Below, piece by piece: positions 1 to 49,922 of a DNA stretch of 49,922 bases. How positions within the stretch are numbered: position 1 is the stretch's first letter; each line of letters starts with the position of its first letter. The translations under genes and the position numbers were made by a program. This DNA comes from Bacillota bacterium. GTDB lineage: Bacteria; Bacillota; Clostridia; UBA1381. The notes under the pieces are model-generated. The model made no database searches. It was not told the origin of the DNA and saw nothing but the letters and a program-made list of their open reading frames with translations. The stretch covers positions 1-49,922 of the forward strand of contig JAQXIJ010000086.1 of NCBI GenBank assembly GCA_029007725.1, in the 5' to 3' direction.

Positions 1-141
1 AACATGACCGTTGCCGTCGCCGACTACCATCAGCGCTGAAAAACGCATGGTTCTACCGCCCTTAACAACCTTAGCAACACGATTAATTTCAACCAACTTC
101 TCCTGAATATCAAGAGTTGATGCATCTATTCTCTCAGCCAC
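1..141 (-). CDS. rpsE: 30S ribosomal protein S5, N-terminal part
   Basis: This is the first 47 codons of S5; the rest lies left of the window. It begins with GTG at 141-139, 6-8 nt after an AGGAGG site. The reading starts [15 protein letters not shown] and contains the S5 N-terminal RNA-binding stretch with [20 protein letters not shown]5 sits in the small-subunit body and contributes to decoding accuracy. It follows rplR by 18 nt, the usual spc order. Confidence 0.95.
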
Positions 142-159
142 AAGTTTTTCCTCCTTTAA

Positions 160-519
160 TTAGAATTCCAAGCCGCCTTCTCTTGCGCCTTCAGCAAGAG
201 CAGCAACTCTACCGTGATAAATATATCCGCCTCTGTCGAAAACAACAGCCTTGATGCCCTTTTCAAGAGCCTTTTTAGCTATCATGTTTCCTACAGTTTT
301 AGCTGCTTCAATATTTCCACCGTAACCGTTAAAATCTTTGTCCATGCTTGAAGCACTAACCAAGGTGATACCCTTTGTGTCATCGATTATCTGAGCATAA
401 ATGTTATTTAAGCTTCTGTAAACATCAAGACGAGGTCTCTCCGCTGTACCGGAGATGTTCTTTCTAACTCGCTGATGACGCTTAAGTCTTGCGACATTAC
501 TGTTTTTCTTGTTTATCAT
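160..519 (-). CDS. rplR: 50S ribosomal protein L18
   Basis: L18 (119 aa) binds 5S rRNA in the central protuberance. The basic N-terminus ([14 protein letters not shown]) followed by [20 protein letters not shown], and the C-terminal [26 protein letters not shown] region, are typical. Length is normal for the family. It lies between rplF and rpsE in the conserved spc order, 19 nt after rplF. Confidence 0.97.
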
Positions 520-538
520 TTAAGAACACTCCTTTCTA

Positions 539-1087
539 TTATTTCTTCTTAGCTCCCGCTTTACCTTCTTTGCGTCTGATAACCTCATCGATATACTTAA
601 TACCCTTGCCCTTGTACGGTTCAGGCAGTCTGTATTCTCTGATTTTGGCTGCTGTTTCACCAACGTGTTCCTTGTTTGCGCCCTTAACAATAATTTTGTT
701 CGGTGCCGGAACCTCAAGAGTTATACCCTCAACAGCTTCGTACTCTACAGGATGAGAGTAACCCAGGCTCAGTACGAGCTTTTTACCCTGCATCTGTGCT
801 CTGTAACCAACACCGTTGATTTCAAGCTCCTTCGAGAAGCCGTCCGTAACACCGATTACCATGTTGTTTATAAGTGTTCTGGTCAGACCGTGCAGCGACT
901 TATGCATCTTGTCCTCTGACGGACGTTCAACGATGATTTCATTATTTTCTGACTTAATGATCATATCATGATGAAGCTTTCTTGAAAGAGTTCCGTTTGG
1001 ACCCTTAACAGTCACTTCATTTTCAGCGCCTATTGTAACGGTAACTCCCGCAGGAATCGCGATAGGCATCTTTCCTATTCTTGACAT
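539..1087 (-). CDS. rplF: 50S ribosomal protein L6
   Basis: L6 (182 aa) binds 23S rRNA near the GTPase-associated centre. It starts [15 protein letters not shown] and ends in the canonical [11 protein letters not shown] signature plus a lysine-rich tail (about residues 155-182). The two L6 repeats are both present and the length is normal. A GGAGG site lies just upstream of the ATG at 1087. Confidence 0.97.
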
Positions 1088-1149
1088 AGTCGTTCCTCCT
1101 TAAAAATTATACATTTTGTGCTTTCAGGAAATAACACAAAACTCTTTTC

Positions 1150-1548
1150 TTACCATACAAAAGCAAGAATTTCGCCGCCAATGTGTTCAGCGCGCGCTTT
1201 TTTGTCTGTCATGATACCCTTTGAAGTAGAAATGATAGCTATACCCAAACCTTTCAAAACTCTTGGCAGCTCATCGGCGGTGGCGTACTTTCTAAGACCC
1301 GGCTTAGAAATTCTTTTAATCCCGCTGATAACCTTTTCCTTATTTCCGCTGTATTTAAGAGTAACTCTTATAATATCCTGCTTACCGTCCTCTATGATTT
1401 GGTAACCCTTGATGTATCCTTCATCATTCAGGATTTCGGCGATTGCCTTCTTCATATTTGAAGCAGGAATATCAACTGTTTCATGCTTTGCAGTATTTGC
1501 GTTTCTGATACGAGTCAACATATCTGCGATTGGATCAGTTATTTGCAT
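1150..1548 (-). CDS. rpsH: 30S ribosomal protein S8
   Basis: S8 (132 aa) binds the central domain of 16S rRNA. It starts [17 protein letters not shown] and carries the C-terminal [13 protein letters not shown] signature. It lies 92 nt after rpsN. That gap holds a short GACCT/AGGTC hairpin and the ribosome binding site, but no conserved S8 repressor target could be recognised by eye. Confidence 0.97.
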
Positions 1549-1640
1549 TTAATTTACCTCCTTCCGAAAATATCGGGAATCGATTTTTAACCTACATATT
1601 AAATTGATTTCTATCTCGACCTTTTAGGTCAGGCTGAAAT

Positions 1641-1826
1641 CTACCAACTTGCTTTTCTTACGCCCGGAATCTGACCCTTGTAAGCCAGTTCTCTGAAGCA
1701 TATACGGCAAATTCCGAACTTTCTCAGATAAGCGTGCGGTCTGCCGCAGATTTTGCATCTGGTATAAGCTTGAGTTGAATATTTAGGCTTTCTCTGTTGC
1801 TTAACAACCATGGATCTTTTTGCCAT
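1641..1826 (-). CDS. rpsN: 30S ribosomal protein S14, zinc-binding type
   Basis: This is the short, zinc-dependent form of S14 (61 aa). Two CxxC pairs, C24-x2-C27 (CKICG) and C40-x2-C43 (CRICF), form the zinc ribbon. The C-terminus PGVRKASW is canonical. The zinc form inside the spc operon is usual in Gram-positive bacteria. No zinc-free paralogue is seen in this window. Confidence 0.96.
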
Positions 1827-1844
1827 AATTATTTTTCCTCCTTA

Positions 1845-2387
1845 TTAGCTGCGAACGAACGGAGCACCCATTAGGCTTAACAGCTCACGTGCTTCCTCAT
1901 CGGTTTTTGCAGTCGTTACCATAATAATATCCATACCTCTGATTTTGTCTATCTTATCGTAATCAATCTCCGGGAAGATAAGCTGTTCTTTAATACCTAA
2001 AGAATAGTTACCTCTGCCGTCAAATGAATTAGGATTGATTCCCTTAAAGTCACGTACACGAGGTAGTGCTATGCTAAATAATCTATCTAAGAATTCATAC
2101 ATCTTTTCAGATCTTAATGTTACTTTACATCCAATGTTCATTCCTTCTCTGAGCTTGAAGTTAGCAACTGACTTTTTAGCTTTTGTAACTATAGGTCTCT
2201 GACCGGTAATCAAAGCCAGATCGTTCATTGCAGAATCGATAACCTTAGGATTTTCCTTAGCGTCGGACATGCCGATGTTAATTACAATCTTTTCAAGCTT
2301 CGGTATCTGCATTGTGCTCTTGTAACCGAACTTTGTCATAAGTGCAGGAGCAACTTCGTTTTTATATTTATCTTGCATTCTTGACAT
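1845..2387 (-). CDS. rplE: 50S ribosomal protein L5
   Basis: L5 (180 aa) binds 5S rRNA and contacts the P-site tRNA. It begins [17 protein letters not shown] and includes [18 protein letters not shown] and the [10 protein letters not shown] motif. The length is normal. It follows rplX by 26 nt and precedes rpsN by 18 nt. Confidence 0.97.
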
Positions 2388-2413
2388 TGTATGATTTGCC
2401 TCCTTCCGTATAA

Positions 2414-2737
2414 TTAATCATTAAATACTTCTTCGCACTTTTTGCAGTATCTTACCTTTGAACCGTCCTCAAGAACCTTAACGCCCGTTCTTGCAGCCTT
2501 GCCGCACTTTGAGCAAACTCTCATAACGTTTGAAGCGTCGATTGCGGCTTCCTTGTGGATTATGCCGCTTTCCTGTCCCTGAGCTCTTGCCTTCTGGTGT
2601 TTTTTAACCATTGCAACGCCTTCAACCACAACTTTACCTGTTTCAGGATAAGCTGTAACAATCTTGCCTTCTTTACCCTTATCTTTACCGGAGATAACTT
2701 TTACGATATCACCGCGTTTAACATGCATTTTTTTCAT
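2414..2737 (-). CDS. rplX: 50S ribosomal protein L24
   Basis: L24 (107 aa) is an assembly initiator of the large subunit. The N-terminal KOW motif ([19 protein letters not shown]) is intact. The C-terminal part has two CxxC pairs (VCSKCG and YCKKCE), as in many Firmicutes L24 proteins, and may bind zinc. A strong GGAGG lies upstream of the start. Confidence 0.97.
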
Positions 2738-2752
2738 CGTATTTACCTCCTA

Positions 2753-3121
2753 TTAAAGAACTTCCGGAGCCAAAGACAAAATCTTCATATAATCCTTATC
2801 ACGAAGCTCTCTTGCAACAGGTCCGAATATACGAGTACCTCTTGGGTTCTTGTCATCCTTAACTATTACAGCAGCATTTTCATCAAATCTGATATATGAA
2901 CCGTCGCTGCGTCTTGACTCTTTAACCGTTCTGACTACAACAGCCTTTACAACGTCACCTTTTTTAACAACGCCACCTGGTGTTGCCTTCTTAACAGAAC
3001 AGATGATTTCATCGCCTACGGCTGCGTATCTCTTTTTAGAGCCGCCCATAACACGAATACACATAACTTCTTTAGCGCCTGTGTTATCAGCAACTTTTAA
3101 GCGTGTCTGTTGTTGTATCAT
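2753..3121 (-). CDS. rplN: 50S ribosomal protein L14
   Basis: L14 (122 aa) sits at the subunit interface. The ATG at 3121 is preferred over the upstream in-frame codon at 3145: [19 protein letters not shown] is the conserved L14 N-terminus, and a GGAGG at about 3127-3131 is correctly spaced for it. The region with [13 protein letters not shown] and the C-terminal LSLAPEVL are typical. Confidence 0.97.
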
Positions 3122-3150
3122 GTTCTTCCTCCTTCCGGCAAGCAACCAAA

Positions 3151-3405
3151 TTACTGTGCCTTTTCAACTATTTCAACCAATCTCCATCTCTTGTCCTTTG
3201 AGAGAGGTCTTGTTTCCATAACTTTAACTTTATCACCGATGCCGCATATATTTTCTTCGTCATGCGCTTTCAGCTTATAAGTTCTCTTTACAACTTTACC
3301 ATAAAGCGGATGCTTTACACTTTCTTCAATGGCAACTACGATAGTTTTATCCATCTTATCGCTTATCACTTTACCAATTTTGGTTTTACGGTTGTTTCTT
3401 TCCAC
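3151..3405 (-). CDS. rpsQ: 30S ribosomal protein S17 (GTG start)
   Basis: S17 (84 aa) is a primary 16S rRNA-binding protein. The reading frame is open upstream to a TTG at 3429, but that would place the Shine-Dalgarno AGGAGG (3415-3420) inside the gene. The GTG at 3405-3403 lies 9 nt after it and gives the conserved N-terminus [20 protein letters not shown]. The signature [17 protein letters not shown] is present. It is flanked by rpmC and rplN as usual. Confidence 0.95.
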
Positions 3406-3456
3406 TTTGAAAGTCCTCCTTTCATACAAATAAATTGTACTGACCTATAATCCTCA

Positions 3457-3660
3457 TTATATTGCAGAATCCTCTAATTCTCTTTCATGAATGATGGTCT
3501 TTATACGAGCGATAGTTTTCTTAACATCACCGATCTTCTTTGGATTATCCAGCTGATTGATAGCGTTCTGAAATCTCAAGTTAAACAGTTCCTGCTTGCA
3601 GTCAGAAAGCTTTGTAACAAGCTCCTCTGTAGCGAGTTCTCTTAGCTCAGTTACTTTCAT
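3457..3660 (-). CDS. rpmC: 50S ribosomal protein L29
   Basis: L29 (67 aa) lies at the polypeptide exit tunnel. It is a two-helix protein starting [15 protein letters not shown], with the family signature [19 protein letters not shown]. It begins 2 nt after the rplP stop, consistent with translational coupling. Confidence 0.97.
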
Positions 3661-3662
3661 TC

Positions 3663-4085
3663 TTATTCACCATCCTTCGCTTCACGCTTAACGAATTTAC
3701 ACTTAACAGGCAGCTTGTGCATGGCAAGACGCAGAGCTTCTCTGGCAGTTTCTTCAGAAACACCGCCGATTTCAAACATAACTCTGCCCGGTTTAACAAC
3801 CGCTACCCAATATTCCGGAGAACCTTTACCTGAACCCATTCGAGTTTCAGCAGGCTTTTGTGTGATAGGCTTGTCAGGGAAAATCTTTATCCAAACCTGA
3901 CCGCCACGCTTTGTATATCTTGTCATAGCGATACGGGCAGCTTCAATCTGTCTTGAAGTTATCCATGAAGGCTCCAAGGCCTGCAAGCCGTACTCTCCAT
4001 TTGAAACAACGTTGCCGCGTGTTGCCTTACCCTTCATTCTGCCGCGCATCACTTTTCTGTATTTCACTCTTTTAGGTAATAACAT
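3663..4085 (-). CDS. rplP: 50S ribosomal protein L16
   Basis: L16 (140 aa) helps position the A-site tRNA. It starts [19 protein letters not shown] and contains [27 protein letters not shown] across the conserved loop. Its ATG shares one base with the rpsC stop (TAATG), so the two are probably translationally coupled. Confidence 0.97.
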
Positions 4086-4789
4086 TATTTGTTGCCTCCC
4101 TTCGCTTTGCGTTCAGGTCTTGGCCTTCTTGACTGTCTTTCTTCCTTTGTATTTGCTGATTCAGCCAAAACTTCACCCTTGTAAATCCAAACCTTGACAC
4201 CCAAGATACCATAGGTTGTATTTGCCTCAGCGAAGCCGTAGTCGATGTCGGCTCTTAAAGTCTGCAGAGGAATAGTACCTTCGTGATACTGCTCTGTTCT
4301 TGCAATTTCAGCGCCGCCTACACGACCTGCAACAGCAGTTTTTATGCCCTTGATTCCGCATCTCATAGCTCTGCCCATAACCTGCTTCATAGCTCTTCTG
4401 AAAGAAATTCTCTTTTCAAGCTGAGCCGCAATGTTTTCAGCAACAAGCTGAGCGTTTGTATCAGGGTTCTTAACTTCCATTATATTTACGTTTACACTTC
4501 TTGAAGTCATCTTTTCGAGCTGAGCCTTAAGTTTGTCGATTTCAGCACCGCCCTTACCGATAACGATACCCGGCTTTGCAACATATAATGTAACATAAAT
4601 CTTATTTTGCTTTCTTTCAACAACAATCTTAGCGATACCTGCATCATAGCAAGCTTTTTTTACAAACTTTCTGATGTTGTAATCTTCAACGAGCTGATCG
4701 CCGAATTCTTTTTTTCCGGCGAACCACTTAGAATCCCAGTCCTTTATGATACCGACTCTAAGACCGTGCGGATTAACTTTCTGTCCCAT
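4085..4789 (-). CDS. rpsC: 30S ribosomal protein S3
   Basis: S3 (234 aa) forms part of the mRNA entry tunnel and has helicase activity with S4 and S5. The start [14 protein letters not shown], the KH-domain motif [10 protein letters not shown] (about residues 76-85) and the C-terminal S3 domain with [11 protein letters not shown] are all intact. The basic tail [15 protein letters not shown] is typical. Confidence 0.98.
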
Positions 4790-4810
4790 AGGATTAACCT
4801 CCTTTTTCGA

Positions 4811-5146
4811 TTATTCTCTTTCCTTTAATACTAAAGTGATATGGCTTGTTCTTTTTAAAATTCTGAATGCTCTGCCCTGTGCTCTCGGCTGAACTCTCTT
4901 AAGGGTCGGACCCTGAGTTGCATAGCATTCGGCAACATACAGCTTACTTGCATCCATGTCAAAGTTGTTTGTTGCATTAGCCATAGCTGACTTTAATAAT
5001 TTCTCAAGATATTCGCTTGCAGCCTTAGGAGTATTTTTGAGAATACCCATTGCATAGCCTGCATCCTTACCTCTTATAAGATCAAGAACGATTTTCACCT
5101 TTCTTGGTGATATACGAGCATATTTTACACTTGCGCGTGCTTCCAT
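4811..5146 (-). CDS. rplV: 50S ribosomal protein L22
   Basis: L22 (111 aa) lines the peptide exit tunnel. The N-terminus ([16 protein letters not shown]) and the tunnel-loop region with [20 protein letters not shown] are canonical. It starts 125 nt after the rpsS stop, an unusually long gap inside this operon, described separately. Confidence 0.97.
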
Positions 5147-5271
5147 AACGGAATCCTCCTTTCAGGTTTTAGAACTTATATTTTTTGAATATAACTCATA
5201 AAACACCTGTTCATTAAGTGGTGCGGCACGAGGAGTTCGTACCATACCATTAAATCCAACTGTTTTTAAGT
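5147..5271 (-). other. Structured gap between rpsS and rplV
   Basis: This stretch without a gene has two stems that can form in the minus-strand RNA. One has 7-bp arms at 5237-5243 and 5225-5231, including one G-U pair, around a 5-nt loop. The other, AT-rich, pairs AGTTATA with TATAAGT closer to rplV. The rplV ribosome binding site follows directly. Neighbouring gaps in the operon are mostly under 30 nt, so this may be an RNA control or processing element. The fold is read by eye and no family was recognised. Confidence 0.35.
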
Positions 5272-5544
5272 TTATTTAGTAGTTTTGGCTCCTACGTGAC
5301 CTTTGAATGTTCTTGTAGGAGCAAATTCTCCAAGTCTGTGCCCTACCATGTCTTCACTGATGAATACCGGAACATGCTTTCTGCCGTCATGAACAGCAAT
5401 AGTGTGTCCAACCATTTCAGGGAAGATTGTAGAAGCTCTTGACCAAGTCTTAATGACCTTCTTTTCGTTTGCGGCGTTCATAGCTTCTATTCTGCTCATA
5501 AGACGTTCTTCGACGAAAGGTCCTTTTTTAAGTGATCTGCCCAT
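5272..5544 (-). CDS. rpsS: 30S ribosomal protein S19
   Basis: S19 (90 aa) binds in the 30S head near the A site. It starts [11 protein letters not shown] and contains the signature [17 protein letters not shown]. It lies 18 nt after rplB with a clear AGGAGG. Confidence 0.98.
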
Positions 5545-5562
5545 TATGCTTTCCTCCTTTTA

Positions 5563-6396
5563 TTATTTAGCGTTTCTTCTCTTAACGATAAACTTATCGG
5601 TCTTATTCTTATGCTTTCTGGTCTTGTAACCCAAAGCAGGTTTACCCCAAGGAGTTACAGGAGCAGGACGACCGATAGGAGATTTACCTTCACCACCACC
5701 GTGTGGGTGATCGTTCGGGTTCATAACAACACCGCGGACAGTTGGGCGCCAGCCCATGTGACGTTTTCTGCCGGCTTTACCGATAGAAATGTTTTCGTGC
5801 TGCTGATTACCGATTATACCAACAGTAGCCTTGCATTCAAGACGAACCATTCTTACTTCGCCCGACGGAAGTCTAACCTGCGCATATTTGCCTTCCTTTG
5901 CCATAAGCTGAGCAGAGCTGCCTGCTGAACGAACCAGCTGAGCACCCTTGCCAGGATACAGCTCAATGTTATGAATCAGCGTACCTACAGGGATATCCTT
6001 CAAAAACAGAGCGTTGCCTGGCTTGATGTCTGCGCCTTCGCCCGAAACAACAACGTCACCGTCTGTCAGTCCGAGAGGAGCAATGATGTAAGCCTTTGTT
6101 CCGTCCTCATACTGAATAAGAGCAATGTTAGCTGAACGGTTAGGATCATATTCGATTCCGATAACAGTAGCCGGCATCTGGTCCTTTTGTCTTTTAAAGT
6201 CTATAATTCTGTATTTATTTCTATTACCGCCGCCTCTGTGACGAACAGTAATTCTACCATATGAATTTCTGCCTGCGTTCTTTTTCTTAGAAGCCAACAA
6301 TGAACGTTCCGGTGTTGACTTTGTGATTTCTTCAAAGTCAGAAACGGTCATAAATCTTCTTGCAGGAGAGGTAGGCTTAAATTTTCTTATAGCCAT
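5563..6396 (-). CDS. rplB: 50S ribosomal protein L2
   Basis: L2 (277 aa) is needed for subunit association and peptidyl transfer. [14 protein letters not shown] at the start, [17 protein letters not shown], the conserved histidine loop ([15 protein letters not shown]) and the C-terminal [19 protein letters not shown] are all present. The length is normal. Confidence 0.98.
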
Positions 6397-6421
6397 TTTG
6401 CGTTCCTCCTATTTTCTAATA

Positions 6422-6727
6422 TTACATATCAAAGAACTCAATAGTCTTTGAACCCTTAGCCAGGGTTACGATAGCCTTTTTATAAGAAGCTCTTCTGCCT
6501 TCATAACGGCCCATTCTCTTCTTTTTACCTGTTACATTAATTGTATTAACCGCTGCAACACTTACGCCGAACACTTCTTCAACGGCTTTTTTAATCTCTA
6601 CCTTGTTAGCAGTAGTAGGCACTTTAAAGGAATACTTTTTAATTTCGTTTCCGTCCTTGTCGACGAAAACTTCCATACTGCGTTCAGAGATGATTGGCTT
6701 TCTGATAATGTCATATGCGAATTTCAT
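6422..6727 (-). CDS. rplW: 50S ribosomal protein L23
   Basis: L23 (101 aa) is the tunnel-exit docking protein for trigger factor and SRP. The start region has [15 protein letters not shown], followed by the [21 protein letters not shown] signature. Its start codon shares one base with the rplD stop, which suggests coupling. Confidence 0.97.
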
Positions 6728-7350
6728 TATGCAAGCACCTCCTCAATCTTTGCAATCGCGTCCTTAGAAACAACAAACTTGTCGTTTCTCAGTACTTCAT
6801 AGGTGTTCAAAACATCAACATAGGTCGATGTGACACCCTTTATATTTCTTGCTGATTTGTAGACATTCTGATCGCATTCTGCAGTAACAATCAATGCCTT
6901 TGAGGTAATATCCATACCCTTTAGCATTTTTGCTATAACAGAAGTTTTGATTTCGTCCATCTTCAAATCTTCAACAACATAAATTTCATATGCTTCATAT
7001 TTAGCAGACAAAGCAGACTTTAAAGCTATTTTCTTCAGCTTCTTGTTCATGCCCAATCTGTAATCGCGGGGTTTAGGTCCAAGTGCAACACCGCCGCCTG
7101 TCCATTGTGGAGCGCGGATACTGCCCTGTCTTGCACGGCCTGTGCCCTTCTGTCTCCAAGGCTTTATACCACCGCCACGCACTTCCGTACGGGTCTTGGT
7201 GCTCTGTGTACCTTGTCTTTGGTTTGCCAGGTAGTTTGTAACTACTGTGTGCAGAACCGATTTATTCACATCAGCGCAGAAGATGCTATCGGAAATTTCC
7301 ATAGAACCTGTCTTAACGCCTTCCATGTTATATACAGCAACTGTAGCCAT
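6727..7350 (-). CDS. rplD: 50S ribosomal protein L4
   Basis: L4 (207 aa) reaches into the exit tunnel. The conserved extended loop with [19 protein letters not shown] (about residues 60-78) is complete, followed by [14 protein letters not shown]. In several bacteria L4 represses its own operon through the S10 leader. A structured leader is present here (8425-8761), but no L4 site could be proved from sequence. Confidence 0.97.
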
Positions 7351-7376
7351 ATTTTATTCCTCCTTTCCGACCTCCG

Positions 7377-8006
7377 TTACGCTTTAACGCTGTTTCTGAT
7401 TGTAACAAGACCGCCCTTGTTGCCCGGGATTGCACCCTTCACAAGAATCAAGTCGTTTTCTGTATCAACCTTGACAATTTCAAGGTTCTGAATGGTTACT
7501 TTTACAACACCCATATGTCCGGGAAGCTTTTTACCTTTCATAACTCTGCCCGGTGTAGAACAAGCGCCCAGTGAACCCGAGCCTCTGTGATAACCTGAGC
7601 CGTGAGCCATAGGACCTCTGTGAAGTCCCCATCTCTTCATAGGACCCGCAAAACCTTTACCTTTTGAAATACCCGAAACGTCTATTTTTTCGCCCGCTTC
7701 GAATATGTCAGCTTTGATTTCATCTCCTACATTAAGAGAAGAAGTGTCTTCCAACCTGAATTCTCTCAAATACTTTTTGCAAGCGATATTTGCCTTTGCA
7801 AACACGCCCTTCTGCGGCTTGTTGAGCGACTTTTCCTTTACATCGCCGAAGCCGACAACTACTGAATCGTAACCCTCTGCTTCAACAGTCTTGGTCTGTA
7901 CAACAGTGCAAGGACCTGCTTTGACAACAGTAACGGGAATTACTTTTCCGTCTTCAGCAAAAATCTGAGTCATGCCCAACTTTGTGCCTAAAATTGCTTT
8001 TTTCAT
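7377..8006 (-). CDS. rplC: 50S ribosomal protein L3
   Basis: L3 (209 aa) reaches towards the peptidyl transferase centre. The ATG at 8006 is chosen over one at 8015, which abuts the AAAGGA ribosome binding site with no spacing. The later start leaves 8 nt and gives [16 protein letters not shown], the family N-terminus. The signature [20 protein letters not shown] is intact. Confidence 0.96.
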
Positions 8007-8109
8007 TTTGTTCATCCTTTCTTAACAGTTATTGGTTCCTACAAAGCAACGATAGGAACGTGACCTGCATCATAGCCCTTTTGCGGCTACTGCAATTACA
8101 TGACCTGCC

Positions 8110-8424
8110 TTACTTTTGAATTACGTCAAATTCAACGCCTGCAGGCAAATCGATTTTGAATAACGCTTCCATGGTCTTTGGACCCGGAACAACGATATCA
8201 ACTAATCTTTTGTGAGTTCTTCTTTCGAACTGTTCTCGAGAATCCTTGTACTTATGAACCGCTCTTAAGATTGTGATAACTTCCTTTTGCGTCGGCAGCG
8301 GAATAGGTCCTGAAACCTTCGCGCCTGTTCTTTTCGCAATCTCAACGATTTTTTCAGCAGACTGATCCAGTACTGCATGATCATAAGCCTTCAGTTTGAT
8401 TCTGATTTTTTGAGCTGCTGCCAT
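8110..8424 (-). CDS. rpsJ: 30S ribosomal protein S10
   Basis: S10 (104 aa) is the first gene of the operon. It starts [16 protein letters not shown] and has the S10 signature [21 protein letters not shown]. The ribosome binding site is TAGGAGGG, 6 nt upstream. The 94-nt gap to rplC contains a TAGCC/GGCTA hairpin. Confidence 0.98.
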
Positions 8425-8761
8425 GTTTTTTCCCTCCTATTAAAATATTGGCTTGCGGGCGCCCTTTAAAAGACGCTCAACACTTGCACGACAGCTGCAG
8501 CGAATTACAACGCCGCCAGGTGTTTCCATGCTCACCCAAAATAAAACCCGAACTGCCGAAAATCGGCGCACGGGGTACTTCAAGCCGCAAAAGTCCCTCA
8601 TCCCGGCTCTTTAAAGGCACAAAACACCTCAAACAACCGAAGTAAGACTAAATATGCAGCGTGACCTGTCGCCCGGTTTCATGAATCGGACATTCTCCAC
8701 GGAAAAACCGGACTCATTCGGTCCGCAACCTCCCGCTTCATCGTTTGTCAAGTGTCACAAC
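8425..8761 (-). promoter_or_regulatory. 5' leader RNA of the S10 operon
   Basis: About 337 nt separate the likely transcription start (near 8761) from rpsJ, with no credible gene on either strand. Near the 5' end a CGGAC/GTCCG hairpin (8721-8725 with 8709-8713) overlaps a competing pairing of CCGGTTT with AAACCGG (8705-8711 with 8673-8679). Both cannot form at once. Farther down is a terminator-like hairpin (8546-8576). The layout suggests autogenous attenuation by an operon protein. This is inferred from hand folding. Confidence 0.55.
8537..8576 (-). terminator. Attenuator-like hairpin in the S10 leader
   Basis: In the minus-strand RNA an inner GCCGA/TCGGC stem (8563-8567 with 8555-8559) and outer ACCC/GGGT arms flank an internal loop and are followed by a T-rich tract TTTTATTTT (8546-8538). 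It lies about 115 nt before rpsJ. The T tract makes it a candidate intrinsic terminator that would cut off operon expression. Confidence 0.45.
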
Positions 8762-8767
8762 GCTACT

Positions 8768-8796
8768 ATTATATATGAAATACCCCATTTTTGCAA
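8768..8796 (-). promoter_or_regulatory. Promoter of the S10-spc operon
   Basis: On the minus strand, -35 TTGCAA (8796-8791) and -10 TATAAT (8773-8768) are separated by exactly 17 bp. Transcription should start near 8761. Confidence 0.8.
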
Positions 8797-8972
8797 GCCT
8801 TATTTGATAATTTGCAAAAATAATTTATAACAAAATTTTATGATTTTATATTGTATTTTTTGTGCATATTTACACGAATATTTTTATGCCGAAACACTTT
8901 TAACCCTCCGCACGCCAAGTAAAACCGCAAAAAAATAATTTCCCATATTATAATTAAAAAGTGCAGGTATGC

Positions 8973-9001
8973 TTGAAAAAAGATATAATTTGTGATATTA
9001 T
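8973..9001 (+). promoter_or_regulatory. Promoter of metK
   Basis: -35 TTGAAA (8973-8978), 17-bp spacer and -10 TATTAT (8996-9001). The leader to metK is only about 55 nt, and no SAM riboswitch core was found in it. Confidence 0.7.
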
Positions 9002-9061
9002 AAAAAGAGTTTTACAATAGCGAAAAATATTTTTGGGAACTATAAAGGAGAAATGCTGTTT

Positions 9062-10249
9062 ATGAGTAAAAAGCTTTTTACGTCGGAATCGGTCACAGAA
9101 GGGCATCCAGATAAAATCTGCGACTGCATTTCGGACGCCATTTTAGATGAAATCTTAAAGCGCGACCCAAATGCGCGCGTCGCTTGCGAAACTACCTGCA
9201 CCACAGGAATTGTTTCAATAATGGGTGAAATTTCAACAACGTGCTACGTCGACTTTCCGAAAGTTGCGCGCCAGGTTATTCTTGATATTGGATACGACCG
9301 CGCGAAATACGGCTTTGACGGTAACACCTGCGCCGTTGTTACTTCAATCGATGAGCAATCACCCGACATCGCAATGGGTGTCAACAAAGGGCTCGAAAAC
9401 AAGACTGGCGAAGATGACATTGAAAATTCAACCGGAGCCGGCGACCAGGGAATGATGTTCGGCTATGCCTGTGACGAAACACCGGAGCTTATGCCGCTTC
9501 CCATTTCGCTTGCGCACAAATTTGCAAAAAAATTGACAGAGGTCAGAAAATCCGGACTTTTGCCATATCTACGTCCAGACGGAAAAACGCAGGTAACCGT
9601 TGAATACATTGACGGAAAACCCTCAGCAATCGATACTGTTGTCGTTTCTACACAGCACTCGCCCGATGTAAGTCTTGAACAAATTCGCGAAGACATCATC
9701 CGCGAAGTTATAAAAACAACTGCTCCAAAGGAGCTTTTGAAGGAGGATACAAAGTACTTCATAAATCCAACCGGCAGGTTTGTTGTTGGTGGTCCGCAGG
9801 GCGATTCCGGACTGACCGGAAGAAAAATCATTGTCGATACCTACGGCGGATATGCGCGTCACGGCGGCGGAGCTTTTTCAGGCAAGGATCCGACAAAAGT
9901 TGACCGAAGCGCAGCTTATGCAGCACGCTGGGTTGCAAAAAATGTTGTTGCCGCTGGTCTTGCAAAAAAATGCGAGGTTGAGCTTGCATATGCAATAGGA
10001 GTTGCTCACCCGGTTTCCGTCATGGTTGACACCTTCGGTACAGGAACAGTTTCCGATGAGCAAATATCAGACGCAATTCTTAAAGTGTTTGATTTGCGTC
10101 CGCACGCAATAATAAAGGCGCTCGATTTGCGCAAACCGATATACAATCAGCTTTCTGCTTACGGTCATATGGGTCGCGAGGAGTTGGGTGTAAAATGGGA
10201 GAACACAGATAAAGCCGATGAGCTTAAAGCCGCTATAAAACATAATTAA
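9062..10249 (+). CDS. metK: S-adenosylmethionine synthetase
   Basis: MetK (395 aa) makes SAM from methionine and ATP in the cytosol. The motifs are complete: GHPDKICD near the start, the methionine-loop region [12 protein letters not shown], and the phosphate-binding [16 protein letters not shown]. The frame opens at an ATG at 9053, but that is only 2 nt after the AAAGGAG site. The ATG at 9062, 11 nt after it, gives [18 protein letters not shown], the family start. It is a single-gene unit ended by a bidirectional terminator. It is more GC-rich in codon choice than its neighbours (many GCG and CGC codons), which may be noise. Confidence 0.97.
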
Positions 10250-10270
10250 TATTGATTTACAATATAAAAA

Positions 10271-10301
10271 AGAAATTCGCAGAATGTACGAATTTCTTTT
10301 T
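10271..10301. terminator. Bidirectional terminator between metK and the HAD gene
   Basis: A perfect 9-bp stem AGAAATTCG (10271-10279) / CGAATTTCT (10289-10297) is flanked by A-rich and T-rich runs, so it can end transcription from both converging genes. Confidence 0.85.
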
Positions 10302-11120
10302 TTATACCGAAATCTTTCCACTCTCTATATCCTTGATAATCTTTGCCACAGCACTTTCATTATTGCTTACAGTTATAATATCTGCCACATTTTTTGCCGA
10401 GTCAACCGCATTAGAAACTGCAACACCGACCCCGGCAGCTTCTAGCATGCTGATATCGTTTTCGTTATCTCCGAGAGCAATCGTTCTGCTGATTTCTATG
10501 CCAAGCATGTCCGCCAGCCGTATCATTCCGTTGCCCTTTGAAGCGCCCTTTGGCAAAACCTCAAAATAATTTTCGCTGCTACGCACAAAATCGAATTTGT
10601 CGGCAAAATTTAGTTCGCGTACGCCCTGTTTGATTTCCTCCATGTGGTCGCCTTCAGTTATAAACAGCGCCTTTTTCCACGGTTTCGGAATATCGTGATA
10701 ATCAATCTGCAGAGGCGGCAGCTTTTCCGCCACACGGTAGCGCTCCGACCACTCATTGATTTTACAAAAATACACATTTTCATCGGTACATATATTTATT
10801 GCTATGTTCTTAAATCTGTGTTCTGCATCCTCCAAAAATGCCGTTATATGCTCATCAAGATATGTTCCCCATGTCATTTCATCACGCGCAAAGTCATACA
10901 GTCCCGCTCCATTGAACGCAACAATAGGCGCATTTGGCACGATATAATCGAGAATAAGCCTTGCACCCCTTGGCACACGCCCGGTCGTAAATGTAAACTT
11001 GCCGCCCTCACTCATAAAATATTCAATATATTGTTTGTTCTCGTCCGAAACTCGCTTGTCAGTTGTCAACAAGGTTTCGTCAAGGTCACTGCAAATAAGT
11101 ATTCCTTCAAAATTTCCCAT
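10302..11120 (-). CDS. Cof-type HAD-IIB family phosphatase
   Basis: This HAD-superfamily hydrolase (272 aa) probably acts on phosphosugars or other small phosphates; the substrate is unknown. Motif I is CSDLDETLLTTD (nucleophile Asp of DxDET), motif II is FTTGR, and motif IV is IALGDNENDISMLEAAGVGVAVSNA. The large cap insertion is of the Cof type. The start at 11120 is chosen because it follows an AGGGA site, one base after the TGA of the upstream ABC gene. The two are therefore likely translationally coupled and co-transcribed with RNase M5. Confidence 0.88.
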   Translation of the reverse strand: MGNFEGILICSDLDETLLTTDKRVSDENKQYIEYFMSEGGKFTFTTGRVPRGARLILDYIVPNAPIVAFNGAGLYDFARDEMTWGTYLDEHITAFLEDAEHRFKNIAINICTDENVYFCKINEWSERYRVAEKLPPLQIDYHDIPKPWKKALFITEGDHMEEIKQGVRELNFADKFDFVRSSENYFEVLPKGASKGNGMIRLADMLGIEISRTIALGDNENDISMLEAAGVGVAVSNAVDSAKNVADIITVSNNESAVAKIIKDIESGKISV

Positions 11121-11121
11121 A

Positions 11122-12777
11122 TCATTCCCTATTCTTTTTCTCAATATATATTACATTGTCACACATATCAAAAGCCGCCTGCTTATGACTTACTATAATG
11201 CATGTCTTGTCAGTCATTTTTCTGATTGCCTCAAGCAAGCTGCGTTCTGTTGCAGAATCAAGTGCCGACGTCGACTCGTCCAAAAGAAGAATCGGCGCAT
11301 CGTGCAGAATTGCCCTCGCAATAGATATCCTCTGTGTCTGTCCCTCCGAAAGCCCAAGCCCCTTTTCGCCCAGCTGCGTATCAAGACCGTTGTCAAGCGT
11401 ATCTATAAAATCACTAATCTGCGCTACTTCAGCCGCTCTGCGCACCTGTTCGTCGGTAGCGTCATGACCGAACGCAATATTCTCGCGTATAGTTCCCGAC
11501 AAAATCAGATTTCCCTGCGGAACATAGGCAAACAGTTCGCGCGTTTCTTTTCCCAAATCAATCTCACCGTTTTTGCACTTCATATAAATTCTGCCAGAAT
11601 CCGGTGTCATAATTCCGAGCAGAAGCTTTATCGCAGTGCTCTTTCCGGCACCTGACTCTCCGGCAATAACGACACATTCGCCTTTATTTATCCGCATATT
11701 TATGCCGGACACCACCGCATCATCACTGTACGAAAATGTCACATTGTCGTACACAATCTGTTCCATATTTTCGTATGTATCTGCTGGCAGAGAAATATTT
11801 TTAATGTTTTCATCCTTTAGGTTTTCCAACTCGATAAGCCTCTCGACTGAAGCTGTCACCGCAAACGCCTGCGGCACAAGACTTGACATACTTTTAAACG
11901 GTGACTGAATCTGTGAAACCAATGCCAAAATAGCGGTAACATCACCATATGTCAGTCTGCCCTGTGAAAGTCGCAGTGCGGCATAAGCCATTGCAAAATA
12001 GTAGCCGGCATTGAAAATCATAAATATGCCTATCTGCGCAGCGACCGATGCGGTAACACGCCGAACCTTGAGCCTATAACCATCATATTGCAGCTTTTCG
12101 TTCCTGTCCAGCATTTTTTCCTCGCACTTAAAGGATTTGACAACAAGTAAATTTTGCAAAATTTCGAGCATGAACGAATTGATACGTCCGTCACATTCCT
12201 GACATTTCTTATGCAGAATTTTGTAGCGCTTAGAATAAATTCGCGCACCGACCGCAACAAGAGGCCCGACGCCCAAAATTATCAGAGCAAGAGTACCGTC
12301 AATGTTATAAAGCACATAAAATGCGCCGATAATACTGGTCATAAACAGCACAGCAGACGGCACAATCGCAACAATCCCATTTACAATCACATTTACATCA
12401 CTGTTTATTCTGTTAAGAAGCTCCCCCGAATGATAGTTCATAACCGACAGATAGTCCTTGTTTATCAGTACCTTAAACAGATGACGTTTTAAATATATGT
12501 CCAAACGCGAACAGGCATGAACGTTAAGATAGCTCATAACAATCTGTATTACTAGAAGTGCCAGCAGCAGTGAAACAAGCGCGCCGAAAGCTTTCGGCAG
12601 TGAGCCGTCCAGCGTTTTTGTCGCAATATCCATGACATTTTTGGACGCGGTCGCAAAACGCACCTGCAGAAGCGATGCAATCGCACTGAGCAACGTCAGC
12701 ATTACTATAATGGGAAAACTTTTTTTCCCGTTTTTTAATATCCATTTGCGGACAACGGCATTTTTTTTCACGGTCAA
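11122..12777 (-). CDS. ABC exporter, fused membrane and ATPase domains
   Basis: A 551-aa half transporter with about six membrane helices in residues 20-290 and an ATPase domain in about 330-551. Walker A is GESGAGKST, the signature is LSEGQTQR, Walker B is ILLLDESTSALD with the catalytic Glu, and the H-loop is VSHKQ. All catalytic residues are present, so it may work as a homodimer. The substrate is unknown. The start is uncertain: TTG at 12777 or GTG at 12771, both with a weak AGAGAG site. It sits between RNase M5 and a HAD phosphatase in one operon. Confidence 0.88.
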   Translation of the reverse strand: MTVKKNAVVRKWILKNGKKSFPIIVMLTLLSAIASLLQVRFATASKNVMDIATKTLDGSLPKAFGALVSLLLALLVIQIVMSYLNVHACSRLDIYLKRHLFKVLINKDYLSVMNYHSGELLNRINSDVNVIVNGIVAIVPSAVLFMTSIIGAFYVLYNIDGTLALIILGVGPLVAVGARIYSKRYKILHKKCQECDGRINSFMLEILQNLLVVKSFKCEEKMLDRNEKLQYDGYRLKVRRVTASVAAQIGIFMIFNAGYYFAMAYAALRLSQGRLTYGDVTAILALVSQIQSPFKSMSSLVPQAFAVTASVERLIELENLKDENIKNISLPADTYENMEQIVYDNVTFSYSDDAVVSGINMRINKGECVVIAGESGAGKSTAIKLLLGIMTPDSGRIYMKCKNGEIDLGKETRELFAYVPQGNLILSGTIRENIAFGHDATDEQVRRAAEVAQISDFIDTLDNGLDTQLGEKGLGLSEGQTQRISIARAILHDAPILLLDESTSALDSATERSLLEAIRKMTDKTCIIVSHKQAAFDMCDNVIYIEKKNRE

Positions 12778-12810
12778 CTCTCTTTTCGTAATAATATCTT
12801 TTTTATTTTA

Positions 12811-13404
12811 TCACACATTTTCCGCATTTGCAACCATTCGTGCAAGCTCCTCCGGCGAAATCATTCGGTTTATCGCAGCCAACAGCATATTTGCGGATAT
12901 TTTTGACGGTAAACCCATCGCCGCGGCGATTTTGTTTCGCAGCGCACTGCTGTTTTCGCCGCCGCAAAGTCCGAGCTGCACCAAGTCTGCTTTGGTAATA
13001 TCGGATAATTTTTCTGTCTTGCTGCCGTCAATTTCACAGCCGCTTTTTATCAGAGCATTCAAAATCGTATTATTATCAATACCCTCTACTCCCAAAAGCC
13101 CCTCCTTGCCGGGGAGGCGCTTACGCCGCTCCTTGCCATGAATTTCCGGAATGTATGCGTGCTTTACCTGTTCTTCCGGCACAAGCTGCTTTACAAAGCT
13201 GCGAATTTTAAACCCCGCCGCATCGGAATCGGTAAGAACTACAATTCCTGTTTTTTCCGCAAGGGTTTTGATTGACTCCTGTGCCTTTTTATTGTTGAAC
13301 ACCGAAAATCCGCCAGTCACAAAAATAAGACCGTCCAGAAATCCCGATAGCCGTATTTTATCGTATATACCCTCAACAATAACCGTTTCCTTTATCTTAT
13401 ACAT
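12811..13404 (-). CDS. rnmV: Ribonuclease M5
   Basis: RNase M5 (197 aa) matures 5S rRNA in Gram-positive bacteria. The Toprim domain shows VIVEG (catalytic Glu11) and VLTDSDAAG (Asp59, Asp61). It is followed by the family segment HAYIPEIHGKERRKRLPGKEGLLGVEG in two halves and a C-terminal DUF4093-like extension. Unlike many Firmicutes it is not next to ksgA; instead it leads an operon with an ABC exporter and a HAD phosphatase. A GGCGGAG ribosome binding site precedes the ATG. Confidence 0.9.
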   Translation of the reverse strand: MYKIKETVIVEGIYDKIRLSGFLDGLIFVTGGFSVFNNKKAQESIKTLAEKTGIVVLTDSDAAGFKIRSFVKQLVPEEQVKHAYIPEIHGKERRKRLPGKEGLLGVEGIDNNTILNALIKSGCEIDGSKTEKLSDITKADLVQLGLCGGENSSALRNKIAAAMGLPSKISANMLLAAINRMISPEELARMVANAENV

Positions 13405-13445
13405 TTTTTCTCCGCCTTTTCGGGCAGAACGCCCATTTTACAATA

Positions 13446-13474
13446 AATTTATCATCTTTGGTCACACTTGTCAA
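13446..13474 (-). promoter_or_regulatory. Promoter of the rnmV operon
   Basis: On the minus strand, -35 TTGACA (13474-13469), 17-bp spacer and -10 TAAATT (13451-13446). A small GGGC/GCCC hairpin lies in the short leader. Confidence 0.75.
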
Positions 13475-13557
13475 TAAAAGTTTACATTTTGTTCATACAC
13501 TTGCGGCATATTCGTATTATAATATACAGAGTAATATTGATACAGAGGTGAAAACAG

Positions 13558-14817
13558 ATGTCAGATATTGATAACTTTGATTTAAGCAGTGATGAAACAG
13601 AAAACAAAGGAGAGCGTTCTGACGAAAACGGCGGCGACGCAGCCGAAATCAGCGGCACAACAGAAACAGCACCCACAGAAAACAGCGGTACAGCCGAAAA
13701 CATCTTTAATTCATCCGATGAACGGACTGAGTTTGAAAAGGAGCTTGAAAACTATCTTCCCACTCCCGAAAGCACAGGCAAACTTAAAAAGCCGATGCCG
13801 TCGTGGCTTTGGGCCGTGCTTGCTTCGGTGCTTACAACCGTGATTTTGTTTGCACTCTACTCATTGCTTGTGGTTCCTCATCTCAAGCCGTCGGCGGTAA
13901 TCTCATATGTACAGGGTTCCAACAAACCCGACTCTGCTGACACTTCGGATCTGAGCAGCATAAATGAAAAAGTGACGCCCGGCATTGTTACGGTTTCCGG
14001 CAGTTCCAAATACACAAACTTTTTCGGAATGTCATCTTCCGCCAGCACAGGTTCAGGGATTATCATAAGTCCGGATGGATATATTCTTACCAGCAACTCG
14101 CTTGTCAGCTCTGACGGAGAAACAACTGTTGTTATGCCGGATAAAAGCAAACATACCGCAACAATCGTCGGCGCAGACGAAAATAAGGATATCGCAATAC
14201 TCCATATAAATGCTTCCAATCTGCCTGCTCTCACACTTGCTAATTCCGACAATGTACGTCCAGGCGATACATCAATCGTAATCGGAAATATGCTTGGTTC
14301 CGCACTTGGAACGTCAATAACTCGCGGCATTATCTGCGGTGTTAACAAAAGTGTATCACTCCAGAACGGCGGTACAATAAACCTTTTGCAGACCGATGCG
14401 GCAACAACATCAAACAATGCCGGCGGCTGCCTGTTAAACACCAACGGAGAGGTCATCGGTATGATTACCTACGCAATTTCAACAAATGCCGGCAACATAA
14501 GTTTTGCCATTCCGTCAAATGACATAAAAAACGTTACAGAATCTCTGATTAACACAGGCTCAGCACCCGAATCTCCTATTATAGGCATAACCGGAACAGG
14601 TTCTGATCACGGGGTTGTGATTGATTCCGTTGTTGATGATTCACCCGCGAAGAAATCCGGGCTTAAAGAGGGTGACCTTATCTTAAAGGTTGACGACACT
14701 CCGGTAAAATCGGTTGAAGAAATCAACAAAATCCGCGACACTCATAAAAAGGGTGAAACAATAAAAATCACGATTTACCGAGACGGCAACACTCTTGATG
14801 TTAAAGTGGTCTTATAA
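13558..14817 (+). CDS. HtrA-like trypsin-PDZ membrane protein lacking the catalytic triad (probable pseudoprotease)
   Basis: A 419-aa DegP/HtrA-type protein: acidic Ser/Thr/Glu-rich cytoplasmic N-terminus (1-78), one membrane helix (about 82-107), trypsin-like domain (about 135-325) and a PDZ domain (about 341-419). The fold-defining motifs are clear, but the catalytic His of the usual TNNHV motif is Ser (T-S-N-S-L, residue 181). The nucleophile Ser of GNSGGP is Ala (N-N-A-G-G-C, residue 288). Only the Asp (D211) remains. The reading frame is intact, so this looks like a maintained non-proteolytic binder rather than a decaying gene. It has its own transcription unit, divergent from rnmV. Confidence 0.88.
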   Translation: MSDIDNFDLSSDETENKGERSDENGGDAAEISGTTETAPTENSGTAENIFNSSDERTEFEKELENYLPTPESTGKLKKPMPSWLWAVLASVLTTVILFALYSLLVVPHLKPSAVISYVQGSNKPDSADTSDLSSINEKVTPGIVTVSGSSKYTNFFGMSSSASTGSGIIISPDGYILTSNSLVSSDGETTVVMPDKSKHTATIVGADENKDIAILHINASNLPALTLANSDNVRPGDTSIVIGNMLGSALGTSITRGIICGVNKSVSLQNGGTINLLQTDAATTSNNAGGCLLNTNGEVIGMITYAISTNAGNISFAIPSNDIKNVTESLINTGSAPESPIIGITGTGSDHGVVIDSVVDDSPAKKSGLKEGDLILKVDDTPVKSVEEINKIRDTHKKGETIKITIYRDGNTLDVKVVL

Positions 14818-14901
14818 AAATATCAAGTCCCCTGTGCTACCGCTTTTGCAGGCAGTGCAGAAGCACAGTGTTCAAAATAATGTTTATATAAACAATTAAA
14901 C

Positions 14902-14936
14902 AAAAAGCGCGGCAACCAGCCGTGCTTTTTGTTTTG
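14902..14936 (+). terminator. Terminator after the HtrA-like gene
   Basis: The stem AAAAAGC-CGGC / GCCG-GCTTTTT around a short loop is followed by TTTTGTTTT. A separate 7-bp CTGTGCT/AGCACAG hairpin lies just before it (14832-14868). A-rich arms mean it may also act on the converging minus-strand operon. Confidence 0.8.
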
Positions 14937-15002
14937 TTCCTATATAGCTTTTACATTTAATATATTTGACTGAATGAACAAGCTTTCACTGTTTAAACTG
15001 TA

Positions 15003-16214
15003 TCACATAATTATCCTTCTCTGCTCCAGTCTTGATTTTTCTGCTGCAAGCGTCAGGCGATGTGCCTCAAAAATTCTGTGGTCAATTCGGTAATTCTCAT
15101 TTTCCATCGACTCCGCAAAATACCGCATCAGTCCACCGTCGCCGCCGCAGTGACGTGTTTCGTCGTGGGATACCGAAAATCGCTCCTCGCAGTTTTCAAA
15201 AAAACGCCTAAGAACAATCTGCCCGTCCTCCATGCAGCCTCCAATTTCGCCGTCAGTGCCCATCAACTTAATCGTCCTTGTATTTCGCAGTGAAAAGGCC
15301 GACACTGTGAAAACGGCGCATAGACCTCCGGTCATCTCCATAGCGGCAACCTGATGGTCGCAAACGTCATTGTCGCAGCGGTATACACACCTTCCATAAG
15401 GATTGGTTTTCAGAGCATCGATTATGCAATTTCTTTCCGTTCCGCATTCAAACTTATCTACAAAATATGACGCGGCACCATCAGTATACAGCTTTACTGC
15501 ATTATATTTGCACTCCGCGGCAAAAGGGCAGCTGTCGGTGCACCTTTTTGGAACATCTCCCGGCGCATTTTCTGTGCTAAAATACCCGTTTGATCCATAC
15601 GACGTTATGCTTTTGCAGCTGCTTCCTGTGAGATACAGAATAAGATCAAAATCGTGGCATGATTTTGCCACAATAAGCGGTGAAGAAGTCTTTGAATTAT
15701 TCCACTGTCCACGCACATAGCTGTGCGCATGATGCCAGTAGCCTTCATTTTCATTAATCTGCATATTCATAATCTTTCCGATTTTACCGCTGTCCGTAAT
15801 CTCTTTTATTTTTTTGATAAATGGCGTGTACCTGAGCACAAACCCCGTCATAAACACTCTGTTGTATCCGCAAAGCGCCGCTTCAAGCCGATCTATTTCC
15901 TCACAAAACGGAGAAATTGGCTTTTCGAGCAAAATGTGGTATCCACATTCAATTGCCATAAGCGCCGGTTCAAGATGCATTCGGTCCTGCGTACAAATCA
16001 GAACCGCATCTGCAAGCCTTCCTTTTCTGAACAACTGTCTGTAATTCGCAAATGCCATATTTTCCGCAATGTTGTATTCACTGCAAAATTCACTTCGTTT
16101 CTGCAAATCCGGCTCGGCAACCCCGATAATTTTAATTATTCCCGTCTTTTTAATATACGGCGCATAAGAATCCTTGCCCCTGCCGCCCGCGCCGATAATA
16201 ATACATGTTTTCAT
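15003..16214 (-). CDS. Gfo/Idh/MocA oxidoreductase with a cysteine-rich segment
   Basis: An NAD(P)-dependent sugar oxidoreductase family member (403 aa): Rossmann start IIGAGGRGKDSY, dinucleotide/substrate motif EKP (97-99), then the C-terminal alpha/beta domain. Residues 225-285 carry eight cysteines (225, 229, 235, 257, 263, 276, 280, 285) around NPYGRCVYRCDNDVCDHQ, a feature of one subfamily and possibly a metal or Fe-S site. The substrate is unknown. It lies 9 nt after a second Gfo/Idh/MocA gene and is the last gene of the locus. Confidence 0.85.
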   Translation of the reverse strand: MKTCIIIGAGGRGKDSYAPYIKKTGIIKIIGVAEPDLQKRSEFCSEYNIAENMAFANYRQLFRKGRLADAVLICTQDRMHLEPALMAIECGYHILLEKPISPFCEEIDRLEAALCGYNRVFMTGFVLRYTPFIKKIKEITDSGKIGKIMNMQINENEGYWHHAHSYVRGQWNNSKTSSPLIVAKSCHDFDLILYLTGSSCKSITSYGSNGYFSTENAPGDVPKRCTDSCPFAAECKYNAVKLYTDGAASYFVDKFECGTERNCIIDALKTNPYGRCVYRCDNDVCDHQVAAMEMTGGLCAVFTVSAFSLRNTRTIKLMGTDGEIGGCMEDGQIVLRRFFENCEERFSVSHDETRHCGGDGGLMRYFAESMENENYRIDHRIFEAHRLTLAAEKSRLEQRRIIM

Positions 16215-16223
16215 TTTCTTTTC

Positions 16224-17192
16224 CTATATGATAATTGAATTTTCAAGTATTCGTTCTACCAGCCTTACACTTGCCTGTGAGCTTTCCGGTGTTACAATCT
16301 GCGGCTTTGTACCGTTTTTCACACACGAAACAAAATATTCGATTTCTCCGACGTATCCGTCCACACCGGAAATGTTTATGCCGGTATCGCTGCTTAGAGC
16401 TTCTGTTGTCAACTCAATTTCGTTGCCGTTTGCGAATATTTTTTCACCCTTATATTCCACGGCTCCGTTTTCAAAAACAGCTTTGAAGCTCGCTTCAAAA
16501 GGAATATTGTAATTATACCACGTTGCCTCTGCCGACACTATGCACTTGTCATATACAAGTTCGGATATAATATAATCATTGTTGTTTTTCAGCTTGTGAT
16601 ATACTCCCCGAACCTCCTTTGGCTCTCCGAGTACATACTGCACAAAGTCAATGTCGTGGATAGACAAATCAATCGGTGTACCGCCGCTCTTTTTCAAGTC
16701 GCGCATCCAATCCTGCCAGCTCCATGTCGGAATCGCCGAAATGCGTTTCATGTCAAGACGCAAAAGCTCGCCATACTCTTTTGAATTTATCACATTTTTA
16801 AGATATATATACGGTGTCATAAATCTGACAACATGAGCTGTCATGAATAGCTTTCCTGATCGTTTTACCGCCTCAGTAACCGCCTGTGTATCTGCCGAAG
16901 AAAGGCTCATCGGCTTTTCAGACAACACGTTTATTCCATGCTCCAATGCTTTTATGCTCATTTCGCGGTGCATATAGCTCGGTGTACATATATCAGCTAT
17001 ATCAGGTTTTTCATTTACCAAAAGATCATCAATACTTTCGTATATATTTATCCCTTCGCCGCCGACCTTTTCCTTAGCCATATCTGTGCGGACATCACAT
17101 ACCGCAATCACCTCGGCATCGGCAATATTTTTGTAGCAGTTGAAATGGACACCTCCCATTCCGCCTATTCCTATAAGTGCAACTTTTATCAT
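16224..17192 (-). CDS. Gfo/Idh/MocA family oxidoreductase
   Basis: A 322-aa sugar or cyclitol dehydrogenase-like protein. The Rossmann motif is VALIGIGGMGGVH, the EKP motif is at 92-94, and WSWQDWMRDLKKSGGTPID leads into the conserved catalytic D-x3-H pattern (DLSIHDIDFVQY). Its ATG overlaps the stop of the upstream TIM-barrel gene by 4 nt (ATGA), so they are coupled. The substrate is unknown; sugar, inositol or glycoside oxidation are family possibilities. Confidence 0.87.
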   Translation of the reverse strand: MIKVALIGIGGMGGVHFNCYKNIADAEVIAVCDVRTDMAKEKVGGEGINIYESIDDLLVNEKPDIADICTPSYMHREMSIKALEHGINVLSEKPMSLSSADTQAVTEAVKRSGKLFMTAHVVRFMTPYIYLKNVINSKEYGELLRLDMKRISAIPTWSWQDWMRDLKKSGGTPIDLSIHDIDFVQYVLGEPKEVRGVYHKLKNNNDYIISELVYDKCIVSAEATWYNYNIPFEASFKAVFENGAVEYKGEKIFANGNEIELTTEALSSDTGINISGVDGYVGEIEYFVSCVKNGTKPQIVTPESSQASVRLVERILENSIII

Positions 17193-18004
17193 ATCAATCC
17201 CTCCAACAATTTTTTTGCATCTTTTATATCATTAATCTGCCGTTCGCCCGAAATTTCGCGTTCTATTGTAAGAGTGCCGTCATATCCCACAGACCGCAGT
17301 TTGTCTATAAACTTCGGAAAATTGACCTTTCCCTGACCGAGCGGCATTTCTTTGCCAAGATGCCTGCCGTCCGTAGGATAGCAGCCGTCCTTTGCATGAA
17401 CATCCCGTACATATTTGCCAAATGCGTCAAGCGCATCGGTAGGGTTTGCCTTGCCATACATAATCAAATTGGCAGGGTCAAGGTTTATGCCGAGGTTGCC
17501 CGTTCCGACATCTTCGATGGTTCTGCGCAGAGTAACCGGTGTTTCTTGACCTGTTTCAAACAGAAAGTATTGCCCGTTGTTTTTTACATACCCTGCAACG
17601 TTTTTAAGTGCTGCCACTATTGCATGATACTGTTCTCCAGCCGGCACCTCGGGCAAAAATCCCGCATGAGTTGCCATGTTTTTTACACCCAGAAGCTTTG
17701 CAAAATCCGAGCCATGCATAAGTTCTTTCATCCGTTCAAAGCGATACTCGGCAGGCACAATTCCAAGTGTCAGAGGTCCTTCATAGAAGTCCCACACCGC
17801 GGGGCCGCTCCATCCGCACCAAAATGTTGAAATGTGCACTGAATATTTTTCGCAGCATTCTCTGATTTTTTCCGCATTATCCGGCGTCATCAGCTCACTG
17901 TGCCAACAGTCAAGCTGACATGACTCAAATCCAAACTCATTCACTTGTCTAAATTTGCTTTCTATATTTTCATCGACAAAGCGCACCATAACCCCAAGCT
18001 CCAT
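17189..18004 (-). CDS. Sugar phosphate isomerase/epimerase family TIM-barrel protein
   Basis: A 271-aa xylose-isomerase-like (AP endonuclease 2 superfamily) TIM barrel. The likely metal ligands are intact: Glu in FLFETGQE, Asp in INLDPANL, His in RDVHAKDG and Glu in LTIEREISG. Family members isomerise or epimerise sugars, or cleave oxidised sugar derivatives. It is the first gene of the minus-strand operon, after an AGGAGG, and is divergent from an AraC regulator. Its pairing with two Gfo/Idh/MocA genes suggests it acts on their product. Confidence 0.85.
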   Translation of the reverse strand: MELGVMVRFVDENIESKFRQVNEFGFESCQLDCWHSELMTPDNAEKIRECCEKYSVHISTFWCGWSGPAVWDFYEGPLTLGIVPAEYRFERMKELMHGSDFAKLLGVKNMATHAGFLPEVPAGEQYHAIVAALKNVAGYVKNNGQYFLFETGQETPVTLRRTIEDVGTGNLGINLDPANLIMYGKANPTDALDAFGKYVRDVHAKDGCYPTDGRHLGKEMPLGQGKVNFPKFIDKLRSVGYDGTLTIEREISGERQINDIKDAKKLLEGLI

Positions 18005-18022
18005 ATCAAATTACCTCCTACA

Positions 18023-18070
18023 TTGACATTTTTGTGTTTTTATTATATACTTAAAATATATCAAAGACAA
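18023..18070. promoter_or_regulatory. Overlapping divergent promoters, sugar locus 1
   Basis: Plus strand (AraC gene): TTGACA 18023-18028, 17 bp, TATACT 18046-18051. Minus strand (isomerase operon): TTGTCT 18070-18065, 17 bp, TATAAT 18047-18042. The two -10 boxes share 18046-18047, so RNA polymerases on the two promoters should exclude each other. Confidence 0.7.
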
Positions 18071-18113
18071 TGAACATTTTTGCTCTGTATTAGCACAATT
18101 TTGAGGTGGTTTT

Positions 18114-18920
18114 ATGAATGACATACGATTATATGAGGACATTTCCGAGCTGGGGCAAAGCTTTCCGATAAAAATACGAAAATACAGTTCTACGCATCTC
18201 ATGCCGCATTGGCATGAGCACATCGAGCTTCTTTATATTATTTTCGGAGAGGGACGCTTTGTATGCAACAGCAAAACGGCAGACGCATATGCCGGCGAAA
18301 CAGTTGTTGTAAACAGCAGTGAGCTTCATTCTTTCATTGCAGAAAAAAGTATAGAATATATCTGCCTGATTATAAACACCTCAATGTTTTCTGATGTTAA
18401 TTGCGGAAATATTATTATTAATTCCAAAATACCGCATGATGAATTTGTAACAAACTGCTTTAAACATATGTACGAGGAGTTTTTAAAGGGTGAAGCCGCG
18501 TCCAATATGGTGATAAAAGGTGAAACATACCTGCTTATGGCGCATCTTATAAGAAATTATACTGCAATGCATCTTTCGCGGTTTGAATATGACGTTCGCA
18601 TGGCAAGAATGAAAAAGGTAAATATGATTCTGGACTATATTCATGCCAATTACAGTCAGCCGATAAGCACTTCGAAATTGGCAAAAAAGTGGTATTTGAG
18701 CGAAAGTCATATGTGCCGTATGTTCAAAGCGGCAACCGGTGTAAAATTAACCGAATATATTAACAAATATAGGGTTGATAAGGCTGCCACTCTGCTGCTA
18801 AACAGCGACGACAGTGTTTCGGATATCGCATCAAAGGTCGGTTTTGATAATTTGAATTATTTCGACAGAATTTTTAAAAGGTACAAAAAATTATCCCCCA
18901 AAAAATACAAAAAGCAATAG
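18114..18920 (+). CDS. AraC family transcriptional regulator
   Basis: A 268-aa regulator with an N-terminal cupin-like sugar-sensing domain (about 20-85, PHWHEHIELLYIIFGEGRF) and a C-terminal double helix-turn-helix (about 165-268). The latter holds LAKKWYLSESHMCRMFK and the conserved second-helix region SDIASKVGFDNLNYFDRIFKR. The divergent position and the shared promoter region point to control of the isomerase and oxidoreductase genes at 15003-18004. A GAGGTGG ribosome binding site precedes the ATG. Confidence 0.92.
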   Translation: MNDIRLYEDISELGQSFPIKIRKYSSTHLMPHWHEHIELLYIIFGEGRFVCNSKTADAYAGETVVVNSSELHSFIAEKSIEYICLIINTSMFSDVNCGNIIINSKIPHDEFVTNCFKHMYEEFLKGEAASNMVIKGETYLLMAHLIRNYTAMHLSRFEYDVRMARMKKVNMILDYIHANYSQPISTSKLAKKWYLSESHMCRMFKAATGVKLTEYINKYRVDKAATLLLNSDDSVSDIASKVGFDNLNYFDRIFKRYKKLSPKKYKKQ

Positions 18921-19036
18921 CATTTCCCCCACATATACACGCATCGGTACAGCATTACGTGATTATTCCCGTCCCATTCCGATTTTTTGCCTTAATTTTC
19001 ATTTAATAAAAGCCGCGGCGAAGGAGAGCATATTAA

Positions 19037-19366
19037 ATGCAGGACTTCAATATTTTCTGTCCTGCCGACGAAAAAATTAATTTGCCGCACAAGCGGAGGA
19101 ATGGAGATTTTTTTATGGAGCTCAAAAAAGACAGACCCGTTCTTAAAGAAAACTATGAATACGACATAATGAACAGCACAAATTCGGTTGCTTCAGTAAC
19201 CGAATGTACCGGGCTTATTCAGGTTCCGCCTGCAGACATTTCGGCATCCGAGTCTTACGGCGATATATATGTCATTCCCGAGCAGGTGAACTACTTTGAT
19301 GATGTCATTAAGCCTCACGGCGACAACACACTGTCGGCACAAAACATTCCGGAGAAAAAACGCTGA
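19037..19366 (+). CDS. Small acidic protein of unknown function with an ECTGL motif
   Basis: An intact frame of 109 aa from the ATG at 19037 (AAGGAG, 10 nt) or 83 aa from the ATG at 19115 (GGAG, 8 nt); both starts have a plausible ribosome binding site. The shorter form starts MELKKDRPVLKENYEYD. The core NSTNSVASVTECTGLIQVPP and the tyrosine-rich SYGDIYVIPE stretch look conserved-type, and from memory resemble short clostridial proteins of unknown role. No signal peptide or membrane helix. It stands alone between an AraC gene and a converging ABC exporter. Confidence 0.65.
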   Translation: MQDFNIFCPADEKINLPHKRRNGDFFMELKKDRPVLKENYEYDIMNSTNSVASVTECTGLIQVPPADISASESYGDIYVIPEQVNYFDDVIKPHGDNTLSAQNIPEKKR

Positions 19367-19392
19367 AATTATATCAGCATCCCAAGGGGCAA

Positions 19393-19425
19393 AAAACGCG
19401 CTGACTGCGGTCTGCGCGTTTTCTT
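19393..19425. terminator. Bidirectional terminator
   Basis: AAAACGCGC (19393-19401) pairs with GCGCGTTTT (19414-19422), with A and T runs on both sides. It separates the small plus-strand gene from the converging ABC exporter. Confidence 0.8.
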
Positions 19426-19434
19426 CGTCCTATT

Positions 19435-21171
19435 TTACTTTGCAAACTGGCTGTTGTACAACTTGAAATAAAATCCTTTTTTACCTAGCAACTCTGCATG
19501 ATTTCCCTGCTCTACAATATTTCCGCTGCGCATTACCAAAATAATGTCTGCGTCGCGCACCGTGGACAATCTGTGCGCAACTATAAAGCTCGTTTTGCCC
19601 TTCATAAGCTGCGAAAACGCGTCTTGAATCTTCATTTCGGTTCTGGTATCGATAGAGGACGTTGCCTCGTCAAGTATCAGCATCGGCGGACGGCATAGCA
19701 TAACGCGTGCAATACATAAAAGCTGCCTTTCCCCCTGAGAAAGGTTTGTATCGCTGTCAGATATTACGGTGTCGTACCCATGTGGCATACGCATTATAAA
19801 GCCGTGCGCATGAGACGCCTTTGCCGCTTCGACAATTTCGGCATCGGTCGCGTCCGGCTTACCCATTGCAATATTATCGCGTATACTTCCGTTTTCCAGC
19901 CATGTTTCCTGAAGCACCATGCCGTAATTTTTTCTCAGACTACTGCGCGTTATTTTGCGTATATCTGTTCCATCAACCGAAATTTCGCCGCTGTCAACAT
20001 CATAAAAACGCATAAGCAGATTTATCAGTGTGGTTTTTCCACAACCTGTGGGACCTACAATCGCAATTTTTTGACCCGGTTTAACGCTTAGATTGAAATT
20101 CTCAATAAGCTTTCGCTCCGGCATATATGAAAAACATACGTTTTTTAGTTCAACCCTGCCGTCCACATCCGAAATAACCGCCGCGTCCGCCCTGTTCTCG
20201 GTTTCTGACGGTGTTTCTATAAGTTCAAAAATCCTTGATGCGCACACAAGCGCATTCTGAAGCTCGGTTATAACACCCGAAATTTCATTAAACGGCTTTG
20301 TGTACTGGTTGGCATAGCTTAAAAAGCAGGACAGTCCGCCAACCGTTATTCTTCCCGAAACCGCCGCAAAGGCGCCAAAAAGCGCCACACAGGCATAGAC
20401 AGTACTGTTTATAAATCTCGTGGACGGATTGGTGATTGAAGAATAAAACAAGGCTTTGAGCGAGTATTTTTGAAGTATTTCGTTTATTTCATTAAATTTT
20501 TCCTGGACGTGTTCTTCTCGCGAAAACGCCTGCACAATCTTTGTATTATCAAGCATTTCTTCTATATAGGCGGTCTGTTCGCCGCGGACCTCGGACTGTT
20601 TTTTAAACATGTAATATGTGTGCTTTGCTATAAACCGCGCAGTAAAAAGCGAAAGCGGCGTCAGCACCACTACTGCAACCGTTATGCCGGCATTTATGCT
20701 GAACATGAACGCCAGCGTTCCAAGTATTGTCATAATTCCGGTAAACAGCTGAGTAAAGCCTAGCAAAAGACCATCGGCAAACTGGTCGGCGTCAGCGATT
20801 ATTTTGCTTACGATTTCTCCTGCTGGATGAGAGTCGAGATATTTAAGCGGCAGTATCTCTATTTTTTCAAACGCTTCATTGCGAATATCTTGCACGACCC
20901 TGAATGTTACGCGATTATTTATTATTCCCATGATCCACTGAATTGCCGCGCTTATCAACGTAAAACCTGCAATTTTCAAAAGAATAGGCGCGAGTGCGGC
21001 AAAGTCAACCCTGCCATCAGAAACTATGCAGTCGATTGCTGTGCCTACCAAAATCGGTATATACAGCGTTACGGCAACTGAAAAAATGGCAAAAAGAATT
21101 GAAAGCAGAATAAGCAGCGAATATTTTTTTATCCTTCCTATAACCTTGGACACTGTTCCTCTTTTATCCAT
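19435..21171 (-). CDS. ABC exporter half, catalytically standard subunit
   Basis: A 578-aa half transporter: six membrane helices (about 15-310) and an ATPase domain (about 340-578). Walker A GPTGCGKTT, Walker B MLILDEATSSID with the catalytic Glu, and H-loop VAHRL are normal, but the signature is LSQGERQ instead of LSGGQ. The partner gene just upstream (gap 4 nt) has a normal signature and a degenerate Walker B. Together they form the classic asymmetric heterodimer of the BmrCD/LmrCD/TM287-288 type, exporting drugs, lipids or peptides. The substrate is unknown. Confidence 0.92.
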   Translation of the reverse strand: MDKRGTVSKVIGRIKKYSLLILLSILFAIFSVAVTLYIPILVGTAIDCIVSDGRVDFAALAPILLKIAGFTLISAAIQWIMGIINNRVTFRVVQDIRNEAFEKIEILPLKYLDSHPAGEIVSKIIADADQFADGLLLGFTQLFTGIMTILGTLAFMFSINAGITVAVVVLTPLSLFTARFIAKHTYYMFKKQSEVRGEQTAYIEEMLDNTKIVQAFSREEHVQEKFNEINEILQKYSLKALFYSSITNPSTRFINSTVYACVALFGAFAAVSGRITVGGLSCFLSYANQYTKPFNEISGVITELQNALVCASRIFELIETPSETENRADAAVISDVDGRVELKNVCFSYMPERKLIENFNLSVKPGQKIAIVGPTGCGKTTLINLLMRFYDVDSGEISVDGTDIRKITRSSLRKNYGMVLQETWLENGSIRDNIAMGKPDATDAEIVEAAKASHAHGFIMRMPHGYDTVISDSDTNLSQGERQLLCIARVMLCRPPMLILDEATSSIDTRTEMKIQDAFSQLMKGKTSFIVAHRLSTVRDADIILVMRSGNIVEQGNHAELLGKKGFYFKLYNSQFAK

Positions 21172-21175
21172 AATT

Positions 21176-22897
21176 CTACTTTCCCTCCCTTTTAAACTGT
21201 GAATCGTATATTTCTTTATAAACTCTGCAGGTTTCCAAAAGCTCGCCGTGCGTACCTATTCCTACAGGCTCGCCGTTGTCCAGCACAATGATTTTGTCCG
21301 CGTTCATAATAGATGATGCTCGCTGTGATACAATAAACACTGTCGGTGAACCATCCATTGTGCGTATCGACTGCCGCAGCGCCGCATCGGTGGCAAAATC
21401 CAGTGCCGACGAGCTGTCATCAAGAATAAGGATATCCGGTTTGCGGACAAGTGCACGCGCAATAGTCAGACGTTGCCGCTGACCTCCCGAAAAATTTTTG
21501 CCGTTTTGCTCAACTTCGGCATCAAGTCCGCTGTCCTTTTTCTCTATAATATCCTTTGCCTGCGCAGCGTAAATCGCCTGCATTATTTCGCTGTCTGCGG
21601 CATTTTCGTCACCCCACAGTATATTTTCGCGGATTGTTCCTTTGAAAAGGACAGCTTTTTGCGGAACTATGCCGACCTTTTTCCTGATTTGCTCCAGGGT
21701 ATAGTTTTTTACATTCTCTCCGTAAACCTTAACTTCGCCATCTGTCGCGTCATAAAACCGCGGTATCAGATTTACAAGTGTGCTCTTTCCAGATCCGGTG
21801 CCTCCGATTATTCCTATTGTTTCGCCGCGGCGCGCCGTAAAGCTTATATTTTTAAGCGACGGCTCGGGCGAATTTTTATAATAAAAGCTGACATTTTTAA
21901 ATTCCACGGCGATTTCCGTTTTCTCCTCGTCGCGTCCGATGCCGCCGGTCAGCGACGGCTTTATATCAAATATTGCCTGTATGCGGTTTCCGCACGCAAC
22001 CGATTTGGTAATATTTATAATCAGATTTGCAAGCTTTATAAGCTCAACCAAAATCTGCGACATATAGTTATACAGAGCAACCACCTGACCCTGCGTCAAA
22101 ATTCCGCTGTCAACGCGCACTGCTCCGACCTTTATTATGGCTATTACCGCAAAGTTTATTATAATATAAGTAAGCGGATTCATCAACGCCGAAATTCTGC
22201 CGACAAAGCTCTGGGTTGAAACATACTCGGCATTTTTTTGCGCAAATTCGGATATTTCCTCTCTCTCCCTGCAAAAGGCGCGTATCACACGGCTGCCTGA
22301 CAGATTTTCGCGCGTCATATCGAGCAGGCCGTCAAGTCGCTGCTGCACTTTTTTATAAAGCGGAATCGAAATCAGCATTATGAAAAACACCACAACCAAA
22401 AGCAGCGGTATAGCCGCGGCGAAAATCAGCGCAGATTTGAAGTCTATCGTAAAAGCCATTATCATTGCGCCGAACACAACAAACGGCGAGCGCATCAAAA
22501 GGCGCAGTGTCAGATTAACGCCGTTCTGCACCTGGTTTACATCACTCGTCATTCGCGTTATAAGAGTTGATGTACCCATTTCGTCCGAGTCGGAAAAGGA
22601 AAGGCTTTGGATATGCCGAAAAAGGTCGCGCCTGATTCCGGTAACAAAGCCGACCGAAGCCTTTGCGGCATAGTACTGAGCTGTTATTGCACAGACCAGT
22701 CCTATAACCGCAAGTGCAACCAGCAAAAGCGACATTCTTATGATGTAATCATTATCGCCTCCGGCTATTCCCTTGTCAATTATTGCCGCTACAACAAGAG
22801 GCACAAAGAGCTCAAATGATGCCTCAAGCAGCTTGAAAATAGGGCTTAATATGCTTTCCTTTCTATAAAATTTAATATATTTCAGTAGTTTTTTCAT
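21176..22897 (-). CDS. ABC exporter half, subunit with degenerate ATPase site
   Basis: A 573-aa half transporter. Walker A GGTGSGKST and signature FSGGQRQR are normal, but Walker B ends in Asp (ILILDDSSSALD) in place of the catalytic Glu. The H-loop His is Gln (IVSQRAS). These changes are typical of one member of heterodimeric exporters, which keep one active and one inactive ATP site. The ATG at 22897 follows GAGGTG by 6 nt; the frame is open 16 codons farther but without a ribosome binding site. It is divergent from a LysR gene. Confidence 0.92.
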   Translation of the reverse strand: MKKLLKYIKFYRKESILSPIFKLLEASFELFVPLVVAAIIDKGIAGGDNDYIIRMSLLLVALAVIGLVCAITAQYYAAKASVGFVTGIRRDLFRHIQSLSFSDSDEMGTSTLITRMTSDVNQVQNGVNLTLRLLMRSPFVVFGAMIMAFTIDFKSALIFAAAIPLLLVVVFFIMLISIPLYKKVQQRLDGLLDMTRENLSGSRVIRAFCREREEISEFAQKNAEYVSTQSFVGRISALMNPLTYIIINFAVIAIIKVGAVRVDSGILTQGQVVALYNYMSQILVELIKLANLIINITKSVACGNRIQAIFDIKPSLTGGIGRDEEKTEIAVEFKNVSFYYKNSPEPSLKNISFTARRGETIGIIGGTGSGKSTLVNLIPRFYDATDGEVKVYGENVKNYTLEQIRKKVGIVPQKAVLFKGTIRENILWGDENAADSEIMQAIYAAQAKDIIEKKDSGLDAEVEQNGKNFSGGQRQRLTIARALVRKPDILILDDSSSALDFATDAALRQSIRTMDGSPTVFIVSQRASSIMNADKIIVLDNGEPVGIGTHGELLETCRVYKEIYDSQFKREGK

Positions 22898-22935
22898 ATT
22901 ACACCTCAAATTTATATTGCATTTTCTACCAATAT

Positions 22936-22964
22936 ATTGTATCATGAAATAAAGTATATTTAAA
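22936..22964 (-). promoter_or_regulatory. Possible promoter of the ABC exporter operon
   Basis: -10 TACAAT (22941-22936) with a poor -35 TTTAAA (22964-22959) at 17 bp. The weak -35 would fit an activated promoter, for instance by the divergent LysR protein. No clear LysR box was recognised. Confidence 0.4.
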
Positions 22965-23019
22965 ATATTATTTTGTTATGTAATCTATATAAAAAATATA
23001 TTTAATGAAGAGGCATATT

Positions 23020-23892
23020 ATGGATTTGAAACAGCTTAAATATTTTATAACCGTTGCCAACGAGGGAAACATAACATCTGCGGCAAAAAAACTGTATATG
23101 TCACAACCGCCGCTCAGTATTCAAATAAAAAAGTTGGAGCAGGAGGTAGGCTGTACGCTTATAAAGCGTGGTACTCGCAGTCTTCGTCTGACTGAAGCCG
23201 GAAAACTGATGTATGATTATGCCGTAAAGATTCTTGATATAAGTAGAATAGCCAAAGAAGAGGTACAATATGCAGCACGAAAAGGCAAAGGCGTCATACG
23301 AATCGGAATTGTTTCATCTCTTGTATGCGCAATGGCTCCTGAGTGGATCAGTGTTTTTGTCAAGGAAAATCCATGTATTAGCTTTGAGATAACCGAAGGC
23401 AATACATATGAATTGCTTGAAAAACTGCAATGCAACTCTATTCATCTTGCGCTTATACGAACTCCGTATAGCAAAGAAAACACAATCGGCGTGCAGCTTT
23501 CCTCGGACACGCTCGTTGCAGTAGGCAAAAATGAATACTTTTCATCCGACAAAACAACTTCGCTTGATGAGCTTTTGCGGTTTCCTATAATTCTTTACCG
23601 CCGCTGGGAAAAGATCATCCGTGATATGTTCATGCATGAAAAGCTCGAAGCTGATTTCAAGTTTTTAAATGATGATTCAAGAACAAGTGTCCGCCTTGCA
23701 GAGCTTGGTCTTGGAATTACTCTTGTGCCGCAGTCGGCAGTTTGCTCGATTTCTTCGCCCGATACAGGATGGCGCAGCATTGAAAACTGCAAAATAGTTT
23801 CCGGTATCGAGGCAGTGACAGCCGCTGCCGGACAAATTCCAGAGCCTGCACAGATGTTTTTGGATTTTTTGAAAGAAAGAATAAAAACGTAA
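23020..23892 (+). CDS. LysR family transcriptional regulator
   Basis: A 290-aa regulator with an N-terminal winged helix-turn-helix (FITVANEGNITSAAKKLYMSQPPLS in two halves, about 8-32) and a periplasmic-binding-like effector domain (about 90-285). The ATG at 23020 is chosen: it follows GAAGAGG by 8 nt, whereas the upstream ATG at 23005 overlaps that site. It is divergent from the heterodimeric ABC exporter and may control it; the ligand is unknown. Confidence 0.9.
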   Translation: MDLKQLKYFITVANEGNITSAAKKLYMSQPPLSIQIKKLEQEVGCTLIKRGTRSLRLTEAGKLMYDYAVKILDISRIAKEEVQYAARKGKGVIRIGIVSSLVCAMAPEWISVFVKENPCISFEITEGNTYELLEKLQCNSIHLALIRTPYSKENTIGVQLSSDTLVAVGKNEYFSSDKTTSLDELLRFPIILYRRWEKIIRDMFMHEKLEADFKFLNDDSRTSVRLAELGLGITLVPQSAVCSISSPDTGWRSIENCKIVSGIEAVTAAAGQIPEPAQMFLDFLKERIKT

Positions 23893-23909
23893 TTTTTTTA
23901 AATTTGGTA

Positions 23910-23939
23910 TTGACAAACGGACATATTGTGTGTTAAACT
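23910..23939 (+). promoter_or_regulatory. Promoter of tRNA-Glu
   Basis: -35 TTGACA (23910-23915), 18-bp spacer, -10 TAAACT (23934-23939), ending 13 bp before the tRNA. Confidence 0.7.
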
Positions 23940-23952
23940 GTAAAAGTTATAT

Positions 23953-24027
23953 GGCCCGTTGGTCAAGCGGTTAAGACTCCGCCCTCTCACGGCGGCGACA
24001 AGGGTTCGATTCCCTTACGGGTCACCA
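23953..24027 (+). tRNA. tRNA-Glu (anticodon CTC)
   Basis: A 75-nt cloverleaf with encoded CCA. Acceptor GGCCCGT pairs with ACGGGTC (one G-U). The anticodon stem CCGCC/GGCGG encloses the loop CTCTCAC, giving anticodon CTC for GAG codons. The T arm has the GTTCGAT loop. The body matches the common Firmicutes tRNA-Glu(TTC), so this is the additional CTC isoacceptor. Confidence 0.93.
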
Positions 24028-24038
24028 AAACCACAATT

Positions 24039-24087
24039 CGCATAAATGCTTGAAAATATAGCGTTTATGCGTTTTTTGTTTTTTTAC
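24039..24087 (+). terminator. Terminator after tRNA-Glu
   Basis: CGCATAAA (24039-24046) pairs with TTTATGCG (24064-24071), with a further TGC/GCG partial extension, followed by a long T-rich run. Confidence 0.85.
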
Positions 24088-24153
24088 TTTGCTGCTTTGC
24101 TGCATTTTAAAGTGTTTTAATGCGGTTTTTGTTGTCAAAATGTTGTCAAAAAA

Positions 24154-24316
24154 TTACCATGCATATAATACAAAATGAATCAATTTCGGAGCGGCAAAGC
24201 GGACACGCTCTAAAAGAGTGCCAAAAAACTGATTCTAACACAAGACCCAGTATATCATCATTTGTAGCAGTCCACACATTAGCTTCATTATCCCATGTTG
24301 AATGCATATATTCCAT
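24154..24316 (-). pseudogene. DUF1902 (HicB-like antitoxin) remnant
   Basis: Read on the minus strand from an ATG at 24316, 29 codons give MEYMHSTWDNEANVWTAT followed by NDDILGLVLES, the characteristic start of DUF1902 proteins. After a T run near 24225 the match continues in another frame as FGTLLERVRFAAPKLIHF and ends at a TAA at 24154-24156. One frameshift therefore breaks a gene of about 55-60 codons. Two in-frame 11-nt TTGTCAAAATG-like copies lie just downstream. DUF1902 proteins are small, toxin-antitoxin-type; no partner toxin was found. Confidence 0.6.
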
Positions 24317-24342
24317 AGTAACATGCGTGCTAAGATGTTACA

Positions 24343-25798
24343 GTGATTGAAAGCAGTAAACATTATATAAACTGTGAATACGATTACTCCGGTGGCCGCG
24401 ATGTCATCAATGTTGAAATTATGCTTTGGGCATACGGGGTGACCGGAGAGCAGAAGCTTCTCCGTCTGGCACAGAAATCGTACTCGAATTATAATAAAAA
24501 ATCCCAAGCTTATAGATCTTTAGTTGCGATAAACGATAAAGAACTGCTTACAAGGCAAAAAATGTATGTTTATGGAGTTACATATAATGCATTTTCCAAG
24601 CTTGTGGCATTATTATATTACTACAGCGGCGATAAAGAGAAATTAAAGTTGTGGGAAAAAGCGATGCAAAGGCTCGAACGATATTACAAGTTACCCTGCG
24701 GATGTATTTCAAACGCTGAATATATGTGTGGTAATAAGTATTTCGACAGCACTGAGATATGTGACATTTCCGATTACACATGGACACCGGAAAACTTAAT
24801 GGCAATTATCAGCAAAAAAATATTCAGACGCAATCGAAAAATGTGTTTTTAATGCCGGAATAGCTGCTGTTACCGAGGATTTCAAAGCATTACAATATTT
24901 TTCATGAGCAAACCAAATTATTACTGACGAACAGTCCAATCATAATAAGTGCTCTGCCGGAGACTCAAGAATGTCATACGGTCCGCTCACCGGAACCACC
25001 TGCTGTATGGGTAATGTAAACAGGTTAATGCCTAATTATGTTCTGCATATGTGGAGAATATCCGGAAACGAAATTTATGCCGATTTGTTTGGACCCTCCG
25101 TGTTGGAAGCCTTGATTCCAACACGGCAATGTCAAAATCATATCTGACACAGAATATCCGTTTAACGAGCGCATAAAATTTTCGGTTTGCTCAAATGTAC
25201 CGTTTAAATTTATGATTAGAATACCGGAGTGGATTTCCTCATACAAAATAAATATGAAAACTGCTGTAAAAGAAGTTCAATATCTGGCAGTATCAATAGA
25301 ACAAAGTACAGAAATAGAGATTGAGTTTATATCCGAAATCGTTATGCATACCCTAACGGAAGGTATCTATTATTCTAAAGGTTCATTGGTTTACAGTCTT
25401 GGCATGAAGGGCGAACGAACGGAACGCATTACTCCACCAGAACATTAAACGGCAAAGCTTTTCCTTCATATCGCATGAAGCCAGACATTGACTGGAACTA
25501 TGCAATAAGCACTGACGTAACTCCGAAATTTGAAGAAGGAAAAAGCTGTTCTTGGGACTTAGATTACAGTTTACTGCGTATCATTGTAAAAGGCCGCAAA
25601 ATCAATAACTGGAATCTCAAGGTGACCGCACGCTATAAATTCATTACTTGGTCCCTTGAGGAAATAATGAAAACAGAAAAACATATATTTACACCAAAAA
25701 TTCCTAATATTAAAAAATGTTTCGTTGCAGACACAGATGAAACTCTTACTCTTTACACTTATGGTGCATCAAAAGTTCGTATGACCCGTTTTACCTGA
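24343..25798 (+). pseudogene. GH127-type (DUF1680) beta-L-arabinofuranosidase remnant
   Basis: Fragments in three frames together read as the middle and end of a GH127-like glycosidase. The first (24343-24820) has YDYSGGRDVINVEIMLWAYGVTGE and a zinc-motif-like STEICD. After an A7 run at 24814-24820 the frame shifts to YSDAIEKCVFNAG, then an in-frame TGA, then YGPLTGTTCCMGNVNRLMPN, which includes the Cys-Cys pair that binds zinc and catalyses in this family. Another shift near 25130 leads to FMIRIPEWISSYK, and a last one near 25440 to the C-terminal domain. The N-terminal third is missing. At least three frameshifts and one nonsense codon make it non-functional. Confidence 0.85.
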
Positions 25799-25800
25799 CC

Positions 25801-26052
25801 TTAGAAAAATAAAGGTTTAATTTTTAATCTGTTTTTTCCTTAGTTTTAGTTACAGATTAAACAATGCCGTTTTTGAATTTGAAATCCCCGGCCGATATAT
25901 TGGGCTGGGGTGCAGGACATATTTTTATGGCTTTAATAAAAAATAATCTGTCTTTGCTGTTGGACCATTAAATTCTCAATTATCTCCAAAAAGCATTTGA
26001 ATATTTTGTGACATTAATAAGTTTTACATCTTACTTAAAAATTATTACTCTC
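25801..26052 (+). other. Gap with a possible coding scrap
   Basis: No gene is seen. At about 25873-25952 the plus strand can be read as NAVFEFEIPGRYIGLG followed by CRTYFYGFNKK and a stop. This looks coding in composition but has no start and no recognised family, and may be another decayed gene end. Confidence 0.25.
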
Positions 26053-27267
26053 CTACGATATTTCTCCTGCCCATTTAAACGCATATTTTGCAATTAAAAC
26101 AGCAATAATTTCATTGATAATGGCTGCCGCAACAATAGTTCCAGATATAACAGCCGATAGTGAGGGATCAACTCTGTTCAATGTTGTTACCGCTATTCCG
26201 GTAAAAACAAGAGAAACACCGGAATGAGGCAGGAGAGTAAGACCGAGGTATTTTGTAACAGCCGGTTGCGCTTTTGTTATTTTCCCACCGAGATACGCAC
26301 CTCCTATTTTACCGGCTGCACGGGAAATAATATAAGTTGCCGTAAATACACCCGCTCCCGCAATAAGTCTGTAATCCAGCGGCATACCAAGATTAGCAAT
26401 TACTACAACCAGCGAAAGGTTAAGCAGAGGATTATACAAAGATAATATATTTTCGGTTTTATCTTTAGGAATAAAATTAACTACCGTTGCACTGTATGCC
26501 ATACCAATAAGCAAATCATTAAGGCTGAATGAATGGAAAACCTTTAAATCTATTAAAAGTCCAGACACTGCCGATAAAATCAAAAATGAAACAAATATGA
26601 AAAAGCAAGAATATTTGTGCTTAAACCGATTAATTAGCCACGATGCAATTATGCCGTTTATAATACCGATTATAAACGGTACGATTACAATACCGATAAC
26701 TGAAACTATCGATGTATGGGCTACTCCGCCTGCTCCTTCAACAATAGAAATTACAGTAAAAAATACGATAACACCGATAACATCGTCAATTGCAGCCAGA
26801 GGTATTAGAGTGTTCGTTACCGGCCCGTGGGTATGGTATTCGTTTACAATAGATAAAGCGGGTGCAGGGGCTGTTGCGAGAGCAATTCCGCCAAATATAA
26901 AAGCAAGATATACCGGTAACCCGGAAATTGCAAGTACAATAGCAAAAATAAGACTAACAAACAAAAAAGTTCCTATTGACTGAATAACGGTTATTCCGAT
27001 AATTTGTTTTCCGGAAGATGCAAGTTTTTTCAGTATTATTTCTCTGCCGATCATAATACCTGCAATTGCCTCAAAGAACTTAATTGCTACTTTATACCAC
27101 ATAGCATCAGTAATATCGGAGGTGACAACTCCGGCTAAATAAGGTCCGAATATGATACCTGCAACAAGCCAACCCAATATTGCCGGAAGCTTCAGCTTTG
27201 TAGACAGTTTTCCGCCTATTACAGCTGTACATATGAGTGCAAAAATTTTTAATATTGAAATAATCAT
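26053..27267 (-). CDS. Cation/proton antiporter (CPA2, KefB/GerN-like)
   Basis: A 404-aa membrane protein with about 12-13 hydrophobic helices over its whole length. The start LKIFALICTAVIGGKLSTKLKLPAILGWLVAGIIFGPYL (in two parts) and the conserved IDDVIG acidic pair of Na+/H+ exchangers identify the family. It has no C-terminal TrkA-N domain. It probably exchanges Na+ or K+ for protons at the cytoplasmic membrane. The ATG overlaps the upstream TetR stop by 4 nt, so the regulator and antiporter form one operon. Confidence 0.9.
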   Translation of the reverse strand: MIISILKIFALICTAVIGGKLSTKLKLPAILGWLVAGIIFGPYLAGVVTSDITDAMWYKVAIKFFEAIAGIMIGREIILKKLASSGKQIIGITVIQSIGTFLFVSLIFAIVLAISGLPVYLAFIFGGIALATAPAPALSIVNEYHTHGPVTNTLIPLAAIDDVIGVIVFFTVISIVEGAGGVAHTSIVSVIGIVIVPFIIGIINGIIASWLINRFKHKYSCFFIFVSFLILSAVSGLLIDLKVFHSFSLNDLLIGMAYSATVVNFIPKDKTENILSLYNPLLNLSLVVVIANLGMPLDYRLIAGAGVFTATYIISRAAGKIGGAYLGGKITKAQPAVTKYLGLTLLPHSGVSLVFTGIAVTTLNRVDPSLSAVISGTIVAAAIINEIIAVLIAKYAFKWAGEIS

Positions 27268-27749
27268 AATATTTTCACCAACTTTTCAACAATTAATTCT
27301 GCTGAAAAAGAATATTTTTCTGCATTTTCAAAAGCCCCTTCTATAATTGTCCTAAATATTGCTTTATCCGTCTGCGATGCTGACGGAGCAATTAAAGAAA
27401 TTATTCTTGACCATAATTCATTTTGCAGCTTCATAACATAAGAATAAATACAATTATTTAATTTATACTTATTAAATATCTCGCTGCGAATCATAAAAGA
27501 TGCATCCCAATATGCCATCAACAGACGAAACTTTATATTATCTCCGCTTTTTTCAATTTCGCCTACACTTTCCGATATACGGCTGTAATACTTTTCGTAA
27601 ATTGCATAAGCAAAATTTTCTTTGTCCGGGAAAAACTTATATATTGTTTTTTTTGATATTTTTAGCTGTGAAGCAATAGTATCCACAGAAAATTTCAACC
27701 CTTCAGTTCGAAGACTTTCTATTGCTGTATCTAAAATCTTATTTCTCAT
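27264..27749 (-). CDS. TetR family transcriptional regulator
   Basis: A 161-aa repressor-type protein. The N-terminal helix-turn-helix (about 8-50: ILDTAIESLRTEGLKFSVD, then ISKKTIYKFFPDKENF) is typical of TetR. The ligand domain is short. A 28-bp inverted repeat lies just upstream of its start, inside the promoter-proximal leader, so it probably represses its own operon including the antiporter. Confidence 0.9.
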   Translation of the reverse strand: MRNKILDTAIESLRTEGLKFSVDTIASQLKISKKTIYKFFPDKENFAYAIYEKYYSRISESVGEIEKSGDNIKFRLLMAYWDASFMIRSEIFNKYKLNNCIYSYVMKLQNELWSRIISLIAPSASQTDKAIFRTIIEGAFENAEKYSFSAELIVEKLVKIL

Positions 27750-27751
27750 AC

Positions 27752-27808
27752 GGAAACAAAACCTTCTTTTTTTGTTTCCATTGTATCAGCAATACAAGAA
27801 AATGTCAA
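27752..27808 (-). promoter_or_regulatory. Promoter and operator of the TetR-antiporter operon
   Basis: -35 TTGACA (27808-27803), 17 bp, -10 TACAAT (27785-27780). Directly downstream is an inverted repeat with 10-bp arms GGAAACAAAA (27752-27761) and TTTTGTTTCC (27770-27779), separated by 8 bp. It covers the expected transcription start and the ribosome binding site, a repressing position. Confidence 0.75.
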
Positions 27809-27884
27809 TATTAAAACAAGATATTGTTATATATTCGGTAAATAATTTATAAAAATATATTAAACCCCAAAATTAACCACCATT

Positions 27885-27947
27885 TTACGCGCAAGCGGGA
27901 GTCTTTTTTTCTTCTTTCTTTTTCTTTCCAAAATTAAATAATGACAT
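27885..27947 (-). pseudogene. Truncated thioredoxin-family gene start (20 codons)
   Basis: An ATG at 27947 with a GGAGG site starts MSLFNFGKKKKEEKKTPACA and then meets TAA at 27887-27885. From family knowledge this is the N-terminal leader of a small Cys-rich thioredoxin-like protein often encoded after DUF318 permeases. The redox domain that should follow is absent downstream. It lies 20 nt after the permease remnant. Confidence 0.6.
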
Positions 27948-27966
27948 ATTAAATACCTCCGAAAAT

Positions 27967-28866
27967 TTATAAAATTATATATTGAATTGCATTAAAGAAA
28001 TATCCAACAATGATAATTCCAAGCGTGCACATTCCTACGAATATTCCAAGCAGTTTCGGTTTTACCGCTTTACGGAGCATAATCATTGACGGCAAAGACA
28101 GCGTTGTAACAGCCATCATAAAAGACAGTACCACACCAAGCAATGCGCCTTTGGAAAGCAGAGCTTCCGAAATCGGAATTGTGCCGAAAATATCGCATAC
28201 ATAGGTACACCTGCGATTGAAGCAAGAACTACACCAAAAGGATTGTTGTCACCGAGAATTTTGACGATAAATTCTTATGGAATCAAATTATGAATAATTG
28301 CGCCGATACCTACACCTATAATCACATAAGTTGCAACCTTTTTAGCAGTTGAAACAACTTTGCTCCCACGCGTCTTTCAATCGGTCTTCGAATTGCAGTT
28401 TCTCTTGCGGCAAATCAAGTGACCGTCCGTTACGGATATATTCCTCAAACTGATTTCCAAGATCAACTATAGGCGAGGATATAAGAAAGAGAATGTTACG
28501 CCAAGCGGCAGTCCCGCGCTTGTAAATCCTATAAACAGCGGAATTTACGAGCAGGAACAAAACGGTGTTACTGTTCCAAGCAGCGCTGCAATGATATTTG
28601 CTCCTATTCTGTAAAATCTTCCGAGTATCCGTTTGCTTCTCTCCGGCGGAAAATAGCTTTGAATGTATGAGATAATTAAAAATCAGCACGCCAAGCAAAA
28701 CCATAATTTTAATTGTATCATATAAGAAAAATCGAACACTGCCGCCGATTTTCCCATTTAAATCAAGTCCTAATACGGAAAGCAAGTTACCGATAACCTC
28801 ATTGAGACACTTCATACCCAAGACTTGATTTTGAAAAAAACCCCCAGATGTTTTAATTGCTTCCAT
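27967..28866 (-). pseudogene. DUF318/ArsP-like permease remnant
   Basis: From an ATG at 28866 (AGGAGG upstream) the frame reads MEAIKTSGGFFQNQVLGMK and VLGLDLNGKIGG. It then shifts near 28675 to YFPPERSKRILGRFYRIG and TPFCSCS, followed by a stop where Ser is expected. It continues to SSPIVDLG, loses about 50 codons, and resumes at RNGRSLDLPQEKLQFEDR. Later come IIGVGIGAIIHNLIP, another stop, and after one more shift SKGALLGVVLSFMMAVTT to the end at 27967. The family moves small anions or arsenicals across the membrane; this copy cannot work. Confidence 0.85.
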
Positions 28867-28882
28867 AAATAGCCTCCTATAA

Positions 28883-28916
28883 CATAAACAAATAGAAATG
28901 TATCTATTTGTTTATG
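28883..28916. promoter_or_regulatory. Large inverted repeat, probable ArsR operator
   Basis: Perfect 14-bp arms CATAAACAAATAGA (28883-28896) and TCTATTTGTTTATG (28903-28916) with a 6-bp centre. The AATAGA-n6-TCTATT core resembles known ArsR/SmtB operators. It sits just upstream of the dead permease gene and downstream of arsR. Confidence 0.65.
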
Positions 28917-28917
28917 A

Positions 28918-28955
28918 TTAATATAAAGCCATGTCTTAAAATGGCTTTATATTAA
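28918..28955 (-). terminator. Hairpin over the arsR stop codon
   Basis: Perfect 14-bp arms TTAATATAAAGCCA (28918-28931) and TGGCTTTATATTAA (28942-28955) with a 10-nt loop. The stem contains the arsR stop codon. It could terminate arsR or, being palindromic, bind a regulator. The T tract is weak. Confidence 0.5.
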
Positions 28956-29260
28956 TTGCAGCATTTTTCTATACAAGTGTTTTGTGTGCTTGTAATTTCT
29001 TCAAGCATTTGTAATGCATTGTTTCGTCCGTCATTTGAAATTCTATAATGAGTCCATTTACCTTCTTTGCGACCTTCAACAATTCCTGAATCGCATAAAA
29101 TTTTCATATGATGCGAAAGTGTAGGCTGTGTAACATTTAGTTCTTCAAGGAGCTTGCAACCGCATTTTTCGCCTGTTTGCAGCATTTCAAGTATTCGTAT
29201 TCTGTTTTCATCGCAAAATGCCTTAAATATTTCAGCAGTTTCGGTGTATTTATTTTTCAT
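28952..29260 (-). CDS. ArsR family metalloregulator
   Basis: A 102-aa winged helix repressor. The DNA-binding region has VTQPTLSHHMKILCDSG, and a Cys pair C33-G-C35 lies where the ELCVCDL-type metal site occurs. Three more Cys are at the end (96, 100, 101). It likely senses As(III), Sb(III) or a soft metal and releases DNA on binding. Its own promoter is good. The transporter it should control (27967-28866) is broken, so it is an orphan regulator. Confidence 0.9.
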   Translation of the reverse strand: MKNKYTETAEIFKAFCDENRIRILEMLQTGEKCGCKLLEELNVTQPTLSHHMKILCDSGIVEGRKEGKWTHYRISNDGRNNALQMLEEITSTQNTCIEKCCN

Positions 29261-29295
29261 AACCTTACCTCACATATAATTTTGTCTATGTGAAT

Positions 29296-29324
29296 ATTAT
29301 ATCCTGTACATGGAGACTTGTCAA
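29296..29324 (-). promoter_or_regulatory. Promoter of arsR
   Basis: -35 TTGACA (29324-29319), 17 bp, -10 TATAAT (29301-29296). A CACATA / TATGTG inverted repeat follows directly downstream and may be the autoregulatory site. Confidence 0.8.
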
Positions 29325-29352
29325 TAATATATTACGGAAATACCAAGGCTGC

Positions 29353-30207
29353 TTAAACTCCCGAATATGCTGAAAACCCTCCGTCAACAGGAAGTACTAT
29401 GCCTGTTATAAAGCCCGCCGCTTCGTTATTTAGCAGGAACAAAACACTTCCGTCAAGCTCGTTTGTTTCTCCGAATCTTCCCATGGGCGTAGCAGCTAAA
29501 ATTTTACCTGTTCTTTCTGTCGGTGTACCATCCTCATTAAATAACAGGTCTGCATTCTGCTTAGTTGAGAAAAAACCCGGGGCTATCGCATTTACTCTTA
29601 TCCCTGCTTTACTAAAATGTACTGCAAGCCACTGCGTGAAATTTGATACTGCAGCTTTTGCTCCCGAATATGCCGGTATCTTCGTCAGGGGAGTAAATGC
29701 ATTCATACTTGAAATATTTAGAATATTGCACCCTTTTTTTCCCAGCATCTGACTTGCAAAAACCTGAGTGGGGATAAGTACACCCATAAAATTCAGGTTA
29801 AACACAAACTCTACTCCCTGAGCGTCCAAATCAAAAAAACTTTTCGTACCGCTGTCCATATTCTTTATATCAAAGTATTCATTATCCGTCGTCGCTCTCG
29901 GATTGTTTCCGCCCGCTCCGTTTATAAGAATATCACAGCTGCCCAGATCTTTTTTTACTTCATCCGCAGTACGGCTGCATATTTCCTTATCGAGCACATT
30001 GCATTTGTATGCTTTTGCCGTTCCTCCCTCGCTTATAATTTCATCGGCATACTTCTTTGCAGATTCAAAATTTAAGTCCAAAAGAGCAACCTTTGCCCCC
30101 GCTCTTGCCAATGTTTTTGCAAAAGCGGAGCAAAGAACGCCGCCCGCTCCCGTTACAACCGCAGTTTGTCCTCTTAAATCGGTATCAAGTACATTTTTTT
30201 TCATCAT
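29353..30207 (-). CDS. SDR oxidoreductase, probable D-mannonate oxidoreductase (fructuronate reductase)
   Basis: A 284-aa classical short-chain dehydrogenase: cofactor motif TGAGGVLCSAFA (about 16-27), NGAGG, the catalytic Ser in NISSMN, and YSGAK (Tyr-x3-Lys). It ends VLPVDGGFSAYSGV. SDR proteins of this type next to uxuA usually interconvert fructuronate and mannonate, taking the place of the unrelated UxuB. The ATG at 30207 follows AAAGGG by 9 nt. It is last in the operon, 4 nt after uxuA. Confidence 0.82.
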   Translation of the reverse strand: MMKKNVLDTDLRGQTAVVTGAGGVLCSAFAKTLARAGAKVALLDLNFESAKKYADEIISEGGTAKAYKCNVLDKEICSRTADEVKKDLGSCDILINGAGGNNPRATTDNEYFDIKNMDSGTKSFFDLDAQGVEFVFNLNFMGVLIPTQVFASQMLGKKGCNILNISSMNAFTPLTKIPAYSGAKAAVSNFTQWLAVHFSKAGIRVNAIAPGFFSTKQNADLLFNEDGTPTERTGKILAATPMGRFGETNELDGSVLFLLNNEAAGFITGIVLPVDGGFSAYSGV

Positions 30208-30211
30208 TATA

Positions 30212-31261
30212 TTAATCCCTTTCTGCTTTCTCACATGCCTCAAAAAGTCCGTTTATATATGCCGCACCTAAAGCACGGTCATACAGTCCGTATCCCGGTC
30301 TGCCCTTTTCGCCCCAGATCATGCGGCCGTGGTCAGGACGTACATATCCGTCAAATCCGGTATCCGTCAGCGCTTTTACAATCTTATACATATTAAGCGA
30401 ACCGTTCTTTGACAGATGTCCACATTCTTCAAAGCTGCCGTCCGAAAGAAGCTTTATCTGACGTATGTGCATAAATGCTATCCTGTCCATTCCGCTGTAT
30501 TTTCTTACGAGCTTTTCAACATCGTTAAATGGACCGCTCCCAAGCGAACCGGTGCACAGGCACAGACTGTTTGCCGGGCTGTCCGCTATCGCAAGCATTC
30601 TGTCTATATTTTTTTCATTTGTTATAATTCTCGGCAGACCAAATATCGAATACGGCGGATCATCAGGGTGTATCGCCATTCTTACGCCGCATTTTTCCGC
30701 TGTTGGAATAATCTTTTTCAAAAATCTCTCAAGATTTTTCCAAAGCCCCTCCTCCCCCAAATCGGAATATGCTGCTATTAGATCTCTTACCTGATCCTGC
30801 GTATAGCTTGCATCCCATCCCGGCAGCTTTATATCAGTCTTGAGCGGATCAAGCGTTTCCAGTTGATCCTTGTACATTACAAGTGAAGCAGAGCCATCGG
30901 GCGCTTCCTTATCGACCTGAGTGCGCGTCCAGTCAAATACGGGCATAAAATTATATGTTATGCACTTTACACCGTATTCTGCGCAACGCTCGATATTCCG
31001 GCAGTAAATATCCGTCAGCTCATCAGCATTATCCTCACCGAGCTTTATATTTTCATGAACCGGTACGGATTCCACAACATCAAACTTCAGAGCGTTATTC
31101 TCGCACTGCTTTTTTATTTTTGCAATGCTCTCTCTCGGCCAAAGTTCTCCCGGTTTTACGTCATATACGGCACTTACCACAGAATGCATATTCGGTATCT
31201 GGCGTATATATTTCAATGGTATGGGATCATAATCTCCGTACCATCTAAAAGACATTTTCAT
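30212..31261 (-). CDS. uxuA: Mannonate dehydratase
   Basis: UxuA (349 aa) dehydrates D-mannonate to 2-keto-3-deoxygluconate. Key stretches are MKMSFRWYGDYDPIPLKYI at the start, IHPDDPP, LCLCTGSLG, FMHIRQI and VRPDHGRMIWGE, which carry the metal-binding His, Cys, His and Asp residues. The ATG at 31261 follows GAGGGG by 9 nt. It lies between uxaC and the SDR gene, the pathway order. Confidence 0.95.
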   Translation of the reverse strand: MKMSFRWYGDYDPIPLKYIRQIPNMHSVVSAVYDVKPGELWPRESIAKIKKQCENNALKFDVVESVPVHENIKLGEDNADELTDIYCRNIERCAEYGVKCITYNFMPVFDWTRTQVDKEAPDGSASLVMYKDQLETLDPLKTDIKLPGWDASYTQDQVRDLIAAYSDLGEEGLWKNLERFLKKIIPTAEKCGVRMAIHPDDPPYSIFGLPRIITNEKNIDRMLAIADSPANSLCLCTGSLGSGPFNDVEKLVRKYSGMDRIAFMHIRQIKLLSDGSFEECGHLSKNGSLNMYKIVKALTDTGFDGYVRPDHGRMIWGEKGRPGYGLYDRALGAAYINGLFEACEKAERD

Positions 31262-31284
31262 CTTATTTGTCCCCTCGTTCTGTT

Positions 31285-32652
31285 TCAAAAGTTAAAATAT
31301 TTTTTTGCGTTATAATAGCAAATCCCCTCTGTGATATTCTTTAAGGCTTTTTCATCTCTCGGATATTCTCCTTTTTCAACCCATTCGCCGATAAGATTAC
31401 ATAAGATACGCCTGAAATACTCATGCCTGGTATAGGAAACAAAGCTCCTTGAATCCGTAAGCATTCCCACAAACCGTCCCAGTATCCCGAGATTTGCCAG
31501 AGAAGTCAACTGCGACGTCATACCGTCTCGGTTATCGTTAAACCACCAGCCGGAGCCGAACTGTAATTTCCCGGGGACGGGTGCGCTTTGAAAATTGCCT
31601 ATCATTGCGCCGATAACATAATTATCCTTCGGATTTAAGGTATATATTATTGTTTTGGGCAGTGCACCGTAATTTTCAAGATTATCCAAAAGCTTTGCCA
31701 GCTTTTCGGCAATACACATATCGTTTATTGAGTCAAAACCGCTATCGGCGCCGATGCTGTTAAACATTCTCGTATTGTTGTTGCGCAGTGCGCCTATATG
31801 AAGCTGCATTGCCCAACCGTGTTTTGCGTATGCCTCGGCGCAGCGGTTCATTATGTCTGTTTTGTATACTTCCGCCTCTTTGACGCTTAACTCTTTTCCG
31901 TTCATTTTCTTTTCAAAAATATCCGCCGCATTGCCGGTTGCAAAAGGTACAAAACTCATAGAATGGTCCGACAGCCGGCAGCCGTTTTCATGAAAATATT
32001 CTATTCTCTCGCACAATCTGCTCACAAGTTCATTATATGTTTTTGCACCGGTTTTTTCTATGTAGGAATTAAAGTCCGGATTTTGTATATCAAACGCCTT
32101 ATCGGGTCGGAAGGTAGGAAGAACTTTTGATGAAAATCCGTCCTCTATTATCTTTTTGTGAGGCTCAAGACTGTCAAACGGATCGTCCGTTGTGCATATT
32201 ACCTCAACATTCGATCGCTCTATCAGATGTCTTGATGAAAAAGTATCAGACTGAAGCATATTACCGCATTTATCCCATATCGATGCCGCGCTGTCCTCTG
32301 TCAGCGGTTCGTCTATATCAAAATACCGTTTAAGCTCAAGTGCTGTCCAATGGTACAGCGGATTCCCTATAAGAAGTGGCATTGTTTCGGCAAATGCTTG
32401 CCATTTTTCATAATCGCCGCCGTCACCGGTTATAAACCTTTCGTCGATGCCGTTGCTGCGCATCTGACGCCATTTGTAATGATCTGAGGCCAAAAATAAC
32501 TCATACGCATTTTTGAATTTTATATTCGTAGCAATCATGTTCGGATCCAGGTGACAATGGTAATCTATTATAGGCAAATTCTTTGCGTATGTGTTGTATA
32601 AATATCTGCCCGTATCATTGTAAAGCATAAAATTATCGTTTATTATTCCCAT
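31285..32652 (-). CDS. uxaC: Glucuronate isomerase
   Basis: UxaC (455 aa) converts D-glucuronate to D-fructuronate (and galacturonate to tagaturonate). The amidohydrolase-like metal motif DYHCHLDP appears near residue 30. EVICTTDDPFDSLEPHK, GALRNNNTRMFN and the GWWFNDNRDGM segment are family hallmarks. The ATG at 32652 follows GGTGGAG by 6 nt and overlaps the end of the upstream oxidoreductase by 10 nt. Confidence 0.95.
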   Translation of the reverse strand: MGIINDNFMLYNDTGRYLYNTYAKNLPIIDYHCHLDPNMIATNIKFKNAYELFLASDHYKWRQMRSNGIDERFITGDGGDYEKWQAFAETMPLLIGNPLYHWTALELKRYFDIDEPLTEDSAASIWDKCGNMLQSDTFSSRHLIERSNVEVICTTDDPFDSLEPHKKIIEDGFSSKVLPTFRPDKAFDIQNPDFNSYIEKTGAKTYNELVSRLCERIEYFHENGCRLSDHSMSFVPFATGNAADIFEKKMNGKELSVKEAEVYKTDIMNRCAEAYAKHGWAMQLHIGALRNNNTRMFNSIGADSGFDSINDMCIAEKLAKLLDNLENYGALPKTIIYTLNPKDNYVIGAMIGNFQSAPVPGKLQFGSGWWFNDNRDGMTSQLTSLANLGILGRFVGMLTDSRSFVSYTRHEYFRRILCNLIGEWVEKGEYPRDEKALKNITEGICYYNAKKYFNF

Positions 32653-33827
32653 CTCACTCTCCACCTTTCTTGATACGTTCCGCCCTTGCCGTAATATGAC
32701 TCATCACAGCTGTAATGTGATGTCATAATCTTTTTCGAAAGCATTTTGTCAAATTCAGCCGTTTCAAGCGGCAGCTTTATCTCGGCATTATGCTTCCACT
32801 GTGACATATACGCGGCATTAGAAAGCATCAGTTCGTAAATACCATCGCTCCCGGGAGAAATAAGACTGCTGCCGTAAAGAATTGCATCGGCAAAATTCTG
32901 CAGTATTCCCATATGCCCTGTTTCCGGTCTATCTTGATTATACTCACAGTATTCATAAGGAATACTTGCAAAGGATTCCTTTGAAGTACGGCATACCTCG
33001 CCTGTTTCCATGCTGAGTTTCCAATGCTTAAGCTTTCCGTTTTCAAGCACAAGTTTTCCCCTGCTGCCCGATATTTCAAGACGGTTTGTACCCGGATATT
33101 CTCCTGTAGAGGTTATAAAAACTCCCTGTGCTCCGTTTTTGTATCTTGTAATCAGCTTTGCGCTGTCCTCTACCTCGATATTATGATAAAGGCCCGTATA
33201 GCAGAACGCCGTGACTGAATTAGGCATTCCGCATACCCACTGCCATATATCAAGATTATGCGGCGCTTGATTAAGCAGCACACCTCCGCCCTCGCCGGCC
33301 CATGTTGCTCTCCATCCGCCGGAGTCGTAATAGCTCTGCGTTCTGAACCAATTTGTAACAATCCATATCGTGCTTTCAAGAGCTCCTATACCTCCGCTTT
33401 TAACAATTTCTCTCGCTTTGACAAAAAGTGAATTTGTCCGCTGGTTAAACATTATTCCGAACACTTTTCCTGACCGTTCGGCGGTTTTATTCATTCTTGC
33501 TGCTTTGGAAACGGTTATGTCTGCTGGTTTTTCTACCATGACATGCATGCCGCTTTCAAGGGCTTTTTCGGCAAAATCCGCATGCAGTCTGTGCGGAACA
33601 GCAATTATCACGGCGTCGGCTTTGCCTTTTTCAAGCATCTTACCGAAACTTTCATAAGTGTCTATGCCGGGATGAGACGAGGCAAATGCATGAAGTCTTT
33701 CTGTATTTATGTCGCACACCTCTGAAAGTACCATCCCTTTGATTTTCCCGATTGAAATGCACTCCGCATGTGCTGATCCCATATTTCCTATTCCAACAAC
33801 AGCCGTTTTTATGTTGTCCGTACACAT
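32643..33827 (-). CDS. Gfo/Idh/MocA oxidoreductase (paralogue B)
   Basis: A 394-aa oxidoreductase: Rossmann VGIGNMGSAH (about 11-20), EKP at 99-101, and the active-site region GGWRATWAGEGGGVLLNQAP with the conserved HNLD. It shares long identical stretches with the next gene upstream (FNQRTN, YYDSG, WRATWAGEGGGVLLNQ, VFITSTG/VFVTSTG), so the two arose by duplication. The pair may form a heteromer or act on related sugars. The gap to paralogue A is 5 nt. Confidence 0.87.
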   Translation of the reverse strand: MCTDNIKTAVVGIGNMGSAHAECISIGKIKGMVLSEVCDINTERLHAFASSHPGIDTYESFGKMLEKGKADAVIIAVPHRLHADFAEKALESGMHVMVEKPADITVSKAARMNKTAERSGKVFGIMFNQRTNSLFVKAREIVKSGGIGALESTIWIVTNWFRTQSYYDSGGWRATWAGEGGGVLLNQAPHNLDIWQWVCGMPNSVTAFCYTGLYHNIEVEDSAKLITRYKNGAQGVFITSTGEYPGTNRLEISGSRGKLVLENGKLKHWKLSMETGEVCRTSKESFASIPYEYCEYNQDRPETGHMGILQNFADAILYGSSLISPGSDGIYELMLSNAAYMSQWKHNAEIKLPLETAEFDKMLSKKIMTSHYSCDESYYGKGGTYQERWRVRWE

Positions 33828-33832
33828 ATCAC

Positions 33833-35005
33833 TTATTTGTTGCCTCCGTATGTACCGCGTGTATCTGTATATATCTGCTTAACGTTTTTCTTTTCTTTTG
33901 AGTTTTTAACGCGCTTCATAAGCTCGTAATAATACAAATCCTCGTCAAACGGTATTTCAATCGCTTTTCCCAAAAATGCCGAAAGATGCATTGCATTTGA
34001 CAGCATAAGCCCGTTTATTCCCTCTCTGCCGTCAGCAACAAGCTTCCCGCCTCTTAAAATTGCATTTGCCCAAGCGTTTAAAACCCCTGTATGCTGCGGA
34101 TTTTTACCATCCGTTTCAACCTCATAAACTTTGCTGTTTACCGTTGCAAATCCCTTCAGATTTGTTTCAGAAAATTCCTGTTCGGTCATCTCATATTCTT
34201 CCATAATAATTTTTTCGTTTTCAACAACAATCTTTGCTCTGTCAAGCTGCAGTTCAAGGCGGTTTGTTCCATGCGCATCTCCGGTTGATGTAACGAATAC
34301 TCCTGTTGCGCCGTTTTCATATTCCATATAGGCTGTTACATCATCTTCTACTTCAATGTTGTGCCATTGTCCGTAATGAAGATGGGCTTCGACAGTTTTT
34401 GGCATACCGCATATCCACTGCCACATATCAAGCTGATGAGGGCACTGGTTAAGCAGCACACCTCCGCCCTCGCCGGCCCATGTTGCTCTCCAATTTCCAG
34501 AATCATAATATGCCTGCGAACGATACCAATCCGTTATAATCCAGTTTATACGTCTTATCCGTCCATATTCGCCGGATTGGACAAGTTCTCTTACTTTTCT
34601 GTACAGGCAGTTTGTGCGCTGATTGAACATCATTCCGAATACAACTTCCGGATGGCGGTCCGCCTCCTTATTCATCTCGCGAACCTGCTTTGTGTAAACT
34701 CCGGCGGGCTTTTCCACCATTACATGAATGCCTCGTTTCATACATTCTATTGCATATTTCGGATGGTCATAATGCGGAACAGATATAATACATGCATTTA
34801 TCAGACCGCTGTCAAGCATTTTTATCGTATCGTCAAAATATACCGCATCACCGGGCAGATTTGCCTTTCCCCATTCAATTCGTTCGTGGTTTATTTCTGC
34901 TACAGCTGCAAGTTCTATGTCCGGGCACATTCCGGTTGTTATGTTTCCGGCATGTCCCGTGCCCATATTTCCAAGTCCTATAATTCCTAATTTCAGTTTA
35001 TCCAT
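33833..35005 (-). CDS. Gfo/Idh/MocA oxidoreductase (paralogue A)
   Basis: A 390-aa NAD(P)-dependent oxidoreductase: IIGLGNMGTGH (8-18), EKP at 98-100, and NWRATWAGEGGGVLLNQCPHQLD around the catalytic region. The C-terminus ends TDTRGTYGGNK, echoing the GGTYQERWR end of its paralogue. Members of this family oxidise the C3 hydroxyl of glycosides or sugars, among other reactions. Its position between TIM-barrel genes and uxaC suggests a step feeding glucuronate, but the substrate is unknown. Confidence 0.87.
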   Translation of the reverse strand: MDKLKLGIIGLGNMGTGHAGNITTGMCPDIELAAVAEINHERIEWGKANLPGDAVYFDDTIKMLDSGLINACIISVPHYDHPKYAIECMKRGIHVMVEKPAGVYTKQVREMNKEADRHPEVVFGMMFNQRTNCLYRKVRELVQSGEYGRIRRINWIITDWYRSQAYYDSGNWRATWAGEGGGVLLNQCPHQLDMWQWICGMPKTVEAHLHYGQWHNIEVEDDVTAYMEYENGATGVFVTSTGDAHGTNRLELQLDRAKIVVENEKIIMEEYEMTEQEFSETNLKGFATVNSKVYEVETDGKNPQHTGVLNAWANAILRGGKLVADGREGINGLMLSNAMHLSAFLGKAIEIPFDEDLYYYELMKRVKNSKEKKNVKQIYTDTRGTYGGNK

Positions 35006-35045
35006 AATAAACTCCTTTACAGGTTAAGCTTTTAATGTGTTACAT

Positions 35046-35783
35046 TTAAAATCCTTGTGCCTTTAAATATTCATAGCTCCTCTTCAGACAGTCAAAAGGA
35101 TTTTCACCGTTGCATTCATCCTGTTCAACAAGCATATATTGCGTTCCGGCCGTTTCGGCTTTTTCAAAAACCCGCTCAAAATTTATATTTCCCTCGCCTA
35201 TAACAGCCATTTCTCTGCCGAAAGAATAATCCTTAAGATGAATACACGGTACTCTGCCGGTCAGCTTTTCAATCCAATATCCCGGATCTCCGCCACCTAC
35301 CTGTATCCAAAACGTATCCAGCGTAAATCCCATTATTTCGGATGGGAAACGCTCTGCAAGCTGATCAAGGATTAGCTTTCCGTCTTTCTTGATAAACTCG
35401 ATGTCATGATTGTGATACATAAAATATTTTCCGTCTTCTGTTATTGTCTTTGCTGGCTCAAGGAATAGCGAACAAAAGTCGTCAACCGTTTTTTCCTTAA
35501 AATTATAATATCCCAGACCGACATATTTACAGCCGAATGTTGTATGAGCGTCGCATACCTTTTTAGGATCCGCTATAATCTGTTCCTGCGGTATGTGAGT
35601 AAGAACGCACTTCAGCCCGTTTTCTCTCAGTTTTTCACTCAGCCATTCTGCCGTGTAATCGCATGTTCCCGAGATTTGAACATTTTTATATCCGATTTCT
35701 GCCACCTTTTTCAGTGTTTCGGAAAAATCGTCAAGATTTTTGCAGAAATCTCTTACCGTATAAAGCTGTGCTCCTATTTCCAT
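35046..35783 (-). CDS. Sugar phosphate isomerase/epimerase family TIM-barrel protein (IolE-like)
   Basis: A 245-aa xylose-isomerase-like TIM barrel. It has GAQLYTVRDF at the start, FMYHNHDIEF, GFTLDTFWIQ, CIHLKDYS and MLVEQDEC, which provide the usual Glu/His/Asp metal ligands. It starts one base after the preceding TIM-barrel gene ends. In other systems similar proteins isomerise sugars or eliminate the aglycone from 3-keto-glycosides. Confidence 0.86.
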   Translation of the reverse strand: MEIGAQLYTVRDFCKNLDDFSETLKKVAEIGYKNVQISGTCDYTAEWLSEKLRENGLKCVLTHIPQEQIIADPKKVCDAHTTFGCKYVGLGYYNFKEKTVDDFCSLFLEPAKTITEDGKYFMYHNHDIEFIKKDGKLILDQLAERFPSEIMGFTLDTFWIQVGGGDPGYWIEKLTGRVPCIHLKDYSFGREMAVIGEGNINFERVFEKAETAGTQYMLVEQDECNGENPFDCLKRSYEYLKAQGF

Positions 35784-35784
35784 A

Positions 35785-36633
35785 TTATATCTCCTCCATT
35801 AATGCTTTAAATTCAGCGCATGCCGCGTCAAATGCTTCATCATCTGACTTATATGAGTATTTACCCACAACACTTTTTTCCCCTTCGCACTCAAGTCTTG
35901 AAAGTCCTTCGAATACCGCAAGATGCGGCTCTACCGTAAACACATTTCCTCCATTTCTCATATACATTTTTACAAGTTCTTTTATCTTGCCGTTTCCTTT
36001 GCCGGCCGGAACCACACTCCCGTCTGTCAGCGAATCCTTTATGTGCATATATTTGATATGTTTTCCAATCATATTCCATGCCTTTAATGTATCAGCTCCG
36101 CACTGAATAAAATTTGCCGGATCGAATACACCCTTTATTTTAGGTACGGCCTGTAATATATCAAAACAGCGCTCAGGTGTATCACCGTAAATACCCTTTT
36201 CGTTTTCATGGCAAAGAGTAATGCCGGATCCGGAGGCCATTTCGGCAAATTGTCCAAGTCGGTATATAACCTTGTTTTTAAACTCTGAAGGAGCTTTCTC
36301 CTTAGGAATATAAAACGAAAATATACGTATATTTTCAGCGTTAAGAATGTGTGCTACCTCAAGAGTATGCTTAAATTTCTCAACATCAGAACTAAAATCG
36401 TCGTCTATATCAGTTTTACCCAAAGGCGACCCCACAGACCATACCGAAAGGCCGTTTGCTTCAAGCTTCTTTCTAACCTCAGCCGCTTTTTCAAATGTAA
36501 TTTCAGACACATTCGTTCCGTCAACATTCCGTATCTCAATTCCATCGAGCACGTTCCTTTTCATTGCATCTATCTGAGCATCAATCTTTGGACTTGCTTC
36601 ATCGGCAAAAGCGTAAATCTTTATATCTTTCAT
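35785..36633 (-). CDS. Sugar phosphate isomerase/epimerase family TIM-barrel protein
   Basis: A 282-aa TIM barrel of a different subgroup from its neighbour, starting MKDIKIYAFADEASP. Metal ligands appear intact: Glu in LCHENEKG, Asp in VFDPANFI, His in YMHIKDS and Glu in FTVEPHL. It is the first gene of the seven-gene operon. The start is uncertain: an ATG at 36645 lies 1 nt after GGAGG (too close), while 36633 is 13 nt after it and fits the family. Confidence 0.85.
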   Translation of the reverse strand: MKDIKIYAFADEASPKIDAQIDAMKRNVLDGIEIRNVDGTNVSEITFEKAAEVRKKLEANGLSVWSVGSPLGKTDIDDDFSSDVEKFKHTLEVAHILNAENIRIFSFYIPKEKAPSEFKNKVIYRLGQFAEMASGSGITLCHENEKGIYGDTPERCFDILQAVPKIKGVFDPANFIQCGADTLKAWNMIGKHIKYMHIKDSLTDGSVVPAGKGNGKIKELVKMYMRNGGNVFTVEPHLAVFEGLSRLECEGEKSVVGKYSYKSDDEAFDAACAEFKALMEEI

Positions 36634-36704
36634 ACTGTTTACCATGCCTCCTTTTTATAAACACCGGATAAAATATCTGTGGTAATACGCTTATCACAAC
36701 ATTC

Positions 36705-36733
36705 ATAATACTTTAGATTATATAATAAATCAA
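36705..36733 (-). promoter_or_regulatory. Promoter of the uronate operon
   Basis: -35 TTGATT (36733-36728), 17 bp, -10 TATTAT (36710-36705). The leader to the first gene is about 60 nt. Confidence 0.55.
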
Positions 36734-36756
36734 TTACAAATAATATTAAAAAAACA

Positions 36757-36785
36757 TTGTAAATATGCGCATACAGTGATATAAT
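36757..36785 (+). promoter_or_regulatory. Promoter of the AraC gene, sugar locus 2
   Basis: -35 TTGTAA (36757-36762), 17 bp, -10 TATAAT (36780-36785), divergent from the uronate operon promoter with 23 bp between the -35 boxes. Confidence 0.65.
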
Positions 36786-36840
36786 TTTCTTAATGAGATT
36801 GTACGGCTTGTTTTAAATACAGTTATCACGGAGGAAACAG

Positions 36841-37692
36841 ATGAACAGTATAATAAACACCTCAAAAACTCTTACAAAAAACCCCGATTTAAACGACTTT
36901 CATATGCATACTCATGATTTTTATGAAATATATTTATTTCTGTCCGGTAATGCAAAATATTTTGTTGAGGGAAATATATATAAATTAAAGCCCGGAGATA
37001 TTTTTTTTATAAAAAAATCCGAAGCGCACAGCCTTCTTATAACATCTACCGCACCATATGAAAGGGCGGTAATACAATTCACTGTCGGCGCCGCGGTGTC
37101 GGATAGGACAAGAGATATACTTTCATTTTTTGACAGCTTTGCACTTGGCAAAGGCAACCGTTTTCCGTTTTCCATGTTTAAAGATAAACTGTGGGCGTAT
37201 TATATAGATAAAATAATTTCAAGCGAAAGCGTTGACACAAAAAGCCTTTATCTTTCCGTGCTTATAAACGAAATGTATGAATGTCTTTCGGATATATTAA
37301 CTATTAATACGGAACAGGACGGATTTTCAGATATAATCGCATATTTAAACAATCATCTTGCAGATCATTTAACACTTGACGGAATATGCTCAAAATTTTA
37401 TATAAGCAAATCTCAGCTTAACCGCAAATTCAAGCATATGACAGGCTCGACCGTTTGGGAATATATTATTACAAAACGTCTTTTATCGGCCAAAGAGCTT
37501 CTTAAAAACGGAGAGCCTCCTACAAAGGTTTATACAAAGTGCGGCTTTAATGATTATACGTCTTTTTTCAGAGCATATAAAACAAAGTTTTCAGTTTCTC
37601 CGAAAAATGATTGCATTAAATCTTTAAAGATAAGTAATAGGGGCAGAAAAAGTTTTCCGAATTGCGTTGAGCGTACTTCCTCAAGCTTATAG
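36841..37692 (+). CDS. AraC family transcriptional regulator
   Basis: A 283-aa regulator: N-terminal cupin-like domain (about 18-75, FHMHTHDFYEIYLFLSGNA then KPGDIFFIKKSEAHSL) and C-terminal AraC DNA-binding domain (about 165-265, ICSKFYISKSQLNRKFKHMT and VYTKCGFNDYTSFFRAYK). The domain is followed by a 20-residue basic tail. The divergent arrangement implies control of the uronate operon. The ribosome binding site is GGAGG, 7 nt upstream. Confidence 0.92.
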   Translation: MNSIINTSKTLTKNPDLNDFHMHTHDFYEIYLFLSGNAKYFVEGNIYKLKPGDIFFIKKSEAHSLLITSTAPYERAVIQFTVGAAVSDRTRDILSFFDSFALGKGNRFPFSMFKDKLWAYYIDKIISSESVDTKSLYLSVLINEMYECLSDILTINTEQDGFSDIIAYLNNHLADHLTLDGICSKFYISKSQLNRKFKHMTGSTVWEYIITKRLLSAKELLKNGEPPTKVYTKCGFNDYTSFFRAYKTKFSVSPKNDCIKSLKISNRGRKSFPNCVERTSSSL

Positions 37693-37813
37693 CAGAATTC
37701 ATCTATAATGTCAACAGCGGAACACATATGGCTGTATACTGCGGTCTACAGCGCAGCATATCAACCACAGAAATATTAAATAACATCAACTTCCGGCATC
37801 AAAGGGTTTTTAT

Positions 37814-37972
37814 ATGACCAATTATACCGGACAAAACCCATTTGTGCATTGTAGACCTCTTTTTATAAAAGAAACGCATTACAAGACAGCCATATTACCC
37901 TTTGTTATACGCCATGCCGGTCTGATGCGTGAGATCGAAAATATTGTTTTTACGATATCGGAGCAAAAATAA
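37814..37972 (+). CDS. Possible small protein (52 aa), unknown
   Basis: In the 311-nt gap after the AraC gene, an ATG at 37814 preceded by AAAGGG (7 nt) opens 52 codons, starting MTNYTGQNPFVHC and ending TISEQK, then a stop inside the shared terminator. It has no recognised family, signal or membrane segment. The good ribosome binding site and terminator favour a real gene. The short length, no promoter and no match make it doubtful. Confidence 0.3.
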   Translation: MTNYTGQNPFVHCRPLFIKETHYKTAILPFVIRHAGLMREIENIVFTISEQK

Positions 37973-38004
37973 TAACCGCCAGTTTATCGGCAGTTATTAT
38001 TTTT
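37965..38004. terminator. Bidirectional terminator
   Basis: AAAAATAATAAC (37965-37976) pairs perfectly with GTTATTATTTTT (37993-38004), with GCC/GGC pairs inside. It serves the plus-strand AraC side and the converging SNF2 gene, whose stop codon it overlaps. Confidence 0.8.
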
Positions 38005-41000
38005 TAGTTGAAAAGATTTAATATTTCTTCTTTTGAAAGATTTGAAAGCATTGCCGAATTTGCACGTATAACTCCGTCGGCAAGACTGCGCTTTTTGTCC
38101 TGAAGCTTAAGAATCTGTTCTTCAATCGTACCCTTTGAGGCAAGCTTTATTATGTGCACAACCTTGGTCTGACCTATCCTGTATGCACGGTCCGAGGCTT
38201 GATCTGTGACAGCCGGATTCCACCACGGATCATAGTGTATAACCATATCGGCGCCAATTAGGTTGAGCCCTGTACCACCGGCTTTTAAGGAAACGAGAAA
38301 TACGCTGCGCTCGCCCTTGTTAAATCTATCTGCCATTTCGGTACGTGAATGTGCGCGTGTCTGACCGTCCAGATAGAAACAGTCGATGCCGAGCGTGCTC
38401 AAGCGGCTTTGAATGATGGTGAGCATCGATGTAAACTGCGAAAAAATCAGTATTCTGTGACCTGCCGCAATACCAGTCGTTACCAGGTCGCAAAGCAGAT
38501 TTAACTTCCCGCTTTCCTTTGTATAGTCCTCATCAATAAGCTTAGGATGGCAGCAGATTTGGCGCAGACGCATAAGCAGCGAGAGAATCCGCATACTATC
38601 GCCCTGCTCCACAAGGTTTCCTGCTTCGCGACGTGCAATCGCAAGATATGCCGAGTAAAGCTTTTTCTGTGACGGCTCAAGCTCTGCAAAAAAGGTGTTT
38701 TCTATTTTTTCTGGCAATTCCGAAAGCACATCGTACTTCATTCTGCGGAGTATAAACGGCTTTATTTTGCTGCGCAGCTGCGCAGCTGCCGCCTCGTCGT
38801 TGTCGCGGGATATAGGCTTTTCGTACCGTTCTGCAAACTGTGCGTGTGACAACATATATCCGGGCATAACAAAGTCAAAAATTGACCACAGTTCGGTAAG
38901 CGAATTTTCAATCGGAGTGCCGCTTAAGGCAAAGCAGCGTGCAGCTCTGATTTGCTTTACGGATTTTGCGCTCTGAGTTTTCGGATTTTTGATGTGCTGC
39001 GCCTCGTCTAGAAAGCAATAGGAAAAATTCAGTTGCTTGTATTCCTGAATATCGCGGCGCAGAAGCGGATAGGAGGTTATTATGAAGTCATACTCCGCCG
39101 CTTGCTTCAGTGCCGAAACACGCTCCTGCTTTGTACCGTCGATTATGCGTGCGGAAGCGGACGATGCAAATCGGTTTATTTCGCTCAGCCAGTTGTAGGT
39201 CAGCGAACTTGGAGTTATGACAAGCGTAGGAAGCTGCGGTTTTTCACTCATTATAAAAGCAATTACCTCAAGTGTTTTTCCAAGTCCCATGTCATCGGCA
39301 AGGATTCCGCCGAAGCCCAGCTCCGAAAGCTGCTTGAGCCAATTTACACCAATTTTCTGATAATCACGCAAAACGTTTGCAAGGTATCCCGGAATTTCAG
39401 CGCGGATGTTCTGTATTTCCGCTATAAGGGCATCGAATCCCGAATCGGAATTAATTTTACCAGAGCGTACAAGCCCCGAAAGATATAGCGCATTATATTT
39501 TGAAACGGTCTTTCTGCCGCTTTTTACTTCCTGCGGCGAAAAGTCGAGGTTGTTCAGTATATTAAAGGACGAAAGGTTGTCATCTATGTCTAAAAAGGCA
39601 CCGTTTTTCATGCGGTAATACTTCTTTTTGTGACGCAGCGCATTCAGTATTCCGGAAATTTCGGCGGGAGAAATATCGGTTTCAAAGCCGACTTCGAGCA
39701 AATCAACACCACTTTTGTATGTCACCATACTTTTTATGTTCAGCGGAGCGGAAACGCGCAGGTTTTTAAAGCTTTCCGAAAGGTGAAGTTCGGCAAGCTT
39801 TGAAATTTTTGCGAGACTTTCCGAAAGAAAGCGGTAAAGAGTGTCGTTGTCGCTTAAATAAAGCGTCTGACCTGCTACTTCAAAATTGCTGAAATATGAC
39901 AGCAGGAACTGTTCCGCTTTGTAGTCGCGGACGATAATTTTTTCTTCGTGACATGAATTGTCGGACGGAAGTCGTATCGAAATGTTCCCATACCGGCAGA
40001 CAATAACGGCGGAAATTCCGTCGCCGTATCGGTCGAAGTAAACATCAAAGCGCGGCTTGCCGTCTATGACTGTGTTTTCGATGCCTTGAGTCACGACACC
40101 GCGCTGATTTTTTAGGTGCGGCAGAATATTGGCTGCAAAGCCGATAGAGTTGTTGCCGCGAAAATCAATCTGCGTCCTGATTTCGGAGGAAAGCGCATTA
40201 TAGAGCGGCATGAACCAGCTGCGCCATTTAAAGCTTGTGTTATAAATATCTCCGTCATACAAAAACCAGCTTCCGTCGGGAATTATGGCAAGTCCGCTTT
40301 GCGGAATGGAAATATTAATATTGTCATCGGTTGCCGAAACGTCGATCATAACATCGGGATCGTCATCCTTTATTCTTAAGTTTGAATAGGGCATACCATT
40401 GATTACAAAGCGACAGTCGATATTGTGCAGAAGCGGCATAAGCCGCTTTGCTGTGAAGCAGCCGAAGTCAGTGCGGCATAGCTTGGGCGTGTAGAGAGGT
40501 GAGCTTTCCGCCTTGTTCTGGTATGCTTCGGCGAGAATCATCAGGATATGTTCCTCATAGCTGCCGAAGGTGAACATCGAATTTTCATATACCTTGTGTT
40601 TTGACAGTTTGTATTCCTTGTTGTTTATATATGCATCGAGAAAGCTTTCTATTCCGGCAATCGGCGTATCGGACGAACCGAGCTTTATTGACATCGAATA
40701 GCTGCATGCACGCTTGTGATTTGTTGTTATGTTAAATATAAATCCGATGTGCAGAAACTGCTTTTCTTCGCTCTGTTTTTCAAACTCGCGGCATAGGTTC
40801 TGCGCAACACGGTCGTTGTCATCGGCGAAGCCTTCACCCTTTTCCAGCTCCTCTTGGCGCGTTTTGAGCGTTGCAACAATATGCTTGCAGTTTGAGCCCA
40901 TTGTCTGGTAGTAGGGACAGCTGCAAAAGGTGTCGGTTATGTTTCCTTCATCATCGAAGGCAATGTGGACGTTATACAGCTTGTCGCTGTCTACGGCGGA

Positions 41001-41120
41001 AACGATACGGTTTTTGTCGCGCACACGGATATGCACACGTCCCTCCCTAAAATATTCAAGTCCGGACTTATATGTGCTCGATGAGCATATTTTTTTTATG
41101 GCATCGTCTGTAATTTTCAT
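38004..41120 (-). CDS. SWIM zinc finger plus SNF2-family DEAD/H helicase
   Basis: A 1038-aa Swi2/Snf2-type ATPase. An N-terminal SWIM zinc finger (CSCPYYQTMGSNCKH, about 65-79) precedes a middle region of unknown role. The C-terminal motor runs from about 580: motif I DDMGLGKT, motif II DEAQ, motif III LSGTPIENS, motif V SLKAGGTGLNL and motif VI DRAYRIGQ. Such proteins remodel protein-DNA complexes, or RNA polymerase as RapA does. The ATG at 41120 follows GGAGG by 9 nt. It is a single-gene unit with no partner nearby. Confidence 0.93.
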   Translation of the reverse strand: MKITDDAIKKICSSSTYKSGLEYFREGRVHIRVRDKNRIVSAVDSDKLYNVHIAFDDEGNITDTFCSCPYYQTMGSNCKHIVATLKTRQEELEKGEGFADDNDRVAQNLCREFEKQSEEKQFLHIGFIFNITTNHKRACSYSMSIKLGSSDTPIAGIESFLDAYINNKEYKLSKHKVYENSMFTFGSYEEHILMILAEAYQNKAESSPLYTPKLCRTDFGCFTAKRLMPLLHNIDCRFVINGMPYSNLRIKDDDPDVMIDVSATDDNINISIPQSGLAIIPDGSWFLYDGDIYNTSFKWRSWFMPLYNALSSEIRTQIDFRGNNSIGFAANILPHLKNQRGVVTQGIENTVIDGKPRFDVYFDRYGDGISAVIVCRYGNISIRLPSDNSCHEEKIIVRDYKAEQFLLSYFSNFEVAGQTLYLSDNDTLYRFLSESLAKISKLAELHLSESFKNLRVSAPLNIKSMVTYKSGVDLLEVGFETDISPAEISGILNALRHKKKYYRMKNGAFLDIDDNLSSFNILNNLDFSPQEVKSGRKTVSKYNALYLSGLVRSGKINSDSGFDALIAEIQNIRAEIPGYLANVLRDYQKIGVNWLKQLSELGFGGILADDMGLGKTLEVIAFIMSEKPQLPTLVITPSSLTYNWLSEINRFASSASARIIDGTKQERVSALKQAAEYDFIITSYPLLRRDIQEYKQLNFSYCFLDEAQHIKNPKTQSAKSVKQIRAARCFALSGTPIENSLTELWSIFDFVMPGYMLSHAQFAERYEKPISRDNDEAAAAQLRSKIKPFILRRMKYDVLSELPEKIENTFFAELEPSQKKLYSAYLAIARREAGNLVEQGDSMRILSLLMRLRQICCHPKLIDEDYTKESGKLNLLCDLVTTGIAAGHRILIFSQFTSMLTIIQSRLSTLGIDCFYLDGQTRAHSRTEMADRFNKGERSVFLVSLKAGGTGLNLIGADMVIHYDPWWNPAVTDQASDRAYRIGQTKVVHIIKLASKGTIEEQILKLQDKKRSLADGVIRANSAMLSNLSKEEILNLFN

Positions 41121-41193
41121 AATGCACAACCTCCGTTTGCCGTTGTTATCATTATATTATAGCATTCAAATATTGTAAATTCAATAGTTTTTG

Positions 41194-41222
41194 TTGATTT
41201 TTCAAACAATATGAGTTAAAAT
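41194..41222 (+). promoter_or_regulatory. Promoter of the mreB-like operon
   Basis: -35 TTGATT (41194-41199), 17 bp, -10 TAAAAT (41217-41222), about 30 bp before the mreB-like start. Confidence 0.6.
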
Positions 41223-41252
41223 GTAGTTAAGACTCGTGCAGGAGGAAGTATA

Positions 41253-42269
41253 ATGAAATTTGGAACTCTTACAAATGATGTTGCGATTGATTTGGGAACG
41301 GATAATACAAGAATTTACTATAAAGGAAACATAACCGATGAAGCGTCGGTGATTGCATATGATGCCGACAGCGGAAAGATTATTGCACTCGGAAAAGAAG
41401 CCGGAGAAATGATGGGAAGAAATCCCGAAACAGTTATTGTTGCCAAGCCGCTTTCAAATGGAGTGATAACCGACTATGACCATGCATGCGAGATGATTCG
41501 CGGTTTTTTGGCAAAGGTAACGGGCACAAATGTTATTAAGCCGAAAGTTATGGTGACGGTTCCGTGCGGTGCAACCGATGTAGAAAAGCGTGCGGTGTGT
41601 GATGCGGTAAAGGCTTCAGACATTAAAGACGTATACGTTATGGAAGCGCCGATTGCAGGTGCGATAGGTGCGAATTGTGATGTGAGTCTTGCAAGAGGAA
41701 TGATGCTGGTGGATATCGGCGGCGGCAGTTGCGATATTGCTGTGATATCACTTGGTCAGGTGGTAACCGGAAAATCATTGAAGCTCGGCGGCGACGAATT
41801 TACCGCTGCGATTATCGAATATGTAAAAAACAAATACGATTTACTTATAGGCGAACATACGGCGGCAAAGGTCAAGGAGGAAATAGGCTGCGCCTTTCAG
41901 CGAGAAAAGGATATATCGGTTGAAGTTGGTGGATTTAATACCAAAACGCGTTCTGTTCAGAAAATTCGTATAAGCTCAGAAGAAACGCGCGAGGCCATAA
42001 GTGAGCTGATTCAAAAAATCGCGGACGAAATCAAGGCGGCGCTTGACGATACTCCTACAGAGCTTTTGGGTGACATAATGGAGGACGGCATTTTGATGGT
42101 CGGCGGCGGAGCACAGCTTTACGGCTTGCAGAAAAGGCTCCGTATAGACCTCGGCGTAAAGATGTTTCTCGCCGAGGACGCGCAGATGTGCGTTGCGCGC
42201 GGCGCCGGAGCTACTGTTGAAAACATGGACAAAATGGATGACGGCACATATCTGTTTTATAAGGGATAA
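41253..42269 (+). CDS. MreB/Mbl-like bacterial actin
   Basis: A 338-aa actin-fold ATPase that organises cell-wall synthesis in rod cells. The phosphate-1 motif is AIDLGTDNTRIYY, the connecting motif PIAGAIGA, phosphate-2 VDIGGGSCDIAV, and the adenosine motif VGGGAQLYGL. The length is normal. No mreC, mreD or minCD follows; instead it heads an operon with RNA methyltransferase genes. It could be a paralogue (Mbl or MreBH type), so no symbol is given. Confidence 0.88.
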   Translation: MKFGTLTNDVAIDLGTDNTRIYYKGNITDEASVIAYDADSGKIIALGKEAGEMMGRNPETVIVAKPLSNGVITDYDHACEMIRGFLAKVTGTNVIKPKVMVTVPCGATDVEKRAVCDAVKASDIKDVYVMEAPIAGAIGANCDVSLARGMMLVDIGGGSCDIAVISLGQVVTGKSLKLGGDEFTAAIIEYVKNKYDLLIGEHTAAKVKEEIGCAFQREKDISVEVGGFNTKTRSVQKIRISSEETREAISELIQKIADEIKAALDDTPTELLGDIMEDGILMVGGGAQLYGLQKRLRIDLGVKMFLAEDAQMCVARGAGATVENMDKMDDGTYLFYKG

Positions 42270-42271
42270 TT

Positions 42272-43006
42272 ATGGATATAATAAGAGAAGATGAAAGTAT
42301 TGAGGATCTTCAGCTTGGTCAACTGAAGATAATTCAGAAAAAGAACGGCTTTCGGTTCGGCGTGGACGCGGTATTGCTTGCAAATTATGCAAAAGATATC
42401 CGATCGGCAAAAACGCTCGACCTTTGCACGGGAAACGCAATCGTGCCTGTTCTGATGTCACACAAAACCCAAACGCCGCTTATCTGCGGAATCGAAATTC
42501 AAAAAGAGGTTTTTTCGATGGCGGAAAGGACGGTGCGGCTCAACGGCCTTTCTAAAAGGGTGCGTTTGAACTGCGGCGACATAAATGATGCGGAAAAATT
42601 TTATAAAAAGCGTGAATTTGATGTTATAACCTGCAATCCCCCTTATATCCCGTGCGGCACTGCTGTAAAAAATGATCTTGACACAAAAGTTATTGCAAGG
42701 CATGAGGTGCTGTGCAGCCTTGAGGACGTGATACGCGTTTCGGCAAAGCTTTTGAAACAGCAGGGGCATTTGGTAATGGTGCACAGACCATCGCGCCTGG
42801 CAGATATAATATATCTTATGCGCTGCTATGAGATTGAGCCGAAAAGAGTGCGCTTTGTGCACAACAAAATCGGCACCGAGCCGACGCTTATTCTGATTGA
42901 CGGAATGTATAAGGGCGGAAAGGAGCTGCGGATTGCACCGCCGCTGTATTTATTTGACGAAAACGGTGAAGAAACCGAAGAATTGAAAAGGATATACGAA
43001 CGATGA
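42272..43006 (+). CDS. TrmN6-like tRNA adenine-N6 methyltransferase
   Basis: A 244-aa SAM-dependent methyltransferase of the tRNA1(Val) (adenine37-N6) type. The front region ENxRFGVDAVLL-like (NGFRFGVDAVLLANYA), SAM motif I LDLCTGNAIVPVLM and the adenine-N6 catalytic NPPYIPCG are clear. It begins 2 nt after the mreB-like gene and overlaps rsmI by 4 nt (ATGA). This yabB-rsmI pairing is common in Firmicutes. Confidence 0.9.
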   Translation: MDIIREDESIEDLQLGQLKIIQKKNGFRFGVDAVLLANYAKDIRSAKTLDLCTGNAIVPVLMSHKTQTPLICGIEIQKEVFSMAERTVRLNGLSKRVRLNCGDINDAEKFYKKREFDVITCNPPYIPCGTAVKNDLDTKVIARHEVLCSLEDVIRVSAKLLKQQGHLVMVHRPSRLADIIYLMRCYEIEPKRVRFVHNKIGTEPTLILIDGMYKGGKELRIAPPLYLFDENGEETEELKRIYER

Positions 43007-43833
43007 GTGGAATACTGTATTTATGCGCTACGCCGATAGGAAATTTAGGAGATATTTCCGCGCGTTGCCTTGAAGTGTTTCGGTCGGTTGACCTAATTGC
43101 CTGTGAGGATACGCGGCGATCGATTCAGCTGTTGAATTATTTTGAAATTCACAAACCGCTTACCAGCTATCACGAGCATAATAAGCGCGAGAAGGGAGAA
43201 TATATAATAGGACTGCTTAAAAAGGGGCAGAATGTTGCCCTTGTATCGGATGCCGGAACTCCGGCGATTTCCGACCCGGGCGAAGATCTTGTGCGGATGT
43301 GCATCGAAAATGAAATCCGAGTCACATCGATACCCGGTTGTGTCGCCGGTGTAAATGCGCTGATTTTGTCGGGACTCTCAACAAGACGATTTGCTTTTGA
43401 GGGATTTTTATCGGTGAACAGGCGGCACAGGAAAGAGCATCTCGAAAGCGTAAAAAACGATACGCACACGCTGATTTTTTATGAAGCACCGCATAAGCTT
43501 GTATATACTCTAAAGGATATGTACAATATTTTAGGCGACAGAAAAATCGCGCTGGTACGCGAGCTTACAAAACTGCATGAAGAGGTTGTGCGCACAACTC
43601 TTTCTGCAGCACAGACTTTGTATAAGGACAAATCACCCAAGGGTGAATTTGTTATTATAATAGAGGGCGCCGAAAAGCAAGAACCCGAAAATTGGTGGGA
43701 CGGAATTTCGGTTGCGGAGCATATAGAAAAATATATCAGCAGCGGCGACGATCCCAAGGACGCGGTGAAAAAAACCGCAAAGGACAGAGGAATACCAAAG
43801 AGAGAGGCCTATAACATATATCACAGGCTTTGA
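43003..43833 (+). CDS. rsmI: 16S rRNA (cytidine1402-2'-O)-methyltransferase
   Basis: RsmI (276 aa) methylates the ribose of C1402 in the decoding centre. The tetrapyrrole-methylase fold is marked by ATPIGNLGDISARCLE, CEDTRRSIQLL, SDAGTPAISDPGEDL and FEGFLSVNRRHR. The length and C-terminal KKTAKDRGIPKREAYN region are normal. It is coupled to the upstream methyltransferase gene. Confidence 0.96.
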   Translation: MSGILYLCATPIGNLGDISARCLEVFRSVDLIACEDTRRSIQLLNYFEIHKPLTSYHEHNKREKGEYIIGLLKKGQNVALVSDAGTPAISDPGEDLVRMCIENEIRVTSIPGCVAGVNALILSGLSTRRFAFEGFLSVNRRHRKEHLESVKNDTHTLIFYEAPHKLVYTLKDMYNILGDRKIALVRELTKLHEEVVRTTLSAAQTLYKDKSPKGEFVIIIEGAEKQEPENWWDGISVAEHIEKYISSGDDPKDAVKKTAKDRGIPKREAYNIYHRL

Positions 43834-43861
43834 CATTGGTGCTGAGGAGGAAAAAACAAAG

Positions 43862-44644
43862 ATGAAAGAAATTTTGGATAAGGTAGGATTTATAAGCGAT
43901 ATGGACGGCGTGATTTATCACGGCAACAGAATACTCGACGGTGTACTTGAATTTGTCAACTGGATGATTGACAATGACAAAAAATTTGTTTTTCTGACCA
44001 ACAGTCCCGAAAAAACACCGCATGAGCTCAGTATGAAGTTGGAACGAATGGGGCTTTCGGTGTCGGCAGACCACTTTTATACAAGTGCAATGGCGACGGC
44101 AGAGTTTTTACATACACAAAAGCCTGGTTGCACAGCCTATGTTATAGGAGAGGCTGCGCTGACGAAGGCACTGTATGACCATAATATATATATGAACGAT
44201 GTAAATCCGGACTATGTTGTTGTGGGCGAAACCCGAACATATAATTTTGAGAAGATAGAAAAGGCTATTGAGCTTGTGAATAAGGGAGCAAAATTGATAG
44301 GTGCAAACCCAGACATAACCGGGCCTACCGAAAAAGGCGTCATGCCCGCAACCGGCTCGCTTATCGCACCTATAGAAATCGCAACCGGTAAAAAGGCATA
44401 TTTTGTAGGGAAGCCCAATCCGCTTATGCTACGCCACGGTCTGAAAAAGCTTAATTGCCACAGTAATGAAATAGCGTTCATCGGTGACAGAATGGATACC
44501 GACATAATTGCCGGGATTGAGTCAAACATTGATACAGTCTTGGTGCTGAGCGGCGTCACTTCAATGGAAACCATAGACAATTTCCCATATCGACCTAAAT
44601 ATATTGTAAACGGTGTGGGTGATTTGATTAAAAAGGAGAAATAA
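43862..44644 (+). CDS. HAD-IIA family phosphatase (NagD-like)
   Basis: A 260-aa HAD hydrolase with the type IIA cap. Motif I is SDMDGVIYHG, motif II FLTNSPEKT, motif III around GKPNPLML, and motif IV AFIGDRMDTDIIAGIES. NagD relatives dephosphorylate nucleotides, p-nitrophenyl phosphate or glycerol phosphate. The substrate is unknown. A GGAGG site lies 10 nt before the ATG, and the next gene follows with no gap. Confidence 0.9.
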   Translation: MKEILDKVGFISDMDGVIYHGNRILDGVLEFVNWMIDNDKKFVFLTNSPEKTPHELSMKLERMGLSVSADHFYTSAMATAEFLHTQKPGCTAYVIGEAALTKALYDHNIYMNDVNPDYVVVGETRTYNFEKIEKAIELVNKGAKLIGANPDITGPTEKGVMPATGSLIAPIEIATGKKAYFVGKPNPLMLRHGLKKLNCHSNEIAFIGDRMDTDIIAGIESNIDTVLVLSGVTSMETIDNFPYRPKYIVNGVGDLIKKEK

Positions 44645-45412
44645 TTGGATAAATACGCAATTTTTCTGGATATTGACGGAACACTCGCACCTAATGCCGA
44701 CGACGGTGTTTCGGAAAAAAATATAATGGCAATAAAAAAAGCGCGCAATGCCGGGCACAACATAATACTTAATACCGGGCGGTCTTATGGGTGGATACCG
44801 GATGCAGTGCTCGGTGCGACCGACTATGATGGGGTTGTGTCGGGGATCGGAACAAGTGTAATTCTGCACGGTGAAAGCCTGTATGAGCGTGTGCTTGATG
44901 CAGATGTTATAAAAAAGCTTGTTTCGGAATTTTCTGATTCGGATGTTTCAATACTTTTCGGCGGAATTAATCGAGTGTTTTTTAAAAACAGAATACCTCT
45001 TTGGCAAAAGAAAGACGAATATGAGGATATTACTCTTCCGGAGGATTGCAGTATGCTTTGCGCAGCGGACAAATTTCAGAAGGTGGAATTCGTCGGAGAG
45101 CTAACAGACAGACAAAAGCACTTTTTAGAAGATAATTTTAATGTTTTCTATCATACATTGTATATTGAGTGTACCGCAAAAAACTGCTCCAAGGCACAGG
45201 GGATGAAAAAGGTGCTTGAAAAACTAGGCATCAGCCGCGAGCACTGCATTGCTGTAGGTGATTCGGTCAACGACGCCGATATGCTGCATTATGCGGGTAT
45301 CAGCGTTGCCGTTGCAAACGGTGACGAGAGAGTAAAAAAGGATGCTGATTATGTGACTGCAGCTTCTTCGGATGACGGAGTTGCAAAAGCTATTGAACAT
45401 TTTTTGTTTTAA
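44645..45412 (+). CDS. Cof-type HAD-IIB family phosphatase (TTG start)
   Basis: A 255-aa HAD hydrolase beginning with TTG directly after the stop of the HAD-IIA gene, 6 nt after AAGGAG. Motif I is FLDIDGTLAPNADD, motif II LNTGRSYGW, and motif IV VGDSVNDADMLHYAGISVAVANGD. It belongs to a different HAD subclass from its neighbour despite the tandem arrangement, so this is not a recent duplication. The substrate is unknown. Confidence 0.9.
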   Translation: MDKYAIFLDIDGTLAPNADDGVSEKNIMAIKKARNAGHNIILNTGRSYGWIPDAVLGATDYDGVVSGIGTSVILHGESLYERVLDADVIKKLVSEFSDSDVSILFGGINRVFFKNRIPLWQKKDEYEDITLPEDCSMLCAADKFQKVEFVGELTDRQKHFLEDNFNVFYHTLYIECTAKNCSKAQGMKKVLEKLGISREHCIAVGDSVNDADMLHYAGISVAVANGDERVKKDADYVTAASSDDGVAKAIEHFLF

Positions 45413-45422
45413 CGGATATATA

Positions 45423-45455
45423 AAAACAGCGCATATTTGTTGTGTGCTGTTTTTT
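45423..45455 (+). terminator. Terminator of the mreB-like operon
   Basis: AAAACAGCGCA (45423-45433) pairs with TGTGCTGTTTT (45443-45453), one G-U pair, followed by T residues. Confidence 0.8.
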
Positions 45456-45550
45456 GCGTGTAAAATGTCCGATACAAAAGCTTTTTATTACACTTTTAGC
45501 TACAGCTTTCATATTATAATATATAACCATATTGAAAGGAAGTGAGGTTT

Positions 45551-45811
45551 ATGTCTGATATATTGGTGGTTGTAGGCTCAATAACAAGCGCCACGCGGCT
45601 TGTAAAGCGTCTTGAAAAATACGGTGACAGCAGTGCAAAAGTTATAAATACGCCGTCAAAGCTGGGAGGAAGCGGATGCTCTTACTCCGTGCGTGCGCGG
45701 CTTTCTAGCGAGAATTTTATCAGAAACAATCTGTACGGTATCAGCATAAAGAAGATTTATATAGAAGACAGAACCGGTAAGGAGAGGATATATCATGATA
45801 TATCTAGATAA
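45551..45811 (+). CDS. DUF3343 family protein
   Basis: A small protein of 86 aa from the ATG at 45551, with upstream AAAGGA and GAGG; an in-frame GTG at 45542 is less well placed. It shows the DUF3343 pattern VVVGSITSATRLVKRLEK and the single-Cys loop KLGGSGCSYSVRA. The family is thought to work in sulfur or selenium handling, often near YedF and cysteine desulfurases. It overlaps the next gene by 17 nt, a tight pairing. Confidence 0.75.
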   Translation: MSDILVVVGSITSATRLVKRLEKYGDSSAKVINTPSKLGGSGCSYSVRARLSSENFIRNNLYGISIKKIYIEDRTGKERIYHDISR

Positions 45812-46925
45812 TCCTGCTACCAGTATGCAAAAACCAGAAATAGTATATGAAATGATGTGGAAAAACACAGTAAATAACAGCGTGAATGCCGGAAGAGGCG
45901 GACACTGGGCAAGCATTCGCGGTGCGGAAGGGATCGCCGCGGCACAGGAGGAAATCGCTGATCTTTTTAATGTTTCAAATCCCGAAAGAATAGCATTTAC
46001 GCAGAATGCAACGTATGGACTGAATATGGCGATATGCGGGCTTTTGGGTAGGGAGGATCATGCTGTCATAACTTCGATGGAGCACAACAGCGTTCTGCGT
46101 CCGGTGCATATGACGTGCAGCTATACTATTGTTCCGGCGAACGAACGCGGAGAAATCAATCCTAAGGATGTTGAAATGGCGATACGTCGGAATACAAAGC
46201 TTATTATCACAACACATGCGTCCAATGTTTGCGGCACGGTTATGCCGGTTGAGGAAATAGGCAGAATATGCGGAAGACATAATATTCCATATCTTTTAGA
46301 TACGGCGCAGACAGCTGGAATAATTCCGATTGACGTTGAAAAAATGAATGTTTCAATGCTGGCGTTTTCAGGGCATAAGGGTCTTATGGGCCCGCTTGGA
46401 ACCGGAGGATTGTATGTCAGAGAGGGAATAAAATTACATCCGGTTATTTCGGGCGGAACAGGTACCGAATCGAAGTTGCGTACCCAACCGGAAACAATGC
46501 CGGATATGCTTCATTCCGGAACGATGAATACACCTGCCATCATGACACTCGGCGAAGCAGTAAAATTTGTGAAAAGGCATGGAATAAAGGGGATTTGGGA
46601 TAAGGAAAGAGCGCTTGCCGAAGTTCTGATTGACAGACTTATGAATATCAATGGTGTAACGGTGTATGGCTTACCAAATGGCAACAGAAACGGTACAGTG
46701 GCATTTAATATAGGTGATATGGATTCGCAGGAGGCGGCCAATGTTCTAAACAGTGAGTATTCAATAGCAACACGTGGCGGATACCATTGCTCGTATATTG
46801 CACATCAGACGATCGGCAGCGAGAAAAGTGGCGCGGTCAGAGTCGGATTCGGTTTTTTTTCAAATAAATCCGAGTTGGAGCGGCTTGCTTATGCAGTGAA
46901 TAGAATAGCTAAAATAAGAGAATAA
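45795..46925 (+). CDS. Cysteine desulfurase family aminotransferase V
   Basis: A 376-aa PLP enzyme of the class V aminotransferase/cysteine desulfurase group. The PLP lysine is K195 in FSGHKGLMGPLGTGG, the ring-stacking His is in SMEHNSV (H97), and the catalytic Cys is in RGGYHCSYIAHQTIG. It probably mobilises sulfur (or selenium) from cysteine. Genetic linkage with DUF3343, not with isc or suf scaffold genes, suggests a specialised acceptor. Confidence 0.88.
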   Translation: MIYLDNPATSMQKPEIVYEMMWKNTVNNSVNAGRGGHWASIRGAEGIAAAQEEIADLFNVSNPERIAFTQNATYGLNMAICGLLGREDHAVITSMEHNSVLRPVHMTCSYTIVPANERGEINPKDVEMAIRRNTKLIITTHASNVCGTVMPVEEIGRICGRHNIPYLLDTAQTAGIIPIDVEKMNVSMLAFSGHKGLMGPLGTGGLYVREGIKLHPVISGGTGTESKLRTQPETMPDMLHSGTMNTPAIMTLGEAVKFVKRHGIKGIWDKERALAEVLIDRLMNINGVTVYGLPNGNRNGTVAFNIGDMDSQEAANVLNSEYSIATRGGYHCSYIAHQTIGSEKSGAVRVGFGFFSNKSELERLAYAVNRIAKIRE

Positions 46926-46934
46926 TGAAAAACA

Positions 46935-46959
46935 GGGCAGATAAAATAAATTTCTGCCC
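46935..46959 (+). terminator. Hairpin after the desulfurase gene
   Basis: GGGCAGA (46935-46941) pairs with TCTGCCC (46953-46959), 11-nt loop. There is no T run after it, so termination is only possible. Confidence 0.4.
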
Positions 46960-46998
46960 GATACATATAAAAAAATCCTAAAAAAGTCAAAAAAAGTG

Positions 46999-47027
46999 TT
47001 GACAAAACGTATATGTTCTGCTATAAT
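46999..47027 (+). promoter_or_regulatory. Promoter of the tRNA cluster
   Basis: Near-perfect consensus: -35 TTGACA (46999-47004), 17 bp, -10 TATAAT (47022-47027), about 40 bp before the first tRNA. Confidence 0.85.
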
Positions 47028-47069
47028 ATTTAAGGTCAGCTGATTTAAGCGGACGTAGATTATGAATAC

Positions 47070-47144
47070 GCGGGTGTAGTTCAATGGCTAGAATTCCAGC
47101 CTTCCAAGCTGGCTGTGTGGGTTCGATTCCCATCACCCGCTCCA
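47070..47144 (+). tRNA. tRNA-Gly (anticodon TCC)
   Basis: 75 nt with CCA. Acceptor GCGGGTG/CACCCGC, anticodon loop CTTCCAA (TCC). First of five tRNAs in one transcription unit. Confidence 0.95.
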
Positions 47145-47151
47145 CAAATAC

Positions 47152-47228
47152 GCGTCTGTAGCTCAGTCGGATAGAGCAACTGCCTTCTAAGCAGTGGGCC
47201 AGGGGTTCGAATCCCTTCAGACGCGCCA
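47152..47228 (+). tRNA. tRNA-Arg (anticodon TCT)
   Basis: 77 nt with CCA. Acceptor GCGTCTG/CAGACGC, anticodon loop CTTCTAA (TCT), reads AGA/AGG. Confidence 0.95.
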
Positions 47229-47241
47229 CTTTCTTGGATAT

Positions 47242-47319
47242 GGTGGATATAGTTCAGCTGGTTAGAGCGTCAGTTTGTGGCACTGAATGTCGTGGGTTCG
47301 AATCCCACTATCCACCCCA
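47242..47319 (+). tRNA. tRNA-His (anticodon GTG)
   Basis: 78 nt including the extra G at position -1 (47242), which pairs with the C discriminator at 47316; CCA is encoded. Acceptor GTGGATA/TATCCAC, anticodon loop TTGTGGC (GTG). Confidence 0.95.
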
Positions 47320-47360
47320 CTTTTTTTATTTATAGTATAACAGGATTATGCATACGATAT

Positions 47361-47436
47361 AGGGATATAGCCAAGCGGTAAGGCACCAGATTTTGATTCT
47401 GGCATTTCGTAGGTTCGAATCCTGCTATCCCTGCCA
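47361..47436 (+). tRNA. tRNA-Gln (anticodon TTG)
   Basis: 76 nt with CCA. Acceptor AGGGATA/TATCCCT, anticodon loop TTTTGAT (TTG). Confidence 0.94.
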
Positions 47437-47512
47437 GGGCCATTAGCTCAGTTGGCAGAGCACTTGACTTTTAATCAAGTTGTCCGGAGTTCGAATCTCC
47501 GATGGCTCACCA
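47437..47512 (+). tRNA. tRNA-Lys (anticodon TTT)
   Basis: 76 nt with CCA. Acceptor GGGCCAT/ATGGCTC (one G-U), anticodon loop CTTTTAA (TTT). It starts at the base after the CCA of tRNA-Gln, so the two must be separated by processing without any spacer. Confidence 0.95.
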
Positions 47513-47525
47513 TAACCATATTAAA

Positions 47526-47562
47526 CAAAATCCCCGAATTTATTGTTTTTTCGGGGGTTTTG
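47526..47562 (+). terminator. Terminator of the tRNA cluster
   Basis: CAAAATCCCCGAA (47526-47538) pairs with TTCGGGGGTTTTG (47550-47562), a strong GC core with a T-rich tail. The A-rich left flank could also act on the converging gene at 47675. Confidence 0.85.
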
Positions 47563-47674
47563 CTTTTTCGGAAACAATTAATAAAGCCGATTAATATGTA
47601 TTTTATTTTAAGCAGTAGACTTTTTATTAGCCTGCTGCTTTTGTTTATTATTTTATTTCCTTGTCTACTGTAAA

Positions 47675-48289
47675 TTATACTCTTGGGTCATCTGGATATT
47701 TACCAACAGGATATTTCCCCCAGTAAGTGCCGCGAGGATGTTCTGAATTTGCATTTTTTCTGCGAAGTCTATTTTTCCAGAATTTATCCTTTTTCATTAC
47801 TTTTTCTATTTCTATATTTTCGAGTGATTTTTGTATTTTCTCTAAATTATCATTTATATATTTATATAAAAGTAAATTTTCTCGCTCTATTTTATTCTTT
47901 GCATTTATATATGCAGCAGATTTGCTGTTTATATCTCTTACAAGCTTATAGTTAGTCATTAAAATCTCATATTTTCCAGAATTTAACAACCATTCATTAT
48001 GTTTAATAAGAGTTGGTAGAAGTTTTTCCCATACACCATTTTTGCGCCATTCGTTAAATCGATGGGCATGGTTATCAATATTGCCATATTCATAGGGCAA
48101 CTCTTTCCAATTCATTCGTAAAGAGTATGGCTCTTTCTTATGTATTAAATACAGGACTGCATCAATAAAAAGTCGTGTATCTCTTTCTTTGAGTTTGTCA
48201 TTTTTGCCTTCTCTGCCGCCAAATTGTTTTGGTATGATATTCTTTATATCCTCCCACATATTAATATTGTTTGTCACAAATTCATCCAT
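47675..48289 (-). CDS. Free-standing protein with an IS5-type DUF4096 domain
   Basis: A 204-aa protein. Residues about 10-100 match the N-terminal DUF4096 domain of IS5/IS402 transposases: W-x2-I-x2-IP near the start, a GREGKNDKLKERDTRLFIDAV stretch in two parts, WKELPYEYGNIDNHAHRFNEW and GVWEKLLP. The rest is not the DDE catalytic domain but a charged, probably helical region (110-165) and a basic tail (KNRLRRKNANSEHPRGTYWG). It has its own good promoter and intact frame. The start is ATG at 48289 after AGGTGAT; GTG at 48298 overlaps that site. It may be a domesticated DNA-binding domain or a family with a coincidental match. Confidence 0.65.
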   Translation of the reverse strand: MDEFVTNNINMWEDIKNIIPKQFGGREGKNDKLKERDTRLFIDAVLYLIHKKEPYSLRMNWKELPYEYGNIDNHAHRFNEWRKNGVWEKLLPTLIKHNEWLLNSGKYEILMTNYKLVRDINSKSAAYINAKNKIERENLLLYKYINDNLEKIQKSLENIEIEKVMKKDKFWKNRLRRKNANSEHPRGTYWGKYPVGKYPDDPRV

Positions 48290-48307
48290 ATTTATCACCT
48301 ATGGGTT

Positions 48308-48336
48308 ATTATATCATTTTATATAATAAAAAGCAA
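48308..48336 (-). promoter_or_regulatory. Promoter of the DUF4096 gene
   Basis: -35 TTGCTT (48336-48331), 17 bp, -10 TATAAT (48313-48308). The leader is only about 10 nt before the ATG. Confidence 0.65.
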
Positions 48337-48430
48337 CTACTATTATGAAATATAAAAATAAATATACAACATTTCAAAAAAAGTCACCAGATATTATAGT
48401 CGTATTCTTTTCGAAAGCCAGGTGATTGAA

Positions 48431-48592
48431 TTGGAGTTTGATTTTGAAATAAGTGAAGAACAGGCAGAGCAGTTCGCTATGGAATTATATTATGGCTCTG
48501 ATTTGATTGCCGATATTAAAAAATGTATAGCTGATAATCGAGAAGAGTATGTACATTTTCTGGAAGAAGAAAGGGGACGATGTAATGGATAG
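48431..48592 (+). CDS. Small acidic protein (53 aa), unknown (TTG start)
   Basis: A TTG at 48431, about 4 nt after AGGTGAT, opens 53 codons reading MEFDFEISEEQAEQFAMELY and ending EEERGRCNG before a TAG. The protein is strongly acidic, with no membrane segment. It precedes another acidic unknown gene on the same strand with about 70 nt between. No family was recognised; the ribosome binding site and codon use make it a reasonable gene of the accessory region. Confidence 0.5.
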   Translation: MEFDFEISEEQAEQFAMELYYGSDLIADIKKCIADNREEYVHFLEEERGRCNG

Positions 48593-48661
48593 AGGAGGAT
48601 AAGGTGACCATCTATGTTTCAATATCTAATAAGAATTAATTAAAAATAGGAGAATTAAAAA

Positions 48662-48904
48662 ATGTTAGGGGTTATTGAAAATGGAAAATTAAGAGTTTTT
48701 AACAGTGCGGAAGATATTGACCCAAAGGAAACTGAGCTGAAAAGAGTAGCGACCGCATATGAAGAAATGTTGAAAGAAGAAAGGGAATTATATGGTGAAG
48801 ATGAAGATAACATTGAATTTTGGAATTCACCCGTGGGGCGCAGTTTTCTTGCAAATCCACAGTCACTTGTTGATTTGTTGACAGGGAGAGAAGAAAATGA
48901 ATAA
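48662..48904 (+). CDS. Hypothetical acidic protein (80 aa)
   Basis: An intact frame from ATG at 48662 with AGGAG 9 nt upstream. It starts MLGVIENGKLRVFNSAEDID and has a likely helical, Glu-rich middle (KRVATAYEEMLKEERELYGE) and an end with NSPVGRSFLANPQSLVDLL. It is soluble and acidic, with no recognised family. It overlaps the next (broken) gene by 8 nt, so they were one operon. Confidence 0.65.
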   Translation: MLGVIENGKLRVFNSAEDIDPKETELKRVATAYEEMLKEERELYGEDEDNIEFWNSPVGRSFLANPQSLVDLLTGREENE

Positions 48905-49417
48905 ACAGAAATTAAATAATTACAAATTGAATGCGAGTATTCATACTTTTTCTGTAAAAAGTCAATGTTGCCCTGCTCTGCCGATGACATATGACCGCAA
49001 AATGGTTGACACGATAAAATTACCAAGGACAGGCTCATTTTTAACGCGAGTAAACTTAAATAAGTTGCACGGTGATATTTTTTTTTGCTTATAGTGAATT
49101 TCAGGCGAATGCTACTGAATTGTTCAATAGTATGCAAATACCGCAATTTACTTATTGGCGTACTGATATTCGTCTGGATAGTTATGAAGATAATTTTAGT
49201 GCGTACTATAAACTGAATTTATTGCTGATTAGCTTACCAAAGTCCGGTTGATATTCTCTTTAACGGTCTTGAGGAAGAAAATCCGGAGCATATTGCGGTG
49301 CGGCAATACAAAATTTTTAAGCAAGCCGGCGGCAAAACAGCAAAGTCAATCTTGGTTTCTGCGGCGGTGCGGCTTGCGGCATTTAACTTGCCGGAGATAG
49401 CAAAAATGACATCATAA
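48897..49417 (+). pseudogene. Frameshifted gene of unknown function
   Basis: It starts MNKQKLNNYKLNASIHTF with SQCCPALPMTYDRKMVDTIK. At a run of nine T residues (49078-49086) the frame breaks. Reading on in the next frame gives AYSEFQANATELFNSMQIPQ and TYWRTDIRLDSYEDNFSAYY, then a stop at about 49250. A further one-base shift near 49226 restores AYQSPVDILFNGLEEENPEH and KQAGGKTAKSILVSAAVRLA to a TAA at 49415-49417. Joined, it would be about 172 aa. No family was recognised. Either a decayed gene or, for the T run, a sequencing error. Confidence 0.6.
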
Positions 49418-49922
49418 ATTTCGCCTTGTTCCCAATCTATACTTGAAAGCTTTAGCCTTACAATATCTGCTGAACGCAATCCCGTTGAGGCAGCAAGCAG
49501 AATTATAGCCATATTTCTTTTACCAAGAGCTGTACTTGTATCAATTTGTGCTAATATTTTATCCAACTCATCGTTGGTGATGTAATCCTTAACCTTATGT
49601 TGCAATGGTACGTGATAAGATAATAAATTAAAGCAATCAGGAACTTCTACATTCTGTTCTTGTAAAAAAGAATAAAATTGCCGTATGTAGCATTGAATAT
49701 CACGCAATGATGAAGATGACATTGTTGTGGCAATTTGAGTAACAAAAGCTTTGATATCGGATATTGACACATTTTGCATATCCGAATGACCATTATCCTG
49801 TAAAAACATTAAATGCTTATGTATTGCCCAATTAAAGTTACGACCACTTGTGCTGTTAAAGGTTCGTGAAGTCATAAAAGCATCTAAATGCTTTTGGAAT
49901 TCAGGTGATAATGCAGGTCTTT
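49418..49922 (-). pseudogene. Tyrosine recombinase, 3' end lost; start beyond window
   Basis: The frame enters from the right edge (PEFQKHLDAFMTSRTFNSTS, then a core-binding SAM-like domain) and reaches the catalytic domain. The first catalytic Arg is seen in AASTGLRSADIVRLK. Recognisable homology stops at DWEQGEI, near 49420, exactly where the opposing gene ends. The frame stays open to 49234, but that tail is antisense to the plus-strand gene and lacks the Lys, HxxR and Tyr motifs. The enzyme is therefore inactive unless the missing part exists elsewhere. Confidence 0.7.

Follow-up and report, generated by a model that had tools for sequence, protein, structure and literature searches.

The stretch of DNA analyzed here (the window, 49,922 nucleotides in full) contains a gene for an HtrA-like membrane protein, referred to below as the pseudo-HtrA, whose reading frame runs unbroken from an ATG at 13558 to a stop codon at 14815-14817. 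The genome it belongs to (1.65 Mb in 89 contigs, 97.6% complete) encodes two Trypsin_2 proteins, the second of which, L001 on contig C79, has an intact His-Asp-Ser triad. The features of the locus are as follows.

12811..13404, - strand: divergent gene coding for a Toprim+DUF4093 (RNase M5-like) protein, a neighbor conserved in the genus only
13477..13498, + strand: HtrA-type promoter element AAAGTTTACATTTTGTTCATAC (22 bp; reverse complement TATGAA-N5-TGTAAA), conserved upstream of pseudo-HtrAs and, less strongly, of active HtrAs
13518..13523, + strand: putative -10 box TATAAT, 19 nt past the element, from the alignment of seven upstream regions of the genus
13544..13550, + strand: Shine-Dalgarno sequence AGAGGTG, from the sequence
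13558..14817, + strand: htrA pseudoprotease gene, an intact ORF of 419 aa with Pfam and NCBIfam matches
13558..13800, + strand: acidic N-terminal segment, residues 1-81, expected to be cytoplasmic (alignment; mostly low pLDDT)
13801..13869, + strand: predicted transmembrane (TM) helix, residues 82-104, the single one of the protein
14050..14463, + strand: Trypsin_2 domain, residues 165-302 (Pfam, 94 bits against a cut-off of 27.6)
14098..14100, + strand: Ser181 (codon TCG) replacing the catalytic His, by alignment with active HtrAs
14188..14190, + strand: Asp211, the retained triad Asp, invariant in the alignment of dead-triad HtrAs but for the exception given below
14347..14349, + strand: Lys264 replacing an Arg that is invariant among active relatives (alignment)
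14404..14421, + strand: degenerate L1/oxyanion loop with Ala288 for the nucleophile Ser (alignment across the clade)
14575..14808, + strand: PDZ domain (PDZ_2), residues 340-417 (Pfam, 66 bits, above cut-off)

A trypsin-like domain followed by a PDZ domain, together with its place in the tree, makes the protein a member of the HtrA family (S1C / Do family) by descent and fold. Its scores against the curated NCBIfam models are all below threshold (TIGR02037, 204.9 against 416.2; NF047968, 204 against 470; MamO model NF040961, 65 bits against 800). There is a single PDZ domain, the protein ends at residue 419, and the acidic N-terminal segment closes with a genus-conserved ENYLPTPExT. Similar cytoplasmic tails of the form M-x-x-Y/F-x-W-... 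are seen at the N-termini of L011, L012, L015, L016, L120 and L121, from several clostridial families; canonical HtrAs of the window organism's own family have MKKYPYTDSTE-like tails in their place.

An earlier note on this DNA had described trypsin and PDZ domains in an intact frame, with Ser181 standing for the catalytic His and Ala288 for the nucleophile. The Pfam matches and the 419-aa ORF bear out the former, and alignment with active HtrAs shows the two residue assignments to be exact, giving a triad of Ser181-Asp211-Ala288 (Ala288 codon GCC, 14419-14421). Among 13 full-length dead-triad proteins the triad is S/D/A in most members, S/D/S in L006 and L007, Y/D/V in L012, and Y/Y/I in L065, as it is in the L088/L089 fragments, whereas 28 canonical relatives are all H/D/S; position 181 is thus Ser in 11 and Tyr in two of the 13, and the triad Asp is replaced, by Tyr, only in L065/L088. 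The loss extends beyond the triad. N179, H181, P245, R264, K306, the oxyanion loop 282-288 and the 311-315 loop preceding the FAIP motif do not vary among the 28 active HtrAs but are no longer fixed in the clade. Arg264, which we take to be the activation-sensor Arg (DegP R187/DegS R178), is present in all 28 active proteins and lost from 12 of the 13 dead-triad ones, leaving it in one. Loop L1 contains indels and changes at the oxyanion Gly286 and at N287 and S288, while the corresponding loop of the active paralogues is 100% identical. The N-terminal residues I135, G140 and P141 and the 244-252 loop, all invariant in active HtrAs, have also drifted. Other positions have become newly near-fixed in the clade, both in the trypsin domain (F155-F156, G261, L268, P319 and D322) and in the PDZ domain (G346, D348, H396 and Y407).

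Across the alignment of dead-triad HtrAs the protease domain has neither an invariant His nor an invariant Lys, so a replacement general base is unlikely. That these proteins still cut by means of an unusual catalytic set, for example with Ser181 or the Ser288 of some members, is thus highly improbable: the near-invariance of Ser181 and the retention of Ser288 in two members would fit such a set, but it would have to act with no invariant general base, with deletions in the oxyanion loop beside position 288, and in L065/L088 with the Asp gone as well.

Orthologues were searched for in 101 relatives and then in 70 genomes of the same bacterial family. Dead-triad proteins are encoded by six of the eight other genomes of the genus and by genera g7, g8, g11 and g13. 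The same-genus genomes G002 and G006 show no copy, and the pseudo-HtrA may therefore be dispensable. A search of 391 genomes of the class at E<=1e-84 turned up no clade member beyond the family, and the high-scoring matches from elsewhere (L016, L032, L120 and L121, with L120/L121 near the threshold) have intact triads. A scan of genome contigs yielded one named orthologue, L045 (Clostridia bacterium RGIG8725, water deer colon), and one distant HtrA besides. A PMSF tree of 50 HtrAs groups the 13 full-length dead-triad proteins, from five genera of one family of gut Clostridia, in a single clade (support 100/100, 200/200 bootstraps), whose sister is the clade of canonical clostridial HtrAs. The tree thus points to a single old loss, before the five genera diverged. 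A direct sister relationship between the intact-triad L015 and the dead-triad clade is disfavored (p-AU 0.02), despite the promoter element and tail that they have in common.

Three further sets of sequences lie at the margins of the clade. L094 (194-1294, - strand; G104, genus g14) is HtrA-like with R-N-S for H-D-S, and was excluded for its very long branch; too divergent to place, it is maybe an independent pseudoprotease. The genus g8 members L065 (473-1603, - strand), L088 (562-1248, + strand) and L089 (732-1289, - strand), of which L088/L089 are split fragments, evolve fast and have lost the whole triad (Y-Y-I), possibly representing a further step or decay. L039 (6773-7072, - strand) is a separate ORF consisting of a PDZ domain only, almost identical to that of the pseudo-HtrA L011, which lies ~2 kb away; it is a partial duplication.

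Selection was estimated with codon model M0 (F3x4, own script) on seven genus members. The pseudo-HtrA has an omega of 0.111, with an omega=1 model 438 lnL units worse, and the active paralogues of the same seven genomes an omega of 0.077; dS is near saturation, so that these values and those by domain are approximate, and the pseudo/active contrast is drawn from the same genomes. By domain the order is reversed: omega is 0.082 for trypsin and 0.045 for PDZ in the pseudo-HtrA, and 0.045 and 0.082 respectively in the active paralogue. The TM region is the least constrained part of the pseudo-HtrA (0.24). Mean pairwise identities in matched genomes are 0.82 (active) and 0.46 (pseudo) for the trypsin domain, 1.00 and 0.51 for the L1/Ser loop, and 0.66 and 0.57 for the PDZ domain. 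The codon models thus show strong purifying selection on the pseudo-HtrA and, relative to the active paralogue, a shift of constraint toward the PDZ domain and away from the protease domain.

The earlier note had named two outcomes as fatal to a selected non-proteolytic role, namely intact triads in orthologues coupled with relaxed selection, and assembly error. Neither holds: orthologues in the genus and in four further genera have the dead triad, the genus members are under purifying selection, and the substitutions are not sequencing errors because orthologues from independent genomes carry them. A decaying duplicate or an assembly error is accordingly scarcely credible. Evolution at the protein level is about twice as fast as in the active paralogue (dN tree 1.31 against 0.57), as decay would predict, but the frame is unbroken in 13 genomes, omega is ~0.1, the promoter element is conserved and the origin is single and old.

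An AlphaFold2 monomer model, built from a shallow alignment of nine sequences, has an overall pLDDT of 71, with most of the trypsin domain at ~80-90 and the PDZ domain mostly at 87-94. In VIA-align it matches DegP and DegS, among other HtrAs, with Z 27-30 across ~270 residues, and the HtrA fold is retained in the model. With the His-Asp-Ser triad absent and scores under the NCBIfam cut-offs, the protein is not expected to be an active HtrA serine protease; catalytic residues lost from a fold maintained under selection suggest an HtrA pseudoprotease. It is very unlikely that its protease domain has been repurposed as a metal or small-ligand scaffold, for which MamO is the precedent (PMC4794232): the metal-binding di-His (or H-D) of the MamO family is absent from the clade's protease domain, the only conserved His (H396) lies in the PDZ domain, and there is neither a TauE domain nor a magnetosome-type neighborhood.

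The upstream region offers a link to the active HtrAs. A block AAA(A/G)TTTACATTTTGTTCATAC followed by TATAAT is present at -76 to -90 upstream of 12 of the 13 pseudo-HtrA genes, L065 alone being without it, and it is kept across genera with entirely different gene neighbors. A matrix of the element scores 25.8-38.3 bits at these 12 promoters, against a shuffle maximum of 17.4. Because the matrix was trained on pseudo-HtrA promoters, the independent result is its matches at active HtrAs: L015 (33.8), L029 of another family (31.7), L031 (25.3) and the window genome's own active HtrA (22.3). The differing HtrA type L057-L073 does not have the element. When 189 regions upstream of ORFs 150 aa or longer were scanned, from the window and nine loci, 17.4 was surpassed only at nine pseudo-HtrA genes and at the active HtrA. 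The pseudo-HtrA is therefore likely to be co-regulated with the active HtrA. The exact promoter site is unique within the genome, and a wider regulon could not be drawn from the motif, 3-mismatch matches in the genome being not clearly above a reversed-pattern control.

The reverse complements of the element, TATGAA/TGTGAA-N5-TGTAAA, differ by 1-2 mismatches from the WalR box consensus TGTWAH-N5-TGTWAH (PMC9210968), and the genome encodes a WalR-like regulator, L142, scoring 328 bits, under the cut-off of 340, along with further regulators of OmpR type (L143-L146). Membership of a WalR regulon is a tentative lead. A version of the htrA promoter core with one mismatch precedes a LytR-CpsA-Psr wall enzyme-like gene (identity by eye) in two relatives, at L130 and L139 (both ~1501-1517, - strand), a hint of an envelope regulon.

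Within the genus, orthology is backed by gene order: five genomes share with the window both the divergent RNase M5-like gene and an ABC transporter, and in a sixth, on a short contig, the RNase M5-like gene is seen. An operon partner was considered and rejected, the neighbors being constant only within any one genus (g1 has the RNase M5-like gene and ABC transporter, g11 an alpha-amylase, tRNA_edit and DUF1015). Conservation limited to single genera argues against a functional partner, and the RNase M5-like neighbor is outside the pseudo-HtrA mechanism. Elsewhere in the window, 15003-18004 and 29353-36645 contain Gfo/Idh/MocA-type oxidoreductases, TIM-barrel isomerases, a uronate-isomerase-like gene and AraC-type regulators, and are probably clusters for sugar-acid catabolism. 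At 47070-49875, five tRNAs are followed by a tyrosine-recombinase-like ORF (49234-49875, - strand) and the contig end, possibly an integrated element.

Given these findings, we favor, with a probability of roughly 55%, a membrane-anchored HtrA pseudoprotease that is made together with an active HtrA and binds clients without cutting them. The protein would sit in the membrane of a monoderm Clostridium and face outward. One loss in its ancestor would account for the missing catalytic His and the degenerate oxyanion loop, purifying selection having kept the fold, the TM anchor and, most of all, the PDZ domain. The protein would probably be produced alongside the active HtrA, in response to one and the same envelope or secretion condition. 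The PDZ domain and remodeled protease domain may capture exposed C-termini or unfolded exported proteins, which would then be held, handed over to the active HtrA or shielded from it; we infer the co-expression, peptide binding and hand-over or shielding from the residues, constraint and promoters described above. In Bacillus anthracis a Ser-to-Ala HtrA is enough for a PDZ-dependent function (PMC6387919), and MamO activates MamE non-catalytically (PMC4794232); chaperone activity of HtrA in Gram-positives has had no definitive demonstration (PMC12826053). Points against a client binder include the drift of I135/G140/P141 and the 244-252 loop, the missing copies in G002 and G006, and neighbors that vary between genera and give no functional hint. 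The checks that the earlier note proposed all came out in favor of its suggestion of a non-proteolytic role under selection (omega ~0.11, the whole clade dead, an active HtrA elsewhere in the genome); of the two roles that it offered as examples, binding is the more probable and scaffolding the less.

The drift of I135/G140/P141 and the 244-252 loop also bears on whether the pseudo-HtrA instead forms mixed trimers with an active HtrA, as an obligate subunit or an allosteric scaffold that tunes or localizes the activity of the latter. An active paralogue in 12 of the 13 genomes that carry the pseudo form (the 13th is 58% complete), the common promoter element, the retained fold and a near-invariant L246 are all consistent with mixed trimers. 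Active HtrAs are found in nearly all genomes of the family anyway, so that co-occurrence weighs little, and a preserved common interface predicts the opposite of what is seen at I135/G140/P141 and 244-252. The drift of these segments weakens the proposal, which we consider unlikely, and suggests that oligomerization of the pseudo-HtrA may be altered. Distinctly less probable is a membrane sensor, in which signals from the wall, or misfolded protein, would be sensed by the outer PDZ/trypsin portion and relayed by the cytoplasmic tail. The tail is long and acidic and carries a conserved ENYLPTPENT motif in the genus, other genera having EYxWxQ...SY, but it differs among genera, is mostly unstructured (low pLDDT) and is joined to the least constrained part of the protein, the TM region; a similar tail on intact-triad HtrAs of related families means that it is not peculiar to the dead form.

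A more specific version of the client-binding reading is a dedicated, co-induced anti- or co-protease, in which the dead HtrA protects chosen exported clients from the active HtrA or delivers them to it; we put this forward tentatively, as something short of an even chance. If it is true, the ratio of cutting to non-cutting HtrAs would set envelope quality control. A natural HtrA lacking the cutting residues, maintained by selection and having a promoter element in common with the active HtrA, offers a ready-made separation-of-function case.

Compared with canonical Gram-positive HtrA/DegP-DegS proteins (TIGR02037; L001), the pseudo-HtrA has the same single N-terminal TM helix, trypsin fold and one C-terminal PDZ domain, and a related promoter element, but is without the catalytic His and Ser and has a degenerate oxyanion loop and activation Arg. 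The earlier note held that HtrA pseudoproteases are rarely described in bacteria; this is qualified by MamO and the MamE-clade copies (PMC4794232) and by the 42 of 966 prokaryotic serine-protease homologues catalogued as inactive (PMC2605481). No description of the clostridial dead-HtrA clade was found in the open-licence papers searched. The inactive homologues of PMC2605481 have likewise lost catalytic residues, but form a sequence catalogue, whereas the clostridial case is a clade with evidence from selection, domain constraint and promoters. The iRhom/Derlin proteins (PMC6451368) are comparable by analogy only, as membrane pseudoproteases acting beside active relatives, and are eukaryotic and of unrelated fold. 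A further parallel is MamO/pseudo-MamE (PMC4794232), where a pseudoprotease likewise derived from HtrA accompanies an active HtrA and is kept for a role other than catalysis; the clostridial protein differs in its independent origin, in having neither the TauE domain nor a conserved metal-binding His, in keeping a single PDZ domain, and in sitting outside any magnetosome island. Bacteria were already known to have HtrA pseudoproteases; the clostridial clade is an independently evolved instance of this familiar kind, and shows that such proteins have also arisen in bacteria away from magnetosomes.
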